NCBI GenBank assembly: GCA_033964015.1
Contig: CM066925.1
Span: forward strand, 6,713,998 to 6,777,997
Source: Scolanthus callimorphus
Taxonomy: Eukaryota; Cnidaria; Anthozoa; Actiniaria; Edwardsiidae
Direction: 5' to 3'
DNA: 64,000 bases
Shown one piece after another: positions 1 to 64,000 of the stretch (within the stretch, counting starts at the first letter, position 1; each line of letters begins with the position of its first letter). The position numbers and the translations under genes are program-made. The notes under the pieces are model-generated. The model worked only from the letters and a program-made list of their open reading frames with translations, searched no databases and was not told the origin of the DNA.

Positions 1-487
1 TGACAGTCGCTATCCTGATGTTGAATTGCTCAGTAGCTAGATACCTATGGGTGAGAGAACGCCCGGCCACCAGACCATATAAGGACGCCCCTTGTACCGT
101 TAGTGAACAATCAAGTAATTGATATGCATCACCAACGTACTTATAGGCCCGAAGAGTGTGTTAGAGATCCATGTGGGATACGTTGTTGGTTTTCTTTTTA
201 ACTAGTATTAGCTTAACTCCGATAATTAATGCAGAAATGTTTTTCATAGTTGCCGTTAAGCATGATTTTTTTACTCATTATTCCAATAGTAGGTATAACA
301 TTGACACCGGAATGAGTTTCTTTTTAAGTTGTCCGTTTGCGCATGAGCGCACACGTCATCTTGTACCTCCACAACATCCTGAGAAAGTCAGCACGACCGA
401 GAGACTCTGGCAATGAGATTGGACCATTAATTTCTTTTTCCTTTGGAGTGTCATTTTCATTTAGCCAGTGACTCCTCTATCCGCGGA

Positions 488-661
488 ACACAGGGATTTC
501 TGTAGAACCCATCCACTGGAAAAGCTGAATTTCCCATGGTAGAAGAATGGGAAAGTGTTCGGATTTCCATGGCTATCCACGTGAATTCTGAACACTTCCC
601 ATGCGGTGCCTTGGGAAATTCAGCCTTTCAAGTGGATGGGTTTCTGCAGAAATTCCCTGTG
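488..661. repeat. Small TIR element (MITE-like), family 1
   Basis: The ends are inverted copies of each other over about 45 bp, beginning CACAGGGATTTCTG on the left, with near-palindromic interior. It interrupts the tRNA leader that is uninterrupted at 51.2 and 62.8 kb, so those copies show the empty site. A second, interrupted member lies at 17334-17683. It encodes nothing recognisable. Confidence 0.75.
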
Positions 662-744
662 AAAGACGCCTCACGTAGATCAATAGAGAGGTTGGCAGGT
701 AGGGGTCTAATTTGAAACAGAAAAAGAGCAACGTTCTATGCAAA

Positions 745-817
745 GCCTCCGTAGTCTAATGGATATGACGTCGGCCTCCTAAGCCGAAGGTTGCGGGTTC
801 GAGTCCCGTCGGAGGTG
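745..817 (+). tRNA. tRNA-Arg (anticodon CCT)
   Basis: 73 nt that fold as a complete cloverleaf: a 7-bp acceptor stem (first pair G-U), D arm with TAATGGAT, anticodon stem TCGGC/GCCGA closing loop CTCCTAA (anticodon CCT, reads AGG), and T arm with GGTTCGAGTCC. No intron and no encoded CCA. A T-run at 823-831 is a good RNA polymerase III terminator. It differs from the copy at 1045 by one base in the T loop (GAGT versus GAAT). Confidence 0.97.
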
Positions 818-1044
818 TGAGCTTTTTTTTTATCTGAACGGCTTCAAACGGGAGTTCAAAATTGGTCGTTATCGGTGCTGGCAGAGATCGGTGGTCTGGC
901 CAAAAGCAGCATTTTCTTTTTTCTTTGGTGTCATGTCTTTTTGGCCGAAACACTTTATCTGCGGACGACGCCCTACGTAGATCGAAGGCGAGGTTGGCAG
1001 GTAGGGGTCTCATGTGAAACTAAAAAAGGTAGCCTCTATGCAAA

Positions 1045-1117
1045 GCCTCCGTAGTCTAATGGATATGACGTCGGCCTCCTAAGCCGAAGGTTGCGGGTTC
1101 GAATCCCGTCGGAGGTG
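1045..1117 (+). tRNA. tRNA-Arg (anticodon CCT), second copy
   Basis: Same 73-nt sequence as the copy at 51361 and one base different from the copy at 745. The cloverleaf is intact, the anticodon loop is CTCCTAA, and a long T-run (1128-1137) follows as the Pol III terminator. The ~190 bp before it resemble the leader of the first copy, so it arose by local tandem duplication with period 300 bp. Confidence 0.97.
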
Positions 1118-1806
1118 CTACGTCCGATTTTTTTTTTCTTTATACGAACCGATTCAAACAGTTTTTCAATCATGGTCGTTATCGAAGCTTGCAGCGGTCG
1201 TTAAAATAGAGCTTTTACAATTTTTTTGCTTATTTTTGAGTCATCGTCTTTTGATTCGCAACCTCGTCCCAGGGGTCTTGTGGTAATTTTCACGAGGGTA
1301 AAGGATGAACGTTTTTTCAGAGGGTAGCGTCTTCAAAAGATTTTGAGACGCGGTCGCCCCGTGAAAAAGGCTAAGCCTCTACCCGGTTTTTTTTTTTTCA
1401 GAAACGCCATCTTGAACTTACCCATAACACCTCGGGGACGAGGTTGCTGGCTCGTCGCTTACGTACAGACAACCGAAGGCTCGCCTATGATACGTCAGAA
1501 GGGTCTATTTAACAATTAGATTACGAGCTCGAGATTTCTATGAGCTGATAGATGACGAGCAGTCTTCGACGGGAAATCGAGAGCGAGTAATCTAATTGTT
1601 TTAGTAAAATCACACACACACTACCTTCGAATAATGAAACTTTTTTTTTATTTATATCTTTTAAAAAATGTTCAAAACGCCGGCCTTTTCAAACTCACTA
1701 TCTATGACTCATAGACAGCGAGTTTTGAACAAATCAGAATGCAGGATTCGTGATAGTGTGTGAGTGTGATTTTACTAATTATTAGCAGCCTACTTTGCAT
1801 ATTTAC

Positions 1807-2049
1807 CAATTAAACGAGAGAATAAATGTGCGTTTTCTTAGCTTTGGAGTCTTAACCAGGTCAAGCACCGTGTACTTCGTGTTGTGGTGCTCCCTCTCTA
1901 TTTGGTCCCTCCGGATATCCTCGATCACCTTCGTTATCACCTTTGCGTCCAGGGCTCCTCCATCTTTAGCACCGAACTTCATCAACTGCGCATGCGCCTC
2001 GTCCAGTCGGTTGTGAGCGATAAGCCAACGCGCAGACTCGGGAAACACT
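1807..2049 (-). CDS. SLC22-type transporter, coding exon 4
   Basis: Minus-strand exon read from 2049 down to 1807. The acceptor is a pyrimidine-rich ...ACTTCAG and the donor is GTAAATATG just below 1807. The first base completes the arginine codon split by intron 3, and the last two bases begin a tryptophan codon, so the reading frame is exact. It encodes the end of TM6 with the PESARWL family motif, the cytoplasmic loop, and KTPKLRKRTFILSFNW leading into TM7. The following exons must lie left of the window, because I see no continuation in 1-1800. Confidence in the exon is high; the exact SLC22 subfamily (organic cation, carnitine or anion type) cannot be set from this half of the protein. 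Confidence 0.92.
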
Positions 2050-2546
2050 CTGAAGTTAAGAGCAAGAAAATTGTAAGTCAATGAAAGTGCTTATACGTTC
2101 AATAGAAATTAATTGCATAATTCCTGCATGCTTTGCCGTTGGCTTGCCTAGTTCTTATAAAGACTACACTTAGCACCAAACTTCGTTAATTTCTATAGGT
2201 CAATATGTTCTTTCATTTTCTATGTGATTCGTTCGACCAGGGTATGACACCGCAGCAAAACGTACTACGCACGCGCAGCTTCTCTCTCCCGGTCAAGGCC
2301 TTTGCCGCCATTCCCCCGTACAAAATAATTCTCCCTCGTCAAGTTTTCCTTATATCTGGCGCGAAATTCAAGAATGTAAGCCATAGAAAGAAAATGTAAG
2401 CTTTGAAATCGCATAAAGGTTAGGTTTTTCATAGTTTTTGTGCTTGCACTTAAAGTAAAATGAGAGTTGAAGTTGGCGAATGGGGAGAAAAGACGATATG
2501 TTGTATTTGTAATCAGGAGCTGTAGGAGACGAATTTCATTATGTTA

Positions 2547-2745
2547 GGGACCGGTCATTATTTATCGCCTGGGGGGGGATCACTACATTATCGGACGAGC
2601 GAAAGGGGGATCTCTCAAACCCTGAAAGGGGAGACCACAAGAAGTTTTCTAAGTAGTTATTCAAGCAACTTCTCTAACATTTGCATTTTTGTACTTCACT
2701 TCACTCAATAAATAATAAAAATTGTTCTGCTGTGAACTGAAGTAT
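2547..2745 (+). repeat. 5' fragment of the GGGACCGGTC TIR element family
   Basis: Begins TTA then GGGACCGGTCATTATTTATC followed by a G-run, as at 48011, then breaks off after about 200 bp. The complement of this end closes other members (for example 58701 and 13743), each followed by TTA. TTA on both outer sides and G-rich ends suggest a PIF/Harbinger-like non-autonomous element, by inference. Confidence 0.65.
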
Positions 2746-5700
2746 AAATTACAGCCGTCATATCAAGAAAATTTCGCCAAAAGCTGTCGTTCTGCCGACG
2801 TTGCAAAACTTCCTTATTAGGAAATTCCCCCTTACCTTATTTGGAAGGTCTGTAAGTACTTTTCCTCATATCTAGCTTAGCGAAAAAGGCAGGAAAATTG
2901 ACCAAAACTTGCAGATACTCGAGAAACATCCTTCTCTTGGTCGCCATTTTGTTTTTACCCCCCGCCGAGGGGCCTGAGTCACGTTTTGAACACCACAGGC
3001 AACCCCCGCGGATTTGCCATAAAACGACAGCACTTTCTTGATATGGAAATGCAGAGTTGGAAATATTTAGCGCTGCTAATCGAACTTGGAAGTCGGCTTG
3101 CTGGACTACACTCGAAGTGGTTGAATGTTGGTTGAGCTGATTGCTTTTCTAATTTGCTTTGCTAAGTTGTTTTTCTAATTGCCAAGCTACGACAAAATGG
3201 TAAGTTTAAAAACAATTCTTTTATCGTCATTTTGCTCTTTTTTCACGCAGGGCCTAAACGCGCGCAAAAGGGGTACGTTGATCGTGGCAGCTTTCGGACT
3301 TGGACGTGAGGCCTTTTCGGTAGCCTGGTGACTAATTTGCGATTTCATCCGACCATCCACTTCGGTAGCTCGTTTCAAACTCGTTGTTTACCGAAGAAAA
3401 GATCGGAAGGCGGGAAGCCATGACCGAAGGAAGCAGCTTTGTTCTGATACCAAACATGACGGGCTTCGGAAAACAGAAGGCAGATTTCTTCTCTACTGGA
3501 AAGAGGCAAAATTTGAAAAACACAGAAAGTAGTCGCCAGCAGCTATTTTGACCCTTGTTTTACTTTTTCCATGGAGTTATTAATCCTTTTGAATATGCTT
3601 AGTGCGTTGTTGAGTCTTCAAACCAAAACGCTATGTTTTTAGTTTTTCGAGTTTCTGTGTTCAGATTTCGCGCGAGGCCCTTTCTAGTTCTTTAGAAACC
3701 TCTGTTTTGGACGAAAATATCGCTCAGAATCAGTTGGAATCAAATGGGAAAACCTTACGGAGGTGAAAAGAATTTTGAAGGGCATGGCAGCGAGTGGAAT
3801 ACTTCCAGTTCGGCAAGATAATGATGGTACATGTGAAGTAATTTAACTTAAGGGCATTTTACTTCAGAAGGAAGAGTCTTGGCTACTAGAGGTAAGAACT
3901 GAACAACAGAAATATCAAAACAATCCTCATGATTCTTCTTTTATTTTCGCGGGTTTTTCACGGTAGAGCCATGTGTTTTAATTTTTGTTTGTCGGTTGTA
4001 AGCTTACATCTTTCTGTGGATGAATTGCACTTCGCTTTAGCAGATTAGTTGAATATATTTCGAGTTAATAATCCTCCTTGTAGTATGCATTACTTAAATA
4101 AATGTCCTTTTTCTCCATTTTCCACCCTAAGCGACGGTAAAATTTGTTAGAAAAGTTAGCTTGTTTACACTAGTAATTCACATCCGCGCGGCTGGTCAAA
4201 CCCGTGCGTTTCGTTTCGTCTGTGAACTAAACTAAGAACACTGCACCTCCAAAATTGCTCAAACAGCTTAGCCCAATGAAACTGAAATTCTCGTCCACTG
4301 CAATTTCATAAATCTTTTGTTTTTCGCTCAGAATTCAGAATGTATAGTCAGTAGAATGATTTAAGCTTAAACCAAGTTCGAACTACAAAAGCATAAGCTT
4401 AATTTATGAGAAATGAAAATCAAAGTGTAAATTTGCCAATTTTATTTCCCAATCATTCAGAGAGTAAGATAATTAAGTTATACTCTTCCACATGAAGTTA
4501 TGCTTGTGTTTATATCAAAAGTAACTAAAGGAAAAGACATGGTTGTCAGTAAGGAGGTCACAGCTCTTCTTTGTAATTTTTGTTCTTGCATATTTTTCTA
4601 TGCTTAAATTAAGGAACACTCTTTTGTCAAAATGTTTCTGTACTTACAGAATCCTGCACTGTATATTAATTTTTAATTATTTTTCTAAATCTAAAAAATA
4701 AGTGACATAAAATAGTATAAAAGATTGGCACTGGATAAGAAAATGAGGCATGTCAGTCACTTACAGTCAAAGACATCATGAGTCAATAAAAAAACATTTC
4801 TCAATTCAATATTAAAAAGGTTAAATGCTCAAAGTTTTATTTCTGAATAAGCAATTGTTCACCCAGAGTAATTATTTAGATTACAAAATTTTCATTATTG
4901 AATTGAAAATTGCATTTTTCGATTGAATAATGAAATCAAGAATGGAATAATTAATTTAATATTTAACTCTTGGGGGGGGGGCATGCTTCAGGTCTTTTGA
5001 CTGCAAAACAAATTAGGCAATAAGCATTGGATGCAAAACACAACATAAATCACACAAAAACTATATTATAGTAATGACCTCTAATATATTTCAAGTGTCA
5101 GATTGCTATAATTTTCTAACCATTCAGACCATTGAAAAATATGGTGGTTTACTAGATATTTTAAGGTAACAAGATGTTATTTTTATATGTAGTCACTTCA
5201 TTCCTTCTTATCTACAGTGCAGTTTCCAAAAACTGAGGCAGCTGACCTTGAGTAGTAGAAAGCTTGTGAAAAATCCATAGAACTAAATCCTACTTGAAGA
5301 AAATATAACATCTTGTGTCATTTACTGCTCTCGGGTGAGCAGGTCTGCTATTTCAATCATAAACTGTTATGGCCAGCATGAAACATGGGCCATTTTTTTT
5401 TTAAATCAGTAATATTTTAACACAGAATGCGGCTATAAAGTTTGACATGCTGCTAAAAGTTGATTAATTCAAATTTCAATGGCAAAACTACAATTTAGAA
5501 ACTTCTCCTGGGACTAATTTTACAGATAGAGGAACATTATATTAATGCTTTGGGAATTCCATAACAGAGCAAATGTCAGTTAAATAAATTAGAACCCATG
5601 ATAAGTGCAGAAGAGCACTGGCTTAGCAGTCAACTGTCCCGTAGATGGTGAAATGTTTAACCTTCAAAGCCTGAAGCCATGCATTTTACCAGTGGACATT

Positions 5701-7099
5701 CTTTGGTTTTTGTCATTATCTATATATTCTCCTAAGTATATCATAAATTCTAACAAGTGTAAAAAGCTAGTAGTCATCAGAGTTTGATCAGGTACTTTGA
5801 AAACATTTCACTGCTGGCTTATTTTCATCTGCTAACAGTCATGGTAAAAATGATGTATTTGTCAGATGCATGCATTTGATAAATATAGAGAATGAAATAT
5901 TCTTTTTTTTTAGCTTATTAAGCAAGGAAACAATAAGCGGCAATCAGAATTAATGTCAAAATCATATAAATCAGCTTGCATGCAATACTGTCATGCCAGA
6001 TTTCCCCCTCAAAAAGAGTCCAGCACACATATGGACATTTTTTTCCATGACAGATATAGTTGCCACAGTGAGGGTTCAAAATATCTAAACTGGTGGTACT
6101 AGGAGTTACTCAAGCTTCACTCATGCCACAACTGTGAGCATGCATGTATACAAGTGAAGTTCAGAATGTATGCAAGTGCAGTCAAAGTATTATTGAGCTT
6201 CCAAGTGTCATATATTTTTCTTGATAGCCTCTCACAGGTTCTAAAATCCAGACACAAAGGCAAGCCACAATTTTCCTCTTGTATCCTGATGTTCTTTTCC
6301 TGCCATGGGAGACTGACATGTTTTTGATGTGTCAGGGAGTTTCAAACTGCGACAAGTTTGCGTAACGCAGAATACATAGAAATCTCCAATGTGTCCATGA
6401 CCCTGTCCCTAGTCAAACATCAAGGCCATATTCAACAGTGCAGTTCTTGCTCATAGTTTTTTAAATTCAATTTTTGACAACCCTTTTGTCTATAACACTC
6501 CACGACCAGCAGCGTAGTCTTATCTTGAAATATTTCAATCGCTATCTTCTGCTCAAACATCAGACAGTCTTGTAAGCCATAATCATGGCTTGTGACGAAA
6601 AGTACGCTCGAAATTTGCAAGGAATTTACAGAGGAAGACGATAATAGGAGACGCATGGTAGCGAACTTTTACACGAATCGAACTCGATTGTTGAAATTCA
6701 AGAGAATCTGTACAGCAGATGTTTTGTTACTCCACAACAACGTCCCCTGAAGCTTTTTCTTGCAAAACTCCTAGTCTTGGGCAGAGTATGAGGGTAAAAC
6801 TCATTATAAATATTGAGAAAACATCCTTCCTTTGCACTGCTCCGTGTTCGAACGCGCCGCCAGCATCTTGCTACTATCACAGAAATATGCATCCGCTGAA
6901 CGCGGGGCGAACGTACCACTTTGACACGAAATTAGGCCCGCTGTGTTTTGGTTAGTTCTTTCATTTTTTTCGCGAATGTCAAACCGAATTAACTTGGATT
7001 GAAACAACAGCAAAAAACTAACAACTTTGTAAACCATTCAAAACATTCACGGCCTGTTTAGTTGACTTTTTTGTGTTTTCCGGTGTCGCCTCAGCCACC

Positions 7100-7262
7100 A
7101 ATTTCCGTATTTCATCAACATTCTTAGACAAAAACCTTGGTTGCTTGTTTATCCATTATTTTTTAAACAGAAAAGCCAGTTTTTGCTTAAAACATTTCTC
7201 TCAGGACGTGGTGAAAATGCACCACGTGATACGTTTCGACCAATGAGCGCGCCTTAAATTGA
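7100..7262. repeat. Diverged single copy of the 22.86-kb tandem repeat family
   Basis: Matches 22785-22990, including TTTCTCTCAGGACG, the ACCACGTGATACGT block and ATGAGCGCG, but lacks the ~35 bp between them that contain the GATATC inverted motif. Nothing coding is visible. Confidence 0.6.
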
Positions 7263-7284
7263 TCACTGGTATATAAAATCTAAT

Positions 7285-7773
7285 AAGTCTTTGGCAACTC
7301 GCGCAACGGAGACACTACTTTCGCCATTCACAAGAACAAGTACATCTTGGCGAGAAAAAACAATCTCTGCAGTGATAGGCCTGGCGGGCAGTCACTATGT
7401 TCGCAAGAAGAGTAAGCGTGAGTTCGACGTTATAGGCATAGAAATTCGTCATTTGGGCCGCGCTTCACGCAAATGAATAATAATAATTTCGTCATTTCGG
7501 CATGAATAAGAAAATCTACAAAAAATGGAATGTTCATCTACACTTTCTCTGAGGCTTGATGAAATGCGTTTATCAAAATTCGGGAGCGCTTCGCGCGCAA
7601 CGAAAAAATAAAATGCGATCCTATCTGTAAATTGTCTTCTACTAGGTCCAATAGGGGTCGGGGGGGATCACGAAAACGTTTAACTGCTCTGAGGGGGATC
7701 ACGTTAATCATTGTACTTATAGAGGGAGGATCACTGCATTTTGACCTTGCATTACCCAAAATCCTCTGCCCCC

Positions 7774-7806
<33 letters not shown>

Positions 7807-7816
7807 CGATAAATAA
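7285..7816 (+). repeat. GGGACCGGTC family element, interior plus cut right end
   Basis: Interior shared with 48240-48590, 58020-58701 and 12990-13400 (landmarks: GGCCTGGCGGGCAGTCACTA, GCCGCGCTTCACGC, GGATCACGTTAATC). It runs into a 30-C tract (7775-7804) and GGCGATAAATAA, then is cut by CAGGGTCCTGAAGGGG at 7817. The expected last bases of the element (AATGACCGGTCCC) are found instead at 13730-13743. Confidence 0.7.
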
Positions 7817-8128
7817 CAGGGTCCTGAAGGGGTAAAACGGGAGCCGGGATTCGCCTTTTTTTAGGCCGGGAAAACGGGATTTGGGTTACCGGGAACGGGA
7901 TTTGTCTACCGGGAATGGGAATCAAGATGCTTCAACGGGAACGAGATTTTTCAAATCTCTCCTTGTATATCCTGTGTATCCGAATAAAAAGTCGTCAATT
8001 TATACCATTTTTTGCATTTTAAGACTGTTTAGAGTATCCTAACAGCATGCTACCTGAAAATAGAATTTCACTTCTCGCCCCTTTTTTTGGTCCCTCGGAA
8101 TCTGCGAAGTTTGGGGCAACGGTTTGAT

Positions 8129-8639
8129 AAATTCACGGGCACACAACGAGCCCCCCTGGTTAAAATGCGTTTAAATTACGTATTTGGACATTTTACGCAC
8201 GTAGAGCATATAAATACATGTTTTAAAAGTTGCTGGCAAGAATTTAGCTGTTCCTTTTTGCCAGGAGAGGGTCTCAATTTTTCCCAGCCAGCAGCTGCGT
8301 GTTAAAAAAATTTCCCAGCCAGCAGGACAATTTAAAAAATTTTCCAGCCAGGAGAATAACATCACCACAGGAAGCCCGAAAAATATATGGGTATCCTTAA
8401 AAACGATCACTAACTAAGTGCTTGTTTAAGTACTGTCACTTAAAATTTCATTTTTCAACATCCATGAGCAACTTGTGTTTCCCAGCAAAAGCGATATGCA
8501 TAAATTTTTGCCAGGAACTGGAGGCGATGATTAATTGCCAGCCAGCAAGGGACCGCGGTGAATTTTTGCCAGCCAGCAACGAAAGCGGGTGAGGAACAGC
8601 TTTTTTGAGGAACAGCCCCGTTGTGTGCCCGTGTAAATT
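8129..8639. repeat. TIR element with GGGCACACAACG ends
   Basis: AATTCACGGGCACACAACG near 8129 is matched in inverse by CGTTGTGTGCCCGTGTAAATT ending at 8639. The interior has at least five copies of CCAGCCAGCA or close variants, each after a T-rich run. Non-coding. Confidence 0.6.
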
Positions 8640-8689
8640 GGCATAGGCATTTTCAAAACGGCGGAACCACTTGAATAGAAGATAGCACT

Positions 8690-8870
8690 CAAAAAGGCGA
8701 TATCGCCCTCGTCGCTGCGCGACTCGTGCGATATCGCTTTTTCCGTGCTATTTTCTTAGCGGAATCTAGTCTCCTGAAGCTTTGAATAATCCTATAGAAT
8801 CGTATGATAGCGGAGCTCCTTAGCGGCCGAAGGCCGCAGAGCGGAGCACCATACCTAAGAAAAGAGCGTC
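8690..8870. repeat. GC-rich inverted motifs (GCGATATCGC, CGGCCGAAGGCCG)
   Basis: Two GCGATATCGC-type sites flank a short GC-rich stretch, followed by GCGGAGCTCC ... GGCCGAAGGCC ... GCGGAGCACC. It looks like a small fold-back repeat; its boundaries are unclear. Confidence 0.35.
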
Positions 8871-8897
8871 CCAACGATGGCAAATGTAGCGCATGTA

Positions 8898-9125
8898 TTA
8901 TATCCACAGGGTACCCAAAGTATCACAGGCGGGAATGGGCGCAAAGGGATGCGACTAAATTTTGAACGTCGAGCGAGCGTGTGTGCTTCCTGAAGCCTGA
9001 CGTCACAGGCGTGATATCCACAGGGTACCCAAAGTATCACAGGCGGGAATGGGCGCAAAGGGATACGACTGAATTTTGAACGTCAGCGAGCGTGTGTGCT
9101 TCCTGAAGCCTGACGTCACAGGTGT
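8898..9125 (+). repeat. Tandem duplication, two ~114-bp units
   Basis: Two adjacent copies of a unit beginning ATATCCACAGGGTACCCAAA and ending CCTGACGTCACAGG, differing at a few bases. Both copies carry the palindrome TGACGTCA, a CRE-like site. A pair of CGCCGGTCGAATGACGG repeats and a G-run follow to about 9260. Confidence 0.8.
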
Positions 9126-10560
9126 GACGTCACAACATGCGCCGCCGGTCGAATGACGGTTTTTTTTTAGACGGGGGGATGTGTGATTTGTCGGGGTGGC
9201 ACCGCCGGTCGAATGACGGGGGAGGGAGGGGTGAGTTGTCGGGGCCGGGGGGGGGGGGGGATTGGAGGTTGCTCAATATTGGTGAATTCTCGAGCAATCT
9301 GCTTGAAAATATATTAAGAGTCTTTTGATCGAAAGACATTCTTCCAAGCGACTGCAGAACTGTTCTACTGAAAAGTATGTTTACAAAAAGCCAGGGACTA
9401 CGAGTGTCTGAAGAAATCTCCTGTTATCTGACAAGAAGGCTTAAACTTTTCAGCGCAAATCCTGCTATGGCGGCAGAGATTGTTACCTGGCCATTTATTC
9501 GCCCTTTCTTTCACAAAACAGTGGAATTTTATATAATGGGACAGAATTTTGTCGAAAGGTAAAAGTAACTGCGAGACGCTACATTTGTACATTACGGCAG
9601 TAGCGTGAGTCAAGAAGGTCATACTTTGAGAATTAATTTGAAGAGTCAATGGCGGCAAGTTGTTATGTTAAAACAATTCGATTCGTGGATCAAAGTCACT
9701 GCTAGATAAGAGCACTGTTTATAGGGAGATGGCAGGACATTCACAAGTTCCGAACAGATTTACATTCAGGTTGTTCCTACACGGGAAAAGCTACTCATCA
9801 GGATGAAGGTAAAATTCGCTGTTTCTTTTTCGAGCATGTCGACTTTTCTTGAATCTGAGTGAGAGGTCGCGAGCCTAGTCACAACTCAACGTGTTTAACT
9901 TATATGCGACCCTAACTAAAGGTCTCTAGAATTCTATTATTAGTCCTTTAAGAACGACTTAGTCGTGTTTTCTAACAACGAAGGCTAATTAAGCCTTCAC
10001 AGCTTTCTGCAAAAGAGATATAAAAACACGCCCAAACGTAAGCTTATTTCGATCATCGACACAAGTAAAATCTCAGGCAAAAGTGCTGCAACCGGAAACT
10101 GGTTAATGGCATTGGAGTCTGGTGATCACCTTAGTACCTTGGACTTCCAAGCGGCAAGATATTGACTTATGCGGTACTTATAAAAATATTTTCTAGCAAA
10201 AAAATATGGTATACAGTATTTAATTCTGTTGAATTGGCTCTAAACACTTGACTTTCAACATGCATGGATTGTGTAATTTACTACCAAATGGCAGTGCCAG
10301 TAGTAACAATAGGAAAACAAATGAATTAACTTAATGTATTTAGTATAGTACATGTTGTCTGCTAGAATTTCATTCACTATTTACAAAGTCATTGTGATTA
10401 GTAGAAGTATGCCCATTCCCTGTGGAAAACAAAATTATGTTATACACTGTACAAACAGGGTTTTATTAGATTAAAAATACCAATTGGTCATTGAGACAGT
10501 AAAATTTAACACCGAATTTTTTCATATGGCATACTTTGTGTCTAAAATTTTTTGTGCCTT

Positions 10561-10836
10561 TGGACAATTCCAGAAAATATATGTACCCCGGGGATGGCCA
10601 GCATTTGGAAATTCTGAATGGGAGGGGGGTTTTCAAGCTCGGAATTCTACCTGCATGGGGGGTTTTTGAAGCTGGAAGCTATTGTAGGTTAACCTCTCAG
10701 GAATTCTATATGCATGGGGGTGGGGGTGAGCCATTTTGGAAATTCTGGATGCATGGTGAGGGAAGGGGGGGGGGGGGGATGGTCAAAACCTAGTGCCGTC
10801 TGTGGTTGGGGTACATATATTGTCTGGAATTGCCCA
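10561..10836. repeat. TIR element, GGACAATTCCAG family, copy 1
   Basis: Left end TGGACAATTCCAGAAAATAT and right end its inverse (ATATTGTCTGGAATTGCCCA). The interior has G-rich runs and repeated TATATGCATGGGGG / CTGGATGCATG motifs. The same family occurs at 10937-11496, 12560-12705 (partial) and 38439-38682. Confidence 0.8.
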
Positions 10837-10936
10837 TGATGGGTTATCAGGCAGTGTATCCATGGGGATTGAAAATTTTGTATTTTTCCCTCTTGGTCCA
10901 TATGGCATACTTTGTGTCTAAAACTTTTTGTGCCTT

Positions 10937-11496
10937 TGGACAATTCCAGAAAATATATGTACCCCGGGGATGGCCAGCATTTGGAAATTCTGAATGGTAG
11001 GAGGGGGTTTTCAAGCTCGGAATTAGGCCTGCATGGTTTTTTTTTAAGCTGGAAGCTATTTAACCATTATTCTGCGAGATTACGCAGAATATCGTCTGAT
11101 ACTTAGCCGACGAGGGACGAAGTCCCGAGTTTGCTAAAATCAGACCATATTCTGCAAAATCGAGCAGGATAATGGTTTTATTATTCAGCACATCGATAGC
11201 ACAAAAAAAACGAAAAAATGACTTTTGTGTATTATTTACGAGCTCAAAACATCATATTTTCCTCAGAGACGGATATCGCAGGATAGCTGTCATGTACAGA
11301 AGACAGCTATTGGCGTTACAATGACCATATTTGGGCAGTGCATCGATGTGCTGAATAATAATGTAGGTTAAGCTCTCAGGAATTCTATATGCATGGGGGT
11401 GGGGGTAAGCCATTTTGGAAATTCTGGATGCATGGGGAGGGGGGGGGGATGGTCAAAACCTAGTGCCGCCCGTGGTGGTGGTACATATATTTTCTG
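10937..11496. repeat. GGACAATTCCAG family, copy 2, interrupted by a nested insertion
   Basis: Same ends as copy 1. Both copies are preceded by ATGGCATACTTTGTGTCTAA and followed by CCATGATGGGTTATCAGGCA, so a ~376-bp unit was duplicated in tandem. The second copy was then split by an insertion (11058-11363) that itself ends in inverted TATTCAGCACATCGAT / ATCGATGTGCTGAATA and holds the AATATCGTCTGATA motif. Confidence 0.75.
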
Positions 11497-11529
11497 GAAT
11501 TGCCCATGATGGGTTATCAGGCAGTGTAT

Positions 11530-12185
11530 CCATGGGGATTGAAAATTTTGTATTTTTCCTTCTTGGCGTATAATGGTTTCCATTTGTCTTTGAAAATTTT
11601 TTCAGTGCTTTTGATAAAGAATTATCCAACTTCACTATTGCTTGGCTTGGATCTATTGTTCAAACTATTAGCGTCTAAATAACACAGTATAGAGCCCCTT
11701 GATGGAAATCCGCTGACTCAATATGGTGTACCCAGGCCCATAGTGTAGTGACCACCCATGGAGGGGACTCAGAGCGATGGGCACAGAAAGAAGTGAGATA
11801 GAGAATGTTGGAAGTTTCCATTTCTCTTTGATAATTTTTAATTAAGAACACACATTGAGAATTACAAAGATACTCAAAGTAGTAAAATCTTACATATTCC
11901 ATGCTTTGCCAAATGGTATACTTCAGTCTAAAATTTACCCCTATGTGTTTATCAGGCAAACCCTAGACTTGCTCAAAGTCAAACCTCTCATAGGATACAA
12001 GCAAGCAAAAATTTGAAGGACTTTGAGGAAGTCTAGGCATAACCCATGGGGATTGAAAAATGTGTCTTTTCACTGTTAGTGGTATATTGGTTTTCATTTG
12101 TGTTTGACATCATTTTCAAGCTTAGATAACAATTTTACCATCTTCACTATTGCTTGACTTTGATCTGCTGTACAAACTAGCATCT
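11530..12185 (+). repeat. Degenerate local duplication
   Basis: 11530-11680 and 12040-12190 match loosely in the same order (CCATGGGGATTGAAAA, TTTCATTTGT, CTTCACTATTGCTTG, ATCT...ACAAACTA). An older duplication of the same intron sequence; non-coding. Confidence 0.5.
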
Positions 12186-12559
12186 AAGGCTACATTTCAT
12201 TATATATGGGGTTGGGGGGGGGGGGGGGGCAGGTGACATTCTTAGGGGACACACACAACCCCCTTGAGGTTACAGTTTACAGTCCCTTGCACAATAATCA
12301 AGTAACACTGAGTTTATTTGTTTTCTCCACTTGTAGAACCTTGTAAAGTTCCTATCTGGCTCATTACACTTTTTGCATAATATTGTTTTTTACAAAATTT
12401 CAGACCCCCTACAAAATTGCTCCATCAAAATGGAATTATGCCTACTGCTTGCCACCCCCAACATACATAATGAATGCAGCCTAAATAATATAATTCCTAC
12501 ATGGTTAGAGCCTCCAATTGTAATCGGGGGGGGGGGGGGGGGTTCAAAGCTATAAGCTA

Positions 12560-12705
12560 ATTTAACCTCTCAGGCATTCTATATGCATGGGGGTAACACA
12601 TTCTGTATGCATGGGGGTAACACATTTTGGAAATACTGGATGCACGGGCGTCAACAACTAGTGCTGCCCATCCCCGGGGCACATATATTTTCTGGAAATA
12701 CCCAT
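12560..12705. repeat. GGACAATTCCAG family, partial copy
   Basis: Carries TATATGCATGGGGGTAACAC twice and the closing ACATATATTTTCTGGAA end; the opening end is missing and a G-run precedes it. Confidence 0.6.
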
Positions 12706-12780
12706 TATTAATATCAGTGGGATTGGTGATTGGGAGCTCCGCTTTTAGGCAGTGCCTAAATCTATATATTATATCTTTTA

Positions 12781-13743
12781 TCAAAATTGAGGACGAGATA
12801 TCATACGGGCAGAGGATCATTTCATTTTGGTGTGGGTGAAAAGGGGGGAAACTCTCCAAGCCTGATGCCCTGGAAGGGGGATCACAAGAAATTTTCTGCG
12901 GAATTATTCCAGCAATTTCTATATCATTTGCATTTTTGTAGTTCTCTTCTTTCAATACGTTAAACATTTCGCATAAGGAAGAAACATGTAATATTGCGTT
13001 TTAGATCTCCCGCAAACAAAGACAATATGCTCGTGCCATTTAAATGGAATGCCTGTTACAAGAACATTTGTATCTTAGCGAGGAAAAACAAATTCCCCGC
13101 GAAAAGCCCTCCAGTGATAGGCCTGGCAGGCAATTACAATGTTCAAAAGAAACCCGTAAGCGTGAGATCGACGTTACAACCATAGAAATTCATCAGTTGG
13201 GCCGCAAATATGACGATTTCGTCATTTGCGTCGTGCACGAACAATACGAAGAAACTACAGGCTTTATTTGCTATACAAAAAAACTGCAATGTCCGTCTAC
13301 CTTTTTTCTGAGGCTTGATGAAATTCGTTTACCAATTAAAACAGGGCGTGCTTCACGCGCAACAGAAGAAAAAATCCTGTAAAATATATCCCATGTTCAA
13401 ATATGGGGATCACGAAAAGCCTTTCTAGTGATAGGCCTGGCGGACAATCACTATGCTGGAAAGAAATCGAATTACAAGCATAGCAATTCGTCATTTGGTT
13501 GCAATTATAACAATTCGTCATTTGCGGCGTGCACGAACAATAAAATCTACAGGACCAAGAGATAGTACCGATAAAAGCAGGAATCTCCATTTTAACATCA
13601 TAGTTTTCGTGCGCCGGGATTTTACCGACTGGTCCTACCGGGAACGGGATTTTACCTACTGGGAACGGGATTTTGCGAAAAAAAACGGCCGGGAAACGGG
13701 ATTGGGACCCCCCTTCAGGACCCTGAAATAATGACCGGTCCCT
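12781..13743 (+). repeat. GGGACCGGTC family element, diverged copy
   Basis: Contains the family landmarks in order (GCAGAGGATCATTTC, GAAGGGGGATCACAAGAA, TGATAGGCCTGGC, GTCATTTG) and ends AATGACCGGTCCC followed by TTA. The GGGAACGGGATT repeats and CCCCTTCAGGACCCTG at 13615-13725 interrupt it just before the terminus; see the 7817-13725 entry. Confidence 0.6.
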
Positions 13744-14562
13744 TATGGAGTGTTGTAATCACAGTTTAATTCAATTACGAACCGATTTCTTTAATTCACT
13801 TTTTGCTGTAAACGATTCATTTGTGAAATTAGACAGAAAGTCGTTATTCTTGTATATTTTATCAATGAAGGACAAATCTGTCATGAAGATATCAGCAAAG
13901 TTCTTCTATAAGGTTCTAACAAGCGTGAATAACCAGCTGAGTTTAAAGGTATAACTGTTATGCTATGCCTGTTAATGGTTTAAAAATGTTAATGTTAATG
14001 TTATTTCTTTACTGATTTACCGATGTATCTTAATTGGATATAAGGTGTATTGAATATTATTATGAGTAATTGCGAAACAGTAATCTCTGCTTTTCATGTA
14101 GTTCACTAGCTTGGATGAGAAGACACCTTTGCACAGCTAGGAAAAGGCCAAATTACGGACGAAATTGCTCTTGAAGTTAATCTAGAAGCTTGTAAAATGT
14201 AATAGCTATCACATGGACTCGCGCATGCGTAGTCGTTTTGCCGCGGTGTCGGATAATATAGTGTACTTATTTGCGAATTTAACAATTCTCCGATGTAGCT
14301 CTAGATTAGCCAATGAAAGAAGTCCAGAATAAATAAAGGTCTTGGAAAGTTTGTAAGTATGTTTTCCTCATATCTTATAGTGAATGTAGCAGGGAAATTG
14401 ACAAAAACTTGCAAACACCTTTTTCTTGGTCGCCATTTTGTTTCTTAGGCCAAAGGACCTGGATCGAGACTTCAAAAATACCACATGGAGCCCGCGCGGA
14501 TTCGTGGAAAACGACAGGACCTTCTTGTTATCGGACCACCGCGCGAAAATCCACGAACTTAC

Positions 14563-14843
14563 CGCCAAGTGAGAAGAATAATCACTGGCAACAAGGAGGA
14601 GGTTAACATCAGATGGCGCCATTCACGGATGTAGTAGCTGAGAAGGGCAGACAGGACGTGCCCTCCAGCCCAGAAGATGTGGTTGACCTTCCCTCCCATT
14701 GTACGGTAGGTCGGTCCCAGTACCTCGATACATAACACGTACACGGCCAGCATGACTGCAGTAACTGAAAGCCCGTTAATAAAACACAGGAAACCCACTA
14801 GAGAAACACAGTTGGCAAACGAGGTGCACAAGGATGATATCAC
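14563..14843 (-). CDS. SLC22-type transporter, coding exon 3
   Basis: 281-bp exon read from 14843 down. The acceptor is TTATTATTTCCAG and the donor is G|GTAAGT. It starts in phase 0 and continues exon 2 directly (SCTIL|VISSLC), and ends with CG of an arginine codon completed in exon 4. It encodes TM3 to TM6, including the conserved CIEVLGPTYRTM segment (family form: EWVGPxYR) and YYIREWR before TM6. About residues 146-239 of the protein. A broken duplicate of its 3' end is at 52652-52735. Confidence 0.93.
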
Positions 14844-15146
14844 CTGGAAATAATAAAAACACCTACCTTCGATATGAACCTGTAATTGGGTATACAGCTA
14901 TATGAACAGTGTTCACAGGGAGCCTGTCGCTATACGCGTATGCTCATTATACAGCCTAAAGCTAAAGTCTGGTTCTCACTGGAACGCAAGCGCAGACGCA
15001 ACCACAAGCGCAAGGATGTCAAACCCATACATTCCCCTTTTGTGGTTCACACTAGTAAACGTAAGCGCAAGAAAATCGAGACTGATCAATGTTGATCTTA
15101 GGCTTGCGTTTGTGTCGCTCATTCACACTTGCCTTGCGCTTGCATT

Positions 15147-15361
15147 CTCTTACCCAGAGCTCCCCGGCTCGTCTCCTCGCGGGGGAGGCTCTGGTGACAG
15201 CCACTGACGCATGCGTGAGATTTGATGCAGAGCCGTTGAGAGAAATATCTTTCTGCGCATGCACCAACGTTCAAAACCAGCCAATCAGCAAAGGTCCTCA
15301 AATGGATGTCACCAGAGCCTCCCCTGCGAGCAGACGAGCCGGGGAGCTCTGGGTACGAGAA
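15147..15361. repeat. Nested ~215-bp TIR element, CCCAGAGCTC family
   Basis: About 50-bp, nearly perfect terminal inverted repeats starting CTCTTACCCAGAGCTCC. It sits inside the 13-bp-repeat element and is therefore younger. Solo ends or partial copies occur at 43430-43480 and 52133-52240, all sharing GGCTCTGGTGACAGCCACTG. Confidence 0.8.
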
Positions 15362-15970
15362 TGTTGCGCTTGCGTCTTGCACTTGCGTCTTGCGCTTGCG
15401 TCTTGCACTTACGTCCTGCGCTTGCGTCCTGCGCTTGCGTCCTGCGCTTGCGTCCTGCGCTTGCGTCTTGTGCTTGCGTCCTGCGCTTGCGTCCTGCACT
15501 CAATACCTGCACTTGCGTACTGCGCTTGTGTCCTGCGCTTACGTCTTGCGCTTGCATGCTGCGCTTGCGTCTTGCGCTTGCGTCTTCTTTCGCTTGCATC
15601 TTGCGTCTTGTGCTTGCGTCTTGCATTTGCGTCCTGCGCTTGTCTTGCGATTGCGTCCTGCGCTTGCGTCTTGCGCTTGCGTCTTGCACTTGCGTTTTGC
15701 GCTTGCGTCTTTCGCTTGCGTCCTGCGCTTGCGCTTGCGTCCTGCACTTGCGTCCTGCGCTTGCGTCTTGCGCTTGCGTCCTGCGCTTGCGTCTTTGCGC
15801 TTATCGCTATGATTCACACTTGCCTTGCGCTTGCGTCCTGCGCTTACGTCCTGCGCTTGCGTCCTGCGCTTGCGTCCTGCGTTTGCATCCTACGCTTGCG
15901 TACTGCGCTTGCGTCCTGCACTGGCGACCTGCGCTTGCGTCCTGCGCTTGCATGCTGCGCTTGCGTTCCA
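15361..15970 (+). repeat. 13-bp GC-rich minisatellite (GCGCTTGCGTCCT)n
   Basis: About 45 copies of a 13-bp unit with mostly C/T variation. Because 13 is not a multiple of 3, the peptide repeats every 13 codons, and long open frames exist in all three forward frames and on the reverse strand (up to 303 codons). I treat these frames as by-products of the repeat, not genes. Confidence 0.9.
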
Positions 15971-16173
15971 GTGAGAATCAGGCCCGGGCTCAGGTTATAA
16001 AACCATGTTTTTCTTGTTGGAAATAAATATAACTTTTGTCATAAATAGTTCCTCCGTCCCGGAATGACTCATGGCTGAAACACTAACAAGTTTCATCCGA
16101 GAGGCATTTCTATACCACTAATTGTTAAAAGCGAAGCCTATCATTCGGATGATCTAATAAGCTTTGTCCTTAC

Positions 16174-16320
16174 CAAAATTGTGCAACTCCCGAAGATGCA
16201 CCGACGTCTTCCGAAAGTATCCGACATAAATCCGCCAACCACCGAACCCACCGCCATGCCCACGAAGAAGCAAGACTGCAGTGTGGCAGCAACGTGTGCG
16301 CGATCACAGATGAGGTTCCA
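16174..16320 (-). CDS. SLC22-type transporter, coding exon 2
   Basis: 147-bp, phase-0 exon (49 codons) read from 16320 down. The acceptor is CTTGTTTCCAG and the donor is TTTTG|GTAAGG. With exon 1 it completes TTE|WNLICDR, the family's conserved segment before TM2. It then gives TM2 and the major-facilitator signature GGFMSDTFGRRR in the loop to TM3. This is the exon that most firmly identifies the family. Confidence 0.95.
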
Positions 16321-16556
16321 CTGGAAACAAGATCGACACAAGGTCAATAAGAACAATTGTTATATAGCGAGTGCCCACTCCAACCGAGCGCGCGCTCTTA
16401 TTGGCTAAATTAATGTCACGTGGTGAAGTACAAATCAAATATTCCCCGATCAGTCAATATTTGGAAAAATTATTGACTGGTTGGGGAATATTGCCTTCGC
16501 GCGTCGCGTTTGAGAGCGGGAAAAAATAGCAGTATATTTTCTGCTATATAACAAAA

Positions 16557-16691
16557 CACTTAATGACTACTCCCTCGGGAAACACAGTTTTGTTTCCCTC
16601 GAATCTCGATGTTTCCCTCGACTTCGTCTCGGGAAGCATCGAGATTCTCGGGAACAAACTGATGTTTCCCTCGGGAGCAGTCATTAAGTGT
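16557..16691. repeat. Palindromic element
   Basis: ACACTTAATGACT at 16557 is matched by AGTCATTAAGTGT at 16691, and the arms contain repeated TTTCCCTCGGGA / TCTCGATG motifs. Forms a long hairpin; non-coding. Confidence 0.75.
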
Positions 16692-17180
16692 ATAATAGAC
16701 CATAAAGATTTGTAGAGCGTCAGCTAACACGGTTGTGCACTTTTTTCAAAAAGGTTACGCTGAACATGCAGTTCACCTCGGTTCACTTAAAAAATAATCG
16801 CATCAGAAGAATTTTTTCCCCAAGCAACTGACAGATACACAAATGTTCACAGACAGATACGAAAGGTGTTGCGGAACCAGGCGCGTAGCTGCCTTTAAGC
16901 CCGTTGAGGTAAAATAACTACTTTTGTAGTGACCGAGGGGCAGTTTCTAAGGCGGTTGCTTGCCTGAACATCTACATAACTACTGAGCAAAATGGCGCGC
17001 ATTTATTTGCTTCTATCTCGGCCGGAAAACACCAAATCGGACTCGAATTCGGTTAAGAAACACATTTTTGTGCTCTCTCTACAATGATGCAATGTGTGTT
17101 TCGTTTAAAATTTAGGAAGATGATCTTAATCACGCGACCAGTGAAAACCACTAATTTTGCATTTTGTATACCGCCGAATA

Positions 17181-17331
17181 AGACCCTTTTAATAAGTCCA
17201 GTCACTCATGTTTTCCGCGTTTGACGTCAAATTTATTCTTTTCAATTTCTGGTCTATTGAACACATTTCAAAAGAATAAATTTGACGTCAAACGCGGAAA
17301 ACATGCGTGACTGGACTTATTAAAAGGGTCT
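17181..17331. repeat. Near-perfect 151-bp palindrome (TIR element)
   Basis: Arms of about 62 bp starting AGACCCTTTTAATAAGTCCA, with only a ~25-bp centre. TA lies at or next to both outer ends, compatible with a TA target duplication. Confidence 0.85.
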
Positions 17332-17333
17332 AT

Positions 17334-17683
17334 ACACAGGAATTTCTGCAGCAATTAATCCATCCAATGGAAAAGCGGAATTTCCCAAGGCACACGCATG
17401 GGAAGTGTTCAGAATTCCATGGATTCCATGGGAAATTCAGCTTTTCCCATGACAGTGGCGGATCCAGGATTTTTTTGGGGGTTGCAGCACTAAGTTGGAC
17501 TGGTTATGACCCGTACTGAGTTCAAATAACTACTAATCTATCACTCTCATAGGGGGGGTGGGGGGTACTAATCTATCACTCTCATAGGGGGGTGGGGGGG
17601 TGGGGGGGGGGGGTGGCAACCCCCACAACCCACCCCCTAGATCCGCCCTGCATGGATGGGTTTCTGCAGAAATTCCCTGTGAT
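17334..17683. repeat. Family 1 TIR element interrupted by a nested element
   Basis: Same ends as 488-661 (CACAGG...TTTCTGCAG and GATGGGTTTCTGCAG...CCCTGTG). It is split by 17453-17650, whose ends are CAGTGGCGGATCCAGG and CCTAGATCCGCCCTG, hAT-like in form. I could not find a clean 8-bp duplication around the inner element. Confidence 0.7.
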
Positions 17684-17699
17684 AAGTGACTTATATTAC

Positions 17700-17987
17700 C
17701 TCTGTAGTTACGGTAGTGAAGAGACCTTTGTCGAACTCATAACTTGTACAATTATCGCAGCATTTCCCAGCAGGACAAGTGACATTCTGAGTGGTGCAAC
17801 TGAAAGCAGGAGTCCCGAAAGCGAATACCAACAGGCCAAACGGAGGCCCGATAAGAACATTAATCGTACAGCATCCGAAATACAGAATCTTCTGGTAGCA
17901 TCCAAAAGACGAGGTATGTTTGAAGACGTCATCATATTGGGAAGAGGACTTGTCAGGTAGCATGGCGACATTCTCTTTTGAGGACAT
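17700..17987 (-). CDS. SLC22-type transporter, coding exon 1 (start)
   Basis: Minus-strand exon that starts a multi-exon major-facilitator transporter of the SLC22 kind; such proteins move organic cations, carnitine or organic anions across the plasma membrane. From the ATG at 17987 it encodes 96 residues: a short cytosolic tail, YDDVFKHTSSFGCYQK, TM1 (about residues 35-60), then the start of the large extracellular loop with clustered cysteines and two N-glycosylation sites (NVT, NCT). It ends TTVTTE at donor GAG|GTAATA, which joins WNLICDR of exon 2 in frame. The frame is open further upstream to another ATG at 18056; I prefer 17987 because family members have short tails before this motif, but ATG 17960 is also possible. 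Exons 1-4 join without frame errors to about 320 residues, roughly the first six to seven membrane spans. Confidence 0.92.
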
Positions 17988-18070
17988 GACTGTTGGAAAG
18001 AAGAGGTTTTTAAGAAATCGTCCGTAAGAACTAGGAAAGTCAATGGCAAAGCACACACGCTGGAATGCAA

Positions 18071-19335
18071 TTAATTTATGCTAAAAATATAGGCAATTTG
18101 ATTGGCTTGACACAAACAGTAAAACGTTACTACGCCAGAAACCCTTTCTGAGGATTTTTTTAAACTTTATATGTGGGGAACAGGCGTAAAATGCTGATTC
18201 TCCTTTTATTATTTATAGATCTACTAGAGACGTTTGATTGCCGCATTTTCTCTAGCAAGTCGAAATCTATAAATGTTTAAAACTTCTATTGTTGTCATGA
18301 CAACAGGTGATAAATTCGGAACTGCGTTTGAGACGACCGTAGACTGGCTAAGCGCATAGAGTTCTCCTAGAAAAGTGAGTTAAAAAAAGTGACGAGTTTT
18401 GTCACAACATGAGCAATTTGCGTCTCTTCTCTGGAAAGATAAGGTCCTGTAAGGGCGTCCCTGCTTTAAATATTTTACCCATATCTATACTATTAAAATC
18501 GCATTGTCATCGGGTCACCCCCCGCCAATCAGAGTGCAGCATTTTAGCGCGTTTTCAAACTCTAAACATTTCACAGTCACAGTCTTGGCAAGTTGCCAAT
18601 GAAATACCGGCAGAGAAATGAAAGTTTTGTTTTGTGAAACTGTCTCGGTTTTGCCGAGAGTCTCCCATATTTTTCTCCATATTTATCTCCCGGTCTTCCG
18701 GGTTTTTAGATCTCCCGAAAAAAAACCTAACCGTTTTTTGGGGGTCTCGAAGTACTTTTGTATAGTAGCATTTCTCAGTTTCTACACTTTGTTTCTACAC
18801 TTTCATTCGCATTATTATCTGTTATGACAAGATTCACGCTACACACCCTCATATCTCCACAATTTTATTTCGATGGGTTGACGTCACTGCAATAGTGAAT
18901 TATTTAGTTTGTGTTATTTGGAGCTCACCTGATTTGACATGGTGACATGTCAGTGAAGAAACATTTCAACATTGTTGACTTTCTCATTCTGCCCAAGTCG
19001 GCTACGCTACATTTTTGTAGTTCTTTCCCCACCAATCGAGTTTCCCATTCGCCTTTGCCATTGAAAAGAATTCAAAACTGCAGTGTTGTTCCCATTTATC
19101 CAAAATGCTAGATTTATATTTTTTTTCCTCGAGGCGGCACGGTAACAAATGCTGCATTCTGATTGGTTCTCAGAGCGCGCACGGGGTTCTGATTTGGTTC
19201 TCAGAGCGCGCGCGGGGGGGGGGGGGGATATTTTCCTATAGATCTCTCTGACCTAGGTCACGGTAACCATATTTGCGCGCGCTTGTTTTCATCGAAAAAA
19301 AAAATTATAGAGTCGGAAAAAAATAAATAAGTTTA
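18071..19335. other. Region upstream of the SLC22-type gene, no gene seen
   Basis: Expected to hold the 5' UTR and promoter of the minus-strand transporter. I see no clear TATA box. There is a duplicated TTCTGATTGGTTCTCAGAGC-type motif near 19160-19210 followed by a G-run, and no supportable ORF. Confidence 0.5.
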
Positions 19336-19464
19336 ATTTACCGGCTTTAGGTCAGTCCGTATAGGGAAAAACTGTGACCTCGGCCTGGAAAATGTTGACC
19401 TCGGCTTTCCAGCCCTCGGTCACAGTTTTTCCCTATACGGACCTCCCAGCCGGTAAATAACATA
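19336..19464. repeat. Palindromic element
   Basis: CCGGCTTTAGGTCAGTCCGT... is matched in inverse by ...ACGGACCTCCCAGCCGG, with arms of about 55 bp that include AGGGAAAAACTGTGACC. Confidence 0.8.
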
Positions 19465-19706
19465 TATCTATTTTGTGAACTCTGTCGAGTTGATTTTTGA
19501 TGTTATTCAATATGGCATTTTTGGGGCTTTGTTGAACAAATACGACTGATTCGCGCCCGTGCGTAATTTTCGCGCCAAAAAGGAGACACCACAGGGATAC
19601 CAGTGAATAGCCAGGGCCAAAAGGCGAAAATGCGCATGAACTTTATTTCCAAACACTGATACTTGACTGATTTATTTCGGCATGGGGAAGGTATTTCCTA
19701 GACATT

Positions 19707-20133
19707 ATGCACTAGTCATTTGTTTCCACCGACCCCCAACCCCCGCGACATAGCAGGGGAATATGAAACAGATGTTGTCAAATTTGAAATAATTCCAACG
19801 CCTACCAGGGGAGAACGCCTTGGCAAATTCCCTACACTCCGGGAATTTCCTACCAAGGGGACAGAAATTCCACCCTCCACAAGATGGATACAAGAAACTT
19901 TCCTAATACTATCAAAATCAGTAGAGTGTCTTTTCCGAAATGAAAAAGACAGATGTTTTGTTTCCCCCGCCATTCCCCCGGCCGGTTATCTGAGCCATAG
20001 CAAATTTGAAGTAAACTCCCTGGGGATCGGGGCACGAATACAAGACAAACCACTGATATTTCCCCCACTATTGCCTGGCAAAATCCCCGCATGTCGCACG
20101 TTGGGGGTCGGTGGGAGCAAATGACTAGTGCAT
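19707..20133. repeat. 427-bp TIR element
   Basis: Inverted ends starting ATGCACTAGTCATTTG and continuing into CCACCGACCCCCAAC. An open frame of 134 codons spans most of it, but it begins and ends inside the repeat arms and shows no domain; I regard it as non-coding. Confidence 0.75.
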
Positions 20134-20552
20134 TAGCCAACACCATCAACTCGTAAATTTAAATGCATAGATAATATAAACGTCTGCAAGAGACTGAACT
20201 GCGTATTTTATCTTTCGTTTGCCGCCGTCACAGAGTGACGGGTCCTTTTCAGGTAAATATATAGTTTTTTTTATATAGCTTTTTCTATATATAGCTTTTT
20301 ATTTTTTATTTTATTTATTTCATTATTTATTTGATATTATGTATTCCTTGACTTCCATTTTTGATACAGCGCAAAACATTTCACTTTAAATAAAGTTGGT
20401 ATTCAAATGCGTATATCTCGGATACCAAATTACGGATAAAACTTGGCAGAATTATATAGTTTTCTCAACTTTCAGATACAAGTAATGAACTTTGTTTTAA
20501 TCTAGTGTAGTGAGAGCTGAAAAAATCCATTGTTTTGGATTGGTAGGCCAAA

Positions 20553-20814
20553 GGCTCCGTCCACACACGTATCCGGATTTTTTTGAATCCGAAACATTTT
20601 CTTTCCGGATACGAAAATATTCAAATCGAATTCGCCCGTCCACACGTATCCGGAAATGTTTGAATCGAGAACAGCCGGCGAATTCGCAGACAAATCCGAT
20701 CATCCGCATCAGAAAATATCCGGATTCGACCGTCCACACGCATCCGAAATGTTATCGGATTCCAAAATATCCGGATTCGTCTGCGAATTCGTCGGATGCG
20801 TGTGGACGATAGCC
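20553..20814. repeat. TIR element with internal TCCACAC-TATCCGG repeats
   Basis: The ends are GGCTCCGTCCACACACGT and its inverse (GCGTGTGGACGATAGCC). GTCCACACG(T/C)ATCCG recurs three times inside. A related GTCCACACT element is at 61681-61980. Confidence 0.7.
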
Positions 20815-20869
20815 ATATTCCGGAAAGAAAAAGTTTTGGATTCAAAAATATTCTTCTCTAGTATATAAC

Positions 20870-22030
20870 TACACCACCCGGGGTCAATACAGATTTTTGA
20901 ACATTTTGTTTTTCGCTTTTCACAGAAACATTTCGAGTGTTTTTCTTTGCATTAGCATTTTTTTACAGAAAGAGTTTTGAGTCTTGAATATGATTTTGCA
21001 ATAGGCAAATCTGCCATCAATTCATTAACAGTTCTGTCGTCATCTTTGACCCTATTCCCGTTTGTGGTAACATCTGACACGCAAAACTAGTGTACAATAT
21101 GTCTGTACAACATATCAGACATATCTGTTGCTATTTTCTTAATGTCACTGGGGTTTTTTTCTGTTTTTTTTTTTTCATGAGTTTGCGCCGAACACTGAAG
21201 AACACTACTTTCGATGGCACAGATATCACTTAGCAACTTAGCAATCACAAACATCACTCAGAAATAACCCTCTGTAAGAGACCTTTGACCGTACCGGTGA
21301 ATTTTTAGTCTCCCCGAGAACCGGCGAATTTTCTGAGCTGACCCGAACGTTTTTTCTTTCCCCTCTGCGAAAGTTGTGTACCCCGTACGCGTTGTTTTGA
21401 CCAAACTTATGTACTATAGAAATTACGCTCTTTAGAAAACGATATAATAGACGGTGAAAAAATGAGATGACCCTACGAAAATTTGTCTAAGCCTTTGACA
21501 TTCCGTGAATAAAACCCACTGGGATTGAATCTAGATTTCGTCGGCTCTGTTACAGAGGGATGTCCACAGACTATTGCAAAAAGCTACCGCGTTGCTTAAA
21601 TGTTTGATTTAGGGAGCGCTTTGAAAACAAAAGAGCTCGCAGACGCAGTAAGTGGGCATTGGGATTAAGATACTCTTATCTGCACTCTGACATTATGGTG
21701 AAGACGACAGTTATGTTTAGGAGGATAACTAATAAAAGTAATTTCTGTTTACCCATCATGGAGAATATCCTGAAAATATCCTTTTGGATTCTATACGACA
21801 AGCAATTTTACGTTCAATATGCACCACGAACATCTAATGCGACGATTTATTATATAAACACCAATGAAATACCGGGTGTTGGATTTTTGATAAGCAATAG
21901 AGACACATGGAGTTGCAATGTTTGTGAGCCACCAACCTGTGTCTTTCTCAAAGGAATAAGACTTTCTGGTTTTTCCTCAGACCAGCAAGATGAAAGTGTC
22001 CTATATAAGGTGACATGGGTTCCAGAACTT
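20870..22030. other. No gene recognised
   Basis: Holds a 141-codon plus-strand ORF (21659-22084) without any recognisable domain and with no supporting splice or promoter signals. Otherwise plain sequence. Confidence 0.4.
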
Positions 22031-22045
22031 GGGCTACATCACGTC

Positions 22046-22136
22046 CTGTATCCCTACAGGGTATATGCAAGTAGCATTAGCTAGTATATCTTTCAGATGG
22101 TCAAGTGCTCGGAGATTGAATTGCAAGATACCTGGC
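22046..22136 (-). other. Possible small internal exon (weak)
   Basis: Read on the minus strand, a pyrimidine-rich TTGTCCCCGCAG is followed by an open stretch encoding DMPGILQFNLRALDHLKDIL and ANATCIYP, ending at a GTAGGG donor-like site. The peptide composition looks protein-like, but I do not recognise the family and no neighbouring exon is visible. It could be chance. Confidence 0.25.
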
Positions 22137-22860
22137 ATATCCTCTGCGGGGACAATACGAGCAGATGCACGACACTGCGGCAAAACGACTACGCATGCGT
22201 GAGTCCCTGACGGGTCGTCTGGGTAATTTTCAAGATGGCGGGTCACTCTGGGAACGAGGTTGGGCTTGTCACATATCTCGTACCCAGAGCCCGTCATCTT
22301 TTGGCCAGCGGCAAGATTCGGGGCTCAGATTCTGGGTTTCCAGTTTGAAATGTTCTCTGTATGATTTTGAACTACCACGCATGCTCACAAATCGCAGTAA
22401 ATTTTGCAACCTAAGTATAAATTCACATCAACTTCTGTGATTTCCTAAATGTGTCAGAACAGGCATCAATTCCAGTCATAACAGTTTGGGCTGATAGGCT
22501 GAACAGTAACAACTTGGACCGTTTCCACTCAAAATCTATCTACGCCTTTGTATATTACCCCATGCACTGCTGGCTGGTCCTGACGCATAAATATAGACGA
22601 ATTTACTCAACAACATGTAGATTAAACCCAGTAACGGAAGCGAACGGGACAGGGAATTTGTCCGCAAGCCTAATGTTATGAGCCAATCAAATTCTTGCCC
22701 TGTTTCCTCTAGTGCAGTCACCTGGCTTCCCGTGTCGACGTTGTCTGGTTTAAGTTCAGAGGGAAGCCAGTTGACTGCATTAGGGTATTTCATCAACGTT
22801 CTTAGAGATTAGACAAAAACCTTGGTTGCTTGTTTTCCATTATTTTTTAAACAAAAAATA

Positions 22861-23594
22861 TCCGGCCAGTTTTTGCTTAGCATTTCTCTCAGGACGGATA
22901 TCACTTCCGACGGACAATATCGTCTGATATCTGTGGTGTGAAAATGTACCACGTGATACGTCTCGACCATGAGCGCGCTTGGCTATAAGTTATAACATTA
23001 TAAAATAGATAGATAGATTTATATTAGAGCGCCTTGAATCCGAGGGTTATCCGGCCAGTTTTTGCTTAAAGCATTTCTCTCAGGACGGATATCACTTCCG
23101 ACGGACAATAATATCGTCTGATATCTGTGTGTGAAAATGTACCACGTGATACGTCTCGACCATGAGCGCGCTTGGCTATAAGTTATAAAGAAGATAGATA
23201 GATTTATATTAGAGCGCCTTGAATCCGAGGGTTATCCGGCCAGTTTTTGCTTAAAGCAATTTCTCTCAGGACGGATATCACTTCCGACGGACAATATCGT
23301 CTGATATCTGTGGTGTGAAAATGTACCACGTGATACGTCTCGACCATGAGCGCGCTTGGCTATAAGTTATAAAGTAGATAGATAGATTTATATTGAGCGC
23401 CTTGAATCCGAGGATTATCCGGCCAGTTTTTGGTTAAAGCATTTCTCTCAGGACGGATATCACTTACGACGGACAATATCGTCTGATATCTGTGGTGTGA
23501 AAATGTACCACGTGATACGTCTCGACCATGAGCGCGCTTATAAGTTATAAAGTAGATAGATAGATTTATATTAGAGCGCCTTGATATCCGAGGG
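22861..23594 (+). repeat. Tandem array, four ~185-bp units
   Basis: Units start TCCGGCCAGTTTTTG at about 22861, 23050, 23235 and 23418. Each contains GGATATCAC...GTCTGATATC (inverted GATATC), ACCACGTGATACGTCTCGAC and TAGATAGATAGATTTATATT. The array ends at a 22-G run (23601-23622). A single diverged copy is at 7100-7262. Confidence 0.9.
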
Positions 23595-23629
23595 TTAAAC
23601 GGGGGGGGGGGGGGGGGGGGGGCACATCT

Positions 23630-24873
23630 ATACAAATGTATGGTGCACTTTTCCAGCTTACCGATTTTTTTCTTATTGTTTTTACTGCCGTATTTTTCTT
23701 CTAAAAAGCGGGGGGAAGGGGTCACAGGCATCCCGAAGACCCCCTAGCTATGCCTCTGTATATCATTGCGTTGTTTCTGTTTAGTTTGTTTTGCCAAATT
23801 CATGGAAAAGCGACTTCATTGTGATGCATTGTGAAGCAACGTTAATTGAAATAGGTGTTTGGTTAGGTTTTGTAGGCCGAATAAGCGAGGAAAATGTGAT
23901 AAGACACTATACCAGGGCATGTTTTTAGAACGAGGAAATGTGTAATGCTACAGTATATCAAATATATATATCAATATGTATATGGCGAGAATAGAAAGTC
24001 CAGATGCTAGGTCAATATGTATATGTATATCAAAGGGCATGTTTTAAGAACTGAACGCAAATGGTCTTTTGGATTTTACAAACTTTAAAAATGTAAACAA
24101 ATAAATCTATTCGGCAAAGGGATTGATATAAGCTTCAGCTTCCATCGCTGTGGTCGAACGATCTAGCTCTCTTGATACCTACCCATTGCTTTTGGAAGGA
24201 GTTAGACGTCCCGGGTGCTTTCATGTTTCTTTCATTGCGCCTATCGCCATTCTGATTCCCAGAAATGTGAGACTAAAGGCGAGAGCAGGAACTCACGAAA
24301 GGCCATATGTAAATTTACGAGTTCGACCACCTGACAAACATGGCTTTACGAACTGACACCAACTGACCCCGGGGGTACTCCCCCCTGAGATCTTTTTTCT
24401 TGTCTTGTCTAGCTCCAGTGTTTTTATCCCCGGATATTTGATAGGAATCTCACGCACGAGCAAAAAAGATAAAAAATGGAGAGCCCGACATGTCTTGTCT
24501 AAAGTCATGAACAATATTAGCAAAATTACAAAGGAAAAGGAAAAGCTTTTGTCTTAACTTTTTCCTTTGATAAGTATATATGTTCTTAGTTTATTGTTAT
24601 CGTGTTCTGTGTTATTCTGTAATTCGGGTATTCTAATGTTAAAATGTAATTGTATTTAGCGTCCACACACTGCCTGCCTTGATTAGCTTCACTATTTGCA
24701 GGTAGTGTGCGTTTTAATTTATGATTAAAAATAATAATAAAGATTGTATCGTAGATTGTATTGTATTGTTTTAACCCTGTTTATGTCAGAAAAACCGCTA
24801 ATTTTCGCACCCTGTTTATGAGAAAAAGCACGAATTTGATATCTTGGAAAATAGATACCCTATCCGGCGGGAA

Positions 24874-24905
<32 letters not shown>

Positions 24906-26750
24906 GATCTTTATTCATACGATTAAATTATAAAAAAATCAATCTATTCATAAAAGCATTCATAAACCTCTGAGTACTGACCTTGAATACTTGGGTCTTT
25001 TTTAGCTCACGGAGGAGGGGGGGGGGGGGGGGGAATGCCAATCTAAGACATTCGCCTTTGTCACACAAGCGCCATCTTGGATTTTTCAGCAGATTTATTC
25101 AGCATGTAAACGAGGCCAAGCAGGATGCGGGTTTTGCTCATGTTGGAAAGCGAAGCCCTATGCTGGGATTTATGGTACAAAAGTTGACCAAGCTACCAAA
25201 GAAAACTTTTATTTGTTTTAGAACCAAAAAGTTGATTGGCTCATTGCTTTTTTCTGCTTTGCCGGGTCCTGAAAACAAAATGGCGGCGCGTGACAAAGGA
25301 GAATGGCCATCAAGGTTGCTGATTTTCTTGTGGATCTAGTAATTTTTCTATCCTGATTCTCTAAGGAATGAGAATGTCAAGCAATAATGCGGCTGGAGAT
25401 ACAACGTTGCTCATGGCCATGCATCATATATCATGAATGCAAAGTTGGCAATGATGCTTCGTACCTAAATCGCATCAATTGATGTCACATTATATCTCGA
25501 AGTAGTAAAAAATGCCTTTTAGTGTAGTTTGGTTTGCTCAGTTCGTAGAAAATACGACTGACTAACAGTGCCTTCATTACGATATGGTTTATGGTTTTAC
25601 AGTTACGGAACGTTAATTGAAATAGGTGTATTAATTACGGCGCTTAAAACATCTAAAATTAAAGTTTTGGACTGAAGTAAGTATTACGTATAGTATGACA
25701 GATTTTTTATAGTTAACATCGGGGTCGTCATTAAGTCGGGCACAAAACATTTTATGAACTTATTGTTGATATTGTTATATTACATGTGGTGATCTCTATC
25801 ACAAGGAGGTTTCATAAAACCTCCTTGACTTACACGTGGTCTCTATTATAGGAAACACATGGAGTGAAATTGCGGGTGGGAAGCTCCATGGGAATTTAAA
25901 ATAATTATTTAAAAGGTGTTCAAAATCAGAGGGGGTGGGGTGGTACCAGGCGATGACCGTTACCTCTCTGGGCCAAATTAGGTCCCTATCTGGGGCATGG
26001 GATTTGACTTTCTCCCTAAGAATCCAACGCGGTGAAGTTCCTTGTTATATTTTAGACAACACTGGCGATTTGGGACAGACCATTAGAAAAGTAATGGGGG
26101 GAAGGGAGACTCCAAGTTGCTGCGAGTTTTTTTTCTGGGATTTCGGGGTGCAAGGAATTCTTTCAGGGCCGCGTAGCGACCTGCAGGATGTATTTTTTTT
26201 ATTATTTTTTTGTGTGAAATTTATCAAAGCCAGATAATTTTTGCGTTGACCAATTATAGTGTTACTGTGAGGTTTATTGCTTTGTCTCACGTTACGTTTC
26301 ATGGCTGTAATTCTTGATCCTGTCATGCTGCAGGTCCTCTGAGTCGATTTGTGTCCAACAGTTCAATGAACTTGCAGAATTTCATTCGGGATGTAAGGTT
26401 GATTTTGGCAAATATAGGGAAAAAAACATAGAGAATAACACTTGAGCCAATCATAATAGTCGATCGCTTCACTTTCAAGGATAGCCAATCCAGATCGGGG
26501 CGGTAACAAGCCTCCAAAAACTGGGATGCACGACACTCATAAAAAAACAAGGTAGTTTTTAGGGCAAGTTTAACTCTTTGCGCGCTAAGCGCGCCGAAAA
26601 TTTAGAGCCCAGCATGTGAAATTACCGCATGTTTGGAGGACCTTTGATATGCAGGGTGCACTAGATAAACAAATTATATGAGCCATATAATAAAATAATT
26701 ATATACCTAACTTTCTCGGTCTGTACGGGAAATATCAGGCCACGGTCTTT
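23630..26750. other. Intergenic, no gene recognised
   Basis: Contains an (AAT)n microsatellite near 24878-24904, a G-run near 25018-25033 and short AT-rich stretches. Near 26640-26750 there is a fragment of the palindromic element at 40345-40490 (CGGTCTGTACGGGAAATATC). ORFs here are short and featureless. Confidence 0.5.
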
Positions 26751-26954
26751 GTAGCCTACGTAGCAAGCGTTCCGTGGGGTTCAGGGAGAGAGGTGCAGGA
26801 TTGCATATCATTATATCAAGGCTAATTATCAAAATGTGATATATCATGATATTTCTTATATGTTTTTTGTATACTAGGCACATAATATCATGATATATCA
26901 CTGGTCTGATAAGGGGTTGATTTTTTGATATTCAGCAAAGGGTTTTTATCATAT

Positions 26955-27640
26955 TAATCACCTGCTTATAATGATATTATCAGAATAATGAATTAAGAAA
27001 TAATTTCTCTTAAGGTCCATGATATAGTGATAAATCATGATATTACCAGAATATTTAATTATCTAACAATTTCTTCTAATGTCCATGATATAGTGATAAA
27101 TCATGGTATTATCAGAATATTTAATTAGCTAAGAATTTCTTCTAATGCCCATGATATAGTGATAAATCATGATATTATCAGATTATTTGATTAGCTAAGA
27201 ATTTCTTCTAATGGCCATTATATAGTGATAAATCATGATAATATCAGAATATTTAATTACTTGAAACTTCTTGTAATGCCTATGATATAGTGATAAATCA
27301 TGATATTATCAAAATATTTAATTAGCTAAGAATTTCTTCTAATGCCCATGATATAGTGATAAATCATGATAATATCAGAATATTTAATTAGCTAAGAATT
27401 TTTTCAAATGCCCATGATATAGTGATAAATCATGATATTATCAGAATATTTAATTAGCTAAGGATTTCTTCTATGTCCACGATATAGTGATAAATCATGA
27501 TATTATCAGAATATTTAATTAGCTAAGGATTTCTTCTATGTCCATGATATAGTGATAAATCATAATAAAATAATAATATTTAATTCACTCAGAATTTCTA
27601 CTTAGGCCATGATATAGTGATAAATCATGATTGAATTTCA
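26955..27640 (+). repeat. 66-bp AT-rich tandem array, about ten units
   Basis: GATATAGTGATAAATCATGA recurs every 66 bp (27021, 27087, 27153, ...), followed in each unit by TTATCAGAATATTTAATTAG and TTTCTTCTAATG. Each unit can fold on its ATCATGAT-type core. Confidence 0.93.
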
Positions 27641-27689
27641 TTGAATTTCTTCTGCCATGTAGTACTAACACAAAATAGTAAACTAACTT

Positions 27690-29912
27690 TCGCATTTTTA
27701 AAAGGGGGCCATGTGCATAGTTACTCGAGCACATATTTTTCGAATAAGGCTATGTGTGTATTTGTAGAACGAGGCTATGAATACAGTGAACTAGTTCTCC
27801 CTTTTCTTTAATTTACTTTATTTATGTGTATAGAGAACTAGTTCTTTCCAGCACATTTGTAGAACGAGACTATGTGTATAGAGAACTAGTTCTTTCCTGC
27901 TAGAAGATGCTATGTGTGTAGAGAACTAGCTCTTTCCTGCGCATTTGTAGAACGAGGCAATGTGTATAGAGAACTATTTTGTCAAGCGCATTTATAGAAC
28001 GAGGCTATGTGTATAGTGAACTAGTTGTTTCCTGTGCCTTTGTAGAATGCGGGTATGTGTATAGTGAACTATGTTCTTTCCTTGCGCATTTGTAGAACGA
28101 GACTATGTGCATAGAGAACTAGTTCTGTCAAGCGCATTCGTAGAACAAGGCTATGTGTATAGAGAACTAGTTCTTTCCTGCGCATTTGTAGAATGCGGGT
28201 ATGTGTGTAGAGAACTAGTTCTTCCCTGCGCATTTATAGAACGAGGTTATGTGTATAGAAAACTAGTTCTTTCCTGCGCATTTGTAGAATGCGGGTATGT
28301 GTGTAGAGAACTAGTTCTTGCCTGCGCATTTGTAGAACGAGACTGTGTATAAAGAACTAGTTCTTTCAAGTGCATTTGTAGAATGCGTGTACGTGTGAAG
28401 AGAACTAGTTCTTGCCTGCGCATTTGTAGAACCAGGTTATGTGTATAGAGAACTAGATCTTTCCTGCGCATTTGTAGAATGCGGGTATGTGTGTAGAGAA
28501 CTAGTTCTTGCCTGCGCATTTGTAGAACGAGGTTCTATGTATAGAGAACTAGTTCTTTCCTGTGCATTTGTAGAATTCGGGTATGTGTGTAGAGAAAGTT
28601 CTTTCCTGCGCATTTGTAGAATGCGGGTATGTGTGTAGAGAACTAGTTCTTGCCTGCGTATTTGTACAACAAGGCTATGTGTATAGAGAACTAGTTCTTT
28701 CCTGCGCTTTGTAGAATGCGGGTTAGTGTGTAGAGAACTAATTCTTGCCTGCGCATTTGTAGAACGAGGCTATGTGTATAGAGAACTAGTTCTTTCCTGC
28801 CCATTTATAGAACGAGGCTATGTGTATAGAGAACTAGTTTTGTCAAGCGCATTTAGAACGAGGCTATGTGTATAGAGAACTAGTTCTGTCAAGCGCATTT
28901 ATAGAACGAGACTATGTTTATAGAGAACTAGTTCTTTCCTGCGCATTTTTAGAATGCGGGTATGTGTATAGAGAACTAGTTCTTTCCTGCGCATTTGTAG
29001 AACGAGGCTATGTGTATAGAGAACTAGTTCTGTCAAGCGCATTTATAGAACGATGCTATGTGTATAGTGAACTAGTTCTTTCCTGCGCATTTGTAGAACG
29101 AGACTGTGATAAAGAACTAGTTCTTTCGGCGCATTTGTAGAACGAGACTATGTGTATAGAGAACTAGTTCTGTGAAGCGCATTTATAGAACGAGGTTATG
29201 TGTATAGAGAACTAGTTCTGTCAAGAACATTTATAGAACGATGCTATGTGTATAGTGAACTATTCTTTCCTGTGCATTTGTAGAACGAGACTATGTGTAT
29301 AGAGAACTAGTTCTGTCAACAGCATTTAAAGAACGAGGCTATGTGTATAGTGAACTAGTTCCTTCCTGCGTATTTGTAGAACGAGACTATGTGTATAGAG
29401 AACTAGTTCTTTCCTGCGCATTTGTAGAACGAGACTATATGTATAGGCTGTCAAGCGTAAATGTAGAACGAGGTTATGTGTATAGAGAACTAGTTGTTTC
29501 CAGCGCATTTGTAAAACAAGGCTATGTGTTTAGAGCTACTTCTCTCCTGCGCATTTGTAGAGTGAGGATATGTGTATAGAGAACTAGTTCTTTCCTGCGC
29601 ATTTGTAGAACGAGGTAATGTGTATACAGAACTAGTTCTTTCCTGCGCATTTGTAGAATGAGGCTGTGTATAGAGAACTAGTTCTTTCCAGCGCATTTGT
29701 AGAACGAGGCTATGTGTATAAAAAACTAGTTCTTTCCTGTGTATTTGTAGAACGAGGCTATGTGTATAGTGAACTATTTCTTTTCGGCGCATTTGTAGAA
29801 CGAGGATACGTGTATAGAGAACGATCATCCCCGACCAAAAAATATGGGATCCCCCCCAGGCTATGTGTATAGTGAACTGAGTTCTTTCCTGCGCATTTGT
29901 AGAACGAGTTTT
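27690..29912 (+). repeat. 48-bp tandem array, about 46 units
   Basis: The unit is CATTTGTAGAACGAGGCTAT then GTGTATAGAGAACTAGTTCT then TTCCTGCG. Each carries the perfect 12-bp palindrome AGAACTAGTTCT. As 48 is a multiple of 3, 16-residue peptide repeats (ERGYVYRELVLSCAFV) stay open for 60-112 codons on both strands until indels break them. Variants are point changes and 1-3 bp indels. A fragment of the element at 43487-43762 (ATCATCCCCGACC...) interrupts it at 29824-29857. Confidence 0.93.
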
Positions 29913-30165
29913 GTGAATGACTGTTTCAACTCTGACCTTGAGAATGAACTAGAGGCATTTGTGTGGAACAAGTTCACTTGTAAACCCGAAAGAAATATAA
30001 TAGTGAGCCGAAGTTCATCTGTTTCTTTGATTATTTTATTGCACCTTTTTGCCAAATGGTTGCAAACCCTAGGCCTGCTGGACTTCTATAGGACTTGTCA
30101 AGAACGTGCCTGGCTATGATAACTTTATGATAATAAAATACTAACTGAGAGGACTGAAAATTCAG
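29913..30165. other. Unique spacer between arrays
   Basis: About 250 bp with no repeat or gene that I can recognise, between the 48-bp array and the second TGATAT block. Confidence 0.5.
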
Positions 30166-30715
30166 AATGCAGTTATTTGATATTATCGTGATATATCACA
30201 TAAGTTCGTGATTATCTGATAATTCATGATATTCTCAGAACTAAAATGGAGTATTTACATAATATAGGGCAGTTTGATAATCTCATGATATATCACAATA
30301 TCACTCTTGCTTCAACACATCTTGGCTGTTTCATCACTTCACTGAGAATTGGTAATGATACACTGTGTAAAATGAAGGAAATCAAGGAATTTCTTGTCCC
30401 CTGACTTGCCTCGTATACGCGGCGTATCAAGAGGGGTTTGCCGAGTGTCAGGAACACACGGCGTGTCATGGAATTTCTAGTCCAGGACACGGGCAACACC
30501 ACGTGTCAGTGTGTGTCATGATACCGAACACGTGCTACGTGGCGTATCACGACATTTCCAGGTCCCAGACACGAGATACTCCGCGTGGTCTGGCGTGTAA
30601 CGACCCGGGGAATGTTGTCCTCACGCGTCTGTAAAAATCCCAGAAATGGTACACCCAAGACACGCCAGGAGAATTTCACAACGCCACGTGTCGGGGTGTG
30701 CCATGACACCCAACA
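30166..30715. repeat. Left inner TGATAT block and GGCGTGTCA degenerate repeats
   Basis: 30166-30300 is rich in ATCATGATAT/TGATATATCA palindromes. 30370-30715 has at least ten GTGTCA/GTATCA or inverse TGACAC/GACACG sites, several as GGCGTGTCA, spaced by GGAATTTC-like segments. It mirrors 42780-43345 in composition and motif content. Confidence 0.7.
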
Positions 30716-30741
30716 ATATCAAAACTATATAAAAAAAACAT

Positions 30742-33700
30742 AAGTATTTGAGTTTTTATTTTCGAAAAATGTTTTAAAGCAAAAAACAGAGTTTTTATTT
30801 AGTCGTATCGGGAAGGAATCTTTCTTCTTTGTTTGGACAAAACCATTATTGTTTTGTGAGATTATAGAGGGCTAATAGTTCACCAGACCCAGACATTACA
30901 TGGATAGCAAAACAATGTTTATGAAACAATTGTTTCGTGTATCGATGTCTTTATATTTGCATAAAGTGGGATTATTTTTTCTCCAAGAAGGACAGAGGAT
31001 CCCCGGGCTGTTATACGTACAGATACGCCCGGTCATTTTTGGTGTCACGAGGTATCAGGGCCGTGAAACACACTGACAACTCCCAAATAAAGGCGTGTCA
31101 CGCTAGTGTCAAAAGCGTGAGTCGCTTAGGAGAAACGAACAATAAAACCAGCGATTACTCTTAACTTAACTCTTATTCTAACAGTAGCACGAAAGATTTA
31201 GTAATAGGACACAATTTAGCAATGTGTTTTGCATGGTGTGGGGCTGGAAAACGTGGGAATTGCAAAAGCTAACATTTCGGATCATATCTGCAAATTGTTC
31301 GATGTTTTCTAGATGAGCTGTTTTTGTTTTGTGCCGAACTTCAATTCCTGTGTTGACGCTTGTGTTTGACAAACCAAATAAACTCCAAAAATCATTAGAA
31401 GTATTTGTGAATTTTTATTTTTTCAAACTAAGTTTTGATAATAAGTTTTATTAACGCAAAAAGCAGTGTTTTAGTCGTCTTCGGCAGCGACTCTTTCGTC
31501 TTTGTTTCGGCCAAAAACATGATTTCTTGGGAGATTAGAGAGGGCTAATAGTTCCATCATCCGACCCTTGGACGCTATATGGATAGCCAAACAATATTGA
31601 TGAAATTGTTTCGTGTATCGATGTCTTTATATTTGCATAAAGTGCGATTCTTTTTCTCCAAGAAGGACAGAGGATCCACGGGCTGTTATACGTACAGATA
31701 TGCCCGGTCATTTTTGGTGTCACGAGGTATCAGGGCCGTGAAACACACTGACAACTCCCAAATAAAGGCGTGTCACGCTAGTGTCAAAAGCGTGAGTCGC
31801 TTAGGAGAAGAGAACAATAAAACCAGCGATTACTCTTAACTTAACTCTTATTCTAACAGTAGCACGAACGATTTAGTAATAGGAAGCAATTTAGCAATGT
31901 ATTTTGCATGATTTGGGGCTGGAAAAAGTGGGAATTGCAAAAGCTAACATTTCGGATCAAATCTGCAAATTGTTCGATGTTTTCTAGATGAGCTGTTTTT
32001 GTTTCGTGCCGAAATTCAACTCCTGTGTTGACGCTTGTGTTTGACAAACCAAAAAAACTCCAAAAATCATTAGAAGTATTTGTGAACTTTTATTTTTTCA
32101 AACCAGGTCTTGATAATAAGTTTTTATTAACGCAAAAAGCAGTGTTTTAGTCGTCTCGGCAGCGACTCTTTCGTCTTTGTTTCGGCCAAAAACATGATTT
32201 CTTGTGAGATTAGAGAGGGCTAATAGTTCCATCTCCGACCCTTGGACGCTATATGGATAGCCAAACAATATTGATGAAATTGTTTCGTGTATCGATGTCC
32301 TTATATTTGCATAAAGTGCGATTCTTTTTCTCCAAGAAGGACAGAGGATCCCCGGGCTGTTATACGTACAGATACGCCCGGTCATTTTTGGTGTCACGAG
32401 GTATCAGGGCCGTGAAACACACTGACAACTCCCAAATAAAGGCGTGTCACGCTAGTGTCAAAAGCGTGAGTCGCTTAGGAGAAACGAACAATAAAACCAG
32501 CGATTACTCTTAACTTAACTCTTATTCTAACAGTAGCACGAAAGATTTAGTAATAGGACACAATTTAGCAATGTGTTTTGCATGGTGTGGGGCTGGAAAA
32601 CGTGGGAATTGCAAAAGCTAACATTTCGGATCATATCTGCAAATTGTTCGATGTTTTCTAGATGAGCTGTTTTTGTTTTGTGCCGAACTTCAATTCCTGT
32701 GTTGACGCTTGTGTTTGACAAACCAAATAAACTCCAAAAATCATTAGAAGTATTTGTGAATTTTTATTTTTTCAAACTAAGTTTTGATAATAAGTTTTTA
32801 TTAACGCAAAAAGCAGTGTTTTAGTCGTCTTCGGCAGCGACTCTTTCGTCTTTGTTTCGGCCAAAAACATGATTTCTTGGGAGATTAGAGAGGGCTAATA
32901 GTTCCATCTCCGACCCTTGGACGCTATATGGATAGCCAAACAATATTGATGAAATTGTTTCGTGTATCGATGTCCTTATATTTGCATAAAGTGCGATTCT
33001 TTTTCTCCAAGAAGGACAGAGGATCCCCGGGCTGTTATACGTACAGGGCGCCCGGTCATTTTTGGTGTCACGAGGTATCAGGGCCGTGAAACACACTGAC
33101 AACTCCCAAATAAAGGCGTGTCACGCTAGTGTCAAAAGCGTGAGTCGCTTAGGAGAAGAGAACAATAAAACCAGCGATTACTCTTAACTTAACTCTTATT
33201 CTAACAGTAGCACGAACGATTTAGTAATAGGAAGCAATTTAGCAATGTATTTTGCATGATTTGGGCTGGAAAACGTGGGAATTGCAAAAGCTAACATTTC
33301 GGATCAAATCTGCAAATTGTTCGATGTTTTCTAGATGAGCTGTTTTTGTTTCGTGCCGAAATTCAACTCCTGTGTTGACGCTTGTGTTTGACAAACCAAA
33401 AAAACTCCAAAAATCATTAGAAGTATTTGTGAACTTTTATTTTTTCAAACCAGGTCTTGATAATAAGTTTTTATTAACGCAAAAAGCAGTGTTTTAGTCG
33501 TCTCGGCAGCGACTCTTTCGTCTTTGTTTCGGCCAAAAACATGATTTCTTGTGAGATTAGAGAGGGCTAAAAGTTCCATCTCCGACCCTTGGACGCTATA
33601 TGGATAGCCAAACAATATTGATGAAATTGTTTCGTGTATCGATGTTCTTATATTTGCATAAAGTGCGATTCTTTTTCTCCAAGAAGGACAGAGGATCCCC

Positions 33701-34466
33701 GGGCTGTTATACGTACAGATACGCCCGGTCATTTTTGGTGTCACGAGGTATCAGGGCCGTGAAACACACTGACAACTCCCAAATAAAGGCGTGTCACGCT
33801 AGTGTCAAAAGCGTGAGTCGCTTATGAGAAGAGAACAATAAAACCAGCGATTACTCTTAACTTAACTCTTATTCTAACAGTAGCAAGAACGATTTAGTAA
33901 TAGGAAGCAATTTAGCAATGTATTTTGCATGATTTGGGGCTGGAAAACGTGGGAATTGCAAAAGCTAACATTTCGGATCAAATCTGCAAATTGTTCGATG
34001 TTTTCTAGATGAGCTGTTTTTGTTTCGTGCCGAAATTCAACTCCTGTGTTGACGCTTGTGTTTGACAAACCAAATAAACTCCAAAAATCATTAGAAGTAT
34101 TTGTGAACTTTTATTTTTTCAAACCAAGTCTTGATAATAAGTTTTTATTAACACAAAAAGCAGTGTTTTAGTCGTCTCGGCAGCGACTCTTTCGTCTTTG
34201 TTTCGGCCAAAAACATGATTTCTTGTGAGATTAGAGAGGGCTAATAGTTCCATCTCCGACCCTTGGGCGCTATATGGATAGCCAAACAATATTGATGAAA
34301 TTGTTTCGTGTATCGATGTCTTTATATTTGCATAAAGTGCGATTCTTTTTCTCCAAGAAGGACAGAGGATCCCCGGGCTGTTATACGTACAGATACGCCC
34401 GGTCATTTTTGGTGTCACGAGGTATCAGGGCCGTGAAACACACTGACAACTCCCAAATAAAGGCGT
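30742..34466 (+). repeat. 674-bp tandem array, 5.5 units in two alternating types
   Basis: Units start AAGTATTTG at 30742, 31399, 32074, 32748, 33421 and 34095 (lengths 657, 675, 674, 673, 674, then 372 bp). In their second halves, units 1 and 3 are one type and units 2, 4 and 5 the other, giving order A-B-A-B-B. Every unit carries ATTTGCATAAAGTGCGATTC (an octamer-like site), GGTGTCACGAGGTATCAGGG and GGCGTGTCACGC. Conserved short ORFs (64, 86 and 99 codons) occur in most units on both strands with no domain. Confidence 0.95.
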
Positions 34467-37400
34467 TCCACGCGCGAAGTCGAGACGAAACATGCCAATG
34501 AATAAAAATAAAAAGTAACGTGTTATAGCAAGAAGCCAAATGGTTTAGTAAAAAAACATAAATTAAATTTTCTTCGGTGAATTTTTCACGAAAATATGGT
34601 TCGACACGGGACTAGAAACTGGTCTAAACCAACTAAAACTGTTCTTGAGGCTCGCGCGGTGTCTTACGTGTTCGCGCCATTCTTTCATTTTGGCGGGAAA
34701 GTATTCAGCGCGCTTCCTAGAAAAAGTACTTTTACTCGGTCAGTTTTGCAAGATGCTCTCGTCCGCATCTTGTGGTGGTAGGCTGATCTCCCGCTTAACT
34801 TTTTCATTATTGTTTCGCACATTTCCTCTACTTCTGCTGAATTTGGATCATGGGCTGCTCTCATACAGTTGCATTTCTAAAATATCTCGCTTTTCTACTC
34901 GAATTCATTCATTGCAGCTCCTGCAATGGGAAAACAAGATCGGAGAGAAGATGGTGGCTTTCTTTATTCAGCAAGGTTTTGAAATGAGATGAGTTCTCGA
35001 ACTGTACACACAGACAAAAAGAGTACATGAATGAAGAGCACACAATAAATGTTAGAATATAAGAAAGGAAGAAGGTTTCCAAGGAAGACCGAAAAGGTAA
35101 GCTAATAAACCAGAATATCTAAGTATCTTATTTCCAACTTAAATTCGTAATTCATTGATACTTATTTCATGCATTCAACTTGAATTTTTACGCTGTGACA
35201 TTTTGCGGAAACGGGACACAATAAATATAAAACATCGACCTAAACGGCAGACTAGAGTTCGTGTGCTGATGTTGATTTTATTACATTTTATCGATAACCT
35301 AAGTAATGGAAATGAAATGTAATTATTTGAGAAAAAACACCAAAGACGACACCGATTGACCGAGGAGGACTAAAACCAAGAGAGCTGGGTAATCAATATC
35401 AAAATGGCGGATGAACGAGGCAAATTTTAATATCTTTACTTATTCTCGCCAGCAGACTTCAGCAGACAAGACAACCAACTCGTTGACCTACAATTTAATC
35501 TAGTTACTGCAGTGGGTTTAAGAGTACCTGACATCCAAACAGTGAGTCCCATCAAATTTATATTTAGATTTTCATGGCCGCTTGGAGATGCAAATCCTGG
35601 GGTATTCCACCGTGTAAGAACCATCCCCAGAGGACACCTTTGTGTTCAGCTCTCCTTTCATCATGATTCGTTCTACTAAGCAGAGGAAGCTTTTGTGACG
35701 CAGCTTATGAGTTGTTCCGTGTTCTATACGGAGGAACAGCCAAATTGTAGGGGGAGGGGGCTTCCATAAAATTAGACAGGAGGGGGTAATTCCGAATTCC
35801 ATAAAATTTGACAGAAGTTATTGAGATTGCATAAAACCTGGCGTGTTCAATTGTTAAAATCGATAATCGATACCACTTGATAAAATTAGCAAATTATATA
35901 TCAGAAATTGATATAAATCGTGGATAAGGAAAATCGCTGTGAGTAATCGATTATCAATTTTTCGATCAAGGCTATCGATTTTATCGATTTCATCAATTAA
36001 TATCAATTTTCTGTTTTCAAGGAAACCTGTCCCCCCCCCCCCCCCCCACACACTTCAAAAACAATTTTTAGATGGAAAAATATATATTGGAGATTCTTAA
36101 TCTATATTATAATTTTAATCTATATTATAACATCTTAAGCCTGTCGAGCTAACCAGCACAATTGATGTGATGCATATCACTCCCAGGGCTGCAAGCTGGT
36201 GTTTATAGTTTTTTTGAAATCTATGCGAGAGAAGCCGCCATTGAGGCATTTTCTTTACCGGGGAGATGCTGTCCGCCATCACATTTGGCATTGCTTTACA
36301 AACAAAGATAAAATTTCAGTGAATGAAAGCTTGAAATAAAAGAAATATAGAACATTTCATTTAACGGGAGCTGTCCATTTAAGTTGAATTAGTCTTGTTT
36401 TTACAATTTGTAGCTCAAACCCAGGCAAATGTTGTTGTCTTATGCTTTCTTTAACAAAAAAGTGATCTTGCTAATTGAACTCCATATGTTTCTTCGCACG
36501 GATGTGCCTAGGGAAGCCATTCAAGTGCGCACAAAGAGAAAAACAAGAAAAAAACTCAGAGATGAGTTGCTCGCTGCCGAAATTTAGGGTTTTCAGATCA
36601 TTAGGGGTAGTGAATGGTAAATCCAAAACAGCGAGACTGGCTGTTTAAAATCGGAGCCCGAAACAAAAAAATATCTCAAAATATCAGCTGCTGTATTCAC
36701 TGTTTTCAAACAACAACTTTACAAGATAGAGCACCCCCTGTCCAAATTGCAGGATACACACCGGATGGGTTGGGTGGGTTATTCCCTATATTCTGATGGT
36801 AGGTATGACTGTCATATTATTAGGGGTTAAAATTATTGGCGATAGGGGGATACCTGTAGGGAAAGACTGGATTTTCGCAGTGGTATATAAGTCAGAAGAA
36901 CAGATCAAAAGGGAATAAAACCACTTGGCTGTGCTTCTTCCTTGAAAAAAATAGATAATGCCACCAAAATGTGCACTCATTCTAAAATTAACTCGAATTC
37001 CCAAAGAAACCCCTTATTTTGAAACAACAGTGTCAATTATGTGATCTCTGGGGTAATAACACAAGAATGAGTATGTGAAAAATTATTGACAAGCGACTTT
37101 CAAAATTCAATTTGTTGAATGACCACAATAATCCTCACCCCCAATTGTCTTGTGTCATTGATTACCTAGACAATTGTTTAAAATAGTCCAGGAGCCAACA
37201 GGCTTTGGCTTTGCAGAAAAGTCTTTTTCTGGCTTACATTCGCTTTTGACAAACTTTTTACGGGATGGCCAGTGGTTGACCTAATAGCACAGTAATGCAA
37301 TTATGTAACTTAGTGAGTAATGTAAATCATTCAATAGCCAAATATCTGATTCTTTGACTGGATCTGTGTCAAAAACATCATCATCGGTTTTTTCCTTGTT

Positions 37401-37476
37401 CTATAGAATGCCCGGGGGTTCTCGTCGTGATAGGGGTCCTCGTGAGGACATCAGAAAATATACCCTATTTTCCTAT

Positions 37477-37509
<33 letters not shown>

Positions 37510-38438
37510 AGGATATCATGTCTATTTTGTGCAAGTTTGCTCAATAGTTGCTGAGTGATGTAATATTAGCATTTTTGAAAAATCTTGAATGAGTAGATAT
37601 TACCTATACCCTTGCATGGAAGGATTTTGCAATTTAACCCCAACCCAAACAAGCTGTAGTGTAAGGAAGCTCTTAATCATGTATTTTGTGCTAACTATGG
37701 AATTTTACTAAGCTTGAACTGCCTCTTTCTAGGTGTGGCAATGGATAGTTTTTGCAAGGTGTGGCTCCATCTGCATGCCCATCTTTCTTTGGCTTTGGGT
37801 GGTCTCTGGAAATGACTCTAGGTTTACCAAGTAAACAATTCAAATCAGGTAAGTTCGCTTGACACAAAACAAAATTGCCAGGTGGCCTGGGGCAGACTTC
37901 CCATAAAACTAAACAGGGCTGTTTTCAGGCAAATGGATTTCAGTCTAAGATATAGACAAAATTGGCTGTGGCCAACAAAAAATGTTCCCTAACAGATAGC
38001 AGTTAAATTTGATGTAGCAATTGTCAGATAGGAAATATTAGCAACTTTTCTCTTTTAACAAATTTTATTATGTTCCTGAATCAATTACTGTGCGACTTTG
38101 TAAACCGGGGCATTTTTTAAGAAGTCAGCCAATCAGAAAGTGAGTACAGAACAAAGATAACCCCTTTCGGGCAGAGCATTCCCATATAATCAGCATTATT
38201 TTTCAAAGTAATCATAAAAATGCCAAGGAGGAAACACGAGAAAGGGCCATCCTGTTAAAAATGCAAACAAAATAAAATATTTCAAAAATTGTTGAAATTA
38301 GCATTCATTGTAGAGAAGCACCTCATATAGTTTTGAGCAGCTAACTTTAGTCTATATGATAATCATCAAAACAAAATATAATGCGCTAAGCTCTTTGTCA
38401 GCTTTGATGATTTGTGTAGCTATTATGAGAGCTGTTCT
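34467..38438. other. Interior of the candidate large element, no gene seen
   Basis: 35600-35740 resembles the element at 38773-38929 (GTGTAAGAACC...CCCAGAG). 35850-36020 is rich in ATCGAT/TATCGATT. C-runs lie near 36030-36047 and 37478-37509. No ORF above about 115 codons, and none with a recognisable domain. Confidence 0.5.
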
Positions 38439-38682
38439 TGGGCAATTCCAGAAAATAAGGGTACCCTCACCATGGGCGGCACTAGTTTTTGACCCCCCCA
38501 TGCATCCAGAATTTCCAAAATGGTTTACCCCCCATGCATATAGAATTCCGGGCAGGTTAAAGAAATCCAGCTTCGAAAACCCCCCTTGCAATCAGAATTC
38601 CGAGCTCTTAAACCCCCCATCCCATCAGAATTTCCAAATGCCGCCCGTTGGGGGTACCTTTATTTTCTGGAATTGCCCATTC
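38439..38682. repeat. TIR element, GGACAATTCCAG family, full copy
   Basis: TGGGCAATTCCAGAAAATAA at the left, TTATTTTCTGGAATTGCCCA at the right, and inverted GGTACCC-type extensions. Interior motifs ATGCATCCAGAATTTCC and ATGCATATAGAATTCC match the members at 10.5-11.5 kb in opposite orientation. Confidence 0.85.
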
Positions 38683-38772
38683 TATCTGCCAAAGGCAGAT
38701 AGGTGGCATGTTTGCACTTCTCTGACAGGCCTCTGCTTACCAGTAGCCCTTGTCCTGTATTAGGGCATCCCC

Positions 38773-38929
38773 TTAAGGTGGGTTTACCCCAGTGTAAGAA
38801 CCATTCCCAGAGAACCCCCTTGTGTTCAGTTCATATTTCATCATAATTCGTTCTACCAAACAAAAGAAGCTTTGTAACGCAACTCGTGAGCGATACGCAG
38901 GTTCTTACACTGGGGTAGAGCCCCTTAGG
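38773..38929. repeat. Small TIR element (GTGTAAGAACC family)
   Basis: AAGGTGGGTTTACCCCAGTG...AAGAACC at the left and GGTTCTTACACTGGGGTAGA at the right. A diverged relative lies near 35600-35740. Confidence 0.75.
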
Positions 38930-39372
38930 CCTTCTCCTAAATAATGGCAACCCCTTTCAAAGTCCAGACTGTGTGGTAGCAAGTCCCTTGGGTCTAGTGG
39001 GCTACATGTGGGCTATGCGAGATGCACTCAGAGCAACTACATTTTACACCAGATCCCCTTCTTAATTTTTGCACTTTGTAGGGCTTGCACTTCCAAGTCA
39101 CTCAAGCACTAACTCTAGCTTTCAGCACTTTCAGAGCCAAAGTGAGACCCATTTCAACTTAGTGCCTTGACAAGATGAGGCCAGTTAGCACGTTAGGGGA
39201 CTTTAACGTTTAAAGTTCACTAGCCTTTTTAGATCATCTATTATAGCTATGCCTGATGAATATTTATGCCTGATGCAAAATGTGCAGGAGTTAGTGATGT
39301 TAATTCCATCATTTCCTTGCACTACATTTATTTCATTTGTTAGTATTTAAAAACAAGAATACCTTTTATATA

Positions 39373-39505
39373 TGATCGGGCAAATTTGGTTTGATCGGCA
39401 AAATATCAGGCGAGTTTGGTCGAGCCGGTCGAGCCAAAATACCCATGGCGAGACCAAACGTGCTCTGATATTTCGCAGAATCAAACCAAATTTGCCCGAT
39501 TATTT
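39373..39505. repeat. Palindromic element
   Basis: ATCGGGCAAATTTGGTTTGA at the left is matched by TCAAACCAAATTTGCCCGAT at the right, with further inverted motifs inside (GATATTT/AAATATC, GGTCGAG). Confidence 0.85.
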
Positions 39506-40344
39506 ATTTATCATCCACCTAAACATCCAAATAAAGAAAAAATTATGTTTCCTCAGCTAAAAACGATTGCGTTTTTGTATAGACGAACCTCATTTTGCCG
39601 TCGCGACAGAAAACATTTTGTGGTTTTTGCCGTCGCGAATTCTAGACTATATTTATTCTAATTATTTTACTAAAGAAAATTGATGTTTTAGCTATTTTTC
39701 AAGTCTTCTACAAGAGTTTTAGATGAACTGTTCCTCATGTTTAATCGCATATCGGGTCAGTGACCCGATACCGTAGAATATAGGGACAGTAGATCTCATT
39801 CCTGATTGGCTGACGAACTGGGATGATAAAAGGGGGATAACAGTCATCAACGCTATTTTTGCTGCCCGAAATAGTCTAGGAGCAGATCTTGCAAAGAGGC
39901 CTAGAAAGTGGTTTTCGTTAGGCACCCTTCGTGCAGACCCGGGAAATTAACATAGGATAAAGGTATATGTAGATGGGTAAGTTTAGACCGGGTGTTACAG
40001 ATGAGCCGATGGGACAACATTCTGATATCCGACACTTTTGTTACAAGATGCTCGCATGTTTTTGTTAAAGTTTTAAACTAATTCAAAGCCTCGTAAAATT
40101 AAAAATATTATCAATAAACGCATCTTACTCTGCATAATTGTAGAGATGAATGCGTTGCAAATGGTTAGATATAAACTTGTGCCGTAATTTCCGAGGTACA
40201 TACTGTAAAAATGAAGGTTAATGAGAGATATCTGTGAGGGCGGCCATTTTGAATCATGTTGTTATTCAGGAGGTTTTTTTCATGAGTTCCTGACGTCTCG
40301 AAAGTATGACATAGGCTGTAAAGCTTTTCAGGCCTAAAATATTG

Positions 40345-40627
40345 AGAGATTATTAATTCGGGAAATATCAGACCGAGGTGTTGCAGTACGGACCGAGTGA
40401 TAGCGAGGTCTGTACAAAAAGACCGAGGTCTGATGTTTCCCGTACAGACCGATCAAGTGAAGTTAATAATTCGTTTATTATATGGGTCATTTAAAATTGA
40501 ATTATATTTTGTCTACATCCGGGAAACGGGGCTAAATACTTAAAATATAGCCCGTGTGCAATACGCGAAATACAGCCCGTGCGCCAGCCAATCAGATCAC
40601 AGGAAATTGTCAAGCCATATAATAAAT
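40345..40627. repeat. Palindromic core plus TTATTATATGG-ended element
   Basis: 40350-40470 folds on AATTCGGGAAATATCAGACC versus GGTCTGATGTTTCCCGTACA. 40473-40627 has inverted ends TTTATTATATGG / CCATATAATAAA. Fragments of the first part also lie at both outer flanks of the candidate large element (26720-26750 and 43411-43432). Confidence 0.65.
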
Positions 40628-42189
40628 AGTTTTAATGGTTTGGTATCTCTTAACCGACTTTTTTTGAAAAATGTTTTTGGTGTTTTCTAATAAAACTATA
40701 ATTTTTTGTTTGTGTCAGCAGAGATCACAGAAAATAAACGACGGCAGTATAATGTCCACACAAGTGTTCAGTGCATTGTAGGGATATTTTGTTGCCAACG
40801 CACACATTTAGGCACTCTGTACTTGTAGGTCTTCAGGAGAGAAGGCACAACTCATTTGAATAACAAAGAACTAATATGGCTGCCAACTTCTAATTTCTGT
40901 TTCTGGCGTTAGAGTGGCTATTTAAAGTTTGCATTCTTACAATGAATTTAAAGTGTGTGATTTCTTACAATGATGCAACGTTTTGGATACTTATGACCTT
41001 TGAATGTGGGATTTACAGGCGTAAGTTCGCTTTTTTCACAAAAAGACACGTGAGCAGAGAGGGAACAAAATACCCGATATCGGGGTCTTGTCCCACGTGC
41101 CATTCTGTGCGATAGGGATCAAATTGAACCTTAGGCATGTACCTATCTTTCTATGTTATTTTCCTGTGTCGGCGCGTTGGGTGCTACGACGCGATTTTTT
41201 CCGGTAGCTGCTCCCAGACTAAAAAGCGTATTTTCGTTTGTCAAGCAAAATTCGCACCATTCATTACATAGAAAGAGGGTAAGAGTCGCGCGCACTCTAC
41301 CAAAACCGAGTTTGAAAAGTAGATCTATTTGTTTTTTAAACAACAGCAATTTATTTCACCATGAAATCTCAAACACCGTGCGCTTTTCAAACTCGTCATA
41401 GCCCGCGGCTGTTGGCCTCAGTCGTGCACGTACACTCTAGTGTTGTTGTGTAAGTCATGTTATATGGCAAGATCCTCTATGTACTTTACTTTCTGGTTAT
41501 AAATGCAATCACTAGCTCGTCAAAATTCTAAACTTACAATTGATTTTGTCATCCATAATGTTGTCTGTTATTACCTTTCAGTACAGGAGAGTTCATCAAG
41601 AGCAAGATTTGTCACATATGGCTAATACTGCTATGGACTACCAACAGATCAGCAGTCGTATTCTATCGTTTAAGGGCCAGGAGACGTCTTTCAACTTTCT
41701 ATTTGGATTGTCAGGCAGTATGCTTTAATTAATGCCGTCAAACTGGTGTACCCTATACCTAAAGCAATCGCACTTCCAAAGGCCTAATTATGAGTCACCG
41801 CGATATTTAGACCGACAGTTTGCACTTTCCTTGTAAGTGTTGTAGCAATATTTCTCGTCTTATGTAAAATAAAATTGCATTAAACCTTAAGATTATATAT
41901 GCGATACTATGTTTGTATTGTCAGATAGTTTTAAGACCATGTTCGCGTGGTTCTTTTCATCTCAGACAGTTGTATGACATAGATCCTGATCATACTCTGC
42001 GCTGTCCGATAATTTCATGCGCATTACTATGAATGGTCTGAACCCAGGTGTATAAATGTTTGTCGAAGTAACAATATTTGTTATATGATCATCCGGGTGG
42101 ATGTAGACTGACGTTTCGACAACCTGAGCGAAAGTCATCTTCACAGTCAAGTGAAGCTAGAATAGTCAGGTCAGAGGTGTAGACTGCCA
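40628..42189. other. Plain stretch, no gene seen
   Basis: No repeat array or ORF with recognisable features. Confidence 0.45.
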
Positions 42190-42239
42190 CATTGCGTAAT
42201 AAGCCACGTTCATGCGCATTGGGACACGGGTGACACCTA

Positions 42240-42690
42240 GTATCGCCAAGTTTTTATGTTCGTGAAACTTGGTGATACTTTGCGTGCCAGGAAGTTTCAT
42301 GTTTCATGATGCTTGGCGATAATTTGCGCGTCAGGTAGTTTCGTGTTCATTAAACGAGGGTGGTACTGTTTCATGTTCATGAAACTTGGTATACTTTGCG
42401 TGTCAGACAGTTTCATGTTCATCTTGGCGATACTTTGCGTGTCAGGCAGTTTCGTGTGTTTATTAAACGAGGGTGGTACTTTGTGTGTCAGACAGTTTCA
42501 TGTTCATGAAACTTGGTGATACTTCGAGTGTCAGGCTGTTTCGTGTTCATTAAACCAGGGTGGTATTTTGCGTGTCAGACAGTTTCATGTTCATGAAACT
42601 TGGTGATACTTCGAGTGTCAGCCTGTTTCGTGTTCATTAAATCAGGGTGGTACTTTGCGTGTCAGGCAGTGTCGTGTGTAATTTCAAGTG
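42240..42690 (+). repeat. 43/44-bp tandem array with two alternating monomers
   Basis: The monomers are GTTTCATGTTCATGAAAC+TTGGTGATACTT..GTGTCAG and GTTTCGTGTTCATTAAAC+..GGGTGGTA..GTGTCAG, alternating as ~87-bp dimers. The first carries a perfect 18-bp palindrome; every monomer ends in (G/A)GTGTCAG, the motif of the neighbouring block. Confidence 0.88.
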
Positions 42691-42779
42691 AAATATATCC
42701 TTTCACACGGCGAGTAATGGAGTTTGCACAAGATTCCATTACACATATTTTCGGCGTGCCCGGACGAGAAAAGAAGTTT

Positions 42780-43345
42780 CCAGGTCTTTACACTCGGCGT
42801 GTCAAGGAGATGTAACGAACCCGGAAATTCCGTGATACGGACACTAGTCCGAAGACCGGGAATTTCTGGATCGTGACACGCCATGGCTATGCGGAGAATA
42901 TTGGCCCTGACACGCCTGTAAATTCCATGATCTGCCGCGAATATGGGTCCGATCCAGGGCGTGTCAGGGCCACGGTACGCTTGATTTTGCACAGTGATAA
43001 TTAGCTATTATTTTTTGATAATGATAATTGAGACATGGGGAAAAACAATCACTTTATAATAATGATATTTTGATAATACTTAGTTGAGATTTTCCAACTC
43101 ATTTGTTAAATAATGATAGTGACACATATCATGAGATTATCAGAATATGATAGTGATATGATATTGGATAATTTGAGATCTGCAATAAAAAGAATATACA
43201 ACAGTAATCATGATAATATCATTGATAATGATATTTTGATATACAAAGTTCAAATCGTTGAAATTTGAGATTATCACCAAAATATCACTCAAATTTCATA
43301 ATATCATTTATCAATTTGATGATATACAATCATGATATTTTGAGA
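42780..43345. repeat. Right GGCGTGTCA block and TGATAT-rich block
   Basis: 42780-42975 contains GGCGTGTCAAGG, GTGACACGCCATGG, CTGACACGCC and GGCGTGTCAGGG with GGAATTTC spacers. 42990-43345 is dense in TGATAATGATAATT/ATGATATTTTGAT. In reverse this order mirrors the left side of the candidate element. Confidence 0.75.
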
Positions 43346-43486
43346 AACCGCAATCCTGCACCTTAGTGCCTGAAACCCACATAAACGCTTGCTACGCATA
43401 TAACTCATTTCGTACAGACCGGCTCGTTTTCTCGCGGGGGAGGCTCTGGTGACAGCCACTGACGCATGCGCGAGGGGCATAAGCCG

Positions 43487-43762
43487 GGGGTGGGGGGGGG
43501 ACTCCCATATTTGTTGGGTGGGGGTACTTGTCGTACCTTTTAGGGTTTAAAATCAGGTCTCTGGTACCTTTTTAGGGGATAAAATTCGAAAACTTCTAAC
43601 AATTCAAGCAAATCACACTTGTTGGTAGCCTGAATTTCAGGGAAAATACGTCTTTGGTACCTTTTAGGGTTCAAAACCAACTAAGCGATGCCATGTTTGC
43701 TTTTAGGTGTAAAATCGATACCGACGAGCACCCCCGCCAAAAAAATAGGGGAGTCCCCCCCC
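43487..43762. repeat. TIR element with GGGGACTCCCATAT ends
   Basis: GGGGGGACTCCCATATTTG at the left and AAAATAGGGGAGTCCCCCC at the right, with GGTACCTTTTAGGGT motifs repeated inside. A relative lies at 54900-55155 in the other orientation, and a fragment sits inside the 48-bp array at 29824. Confidence 0.7.
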
Positions 43763-44380
43763 CCCTGTTTGGGGGATCGGGGGGCTATAAAGCAAGCAAT
43801 GACAGTGTGCTAGCAGCTAATTCAAAAGTGCAGCAGATCTCGTCAAATTGAGGCCAGACTTGTGAGCTTATGCTAGCGTCAAAAACTTCGCATTCCTGCC
43901 AAATTTTCGTGCGGGCAGGTTAATTCGTTCTTTTTATTGCATCGGCACGGATTATTTGTCGCGGTCAATACCACCTAACAAAAGAAGTTTGGCATGATTG
44001 AACGTCCAGAAGTAAACTAAGCCCGATTTCATGTCGAGTGAAGGTATAGATGGCCCTAAAATATACCAAGACAATTTTTTTAGCCGATGAAACAAGCAAA
44101 AATAGGTCGGTTTCAATGCACGAATGAATTTGTGAAAGTTGGTTCTCATGCGAAAGCTAGTTTCTCGAACATGTTCCATGTTTTGTATTTTTACACGCTG
44201 CCTCTGTCTTGAAGAAAGTAACAAGAAGATAATAGTTATCAGCCATACATACTCTGATCGCCCTTGAAGTTTTATCGGCGGAAAAAATCATTTGGTATAT
44301 TTTTAGGGCCGTTTATACCTTCACTCGACATGAAATCAAGCTTTGTCTACTCCTGATGTTCTATGTGCGAAACTTCTTTT

Positions 44381-44601
44381 GTTAGGGGTGGACCATTAGA
44401 AATTGGGGGAGGGGGGGTTTCAATTTTTTGCGCATGATTTTTTTTTTCGGGGATCAGGTTGTGCAAGATTTTTTTTTCGGAATTTATATCATGTTTTTTA
44501 CTAGCTTGGGTCTCTGCAAGATTTTTTTTGGGAAGGATTGGCCTTGCTCGAATTTTTTTTTGGGAATTGCCACCCCCCTCCCCAATGGTCCACCCCTTAG
44601 G
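44381..44601. repeat. TIR element with TTA flanks (GGGGTGGACCATT)
   Basis: TTA|GGGGTGGACCATT on the left and AATGGTCCACCCC|TTA on the right; the interior is T-runs with ATTTTTTTTTCGGG motifs. The ends resemble GGGACGGACCATT (49081) and GGGACCGGTCATT (48011); all three have TTA outside. PIF/Harbinger-like by inference. Confidence 0.75.
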
Positions 44602-45170
44602 CAGTCTTGAACGCAAAAATAAATCCGTGCCAATGTAATCAAACAAAGAACTAGCTTACCCGGAGCATGAAAATTTCCCAGGAATGCGACGTTTGCGCAG
44701 ACTCACAGGCCTGCCCTCTTGGCTGCGCCCGCATTCCTTTGTCAGCGTCGACAAATTTCTCACCTGCTCAAAGGTGCAAGTTATTTCCACGCTATGGTGA
44801 AAAATAGACAACTAAGGTGCCTGCCAAAACTTCTAAATAATAAAAACCTGGAAATGATACTACAAGCTAAGCATGTTTGTACCCTTATGCTAAAAAGAAA
44901 AAGCGTTGAGGTCTTACACGGAAATGCACGGAGTGTGAGAAAGGGTTCAGACCCTCCCTCATTTCCCTTGAAATTGTTTTTCCTCCCTCATTTTCACTCG
45001 GAAAAAAATCCGCCTGATATTCGGGCATTCGAGTAGCGACCAAACTGATAATGAAATTAGTTAATTCATACCTTATATACGCACTAATCGACCAATGAAA
45101 ATAGTTGCTATATTATAACACCCGTCAGGGCCATAACGCACGGCTAGCTGCATGTTGTTAATACATTAGC

Positions 45171-45335
45171 TATAAAATTTATGGGGTTATGACGTATACT
45201 GTTGGGACAGTGCTATTAATAAATATGCAAATTTACGAAAAGAAAATGAGATGCGGGTCAGACGACGGATCGAGACAGAACCAGAACTCCTTACGCGATA
45301 GATTCTAATATACTCGTCTTTCTCAATATTCAAAA
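45171..45335 (+). promoter_or_regulatory. Candidate promoter of the TRIM-NHL gene
   Basis: CTATAAAATT (TATA-like) near 45171 and a perfect octamer ATGCAAAT at 45225-45232 lie 165 and about 105 bp before the ATG. The octamer is conserved in copy B (55266-55273), while the TATA-like site is changed there to CTATAACATT. POU-type factors bind the octamer in other animals; use here is inference. Confidence 0.35.
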
Positions 45336-47573
45336 ATGGATATCCTCAGAGAAGAGCTCCAGAACTCGCTTAAATGTCCCATGTGTTTCGAAATCCCATC
45401 AGAGCTGAAACTACTGGAGTGTTTTCATGCTTTGTGCGAGAACTGCTTGACACACAACGCCAGACCCGACGAAAGCGAAACTCAGTTGTGCTGTCCATTG
45501 TGCAAGACCAGCACCGTGCTTCCCACAACCGGCGATGTTACGTCTCTACCCACAAGCGAAGTACACTTGAATATGAAACAAGTTTTAAATCTCACAGGAG
45601 AGACAGGTTCCGGTCGTCCAGCTTGTTCTTCTTGCAAGAAAGAAGGCAAAGAAACCCCTTCAAATCATTATTGTTGTGACTGCCCTCGCTATCTCTGTCA
45701 GGATTGCTTCAAAGGACATCAGATGTTTTGTGAAGGGCACAAAGTGCTCCATCTGCGAGAGCTTACCGACCAAGATATGGCCTTCATATTTTTAAGGCCG
45801 TCATTCTGCAGCCACAACAGGCATACACATGAAATCTTAAAGTATTTTTGCAGCAATTGCCGAAATTGTTTGTGTGAAAAATGCCTAAAGGAACACCAAA
45901 CAGGACATGATATTTTGGACTTGGAAAATACAGCCGCAGGTCAACAAGATATTTTGCGTGAAAAACTTGGACTTCTCGATACCAAAGCTGCAGCAGAGCA
46001 CGAGAAATTGAACACCATAAGGGATAAGATATCTGAGATAAAAAGGAAAGCAGAGGAAATTAAATCTCAGGTAATTAAAGCCGCTAAGGAACTCGCTCAC
46101 TTTATTGAAGAAAATAAAGGAAACTTGCTCAGACAGATTGACGAAGAGGTCAGAAATGCGCTCAGTCGAGACGAAGAAGAGCAACGCTTATTGGATCAAA
46201 TTCAAGCAGCAAGAGATCACATAACAAAACTGACTAAATATGCTACTTCCTGTCACGTGGTGCAATCCAAGATTTCCGTTGAAGAACGACTTGAAAGGAT
46301 GCTAGAAATGCAGGTAGAGCTCAGTGATCTGGAACGTCATATGGAATTTATTCCTAACAATGATCTCTATAAAATACAAGAGTTCGGGCTCGGATATATT
46401 CGTGCAGTAAGACCAGTAGATGCGACTAAATGTTTTGTTAAAATTGAATCCGACGTCGAAGCATTGCAAGCTTTGAATAAAATCTGTCTCAGTGTCCATT
46501 TTAGAGATTCCTCTGGAGAAAGTGTTGGGAAATTTCCAGGGACCAATAATGTTGAAGTCCGCATTGATCCGAGAACGGAAATTAAAGATTTGAAAGTATC
46601 AGAAAACCAAGAAGATAAGTGTAATGTCCAGTTTACCCCCAAGACTTCAGGACATTTTACCATCAGTGTGATAGTGAATGGTCATCACGTGTCGAACAGC
46701 CCGATGGGTTTCGATGTAAAACCACAGGAACTGAAGGTTATAATTGGGTTGTTTGCCATGACAGGAATGGCCAAACCGATGACGCAGCCATATGGCATTG
46801 CAGTAAATAAATCAAACACGAAGATCGCTATTACAGATCGGTTATCCAGCTGTGTGCAGATCTTTAATATAGAGGGTGCACTGATCAGGACAATTCGTGA
46901 CACGGTTCAGCCACGACTGAGTGCTCCTGATGGGGTCTCGTTTCTGAATGAAGAAGATATTGTTGTTTCTGATTCAAATAACCATAGAATTGTCATTTTT
47001 AAGACAAGTACTGGCAAAGTTCTGAAATGTTTTGGTGGAAAAGGTGATAGTCCTGGAGCGTTTGATTACCCAACTGGGGTTCATGTTGATGAGAGTGGAC
47101 GTATCATGGTGTGTGACTGGAATAACAGGCGTGTACAGGTTTTCACAGGAAGAGGGGAACACCTGTTTGAGATTAACCGGCAATTACTGCAGCATGGGGT
47201 TTTTTGCTCGCCATTCAGTGTAACATCTCATGAGGATCTTGTACTGGTGTCTGACTGTAACCAGCATGTCGTGCATGTGCTACAACTACATGGGAGCTCA
47301 TCATCAGTGACAAGGCACAGTACAATAGGAGAACCAGGTCGTGCTGATGGTCAGCTGAGTTACCCTTGTGGTCTAGCGGTCGACAGAGATGGTAACCTCT
47401 TGGTTTGTGATGAAGCAAATCACCGCATTCAAAAGTTCACGCTGGATGGCACTGGTAAGCTGGTTGGTAAATCATCCGGTATCACTGGCAACCCCAGGTA
47501 TTTAGCGATATTAGCAGATGGTCGTATTCTAGTTACGTGCTCGGATAGTAATCAAGTACTGATTGTTAGGTGA
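45336..47573 (+). CDS. TRIM-NHL E3 ubiquitin ligase (TRIM2/3/71-like), intact copy A
   Basis: A single-exon 745-residue protein with the full TRIM-NHL order. The C3HC4 RING spans residues 14-56 (C14, C17, C29, H31, C34, C37, C53, C56), the part expected to recruit a ubiquitin E2. B-box 1 is about 97-138 and B-box 2 about 158-195 with their Cys/His ligands present. A charged coiled coil (about 200-325) should mediate dimerisation. A filamin-type Ig domain (about 365-465) precedes six NHL repeats forming a beta-propeller, whose x-P-x-G turns have their leading residue at 484, 530, 578, 625, 676 and 719. In related proteins (Brat, TRIM71) the propeller binds RNA or protein partners. The start is the first ATG, 13 codons before the first RING cysteine and identical in position in copy B. 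No intron is needed, so it may descend from a retrocopy or an intronless family expansion. No clear AATAAA follows. Its target is unknown. Confidence 0.96.
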   Translation: MDILREELQNSLKCPMCFEIPSELKLLECFHALCENCLTHNARPDESETQLCCPLCKTSTVLPTTGDVTSLPTSEVHLNMKQVLNLTGETGSGRPACSSCKKEGKETPSNHYCCDCPRYLCQDCFKGHQMFCEGHKVLHLRELTDQDMAFIFLRPSFCSHNRHTHEILKYFCSNCRNCLCEKCLKEHQTGHDILDLENTAAGQQDILREKLGLLDTKAAAEHEKLNTIRDKISEIKRKAEEIKSQVIKAAKELAHFIEENKGNLLRQIDEEVRNALSRDEEEQRLLDQIQAARDHITKLTKYATSCHVVQSKISVEERLERMLEMQVELSDLERHMEFIPNNDLYKIQEFGLGYIRAVRPVDATKCFVKIESDVEALQALNKICLSVHFRDSSGESVGKFPGTNNVEVRIDPRTEIKDLKVSENQEDKCNVQFTPKTSGHFTISVIVNGHHVSNSPMGFDVKPQELKVIIGLFAMTGMAKPMTQPYGIAVNKSNTKIAITDRLSSCVQIFNIEGALIRTIRDTVQPRLSAPDGVSFLNEEDIVVSDSNNHRIVIFKTSTGKVLKCFGGKGDSPGAFDYPTGVHVDESGRIMVCDWNNRRVQVFTGRGEHLFEINRQLLQHGVFCSPFSVTSHEDLVLVSDCNQHVVHVLQLHGSSSSVTRHSTIGEPGRADGQLSYPCGLAVDRDGNLLVCDEANHRIQKFTLDGTGKLVGKSSGITGNPRYLAILADGRILVTCSDSNQVLIVR

Positions 47574-48010
47574 AAATACTCTAGTATGTGTACGTTTACT
47601 GCACTTTATATTCCTGAGTCACTGTTACTCCAGAGCTCGTACCCAGAGGCTCTGATAACAGCAACTGTAAACGTGATATTGTACGATAATGTAAATAAGA
47701 TAATCTCTTGGACGATTAGTGAGCTATTAGGCCTGGTGCACACTTGTGACATAACGACAAAAGAAAATATCAAGCGATCAAAATTTAGCGGTTTGAAAAT
47801 GTGAAGTCCACAAAAAATAACATAACATTGCTTTGGTGAAGTAATCTAATGATTTTTGTTCAATTATTTTCCCATGCTTTTTTCGTTGCAACATAACGTC
47901 CATATGTCGTTATGTCGCTAGTGTGCACCGGGCTTTAGTGTTGAACTCATGTTGACTCTTACGTCATAAGTGATTGACTGTTGTATATTAGAATAAGAGG
48001 TATTATGTTA
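47574..48010 (+). repeat. 3' flank with palindromic element (GGTGCACACT family)
   Basis: 47729-47937 has inverted ends GGCCTGGTGCACACTTGTGA / TCGCTAGTGTGCACCGGGCT. Its right half plus ~70 bp is repeated at 48590-48770. Copy B has the same element at 57773-57975. Between the stop codon and this element is plain 3' flank with one CCAGAGCTCGTACCCAGAGG motif. Confidence 0.75.
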
Positions 48011-48590
48011 GGGACCGGTCATTATTTATCGCCTGGTGGTGGTGGTGGGGGGGGGGGGGCAGAGGATTTTAGGGGGGATCACTTCATTGTGGGACGAGCG
48101 AAAGGGGGGGATCTCTCAAAGCCTGAAGCCCTGAAAGGGGGGACCTTCTCTAAACTTCTCTAACATTTGCATTTTTGTAGTCTCACTTTACTCAATACAT
48201 AATAACAATTTCGCGTATAAATAATATCATGTAATATAGTCTTTGGCAACTCGCGCAAGTAAGACACTACCTTCGCACCGTTCACAAGAACAAGTGTATC
48301 TTGGTGAGTAACAAACTGTACCAAAAATGCCCTTCAGTGATAGGCCTGGCGGGCAGTCACTATGTTCGAAAGAAGAGTAAGCGTCAGTTCGACGTTACAG
48401 GCATAGAAATTCGTCATTTGGGCCGCGCTTCACGCAAATGAATAAAATAATTTCGTCATTATCGGCACGCAATTGCGCGCATGAATAATAAAACCTACTG
48501 GATTTGTTTACTATACACAAACAAAACGGAATGTTCATCTACACTTTTTTTCTCTGAGGCTTGATGAAATGCGTTTATCAAAATTCGTGC
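48011..48590 (+). repeat. GGGACCGGTC family element, left end and interior
   Basis: TTA|GGGACCGGTCATTATTTATC, a G-rich run, then the family interior (GGACGAGCGAAAGG, AGGCCTGGCGGGCAGTCACT, CCGCGCTTCACGC). The right end is replaced by the 48590-48770 repeat of the upstream flank, indicating a rearrangement after insertion. Confidence 0.75.
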
Positions 48591-48933
48591 TTTAGTGAAG
48601 TAATCTAATGATTTTTTTTCAATTATTTTCCCCATGCTTTTTTCGTTGCAACATAACGTCCATATGCCGTTATGTCGCTAGTGTGCACCGGGCTTTAGTG
48701 TTGAACTCATGTTGACTCTTACGTCATAAGTGATTGACTGTTGTATATTAGAATAAGGGGTGTTATGTTACGGACAGTTCAGACGGATAATCAAGGGAAG
48801 CGGAGTACCTTACAATCGTGTATAAAGTCTAATTCAAATCAGCAATAAAAAGGGGACAAATCCATGGTATAGTCTAAAACACTTCTGCGACAATATCTGA
48901 CATACAAAACCGTTAAGAGAAATTATTATACAT

Positions 48934-49045
48934 TGTACTCCCTATCTCGATTCTGATTGGCTTAGAGCGCGTGCTTTACTTTGGGAATCACTCACTTTGA
49001 GGGTCTTCAAGAATCAACATGCCGATTCTTGATTCTACGTCGCAA
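48934..49045. repeat. Single arm of the 59.08-kb palindrome
   Basis: Matches the right arm of the palindrome at 59083-59320 (TTATTATACATTGTACTCCC ... GAGGGTCTTCAAGAATCAAC); the left arm is missing here. Confidence 0.75.
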
Positions 49046-49080
49046 GCATCATGGGCAGGGCGAGTAGATTCGATTTTCTT

Positions 49081-49948
49081 AGGGACGGACCATTTGATAC
49101 TTGATGGGGAGGGTGGCTGATTCCCCCCAAAAATAACGCGCAAGCAAAGCTGGTGGCGTAAAAAAAACGAGCAAGCTCATTCCAAAACTCTCGTGATTAC
49201 TGTTTTTCTAGGGAACCTTTTTATAAATAGTGTTTTTTTGCTGGGCTCGCGCGAATAGCAATAAATAACTTTACTAATTACTTTCAACTCATACGTCCAA
49301 AATTGCAGCAGCTTCGCGCGCACAAAAAGCGGATGCTGTGGTGGTGGTGTAGTATTTACAAACTAAAACTGTTTTTCCAGTGACTCAATTTCTTCAGCGT
49401 GATTTTCGTCTCCCAGAAATAAGAATTTCATTCACCTCGTAGTTTGAATTTCAAAAAATCGCGGCGCGCTTCGCGCGCATCGAGAAACATAAAGCAAACT
49501 ACTCAGTTGGTCAGCCCTTGTTCGTAAATTCGTGGACCCTCGTGATCCCGCCACTGCCTGAGGCATCTTGAATAGCCAACGGCCTTTGTTGGAGATCTAG
49601 CTTCCAGGGCAGATTTTTAACAAATTCCAAACACAAGGCCGCTGTACTGATACACTAAAGAGCACTTAAATAAGAAGTAGAATCCTGAATCCGAACATCT
49701 TCATAGTAGTGAAAATCCGAAACCGGTGACCAAAAACCCGACCTGATCTGGATCCCATAAGCATATCCTATAAGAGTACCAGTTTTGACGGCAAAATAGT
49801 TTAAGTGATATCTCAAACAAAACAAAAAACATCGAGCACAGTCACGTTCTAAGGAAAAAAATTCGAGCAGCAAAACTGGACGCGAAAAAAATATCGAGCG
49901 AAAAAAACTTACACTCCCCTCATCAAATATCAATTAATGGTCCGTCCT
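49081..49948. repeat. 868-bp TIR element, GGGACGGACC family, copy A
   Basis: TTA|GGGACGGACCATTTGATACT at the left; CAATTAATGGTCCGTCC with TT(A) at the right. The interior carries repeats of GCGCGCTTCGCGCGCA-type palindromes and AAAAAATCGAGCAAGC-like runs. No transposase. The paralogous copy is 59369-60199. Confidence 0.85.
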
Positions 49949-50765
49949 TTATGTGCCAACTTTTGCGGCAAAAGCAAAAGATGGCTTCTCGCTTGGCATC
50001 ATCAAACGAGGAAAAAAAGTGCTCAATTACAAAGAAAACAAAGTTTCGAAAAACGTGAAGAAGACAGCAAGAGAGATTCTCTTGAATTTCCACCCTAAAA
50101 ATGCCTTGTCAGAAAATATTTCCACCCTTAAAATACTCCTCGGTCTTAAAATACGTTCTTCACCGCACCATTTTAAGTAAAAAAAAAACTGCATATCTTA
50201 TATGCATATCGACCGTCATGCAGCGCGACCGTGGTAAACAAACCGAAATATGCAAGGCGTTCCTCGCTTTGCCCTGTTAGTGTTGCGCGAAAACTTAAAT
50301 AAGTTTGCGCGCAGAGACCCCGCTCTGGCTCCTTGACCATTCTTTGTACATAGCCAACTTGGTTTGTCTCCCGGCCAGTTGGGATTCTTAAATGTGCTGC
50401 ATATGTGTGATACTCGAAGATACTAGCTGTAATTGCTGTATATCAGCTGTTACAAGCTACTCTAAAATTCGAGTTAAAACAAAGTAATTATTAATTATTA
50501 TTAACGTTCATGAATGGTAGTATGTCGTGCCAGAAAATGACGAACTTCAAACGATCACAAAGTAAAATGCTCCCGAAGTATTTTCGTATCATACGAAAAT
50601 CAATAATAATACCACTGCCATTTTAATAAAAACAACCCTTAAAAATACCGGGTTTTCGTTTAAAGAACCCCTAAAAATAGGACGGTCATACCTATCATCC
50701 GAATTAGAGGGAGTAACCCCGCCCCCCTTCCATACGCATACGCCCATGCCAGAGATTTCGGCCCT

Positions 50766-51433
50766 GACAGTCGCTATCCTGGTGTTGAATTGCTCAGTAG
50801 CTAGATACCTATGAGTGAATTAACGCCCGGCCACCAGACCATATAAGGACGCCCCTTGTACCGTTAGTGAACAATCAACTAATTAAAATAATGCATCACC
50901 AACATATTTATAGGCCTGAAGAGTGTGTTAGAGATAAATCCATGTGGGACACGTTGTTGGTTGTCTTTTTAACTAGTAGTAGCTTATTTAACGATAATGC
51001 AGAAATATTTTTCACAGTTGCTGTTTAGCATGTTTATTAGCTCATATTCCAATAGTAGGCATTACATTGACACGGGAATGAGTTTATTTTTGAGTTGTCT
51101 GTTTGCGCATGCGCACATACGTCATCTTGTACCTCCATCACAGCGTGAGAAAGTCAGCATGACCAAGAGGCTCTGGGAGCGAGATTGGACCCTTCGGTTT
51201 TCTGGCCCAAAGCAGCATTTACTTTTTCCTTTAATGTCGTTCTCCATTTGTCCGAAACACTCCTCTATCCACGGACGACGCCTTACGTAGATCGATAGAG
51301 AGGTGGGCAAGTAGAGGTCTAAATAGTGAAACTAAACAAAGGCAACAGTCTCTATGCAAAGCCTCCGTAGTCTAATGGATATGACGTCGGCCTCCTAAGC
51401 CGAAGGTTGCGGGTTCGAATCCCGTCGGAGGTG
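50766..51433 (+). repeat. tRNA-leader segment of copy A
   Basis: Starts GACAGTCGCTATCCTGGTGT and is colinear with 1-1117 and 62388-63025. Short ORFs in it (for example the one containing HLVPPSQREKV) are only shared because the DNA is duplicated; they show no coding pattern. Confidence 0.9.
51361..51433 (+). tRNA. tRNA-Arg (anticodon CCT), copy A
   Basis: 73 nt, identical to the copy at 1045: intact acceptor, D, anticodon (loop CTCCTAA) and T arms. The terminator is weaker than in copy 1: TTTT at 51445-51448, then G and six more T. Same leader as the other copies. Confidence 0.97.
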
Positions 51434-51507
51434 CGATTTAACGATTTTGTTTTTTTATTCGAACGGTTTCAAACGGGAATTCAAAATCATGGTCGTTATC
51501 GAAGCTG

Positions 51508-51600
51508 ATAATAATAATTATAATAATACGTTTTTTATATAGCGCTATGCCTATAGCTCATAACGCTTTACAGTTAAGGAACTGTAGGACTGAATTGCAA
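51508..51600. repeat. Insertion shared by copies A and B (ATAGCGCTATGC)
   Basis: An (AAT)n-like run followed by TTTTTTATATAGCGCTATGC and GCTCATAACGCTTTACAG, also at 63100-63200 in copy B but absent from the equivalent place in copy 1 (about 1172). It dates the A/B split after the split from copy 1. Confidence 0.7.
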
Positions 51601-51956
51601 GCTGACAGCGGTCGTTCAAATAGAGCTTTTTACAGTTTTAAATATTATTTTTGTGTCATCTTTTGATTCGTAACCTCTCGTCCCCAGGGATCTTGTTGAT
51701 AATTTTCAAAATTTTAAAGGCTTATCATTGTTTAGAGGGTAATTTTGTCCTCAAAATATTTTGCGACGCGGATACCCCGTGAAAAAGGCTAAGCCAAGTT
51801 TGCCAGAGCTGCCATCTTGAAACTTACCCACAAGACATTGGGACAAGGTTATTGGCTCGTCGGGTTCCGCTGCACAGACAACCGAAGGCTCTGGGGAAGA
51901 GAAGGATCTAGGAACAAAAGCTCGAGCTTTTGCTAGGAAACAATACCAACGTGCTT

Positions 51957-52735
51957 TGCATATTTACCAATTAGACACGAGAATGAATGTGCGTTTTCTT
52001 AGCTTTGGGTCTTAACCAGGTCCAGTACCGTGTACTTCATGTTGTGGTGTTCCCTCTCTATTTGGTCCCTCCGGAAATCCTCGATCACCTTTGTAGCCCC
52101 TCCGCGTCCGGGGCACCTCCATCCTTAGCACATTCTCGAACCCAGAGCTCCCCAGCTCGTAACCTCGCGGGGAAGGCTCTGGTGACAGCCACTGACGCAT
52201 GCGCGAGATTTAATACAGAGCCGCTGACTCTCTCCAAGTTCCAATACATTAACAGTAATTTTTAGAAGAGAGCCTTGACTTGAGGTTATTGTTTGTGGGC
52301 ATTGGAGCGTAATTCGAACATGGCCTATTGAACAATTCTCACACAGCCATGAATTAGTCAATGAGAGAGGTCCAAAAATGACAAAAAGCGGAAAACATAT
52401 CAAGAAAATTTCGCCATATTTCAACTGATTTGGAAGGCGTGTAAGTGTATTTCTCATATATATAATATATAGGGAATTGTAGCAGGGAAATTCACCAGAA
52501 CGAGCAGATGTTCGAGAAACATGGTTCTCTTGGTCGCCATTTTGTTTTTCCTACGCCTGAGACAATACCACAGGCAACCCGCGTGGATTTGTAAAAAACT
52601 ACAGGACTTTCTTGATATGACCACCGCTAGAAATACAACGAACGTAGTTACCGCCAAGTGAGAAGGATAGTCACAGGCAACAAGGAGGAGGTGAGCATCA
52701 GATGGCGCCATTCACTGATAAAATAGCTGGGATGG
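51957..52735 (-). pseudogene. Broken SLC22-type exon pair (exon 4 and end of exon 3)
   Basis: 51963-52131 matches exon 4 at 1807-1985 but has small indels that break the frame and is cut at 52131 by a CCCAGAGCTC-family element (52133-52240). 52350-52651 matches the intron next to exon 3. 52652-52735 matches the last ~84 bp of exon 3 before a G-run replaces the rest. The remaining exons 1-2 are absent. This is a decayed piece of a second transporter copy that came with the duplication; it also preserves the short ancestral intron 3. Confidence 0.88.
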
Positions 52736-52765
52736 GGGGGACAGGACGTACTCCCCCCCCCCCCC

Positions 52766-53043
52766 CTTCCCTACAGGATTTGTTTACTATACACACAAAA
52801 AATGGAATCTGAGGCTGGATGAAATTTTTATCAAATGTTTATCAAAGTTCGGGCGCGCTTCACGCGCAAAGGAAAATGCGACCCCCTCTATCTGTAAATT
52901 GTCTTCTGCTAGGTCAAATAGGGGTCGGGGTATCCCGAAAACGTTTAACTGCTCTGAGGGGGGATCACATTAATCATTGTACTTATAGAGGGAGGATCAC
53001 TGCGTTTTGACCTTGTATTAGGGAACTGTCATTATTTACCGAG
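52766..53043 (+). repeat. GGGACCGGTC family, right-half fragment and a related end
   Basis: Contains the interior landmarks GGATTTGTTTACTATACA, GCGCGCTTCACGCGCAAA, AAAACGTTTAACTGCTCTGA and GGATCACATTAATC. At 53019 TTAGGGAACTGTCATTATTTACCG begins, a related but distinct left end. Confidence 0.6.
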
Positions 53044-53239
53044 GGAGGAGGGCCATGTTTTTGTCGAACAGTGCTCGAAAAATAAATTGACCCTCCCTTA
53101 AAAGTACCTTTAAAAAATGTGACTCTCCCCTAAATAGACCTGAAAAACATGTGACCCTCCCCTCTATCTTTTTTTAGTAAGAAGTCATTTTACCGCCTGG
53201 ATCGTGACTTCGATCTAAGAACCCAAGAACATAAACTTC

Positions 53240-53395
53240 ATTACTATTATTATAACTTTGGAGAGCATTGAGTGCAAAAAGCGGGAATTATGTCACCATC
53301 ATAACGCCGACTTACGCGCGCGGGCTCTTATATATTAGAGCTCGCCAACATGATAGTACGCCACAATGCTCGCCAAAGTTATAATAATGTAGTTT
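53240..53395. repeat. Palindromic element
   Basis: TATTATTATAACTTTGGAGA at the left is matched by CGCCAAAGTTATAATAATGT at the right, with GAGCATTG/CAATGCTC continuing the arms. Confidence 0.7.
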
Positions 53396-53399
53396 TGAA

Positions 53400-54850
53400 C
53401 CGCTACTTAGGCAAAACTTAGTCTCCTTTCTGTTCGGCGAAATAAACATCAACGGATGAATTTTGAGCATTGCGCGCCTGAACACGTTTCAAGAGGCTGA
53501 TACTGCACAGAGGACATGCGTGTTCTAACACAGACGTGAGCAAAGCATTGTAAATGCGCGATCTTTGGCTATATAGATAGAGAGAACAGGCTTTCCAAGC
53601 TGTGCACGTTTTTCCAGAACTGATCACGTACAGTAGGCTACTGACATCATCTTCGCGCGTATCATTCTCAATGTCTTCGCCATCAGAATCTTCTCTTTCC
53701 TGGTTTCCTTTGTATCACTGTCACTATCCTCATAGCCTGCATCACTGTCTGCATCGTTCTCACTTTTATCACTCTATTATATGCTTGTAACGTCGAACTC
53801 ACGATGACCTAATATGTCAGTTCTTTGGAAAAAGTGACTGGCCGCCAGGCTTTTTTGTGGGGACAACCTTTTAAAATGGCAACCTTTGCGCGCGTTAAAA
53901 CTGTATTAGAGGTATTCCTTATGCGCGAGAAGCGCGCCTAAATTTTTTAATGCACATGATATAGAAGTTGCTGTACTCCTTAGAACCATTCTTGTGGTCC
54001 CCCCTTCCAGGGCATCGGGTTGCGAGAGATTCCCCCTTCCACTCACACAAAAAATCCTCAGCCCTCCCTATCCCAGGCGATAAATAATGACTGAAAAAAT
54101 ACATTTCACTGTATCGCTTACGTACATCTCTCTTACTGACCCTTACTGATATAAATGGCCTACAAATTCAAACATCTAGTCAATCTAGGGCTATTTATCC
54201 GTAGTTGCGAGAATCCAAAGTCGAATTTTTTTTTTGCTAGATCCGTGATCCGGTACGTTTTAAGAATCCGAAAATCCGCTCGATTTTTTCTTAAAATCCG
54301 TATAATCCGTCTGTGATCAGTCGACCGTGAAACAATGAAAATTATTCTTTTGTTGCACGGTTGACTGATACGACAGATAAGACTATATGGAAACTAGGCT
54401 TTAAGCATGCCTCTGTGGCACGGCAGGTTATTCTGTGCTAAGTACAATTGGAGCTCGAATTTTGAATATTTCGGAGCTCGAAAGCTCAGACTTTCAATTT
54501 ACAGAAAACTCTACTCAAGTCGCAAAACTCAAAAATTTAAAAAAACAGAAATTAAACAAGGGGCTCACGGAGGCTCGGCACATGTTAGACCTCTTCTCAT
54601 AAGTTATAAGTGTACGAGGGGCAGAGAGTTGTGTATGAAGTCGTCGTCCATGAATTCCAGTTGCCAGATAACAACAATTTAATATCTGCCTGTTACCCCG
54701 TTAAAAACAGAGATAATCTGACACAAGGGAGAAGTACCTCCTGACTTGCTGTATGAACTGTAGAAACGTGTAGAAATGGCACCAGTACTGTAGTAAAAAT
54801 AAACTTTACATCAAAAAGCTGTCTCAGTTTGTTACGACGAATGCCTCCGC
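53400..54850. other. Inter-copy region, fragments only
   Basis: 53780-54091 holds a minus-strand, diverged piece of the GGGACCGGTC family ending GGCGATAAATAATGACT. The rest has no repeat or gene I can name. A 26-C tract (54850-54875) and GATAATGACCGGTCCC|TAA close another member at 54899. Confidence 0.5.
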
Positions 54851-55388
54851 CCCCCCCCCCCCCCCCCCCCCCCCCGGCGATAGATAATGACCGGTCCCTA
54901 ATCTCCCTAATCTCTCTTTCTTACCCGTTTTTTAGCAGCACCATCAAAAGATAAAATAATTTGGACACACATTTGGAACTAAAAGATACCAATCTCCCTA
55001 AACTTTTGTTGCAGATCAAGGTTACCCCTAAAAGAGACCAAAACCCGTAATTATAACCACTAAAAGATACGACGATCATCCATGTACAATTTATTTCAGC
55101 ATCCCCGACCCAACAATATGGGAGGTCCCCCCCCCCCCCCCCCCCCTCCCCGGGATTATAACACCCGTCAGGGCCATAAAGCACGACTGGCCGTTTTTAA
55201 TACATTACCTATAACATTTATGAGGTCTTGTGACGCGTACTGTTGAGACGGTGCTATTAATAAATATGCAAATTTACGAAAAGAAATGAGATACGGGTCA
55301 CACGACGGATCGAGACTATCGACACAGACACAACCAGAACTCCTTCCGCGATAGATTCTAATATACTCGTATTTCTCAATATTCAAAA

Positions 55389-57618
55389 ATGGAAATCCTC
55401 AGAGAAGAGCTCCAGAACTCGCTTAAATGTCCCATGTGTTCCGAAATCCCATCAGAGCTGAAATTACTGGAGTGTTTTCATGCTTTGTGCGAGAACTGCT
55501 TGACACAAAACGCCAGACCCGACGAAAGCGAAACTCAGTTGTGCTGTCCATTGTGCAAGACGAGCACTGTGCTTCCCACAACCGGCGATGTTACGTCTCT
55601 ACCCACAAGCGAAGTACACTTGAATATGAAACAGGTTTTAAATCTCACAGGAGAGACAGGTTCTGGTCGTCCAGCTTGTTCTTCTTGCAAGAAAGAAGGC
55701 AAAGAAACCCCTTCAAATCATTATTGTTGTGATTGCCCTCGCTATCTCTGTCAGGATTGCTTCAAAGGACATCAGATGTTTTGTGAAGGGCACAAAGTGC
55801 TCCATCTGCGAGAGCTTACCGACCAAGATATGGCCTTCGTATTTTTAAGGCCGTCATTCTGCAGCCACAACAGGCATACACATGAAATCTTAAAGTATTT
55901 TTGCAGCAATTGCCGAAATTGTTTGTGTGAAAAATGCCTAAAGGAACACCAAACAGGACATGATATTTTGGACTTGGAAAATACAGCCGCAGGTCAACAA
56001 GATATTTTGCGTGAAAAACTCGGACTTCTCGATACCAAAGCTGCAGCAGAGCACGAGAAATTGAACACCATAAGGGATAAGATATCTGAGATAAAAGGAA
56101 AGCAGAGGAAATTAAATCTCAGGTAATTAAAGCCGCTAAGGAACTCGCTCATTTTATTGAAGAAAATAAAGGAAACTTGCTCAGACAGATTGACGAAGAG
56201 GTCAGAAATGCGCTCAGTCGAGACGAAGAAGAGCAACGCTTATTGGATCAAATTCAAGCAGCAAGAGATCACATAACAAAATGACTAAATATGCTACTTC
56301 CTGTCACGTAGTGCAATCCAAGATTTCCGTTGAAGAACGACTTGAAAGGATGCTAGAAATGCAGGTAGAGCTCAGTGATCTGGAACGTCATATGGAATTT
56401 ATTCCTAACAATGATCTGTATAAAATACAAGAGTTCGGGCTCGGATATATTCGTGCAGTAAGACCAGTAGATGCGACTAAATGTTTTGTTAAAATTGAAT
56501 CCGACGTCGAAGCATTGCAAGCTTTGAATAAAATCTGTCTCAGTGTCCATTTTAGAGATTCCTCTGGAGGAAGTGTTGGGAATTTCCAGGGACCAATAAT
56601 GTTGAAGTCCGCATTGATCCGAGAACGGAAATTAAAGATTTGAAAGTATCAGAAAACCAAGAAGATAAGTGTAATGTCCAGTTTACCCCCAAGACTTCAG
56701 ACATTTTACCATCAGTGTGATGGTGAATGGTCATCACGTGTCGAACAGCCCGATGGGTTTTGATGTAAAACCACAGGAACTGAAGGTTATTGGGTTGTTT
56801 GCCATGACAGGAATGGCCAAACCGATGACAGAGCCATATGACATTGCAGTAAATAAATCTAACACGAAGATCGCTATTACAGATCGGTCATCCAACTGTG
56901 TGCATATCTTTAATATAGAGGGTGTACTGCTCAAGACAATTCGTGTCACGAGGCAGCCAAAAATGAGATGCCCTCATGGGGTCTCGTTTCTGAATGAAGA
57001 CGATATTGTTGTTTCTGTTGAAGATAACAATAGAATTGTCATTTTTAAGACAAGTACTGGCAAAGTTCTGAATGTTTTGGTGGAGAAGGTAATAGTCCTG
57101 GAGAGTTCAGTTGGCCATGTGGGGTTCATGTTGATGAGAGTGGACGTATCATGGTGTGTGACTGGTATAACAGGCGTGTACAGGTTTTCACAGGAAGAGG
57201 GGAACACCTGTTTGAGATTAAACAGCAATTCCTGCAGCATGGGGGTTTTTGCGTGCCACTCAGTGTAACATCTCATGGGGATCTTGTTCTGGTGTCTGAC
57301 TATAACAACAATGTCGTGCATGTGCTACAACTACATGGGAGCTCATCATCAGTGACAAGACACAGTACAATAGGAGAACCAGGTCGTGCTGATGGTGAGC
57401 TGAGTCAACCTTGTGGTCTAGCGGTCGACAGAGATGGTAACCTCTTGGTTTGTGATGAAGCAAATCACCGCATTCAAAAGTTCACGCTGGATGGCTCTGG
57501 TAAGCTGGTTGGTAAATCATCTGGTATCACTAGCAGACCCATGCATTTAGCGATATTGGCAGATGGTCGTATTCTAGTTACGTGCTGGGATAGTAATCAA
57601 GTACTGATTGTTGGGTGA
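55389..57618 (+). pseudogene. TRIM-NHL copy B, frame broken by five single-base deletions
   Basis: Same start and stop as copy A and the same domain order. Relative to A, one base is missing near 56093 (A-run, coiled coil), 56281 (C), 56581 (A, filamin domain), 56700 (G) and 57071 (A, NHL blade 2-3 link). In addition an in-frame 3-bp deletion lies near 56790. As written only the RING, both B-boxes and part of the coiled coil (245 codons) are translated. Outside the NHL region only about six residues differ from A (D2E, F18S, H40Q, I151V, E395G, I446M) against about eleven silent changes. In the NHL region about 46 residues differ against about six silent changes. It is either a recent pseudogene or a functional gene with consensus errors, since all five breaks are 1-bp losses, mostly in short base runs. 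Confidence 0.9.
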
Positions 57619-57772
57619 AAATACTCTAGTGTGTCTACGTTTACTGCACTATATAGTCCTGAGTCACTGTCACTCCAGAGCTCATACCCAGAGGCTCTGA
57701 TAACAGTAACTGTATACGTGATATTGGTGATAATGTAAATACGATAATCTCTGGGACGATTAGTGAGCTATT

Positions 57773-57975
57773 AGGCTTGGTGCACACTTGCGACATAACG
57801 ACAAAAGAAAGTTCAAGCGATCAAAATTTAGCGGTTTCAAAAAGTTGAAGTCCACAAAAAAATAACGTAAGTATTGCTTTGGTGAAGTAATCTAATGATT
57901 TTTTTTCAGTTATTTTCCCATGCTTTTTTCGTTGCAACATAACGTCCATATTTCGTTATGGGGCTAGTGTGCACC
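57773..57975. repeat. Palindromic element in 3' flank, copy B
   Basis: Paralogue of 47729-47937: GGCTTGGTGCACACTTGCGA at the left and GGCTAGTGTGCACCGGCTTT at the right. Confidence 0.75.
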
Positions 57976-58019
57976 GGCTTTAGTGTTGAACTCATGTTGA
58001 CTCTTACGTCATAAGTGAT

Positions 58020-58701
58020 TGGTGAGTAACAAACTGCACCAAAAATGCCCTGCAGTGATAGGTCTGGCGGGCAGTCACTATGTTCGAAAGAAGAGCAAGC
58101 GTCAGTTCGACGTTACAGGCATAAAAATTCGTCATTTGGGCCGCGCTTCTCGCAAATGAATAAATAATTTCGGCGCGCAATAGACCTCCTCGCCTTGGCG
58201 TAATGTTTTCCCATTTCAGATCACGTGGCATTCATTTGAATAATCTTTCTTTGCCTGGGCTTCTTCCATATTCATATATCCTACGGTGCGTAGCAGAAAG
58301 ACAAAGAAAGAATACTCATGGGAATGCCACGTGACCTGAAATGGGCAAAACAAACGGCAAGCCGAGGAGGTCTATTGCGCGCATGAATAATAAACCTATA
58401 CAGGATTTGTTAACTATACACAAAAAACAACGGAATGTTCATCTACACTTTCTCTAAGGTTTGATGAAATGCGTTTATCAAAATTCGGGCGCGCTTCACG
58501 CACAGCGAAAGAAAAATGCGATCCCCTCTATCTGTAAATTGCCTTCTACTAGGTCAAATAGGGGTCGGGGGGATCACGAAAACGTTTAACTGCTCTGAGG
58601 GGAATCACGTTAATCATTGTACTTGACCTTGTTTTACCCAAAATCCTACCCCCCCCCCCCCCCCCCCCCCCCCCCTCAAGCGATAAATAATGACCGGTCC
58701 C
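58020..58701 (+). repeat. GGGACCGGTC family element, interior and right end
   Basis: Interior as in 48240-48590, then a 27-C tract (58649-58675), CGATAAATAATGACCGGTCC and C|TTA. The left end is missing. It is interrupted by the palindromic element at 58188-58377. Confidence 0.75.
58188..58377. repeat. 190-bp palindromic insertion with empty site in copy A
   Basis: Arms begin CAATAGACCTCCTCG and end CGAGGAGGTCTATTG, and include TTTCAGATCACGTGGCATTC. Copy A reads CGCAATTGCGCG at the same place (about 48465-48478), so this element inserted after the A/B duplication. Confidence 0.85.
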
Positions 58702-58807
58702 TTACAATCGTGTATAAAGTGTAATTCAAATCAGCAATAAAAGGGGGAAATCCAACTCCTGCGACAATATCTGACATAAAAAGCCGTTAATAAGCAATTA
58801 CTGGCTG

Positions 58808-58922
58808 AGGTTTTTGTGATTTCCAGAATAAACAATGTTGAGACAGGTAGAATCAGGCGAGGCCGTAAGGCCGAGCTTTATTCCACTTGGCGAGACATTG
58901 TTTATTCTGGAAATCATAAAAA
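58808..58922. repeat. Palindromic element
   Basis: TGATTTCCAGAATAAACAATG at the left and CATTGTTTATTCTGGAAATCA at the right; the centre contains GAGGCCGTAAGGCCGAG. Confidence 0.8.
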
Positions 58923-59082
58923 ACGAATTCAATAATTGTTTTTATTATACATTGATTCAGTAAAAATACTTTTTTTCTGTCAAGCAATTTCTTTTGCACA
59001 AGCGCCTTGTTAAATAAGGAAAACATTCAAGTGCTCTAGTCCAATGACGCATTGCGCGCTTTGGATAAAGAATCAGCTAGCT

Positions 59083-59320
59083 GATTCTTCAAGAATCAGC
59101 ATGCTGATTCCTGGAGACCCTCAAAGTGCGTGATTCCCAAGTAAAGCGCGCGCTTTTAGCCAATCGGAATCGAGATAGTGAGTACAATGTATAATAAGAG
59201 AAATTATTATACATTGTACTCCCTATCTCGATTCTGATTGGCTAAGAACGCACAATTTACTTTGGGAATCACTCACTTTGAGGGTCTTCAAGAATCAACA
59301 TGCTGAATCTTGAAGAATCA
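59083..59320. repeat. Large palindrome, arms of about 115 bp
   Basis: Two inverted arms meet near 59200 (TGTATAATAAGAGAAATTATTATACA at the centre region), each with GATTGGCT/AGCCAATC, ATCTCGATT and GGGTCTTCAAGAATCA-type sequence. Copy A keeps one arm only. Confidence 0.85.
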
Positions 59321-59368
59321 AGAATTCTTGAGCATCATGGGCCTAGGGCGAGTAGATTCGATTTTCTT

Positions 59369-60064
59369 AGGGACGGACCATTTGATACTTGATGGGGAGG
59401 GTGGCTGATTCCCCCAAAAAATATCAAGCAAGCCTCTGACCTAGAAAAAAAAAATATCGCGCAAGCAAAGCTGGTGGCGTAAAAAAATCGAGCAAGCTCA
59501 TTCCAAAACTCTCGTCATTACTGTTTTTTTAGGGAACCGATGTCTTTTTAAACAGTGTTTTTTTTTTTGCTCGGTTCGCGCGAACAGCAATAAATAACTG
59601 TACTTACTTTCAACTCATACATCCAAAATTGTAGCAGCTTCGCGCGCATAAAAAGCGGATGCTGTGGTGTGGTGTCTCCCAGAAATAGGAATTTCATTCA
59701 CCTCTTGTTTGATTTTCAAAATCGCGTCGCGCTTCTCGCGCACCGAGAAACATAAAACAAACTACTCAGTTGGGCAGCCCTGTTCGTAAATTCGTGGACC
59801 CGCCACTGCCTGAGTCATCTTGAATAGCAAACGGCCTTAGTTGGAGATCTACCGACCAGTGCAGATTTTTAACAAATTCCAAACACAAGGCCGCTGTACT
59901 GATACACTAAGAGCACTTTAGTAGAATCCTGATCCAAACATCTTCATAGTAGTGAAAATCCGAATCCGGTGTCCAAAACCCGAACTGATCTGGATCCTGT
60001 AAGCATATCCTATAAGAATACCAGTTTTAACGGCGAAATAGTTGAAGTGGTGATATCTCAAACC

Positions 60065-60095
<31 letters not shown>

Positions 60096-60199
60096 AAAAA
60101 AAAAAAAAAATTTCGAGCACCATGCAAGACTGGACGCGAAAAAAATATCGACCCAAAAACATTACACTCCCCTCATCAAATATCAAATGGACCGTCCCT
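59369..60199. repeat. 831-bp TIR element, GGGACGGACC family, copy B
   Basis: Same ends and interior as 49081-49948, TTA-type flanks. Contains a tract of 23 C followed by 25 A (60063-60110), absent from copy A. Confidence 0.85.
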
Positions 60200-60852
60200 T
60201 ATGTGCCAACTTTTGCGGCGAAAAGCAAAAGATGGCTTCTCGCTTGGCATCTTCAAACGAGGAAAAATAATGCTCAATTAAAACCTTCACCCCCCTGTTA
60301 CAAGAAAACAAAGTTTCGAAAAACGTGAAGAAGACAGCAAGAGAGATTCTCTTGAATTTCCACCCTAAAAATACCTTTCAAAAATTATTTCCACCCTAAA
60401 AATACTCTTCGGTCCTAAAATACGTTCTTCAGCGCGCCATTTTAAATAAAAGAAAACCCTTAACTTACCGGTTTTTTTCAGAATACCGTTTTTCACTTAA
60501 TGCATATCGACCGTCATGCAACGCGACCGTGTTAAACAAACCGAAATATGCAAGGCGTCCCTCGCTTTGCCCTGTTCTGTTGCGCGCAAACTTGAATAAC
60601 GTTCATGAATGATAGCATGTCGTGCCAAGAAAATGACGAACTTCAAACGATCACAAAGTGGCTCCCGAAGTATCTTCGTAGCATACGAAAATCAATAATA
60701 ATATCACTGCCATTTTAAATATATAAAAAAAAAACCTTAAAAATACCGGGTTTTCTTGAGCATAACGTTTTCGTTTAAAAAAACCCTAAAAATAGGACGG
60801 TCACGCCTACAATCCGAATTAGAGGGAGTAACCCCACCCCCCTTCCATATGC

Positions 60853-62360
60853 ATCAATGCATACGTACCATCCACTCCTCACCTCCCCTCTCCTCCCCTC
60901 CCCTTCCCTTCCACACTCATACGTACCACTGGACACTGTCTAGCCGGGGGGCTGTGGTCTTGTTGATGGTAAATTTATCCTCACTTGGTTCTTGCCGATA
61001 TTATGGAGTACTGAAATGTACTGAAATGTAGTCCATTTGAGCTTAATTTGAAACTAAAATGTTTTTTCTATCAGACTTTAAATGTTTACACATTTGCTAT
61101 TACCGAGAAGCGAACAGTAAACTTATAGGCCTACGGCAAACGCCGTGCCAGAGTCGCGCGCCGTTCCAACACAAAACAATAGAAAGTTCTTGGTTATAAA
61201 GTATAATGAAGTGGCATCCTTTGAAAAAGGAAAGACTCGACAGAAGAAGAGCGACTGAAGTTCTAGTAAACTAGTAAACCTGTTTAGCGTGTAGAACGCG
61301 CTATACATGCGGCGATTGATTAACATAAATAACTGTAATGGCTCGACCTCCATTTAAGAGTACAAAGCAGCTAATTGGTGACTGAATATCACGTATACGT
61401 ACCTAAATCACTGGCAAACATTCTATAGGGAGCTAATAGTGTTTCTAGCAGTAAATGGTAGCGCAGTTTTGTCCTTGTTTCCGATTGTTTCTTGGCCAAG
61501 AGAATCGAGCACATGGCCGCCATTTCTATTTCAGGTTGAAGCAAATAATTTGCATTTTAAATTTCGCGTGATTAGCTCCAGTCTCGCGTGCAGCCTTTCC
61601 TGGCCTCCTTTGTATCGGTCACGCAACGCGGGAGACTGTATGAGTTCAAGACTGTAAGTATTATGAGGAAATCCATTAAGTCCCCGCGTCCACACTATAT
61701 ACACCGTTTTCAAACGAAAGCGGATACTTTTTGCTCCGTGTTCCGAAAGATTTGCGTCCACACTTATCGTTTTCGTATTGTTGTCCACACTACAACGCGT
61801 ATCATATCCTCGTCCCCAGGCTACTCGGCGCGCCTGCTATGCTTTGCCCGGCTATGACGTCATTGGCTTTTGCTGCCCGCCCGAGAGCTTGAAGAGTGGC
61901 CGCCATATTGAATGCACGAGCTGACAGCAAAGAGTAGCATGGGGACGAGGCTACGCGTATCCGTACGGAAACGCTCTTATGCATTCAGTGGGCATGCGCA
62001 AACAAACTCAACGCATGCGCATTTCGATCTGTCGGCCTGACGTCACCACAGCAAACCCGACCAATTTTCAACATCGAATTTCTTATGATCAAGCTAGTGT
62101 AACGGAGCGTCCTGGAGCGGAGTGGATAGCTTTTCACAGGTTAACTCGGTGCTGTAGGGAAGGCCATTTGTTATTTGTGATAAAATGATGTAAATTATTT
62201 TACTGCTTTTAAACTGCTTTTGTGAGTCGTGCAAGTAATATAATTTGTTTGCCTGTTCCGCTCCAATGCAAATTTAGCATTTACTTGACTTGAGGAAGAA
62301 ACAAATTGGACCATACTTCCAGACAAAGAGCTGAAGCGTCGTATGGCGACCGTACGGTTC
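60853..62360. other. Insertion present only in copy B
   Basis: Copy A passes directly from CCCCCCTTCCATACGCATAC to GCCCATGCCAGAGATTTCGG; copy B has ~1.5 kb between. It holds a CCTCCCCTCTCCTCCCC run (60880-60910), unrecognised plain sequence, and the nested elements at 61681-61980. No gene seen. Confidence 0.65.
61681..61980. repeat. GTCCACACT element with a nested CTCGTCCCC element
   Basis: The outer part has GCGTCCACACT repeats and closes with GCGTATCCGTACGGAAACG. The inner part (61808-61950) has inverted ends CCTCGTCCCCAGGCTACTC / GAGTAGCATGGGGACGAGG; ACGCGTAT occurs on both outer sides of it. Confidence 0.7.
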
Positions 62361-62387
62361 TTATGCCCACGCCAGAGATTTCGGCCC

Positions 62388-63025
62388 TGACAGTCGTTAT
62401 CCTGGTGTTGAAATGCTCAGTAGCTAGATACCTATGGGTGAGAGAACGCCCGGCCACCAGACCATATAAGGACGCCCCTTGTACCGTTAGTGAACAATCA
62501 ACTAATTAATAATGCATCACCAACGTATTTATAGGTCTGAAGAGTGTGTTAGAGATCCATGTGGGACCCGCTGTTGGTTGTCTTTTTAACTAGTAGTAGC
62601 TTATCTCACGATAATGCAGAAATATTTTTCTCAGTTGCCGTTTAGCATGTTTATCACTCATATTCCAATAGTAGGCATTACATTGACACGGAAATGAGTT
62701 TCTTTTTGAGTTGTCTGTTTGCGCATGCGCACATACGTCATCTTGTACCTCCATCACAGCATGAGAAAGTCAGCATGACCAAGAGGCTCTGGGAACGAGA
62801 TTGGACCCTTCGGTTGTCTGGCCCAAAGCAGCATTTACTTTTTCCTTTAATGTCGTTCTCCATTTGTCCGAAACACTCCTCTATCCATGGACGACGCCTT
62901 ACGTAGATCGATAGAGAGGTGGGCAAGTAGAGGTCTAAATAGTGAAACTAAACAAGGGCAACAATCTTTATGCAAAGCCTCCGTAGTCTAATGGATATGA
63001 CGTCGGCCTCCTAAGCCCGGAGGTG
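62388..63025 (+). repeat. tRNA-leader segment of copy B
   Basis: Colinear with 50766-51433 and with 1-1117; ends in the tRNA remnant. Confidence 0.9.
62977..63025 (+). pseudogene. tRNA-Arg (CCT) remnant lacking the T arm
   Basis: 49 nt: the 5' acceptor strand, D arm, anticodon stem start and loop CTCCTAA are intact, then a clean 24-bp deletion removes the last two bases of the anticodon stem, the variable region and the whole T arm (including the B box), joining AAGCC to CGGAGGTG. It cannot be transcribed or folded as a normal tRNA. Confidence 0.95.
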
Positions 63026-63228
63026 CGATTTCACGATTTTGTTTTTTTTATTCGAACGGTTTCAAACGGGAATTCAAATCATGGTCGTTACCGAAGCTGA
63101 TAATAATAATATACGTTTTTTATATAGCGCTATGCCTATAGCTCATAGCGCTTTACAGTTTAAAATTAACATAATATTAAGGAATTGTAGGACTGAATTG
63201 TAAGCTGACAGGGGTCGTTCAAAGTTAG

Positions 63229-63328
63229 AGTTAATTACCGAGTTTCGAGGCAATAACCCCAATACATCCCGAGGGCCGTAGGCCCGAGGGATGTATTGGG
63301 GTTATTGCCGAGAATCGAGGTAATTAAC
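63229..63328. repeat. Near-perfect 100-bp palindrome
   Basis: GTTAATTACCGAG...GAGGCAATAACCCCAATA on the left is matched in inverse on the right, meeting at GGGCCGTAGGCCC. It may be a fold-back element; it is absent from copies 1 and A at this place. Confidence 0.85.
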
Positions 63329-63329
63329 G

Positions 63330-64000
63330 GACTTAGTTTACAGTTGACAAGGTTTTCAGAAAACAGGAACAAATGAAATGCATTCTTCTCATTGAATTGA
63401 ACAGTTTTGAAAAGGAGTACAGTTTACAATTGAAAAAGATAGCGGATTCCAATAGGAACTATTGTTAGTTATTTAGCTGCTTTCATAGAAGTGCGTTCCC
63501 CAGAGAAACTTATTGCAATTAATTTTTACCATGCACAATAAAGTTGTGATGCTGAAGAAAATGAATGACAACTTTTATTCAACCATGATTGACAAGGGTT
63601 TCCAAACACGAATTACGTCTTTTGTTTTCGTACAACAGCCAGTCCAATCAATCAAGCGGCCTTTTGTAAAAGCGCGACTCATTAAAGCGCTGTTATTTTG
63701 GTCGGTACGTAGCTGCTTAAAGCTCCTCTCTGGTTGGATAATACAACAATACCCTATACCTCAACACAAAGAACGAGGCTAATAGACTAGAGACAAAAGA
63801 ACTCCTTTGTAGAACGAAAATAATAGAGACAAAAGCAACTACGTCCTTACTGGTTATTTTCATTTGTACCACGCCCTGACAGCTACAGCTAATACAGATC
63901 AATTTGCATAACGTTGTGTCTAGCAAAACGGATGGAACTGATTCAAGATGGAGAAACTGAAGGCAAGTTTCAGGTATTTTGCGCTCGTTGGTTGCTCTCT
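63330..64000. other. Window end, no gene recognised
   Basis: Two short similar runs AGAACGAGGCTAATAGACTAG / AGAACGAAAATAATAGAGAC near 63770-63830. No domain in the small ORFs. Confidence 0.4.

What the first reader, a model, noticed from the sequence alone, without database searches (positions are those of the whole stretch)
46785..47573. NHL propeller of the TRIM-NHL paralogues is diversified at equivalent positions in every blade
Seen: comparing copy A (45336-47573) with copy B (55389-57618, read across its breaks), RING to filamin differ at about 6 residues with about 11 silent changes, but the NHL region (~276 codons) differs at about 46 residues with about 6 silent changes. The residue before the proline of the x-P-x-G turn changes in six of six blades (A to B: Q/E, A/C, Y/W, S/V, Y/Q, N/R at residues 484, 530, 578, 625, 676, 719). 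The residue after that proline changes in four of six, and the D-x-x-N loops change in most blades. Known: in NHL proteins such as Brat and TRIM71 one face of the propeller binds ligand. Inference: a constant ubiquitin-ligase chassis with a ligand-facing surface under diversifying selection, as one expects of a recognition or defence gene family.
Basis: partly seen in the sequence, partly recalled or inferred. Interest (0 to 1): 0.88.

Follow-up and report, generated by a model that had tools for sequence, protein, structure and literature searches.

The report
Coral TRIM ligases with hypervariable propeller faces
What is probably a coral genome holds a large family of closely related ubiquitin-ligase genes whose recognition domain changes again and again, under strong selection, at the same few surface positions of each propeller blade, much as immune receptors do.

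Summary
Copy A against copy B: RING-to-filamin 6 amino-acid and 11 silent codon differences (dN/dS 0.14-0.21), NHL propeller 46 and 7 (2.1-2.7), with similar dS. The window lies in a 597-Mb genome, probably a hexacoral's, with at least 72 TRIM-NHL loci; 34 of 62 copies examined have a long intact ORF. Intact copies of five clusters repeat the pattern: NHL dN/dS 0.97-1.77, chassis 0.30-0.44. Site models, run on three clusters, favour positive selection in NHL (C7: 2dlnL 225, omega about 10 at 13% of sites) and not in the chassis. The four most variable blade positions (before and after the x-P-x-G proline, first and second after the D-x-x-N aspartate) hold 13 of the 14 RNA contacts published for LIN41. 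There the family is rich in Trp and Tyr with near-zero net charge, unlike TRIM71, which suggests protein or peptide ligands. Best reading: an NHL-based recognition repertoire on a conserved E3 ligase. Ligand and immune role are inferred, not shown. My searches found no published account of it.

The parts
45336..47573 (+). Copy A: intact single-exon TRIM-NHL gene, 745 aa (RING, B-box, coiled coil, filamin, six-bladed NHL)
   Evidence: ORF; Pfam B-box, filamin, NHL (no RING model reached the threshold there; RING region matches TRIM2 RING chains); fold
45336..46736 (+). Conserved chassis of copy A: RING (C3HC4 residues 14-56), B-box, coiled coil, filamin; dN/dS 0.14-0.21 against copy B
46737..47573 (+). 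NHL propeller of copy A, dN/dS 2.1-2.7 against copy B
46785..46793 (+). Blade 1, residues 484-486 (x-P-x), D-A loop side of the top face
46839..46850 (+). Blade 1, residues 502-505, B-C loop, hypervariable
46923..46931 (+). Blade 2, residues 530-532 (x-P-x)
46974..46985 (+). Blade 2, residues 547-550, B-C loop, hypervariable
47067..47075 (+). Blade 3, residues 578-580 (x-P-x)
47118..47129 (+). Blade 3, residues 595-598, B-C loop (two residues shorter in the C7 cluster)
47208..47216 (+). Blade 4, residues 625-627 (x-P-x)
47256..47267 (+). Blade 4, residues 641-644, B-C loop
47361..47369 (+). Blade 5, residues 676-678 (x-P-x)
47412..47423 (+). Blade 5, residues 693-696, B-C loop (unchanged between A and B, hypervariable in the C7 cluster)
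47490..47498 (+). Blade 6, residues 719-721 (x-P-x)
47541..47552 (+). Blade 6, residues 736-739, B-C loop, hypervariable
55389..57618 (+). Copy B: closely related paralogue, frame broken by five 1-base deletions (young pseudogene or assembly error, not decided)
45112..47976 (+). Duplicated block around copy A (94.6% identical to the block around copy B)
55155..58021 (+). Duplicated block around copy B

Best explanation
The two window copies belong to a large, largely clustered family of single-exon TRIM-NHL E3 ubiquitin ligases in what is probably a hexacoral. Shown: a chassis (RING to filamin) under purifying selection carries an NHL beta-propeller whose strands B-D and bottom loops are also constrained, while four positions per blade on the top face (either side of the x-P-x-G proline, and the two residues after the D-x-x-N aspartate), with weaker change at their neighbours, have been changed repeatedly by positive selection, so that nearly every copy has its own surface. 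Inferred: each copy grips a different ligand with this platform and marks it with ubiquitin. The tryptophan- and tyrosine-rich make-up without net charge suggests protein or peptide ligands. A recurrent arms race, with pathogen or other non-self proteins inside the cell, is the likeliest driver, as argued for TRIM5alpha and fish finTRIM B30.2 domains.
For: A/B contrast with similar dS. Five clusters of intact copies: NHL dN/dS 1.77, 1.23, 1.35, 1.53, 0.97; chassis 0.30, 0.36, 0.41, 0.44, 0.30. M1a against M2a: NHL 2dlnL 225.4 (C7), 44.2 (C1), 37.9 (C15); chassis 2.1, 3.6, 0.14. The C7 result holds with the NHL tree, the chassis tree and a star tree, and for M8a against M8. Eleven non-overlapping pairs of my choosing: 24 contact positions N 226, S 28, pN/pS 2.59, p = 4e-8; framework 0.59, chassis 0.42. 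Of the blade positions profiled, P-1, D+1, P+1 and D+2 have the highest pN (0.52, 0.44, 0.44, 0.41), while the proline between two of them has pN 0. Of 14 LIN41-RNA contact residues named in PMC5908797, 13 fall on these four positions and the other on P-2, itself the next most variable. Posterior >0.9 sites in the contact set: C7 18 of 26, C1 8 of 11, C15 5 of 8 (hypergeometric 2.5e-19, 9.8e-8, 1.5e-4). 46 of 49 copies with an open NHL have distinct contact strings; W 34-fold and Y 9-fold enriched, mean net charge +0.2. All 34 intact copies keep the eight RING residues.
Against: No ligand, expression, cell or population data. Near-identical copies (L022/L041/L054; L047/L061) do not differ at contact positions, and L046/L060 differ at 43 residues of which only 1 is a contact position (L060's match begins near residue 104). 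In C15b the NHL mean is 0.97, and in C14 contact pN/pS (1.37) is no higher than the rest of NHL (1.38). dS at contact positions comes out raised (0.15 against 0.065 in the rest of NHL); part of this may be path averaging. Exchange between copies is likely (L036/L042 chassis dS 0.011 against NHL 0.042; C14 the reverse, 0.129 against 0.042), which can inflate site-model tests. The contact set came from published contacts, but I had seen the paralogue alignment before fixing it. Many copies are broken, copy B among them.
Confidence: 0.68

Rival explanations
1. The platform recognises RNA (viral or transposon RNA), as in TRIM71/LIN41 and Brat, and the positions diversify to follow changing RNA sequences.
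Against: The contact sites average net charge +0.2 (range -4 to +7) in 49 copies, while the same 24 sites of TRIM71 carry +8. Lys is depleted (0.57-fold) and Trp 34-fold enriched, more like a protein paratope.
Confidence: 0.17
2. The copies have specialised for different endogenous targets (tissues, stages, symbiosis control), a neofunctionalisation burst rather than a defence arms race.
For: The same dN/dS pattern would arise. Orthogroups with NHL repeats and with B-box zinc fingers are reported as expanded in merulinid corals (PMC11639872, passage).
Against: Nine C7 copies at mean dS near 0.08 all differ at the contact face and broken or partial copies are common, which looks like continual turnover rather than stable division of labour.
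Confidence: 0.12
3. Non-self (allo-)recognition between colonies, by analogy with fungal HNWD propellers.
For: In Podospora HNWD repeats, four codons in two pairs, in the D-A loop and the B-C turn of the propeller top, are under positive selection (PMC1805685, passages), the same geometry as here.
Against: TRIM proteins act inside cells and coral colonies rarely share cytoplasm (recalled); nothing here tests it.
Confidence: 0.05
4. Artefact: loss of constraint in a pseudogene, local hypermutation or recombination mistaken for selection.
For: Copy B and many other copies are broken; exchange between copies is likely.
Against: The cluster analyses use only intact copies, apart from the A/B count; dN exceeds dS, which loss of constraint cannot give; the proline codon between two hypervariable codons has pN 0 and ordinary pS (0.055); same-amino-acid codon pairs show no consistent rise in silent change (contact 0.113 from 26 changes, neighbouring sites 0.040, framework 0.073); the non-overlapping pairs need no tree.
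Confidence: 0.02

Closest known systems
TRIM71/LIN41 and other class VII TRIM-NHL proteins (TRIM2, TRIM3, Brat, Mei-P26, Thin)
   Different: TRIM2, 3, 45 and 71 are group 1 TRIMs, described as conserved and under purifying selection (PMC2533329, passages). Here there are dozens of single-exon copies with a face under positive selection and without TRIM71's positive charge.
finTRIMs of teleosts and primate TRIM5alpha
   Same: TRIM chassis plus a C-terminal recognition domain with loops under positive selection; multigene expansion in clusters (PMC2657112, passages).
   Different: There the recognition domain is B30.2/SPRY; here it is an NHL propeller. No antiviral activity has been shown here.
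Podospora HNWD (het-d/het-e) genes with WD40 propellers
   Same: Four codons per repeat, two pairs, on the D-A loop and the B-C turn of a propeller top face, under diversifying selection (PMC1805685, passages).
   Different: Unrelated protein family (NACHT and WD repeats), fungal, repeats up to 100% identical and in concerted evolution (same passages); the six NHL blades here differ from each other.
Expanded NHL-repeat and B-box orthogroups of merulinid corals
   Same: Possibly the same kind of gene in related animals (PMC11639872, one passage).
   Different: That passage reports expansion only; it says nothing of selection or of the propeller face. Whether those orthogroups are this family was not tested.

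Membership tests
Class VII TRIM (TRIM-NHL) | RING, B-box, coiled coil, filamin, six NHL blades in one chain | tested here: met
   Pfam B-box, filamin and NHL in copy A; RING not reported by Pfam but C3HC4 residues present in all 34 intact copies and the region matches TRIM2 RING chains; coiled coil only from predicted helices of low confidence; six blades predicted
Class VII TRIM (TRIM-NHL) | E3 ligase activity | not testable with these tools
   Only conserved RING residues and chassis dN/dS 0.30-0.44
TRIM71/LIN41 RNA-binding type | Positively charged top-face pocket | tested here: not met
   Mean net charge +0.2 (range -4 to +7) at the contact sites of 49 copies against +8 in TRIM71; by sequence, not by a surface calculation
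Group 1 TRIM (slowly evolving) | Purifying selection over the protein | tested here: not met
   NHL dN/dS 0.97-1.77 among intact copies
finTRIM / TRIM5-type immune TRIM | B30.2/SPRY recognition domain | tested here: not met
   NHL, and no SPRY reported, in the Pfam scan of copy A
finTRIM / TRIM5-type immune TRIM | Positive selection concentrated in ligand-facing loops | tested here: met
   that the loops face a ligand is by homology to LIN41
finTRIM / TRIM5-type immune TRIM | Antiviral activity or induction | not testable with these tools
   No expression or assay data
HNWD-type hypervariable propeller | Positively selected codon pairs in D-A loop and B-C turn | tested here: met
   compared with PMC1805685 passages
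HNWD-type hypervariable propeller | NACHT domain and WD40 repeats | tested here: not met
   No NACHT or WD40 reported in the Pfam scan of copy A

The most novel reading that the evidence does not exclude
Hexacorals carry an intracellular, germline-encoded recognition repertoire in which an NHL propeller plays the part of a paratope: about two dozen residues on one face of a constant E3 ligase are individually diversified in dozens of genes. It arose independently of B30.2-based antiviral TRIMs and converges, loop for loop, with the fungal HNWD self/non-self propellers.
Probability: 0.5. Interest if true: 0.9.

Novelty: new variant of a known kind. Interest (0 to 1): 0.8.

Why it matters
TRIM-NHL proteins are known mainly as conserved regulators. 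Here the same architecture evolves like an immune receptor, with selection falling on the positions that bind RNA in LIN41. It offers a natural library of dozens of propellers on one scaffold, makes an intracellular recognition system of corals directly testable, and gives an independent second case, after the fungal HNWD genes, of a hypervariable beta-propeller face.

Tried and rejected
Relaxed constraint in copy B: rejected, because intact copies alone show the pattern. Local hypermutation: judged unlikely. TRIM71-like RNA binding as the default: lowered by the charge comparison. Protein database searches: one real relative, an Actinia tenebrosa TRIM71-like protein, 34% identical, plus a distant NHL protein; only about 8000 candidates were scored each time, so nothing follows about other species. 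Search for a further copy just upstream of the window, suggested by the repeat of the window's first 2 kb near 50.7 kb: none in the 10 kb before it. Species name: not found; a hexacoral is inferred from the mitochondrial layout, which is recalled knowledge applied. AlphaFold model of the chassis: too poor to use (mean pLDDT 55 overall; NHL from residue 481 on, 66-94 per ten-residue block); the alignment behind it had two sequences. Literature searches for selection on NHL domains or TRIM-NHL expansions in cnidarians listed no paper that by title or abstract describes diversifying selection on an NHL domain; only open-licence papers are held. PMC12314368, PMC4346834 and PMC10236652 were searched for TRIM or NHL terms and hold no mention of NHL.

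Limits of the statistics: NG86 counts average over paths; the codon models are my own numpy code (F3x4, branch-length ratios fixed from M0, naive empirical Bayes), not PAML or FUBAR; recombination was not modelled; the 11 pairs were picked by me from close relatives; in blade 4 the residue before the proline aligns one column early outside the C15 cluster, so it was counted as a neighbour, not as a contact (which works against the claim); contact strings therefore hold gaps (1075 of 1176 cells filled). The genome search scores only about 60 candidates a query, so locus counts are lower bounds; ten of the 79 loci counted lie on contigs under 2 Mb that may be alternative haplotypes.

Full report
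The observation. Copy A is an intact 745-codon gene at 45336-47573 with B-box, filamin and NHL domains and the eight residues of a C3HC4 RING. Copy B (55389-57618) matches along its length, with five 1-base deletions and one 3-base deletion. dS is similar in both parts (0.038, 0.047); dN is 0.0055 and 0.097. NHL dN/dS is 2.06, 2.39 or 2.73 for kappa 1, 2 or 4 (p = 0.029, 0.009, 0.0024); the chassis is at 0.14-0.21. Noncoding flanks differ by 8.2% and 6.1%. So the excess is in replacement changes, not in age.

The family. The window lies at C15:6,713,998-6,777,997 of a 596.8-Mb genome in 302 contigs. Searches with four family members give at least 72 distinct loci from the first two plus copy B; by eye, five more are seen and two more, 79 in all, ten of them on contigs under 2 Mb that may be haplotypes. 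I fetched 60 of the 72 (L009-L068); with A and B in the window that makes 62, of which 34 have an ORF of 700 or more residues (one search lists 33, plus A). Eight further partial copies were fetched later and only compared by tblastn. Clusters: C15 near 6.8-7.3 Mb (this window), C7 near 6.5-7.7 Mb, C1 near 31.1-31.2 Mb, C14 near 1.2-1.3 Mb, C15 near 17.5 Mb. Intact members of a cluster are 88-95% identical, clusters about 48-62% to each other, with a few intermediates at 74-82%. The organism is probably a hexacoral: COX1 occurs in three full copies at 16,446-base spacing, and a partial fourth, at the end of C1; one period holds only two tRNAs (Met, and one with anticodon TCA) and nad5-like frames in two places (by eye). 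That reading of the layout is recalled knowledge.

Selection. Five sets of intact copies (3, 9, 5, 2, 2 genes): mean NHL dN/dS 1.77, 1.23, 1.35, 1.53, 0.97; chassis 0.30, 0.36, 0.41, 0.44, 0.30. dS is alike in the two parts in the three larger sets; it differs in C14 (chassis 0.129, NHL 0.042), C15b (0.069, 0.095) and in the pair L036/L042 (0.011, 0.042), which points to exchange between copies. Site models were run on the three larger sets: M1a against M2a gives 2dlnL 225.4 (C7), 44.2 (C1), 37.9 (C15) for NHL, with omega 10.5, 7.8 and 23.6 at 13%, 13% and 8% of sites, and 2.1, 3.6, 0.14 for the chassis. For C7 the result is much the same on three trees, star included, and for M8a against M8. 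To be free of trees, 11 non-overlapping pairs of close relatives were counted: contact positions N 226, S 28 (p = 4e-8); four neighbouring positions per blade N 129, S 21 (p = 0.0065); framework N 245, S 157; chassis N 368, S 298.

Where the changes fall. The set of contact positions (P-1, P+1, D+1, D+2 in six blades) was taken from published LIN41-RNA contacts and not from variability, but after I had seen the paralogue alignment. PMC5908797 (passages read) names 14 contacting residues; 13 fall on these four positions and one on P-2 (chance about 8e-15 for 24 of 267 sites). The same four positions have the highest replacement rate of the blade positions profiled (pN 0.52, 0.44, 0.44, 0.41); next come P-2 0.30 and D+4 0.27, then P+2 0.18 and D+3 0.15, and the rest are below 0.09. 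The proline between two of them has no replacement at all. By the predicted fold, B-C loops have pN/pS 3.25, D-A loops 1.32, A-B and C-D loops 0.52 and 0.38, strands B-D 0.28-0.64; strand A is at 2.85, I infer because P+1 and P+2 sit at its start. D-A and B-C loops lie on one face of a propeller (established knowledge). The best solved matches are TRIM71 and LIN41 NHL structures, two of them with RNA.

What the face looks like. In 49 of the 61 copies given to the test (A and L009-L068) the NHL frame is open; 46 of these 49 have distinct contact strings. Trp is enriched 34-fold and Tyr 9-fold over the rest of NHL, Arg 1.5-fold, Lys depleted to 0.57, and the mean net charge is +0.2, range -4 to +7. 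TRIM71 carries +8 at the same 24 positions. This favours protein or peptide ligands over an RNA backbone, but does not exclude base-specific RNA binding.

Results against. The C15b set does not reach 1 over the whole NHL, and in C14 contact positions are not above the rest of NHL. Near-identical copies (L022/L041/L054, L047/L061) show no contact change and the pair L046/L060 one in 43. Silent change per site at contact positions is raised in the path-averaged count (0.15); in same-amino-acid pairs it is 26 changes in 231 sites (0.113) against 0.073 in framework and 0.083 in the chassis, while neighbouring hypervariable sites are at 0.040: no consistent hypermutation. Copy B cannot be said to make protein.

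Mechanism. Shown: constant ligase, one diversified face. Inferred: the face binds variable targets, the RING marks them with ubiquitin. The nearest functional parallels are finTRIM and TRIM5alpha B30.2 loops (PMC2657112, passages) and the Podospora HNWD WD40 propellers, in which two codon pairs in the same two loops are under diversifying selection (PMC1805685, passages). By contrast TRIM2, 3, 45 and 71 are group 1 TRIMs, described as conserved and under purifying selection (PMC2533329, passages).

Novelty. Expansion of NHL-repeat and B-box orthogroups is on record for merulinid corals (PMC11639872, one passage). My searches listed no report of diversifying selection on an NHL domain. I file it as a new variant of a known kind: a TRIM recognition repertoire with an NHL propeller in place of B30.2.

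Noticed in passing
G000:C1:44059067-44114303 (L078-L083): COX1 in three full copies (16,446-base spacing) and a partial fourth at the end of a chromosome-sized contig: probably a mitochondrial genome misjoined in tandem rather than a nuclear insertion. Only one period was read.
   Followed up: partly
window 30774-34473: About five and a half tandem copies of a unit of roughly 675 bases, 86-97% identical between stretches, with a repeated open frame of about 100 codons on the minus strand.
   Followed up: no
window 27823-29822: Minisatellite of about 42 copies of 48 bases (a multiple of three) with open frames of 94-152 codons on both strands.
   Followed up: no
window 15365-15966: About 47 copies of a 13-base unit that keep several frames open on both strands; it accounts for the only other ORFs of 150 aa or more with a start codon in the window.
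   Followed up: no
window 745-817, 1045-1117, 51361-51433: Three tRNA genes, two in the repeat at the window's start and one in its copy near 51 kb.
   Followed up: no
window 1803-2090 and 14559-14897, minus strand: Two coding-looking pieces that resemble SLC22-type organic ion transporter exons (by eye, from memory, not tested).
   Followed up: no
L036 and L042; L030 and L031: Chassis and NHL of the same gene pair have very different silent divergence (0.011/0.042 and 0.129/0.042), a sign of exchange between paralogues.
   Followed up: partly
L022, L041, L054 and L047, L061: Near-identical copies with identical contact residues, on different contigs or 0.36 Mb apart: haplotype duplicates or very recent copies.
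   Followed up: partly
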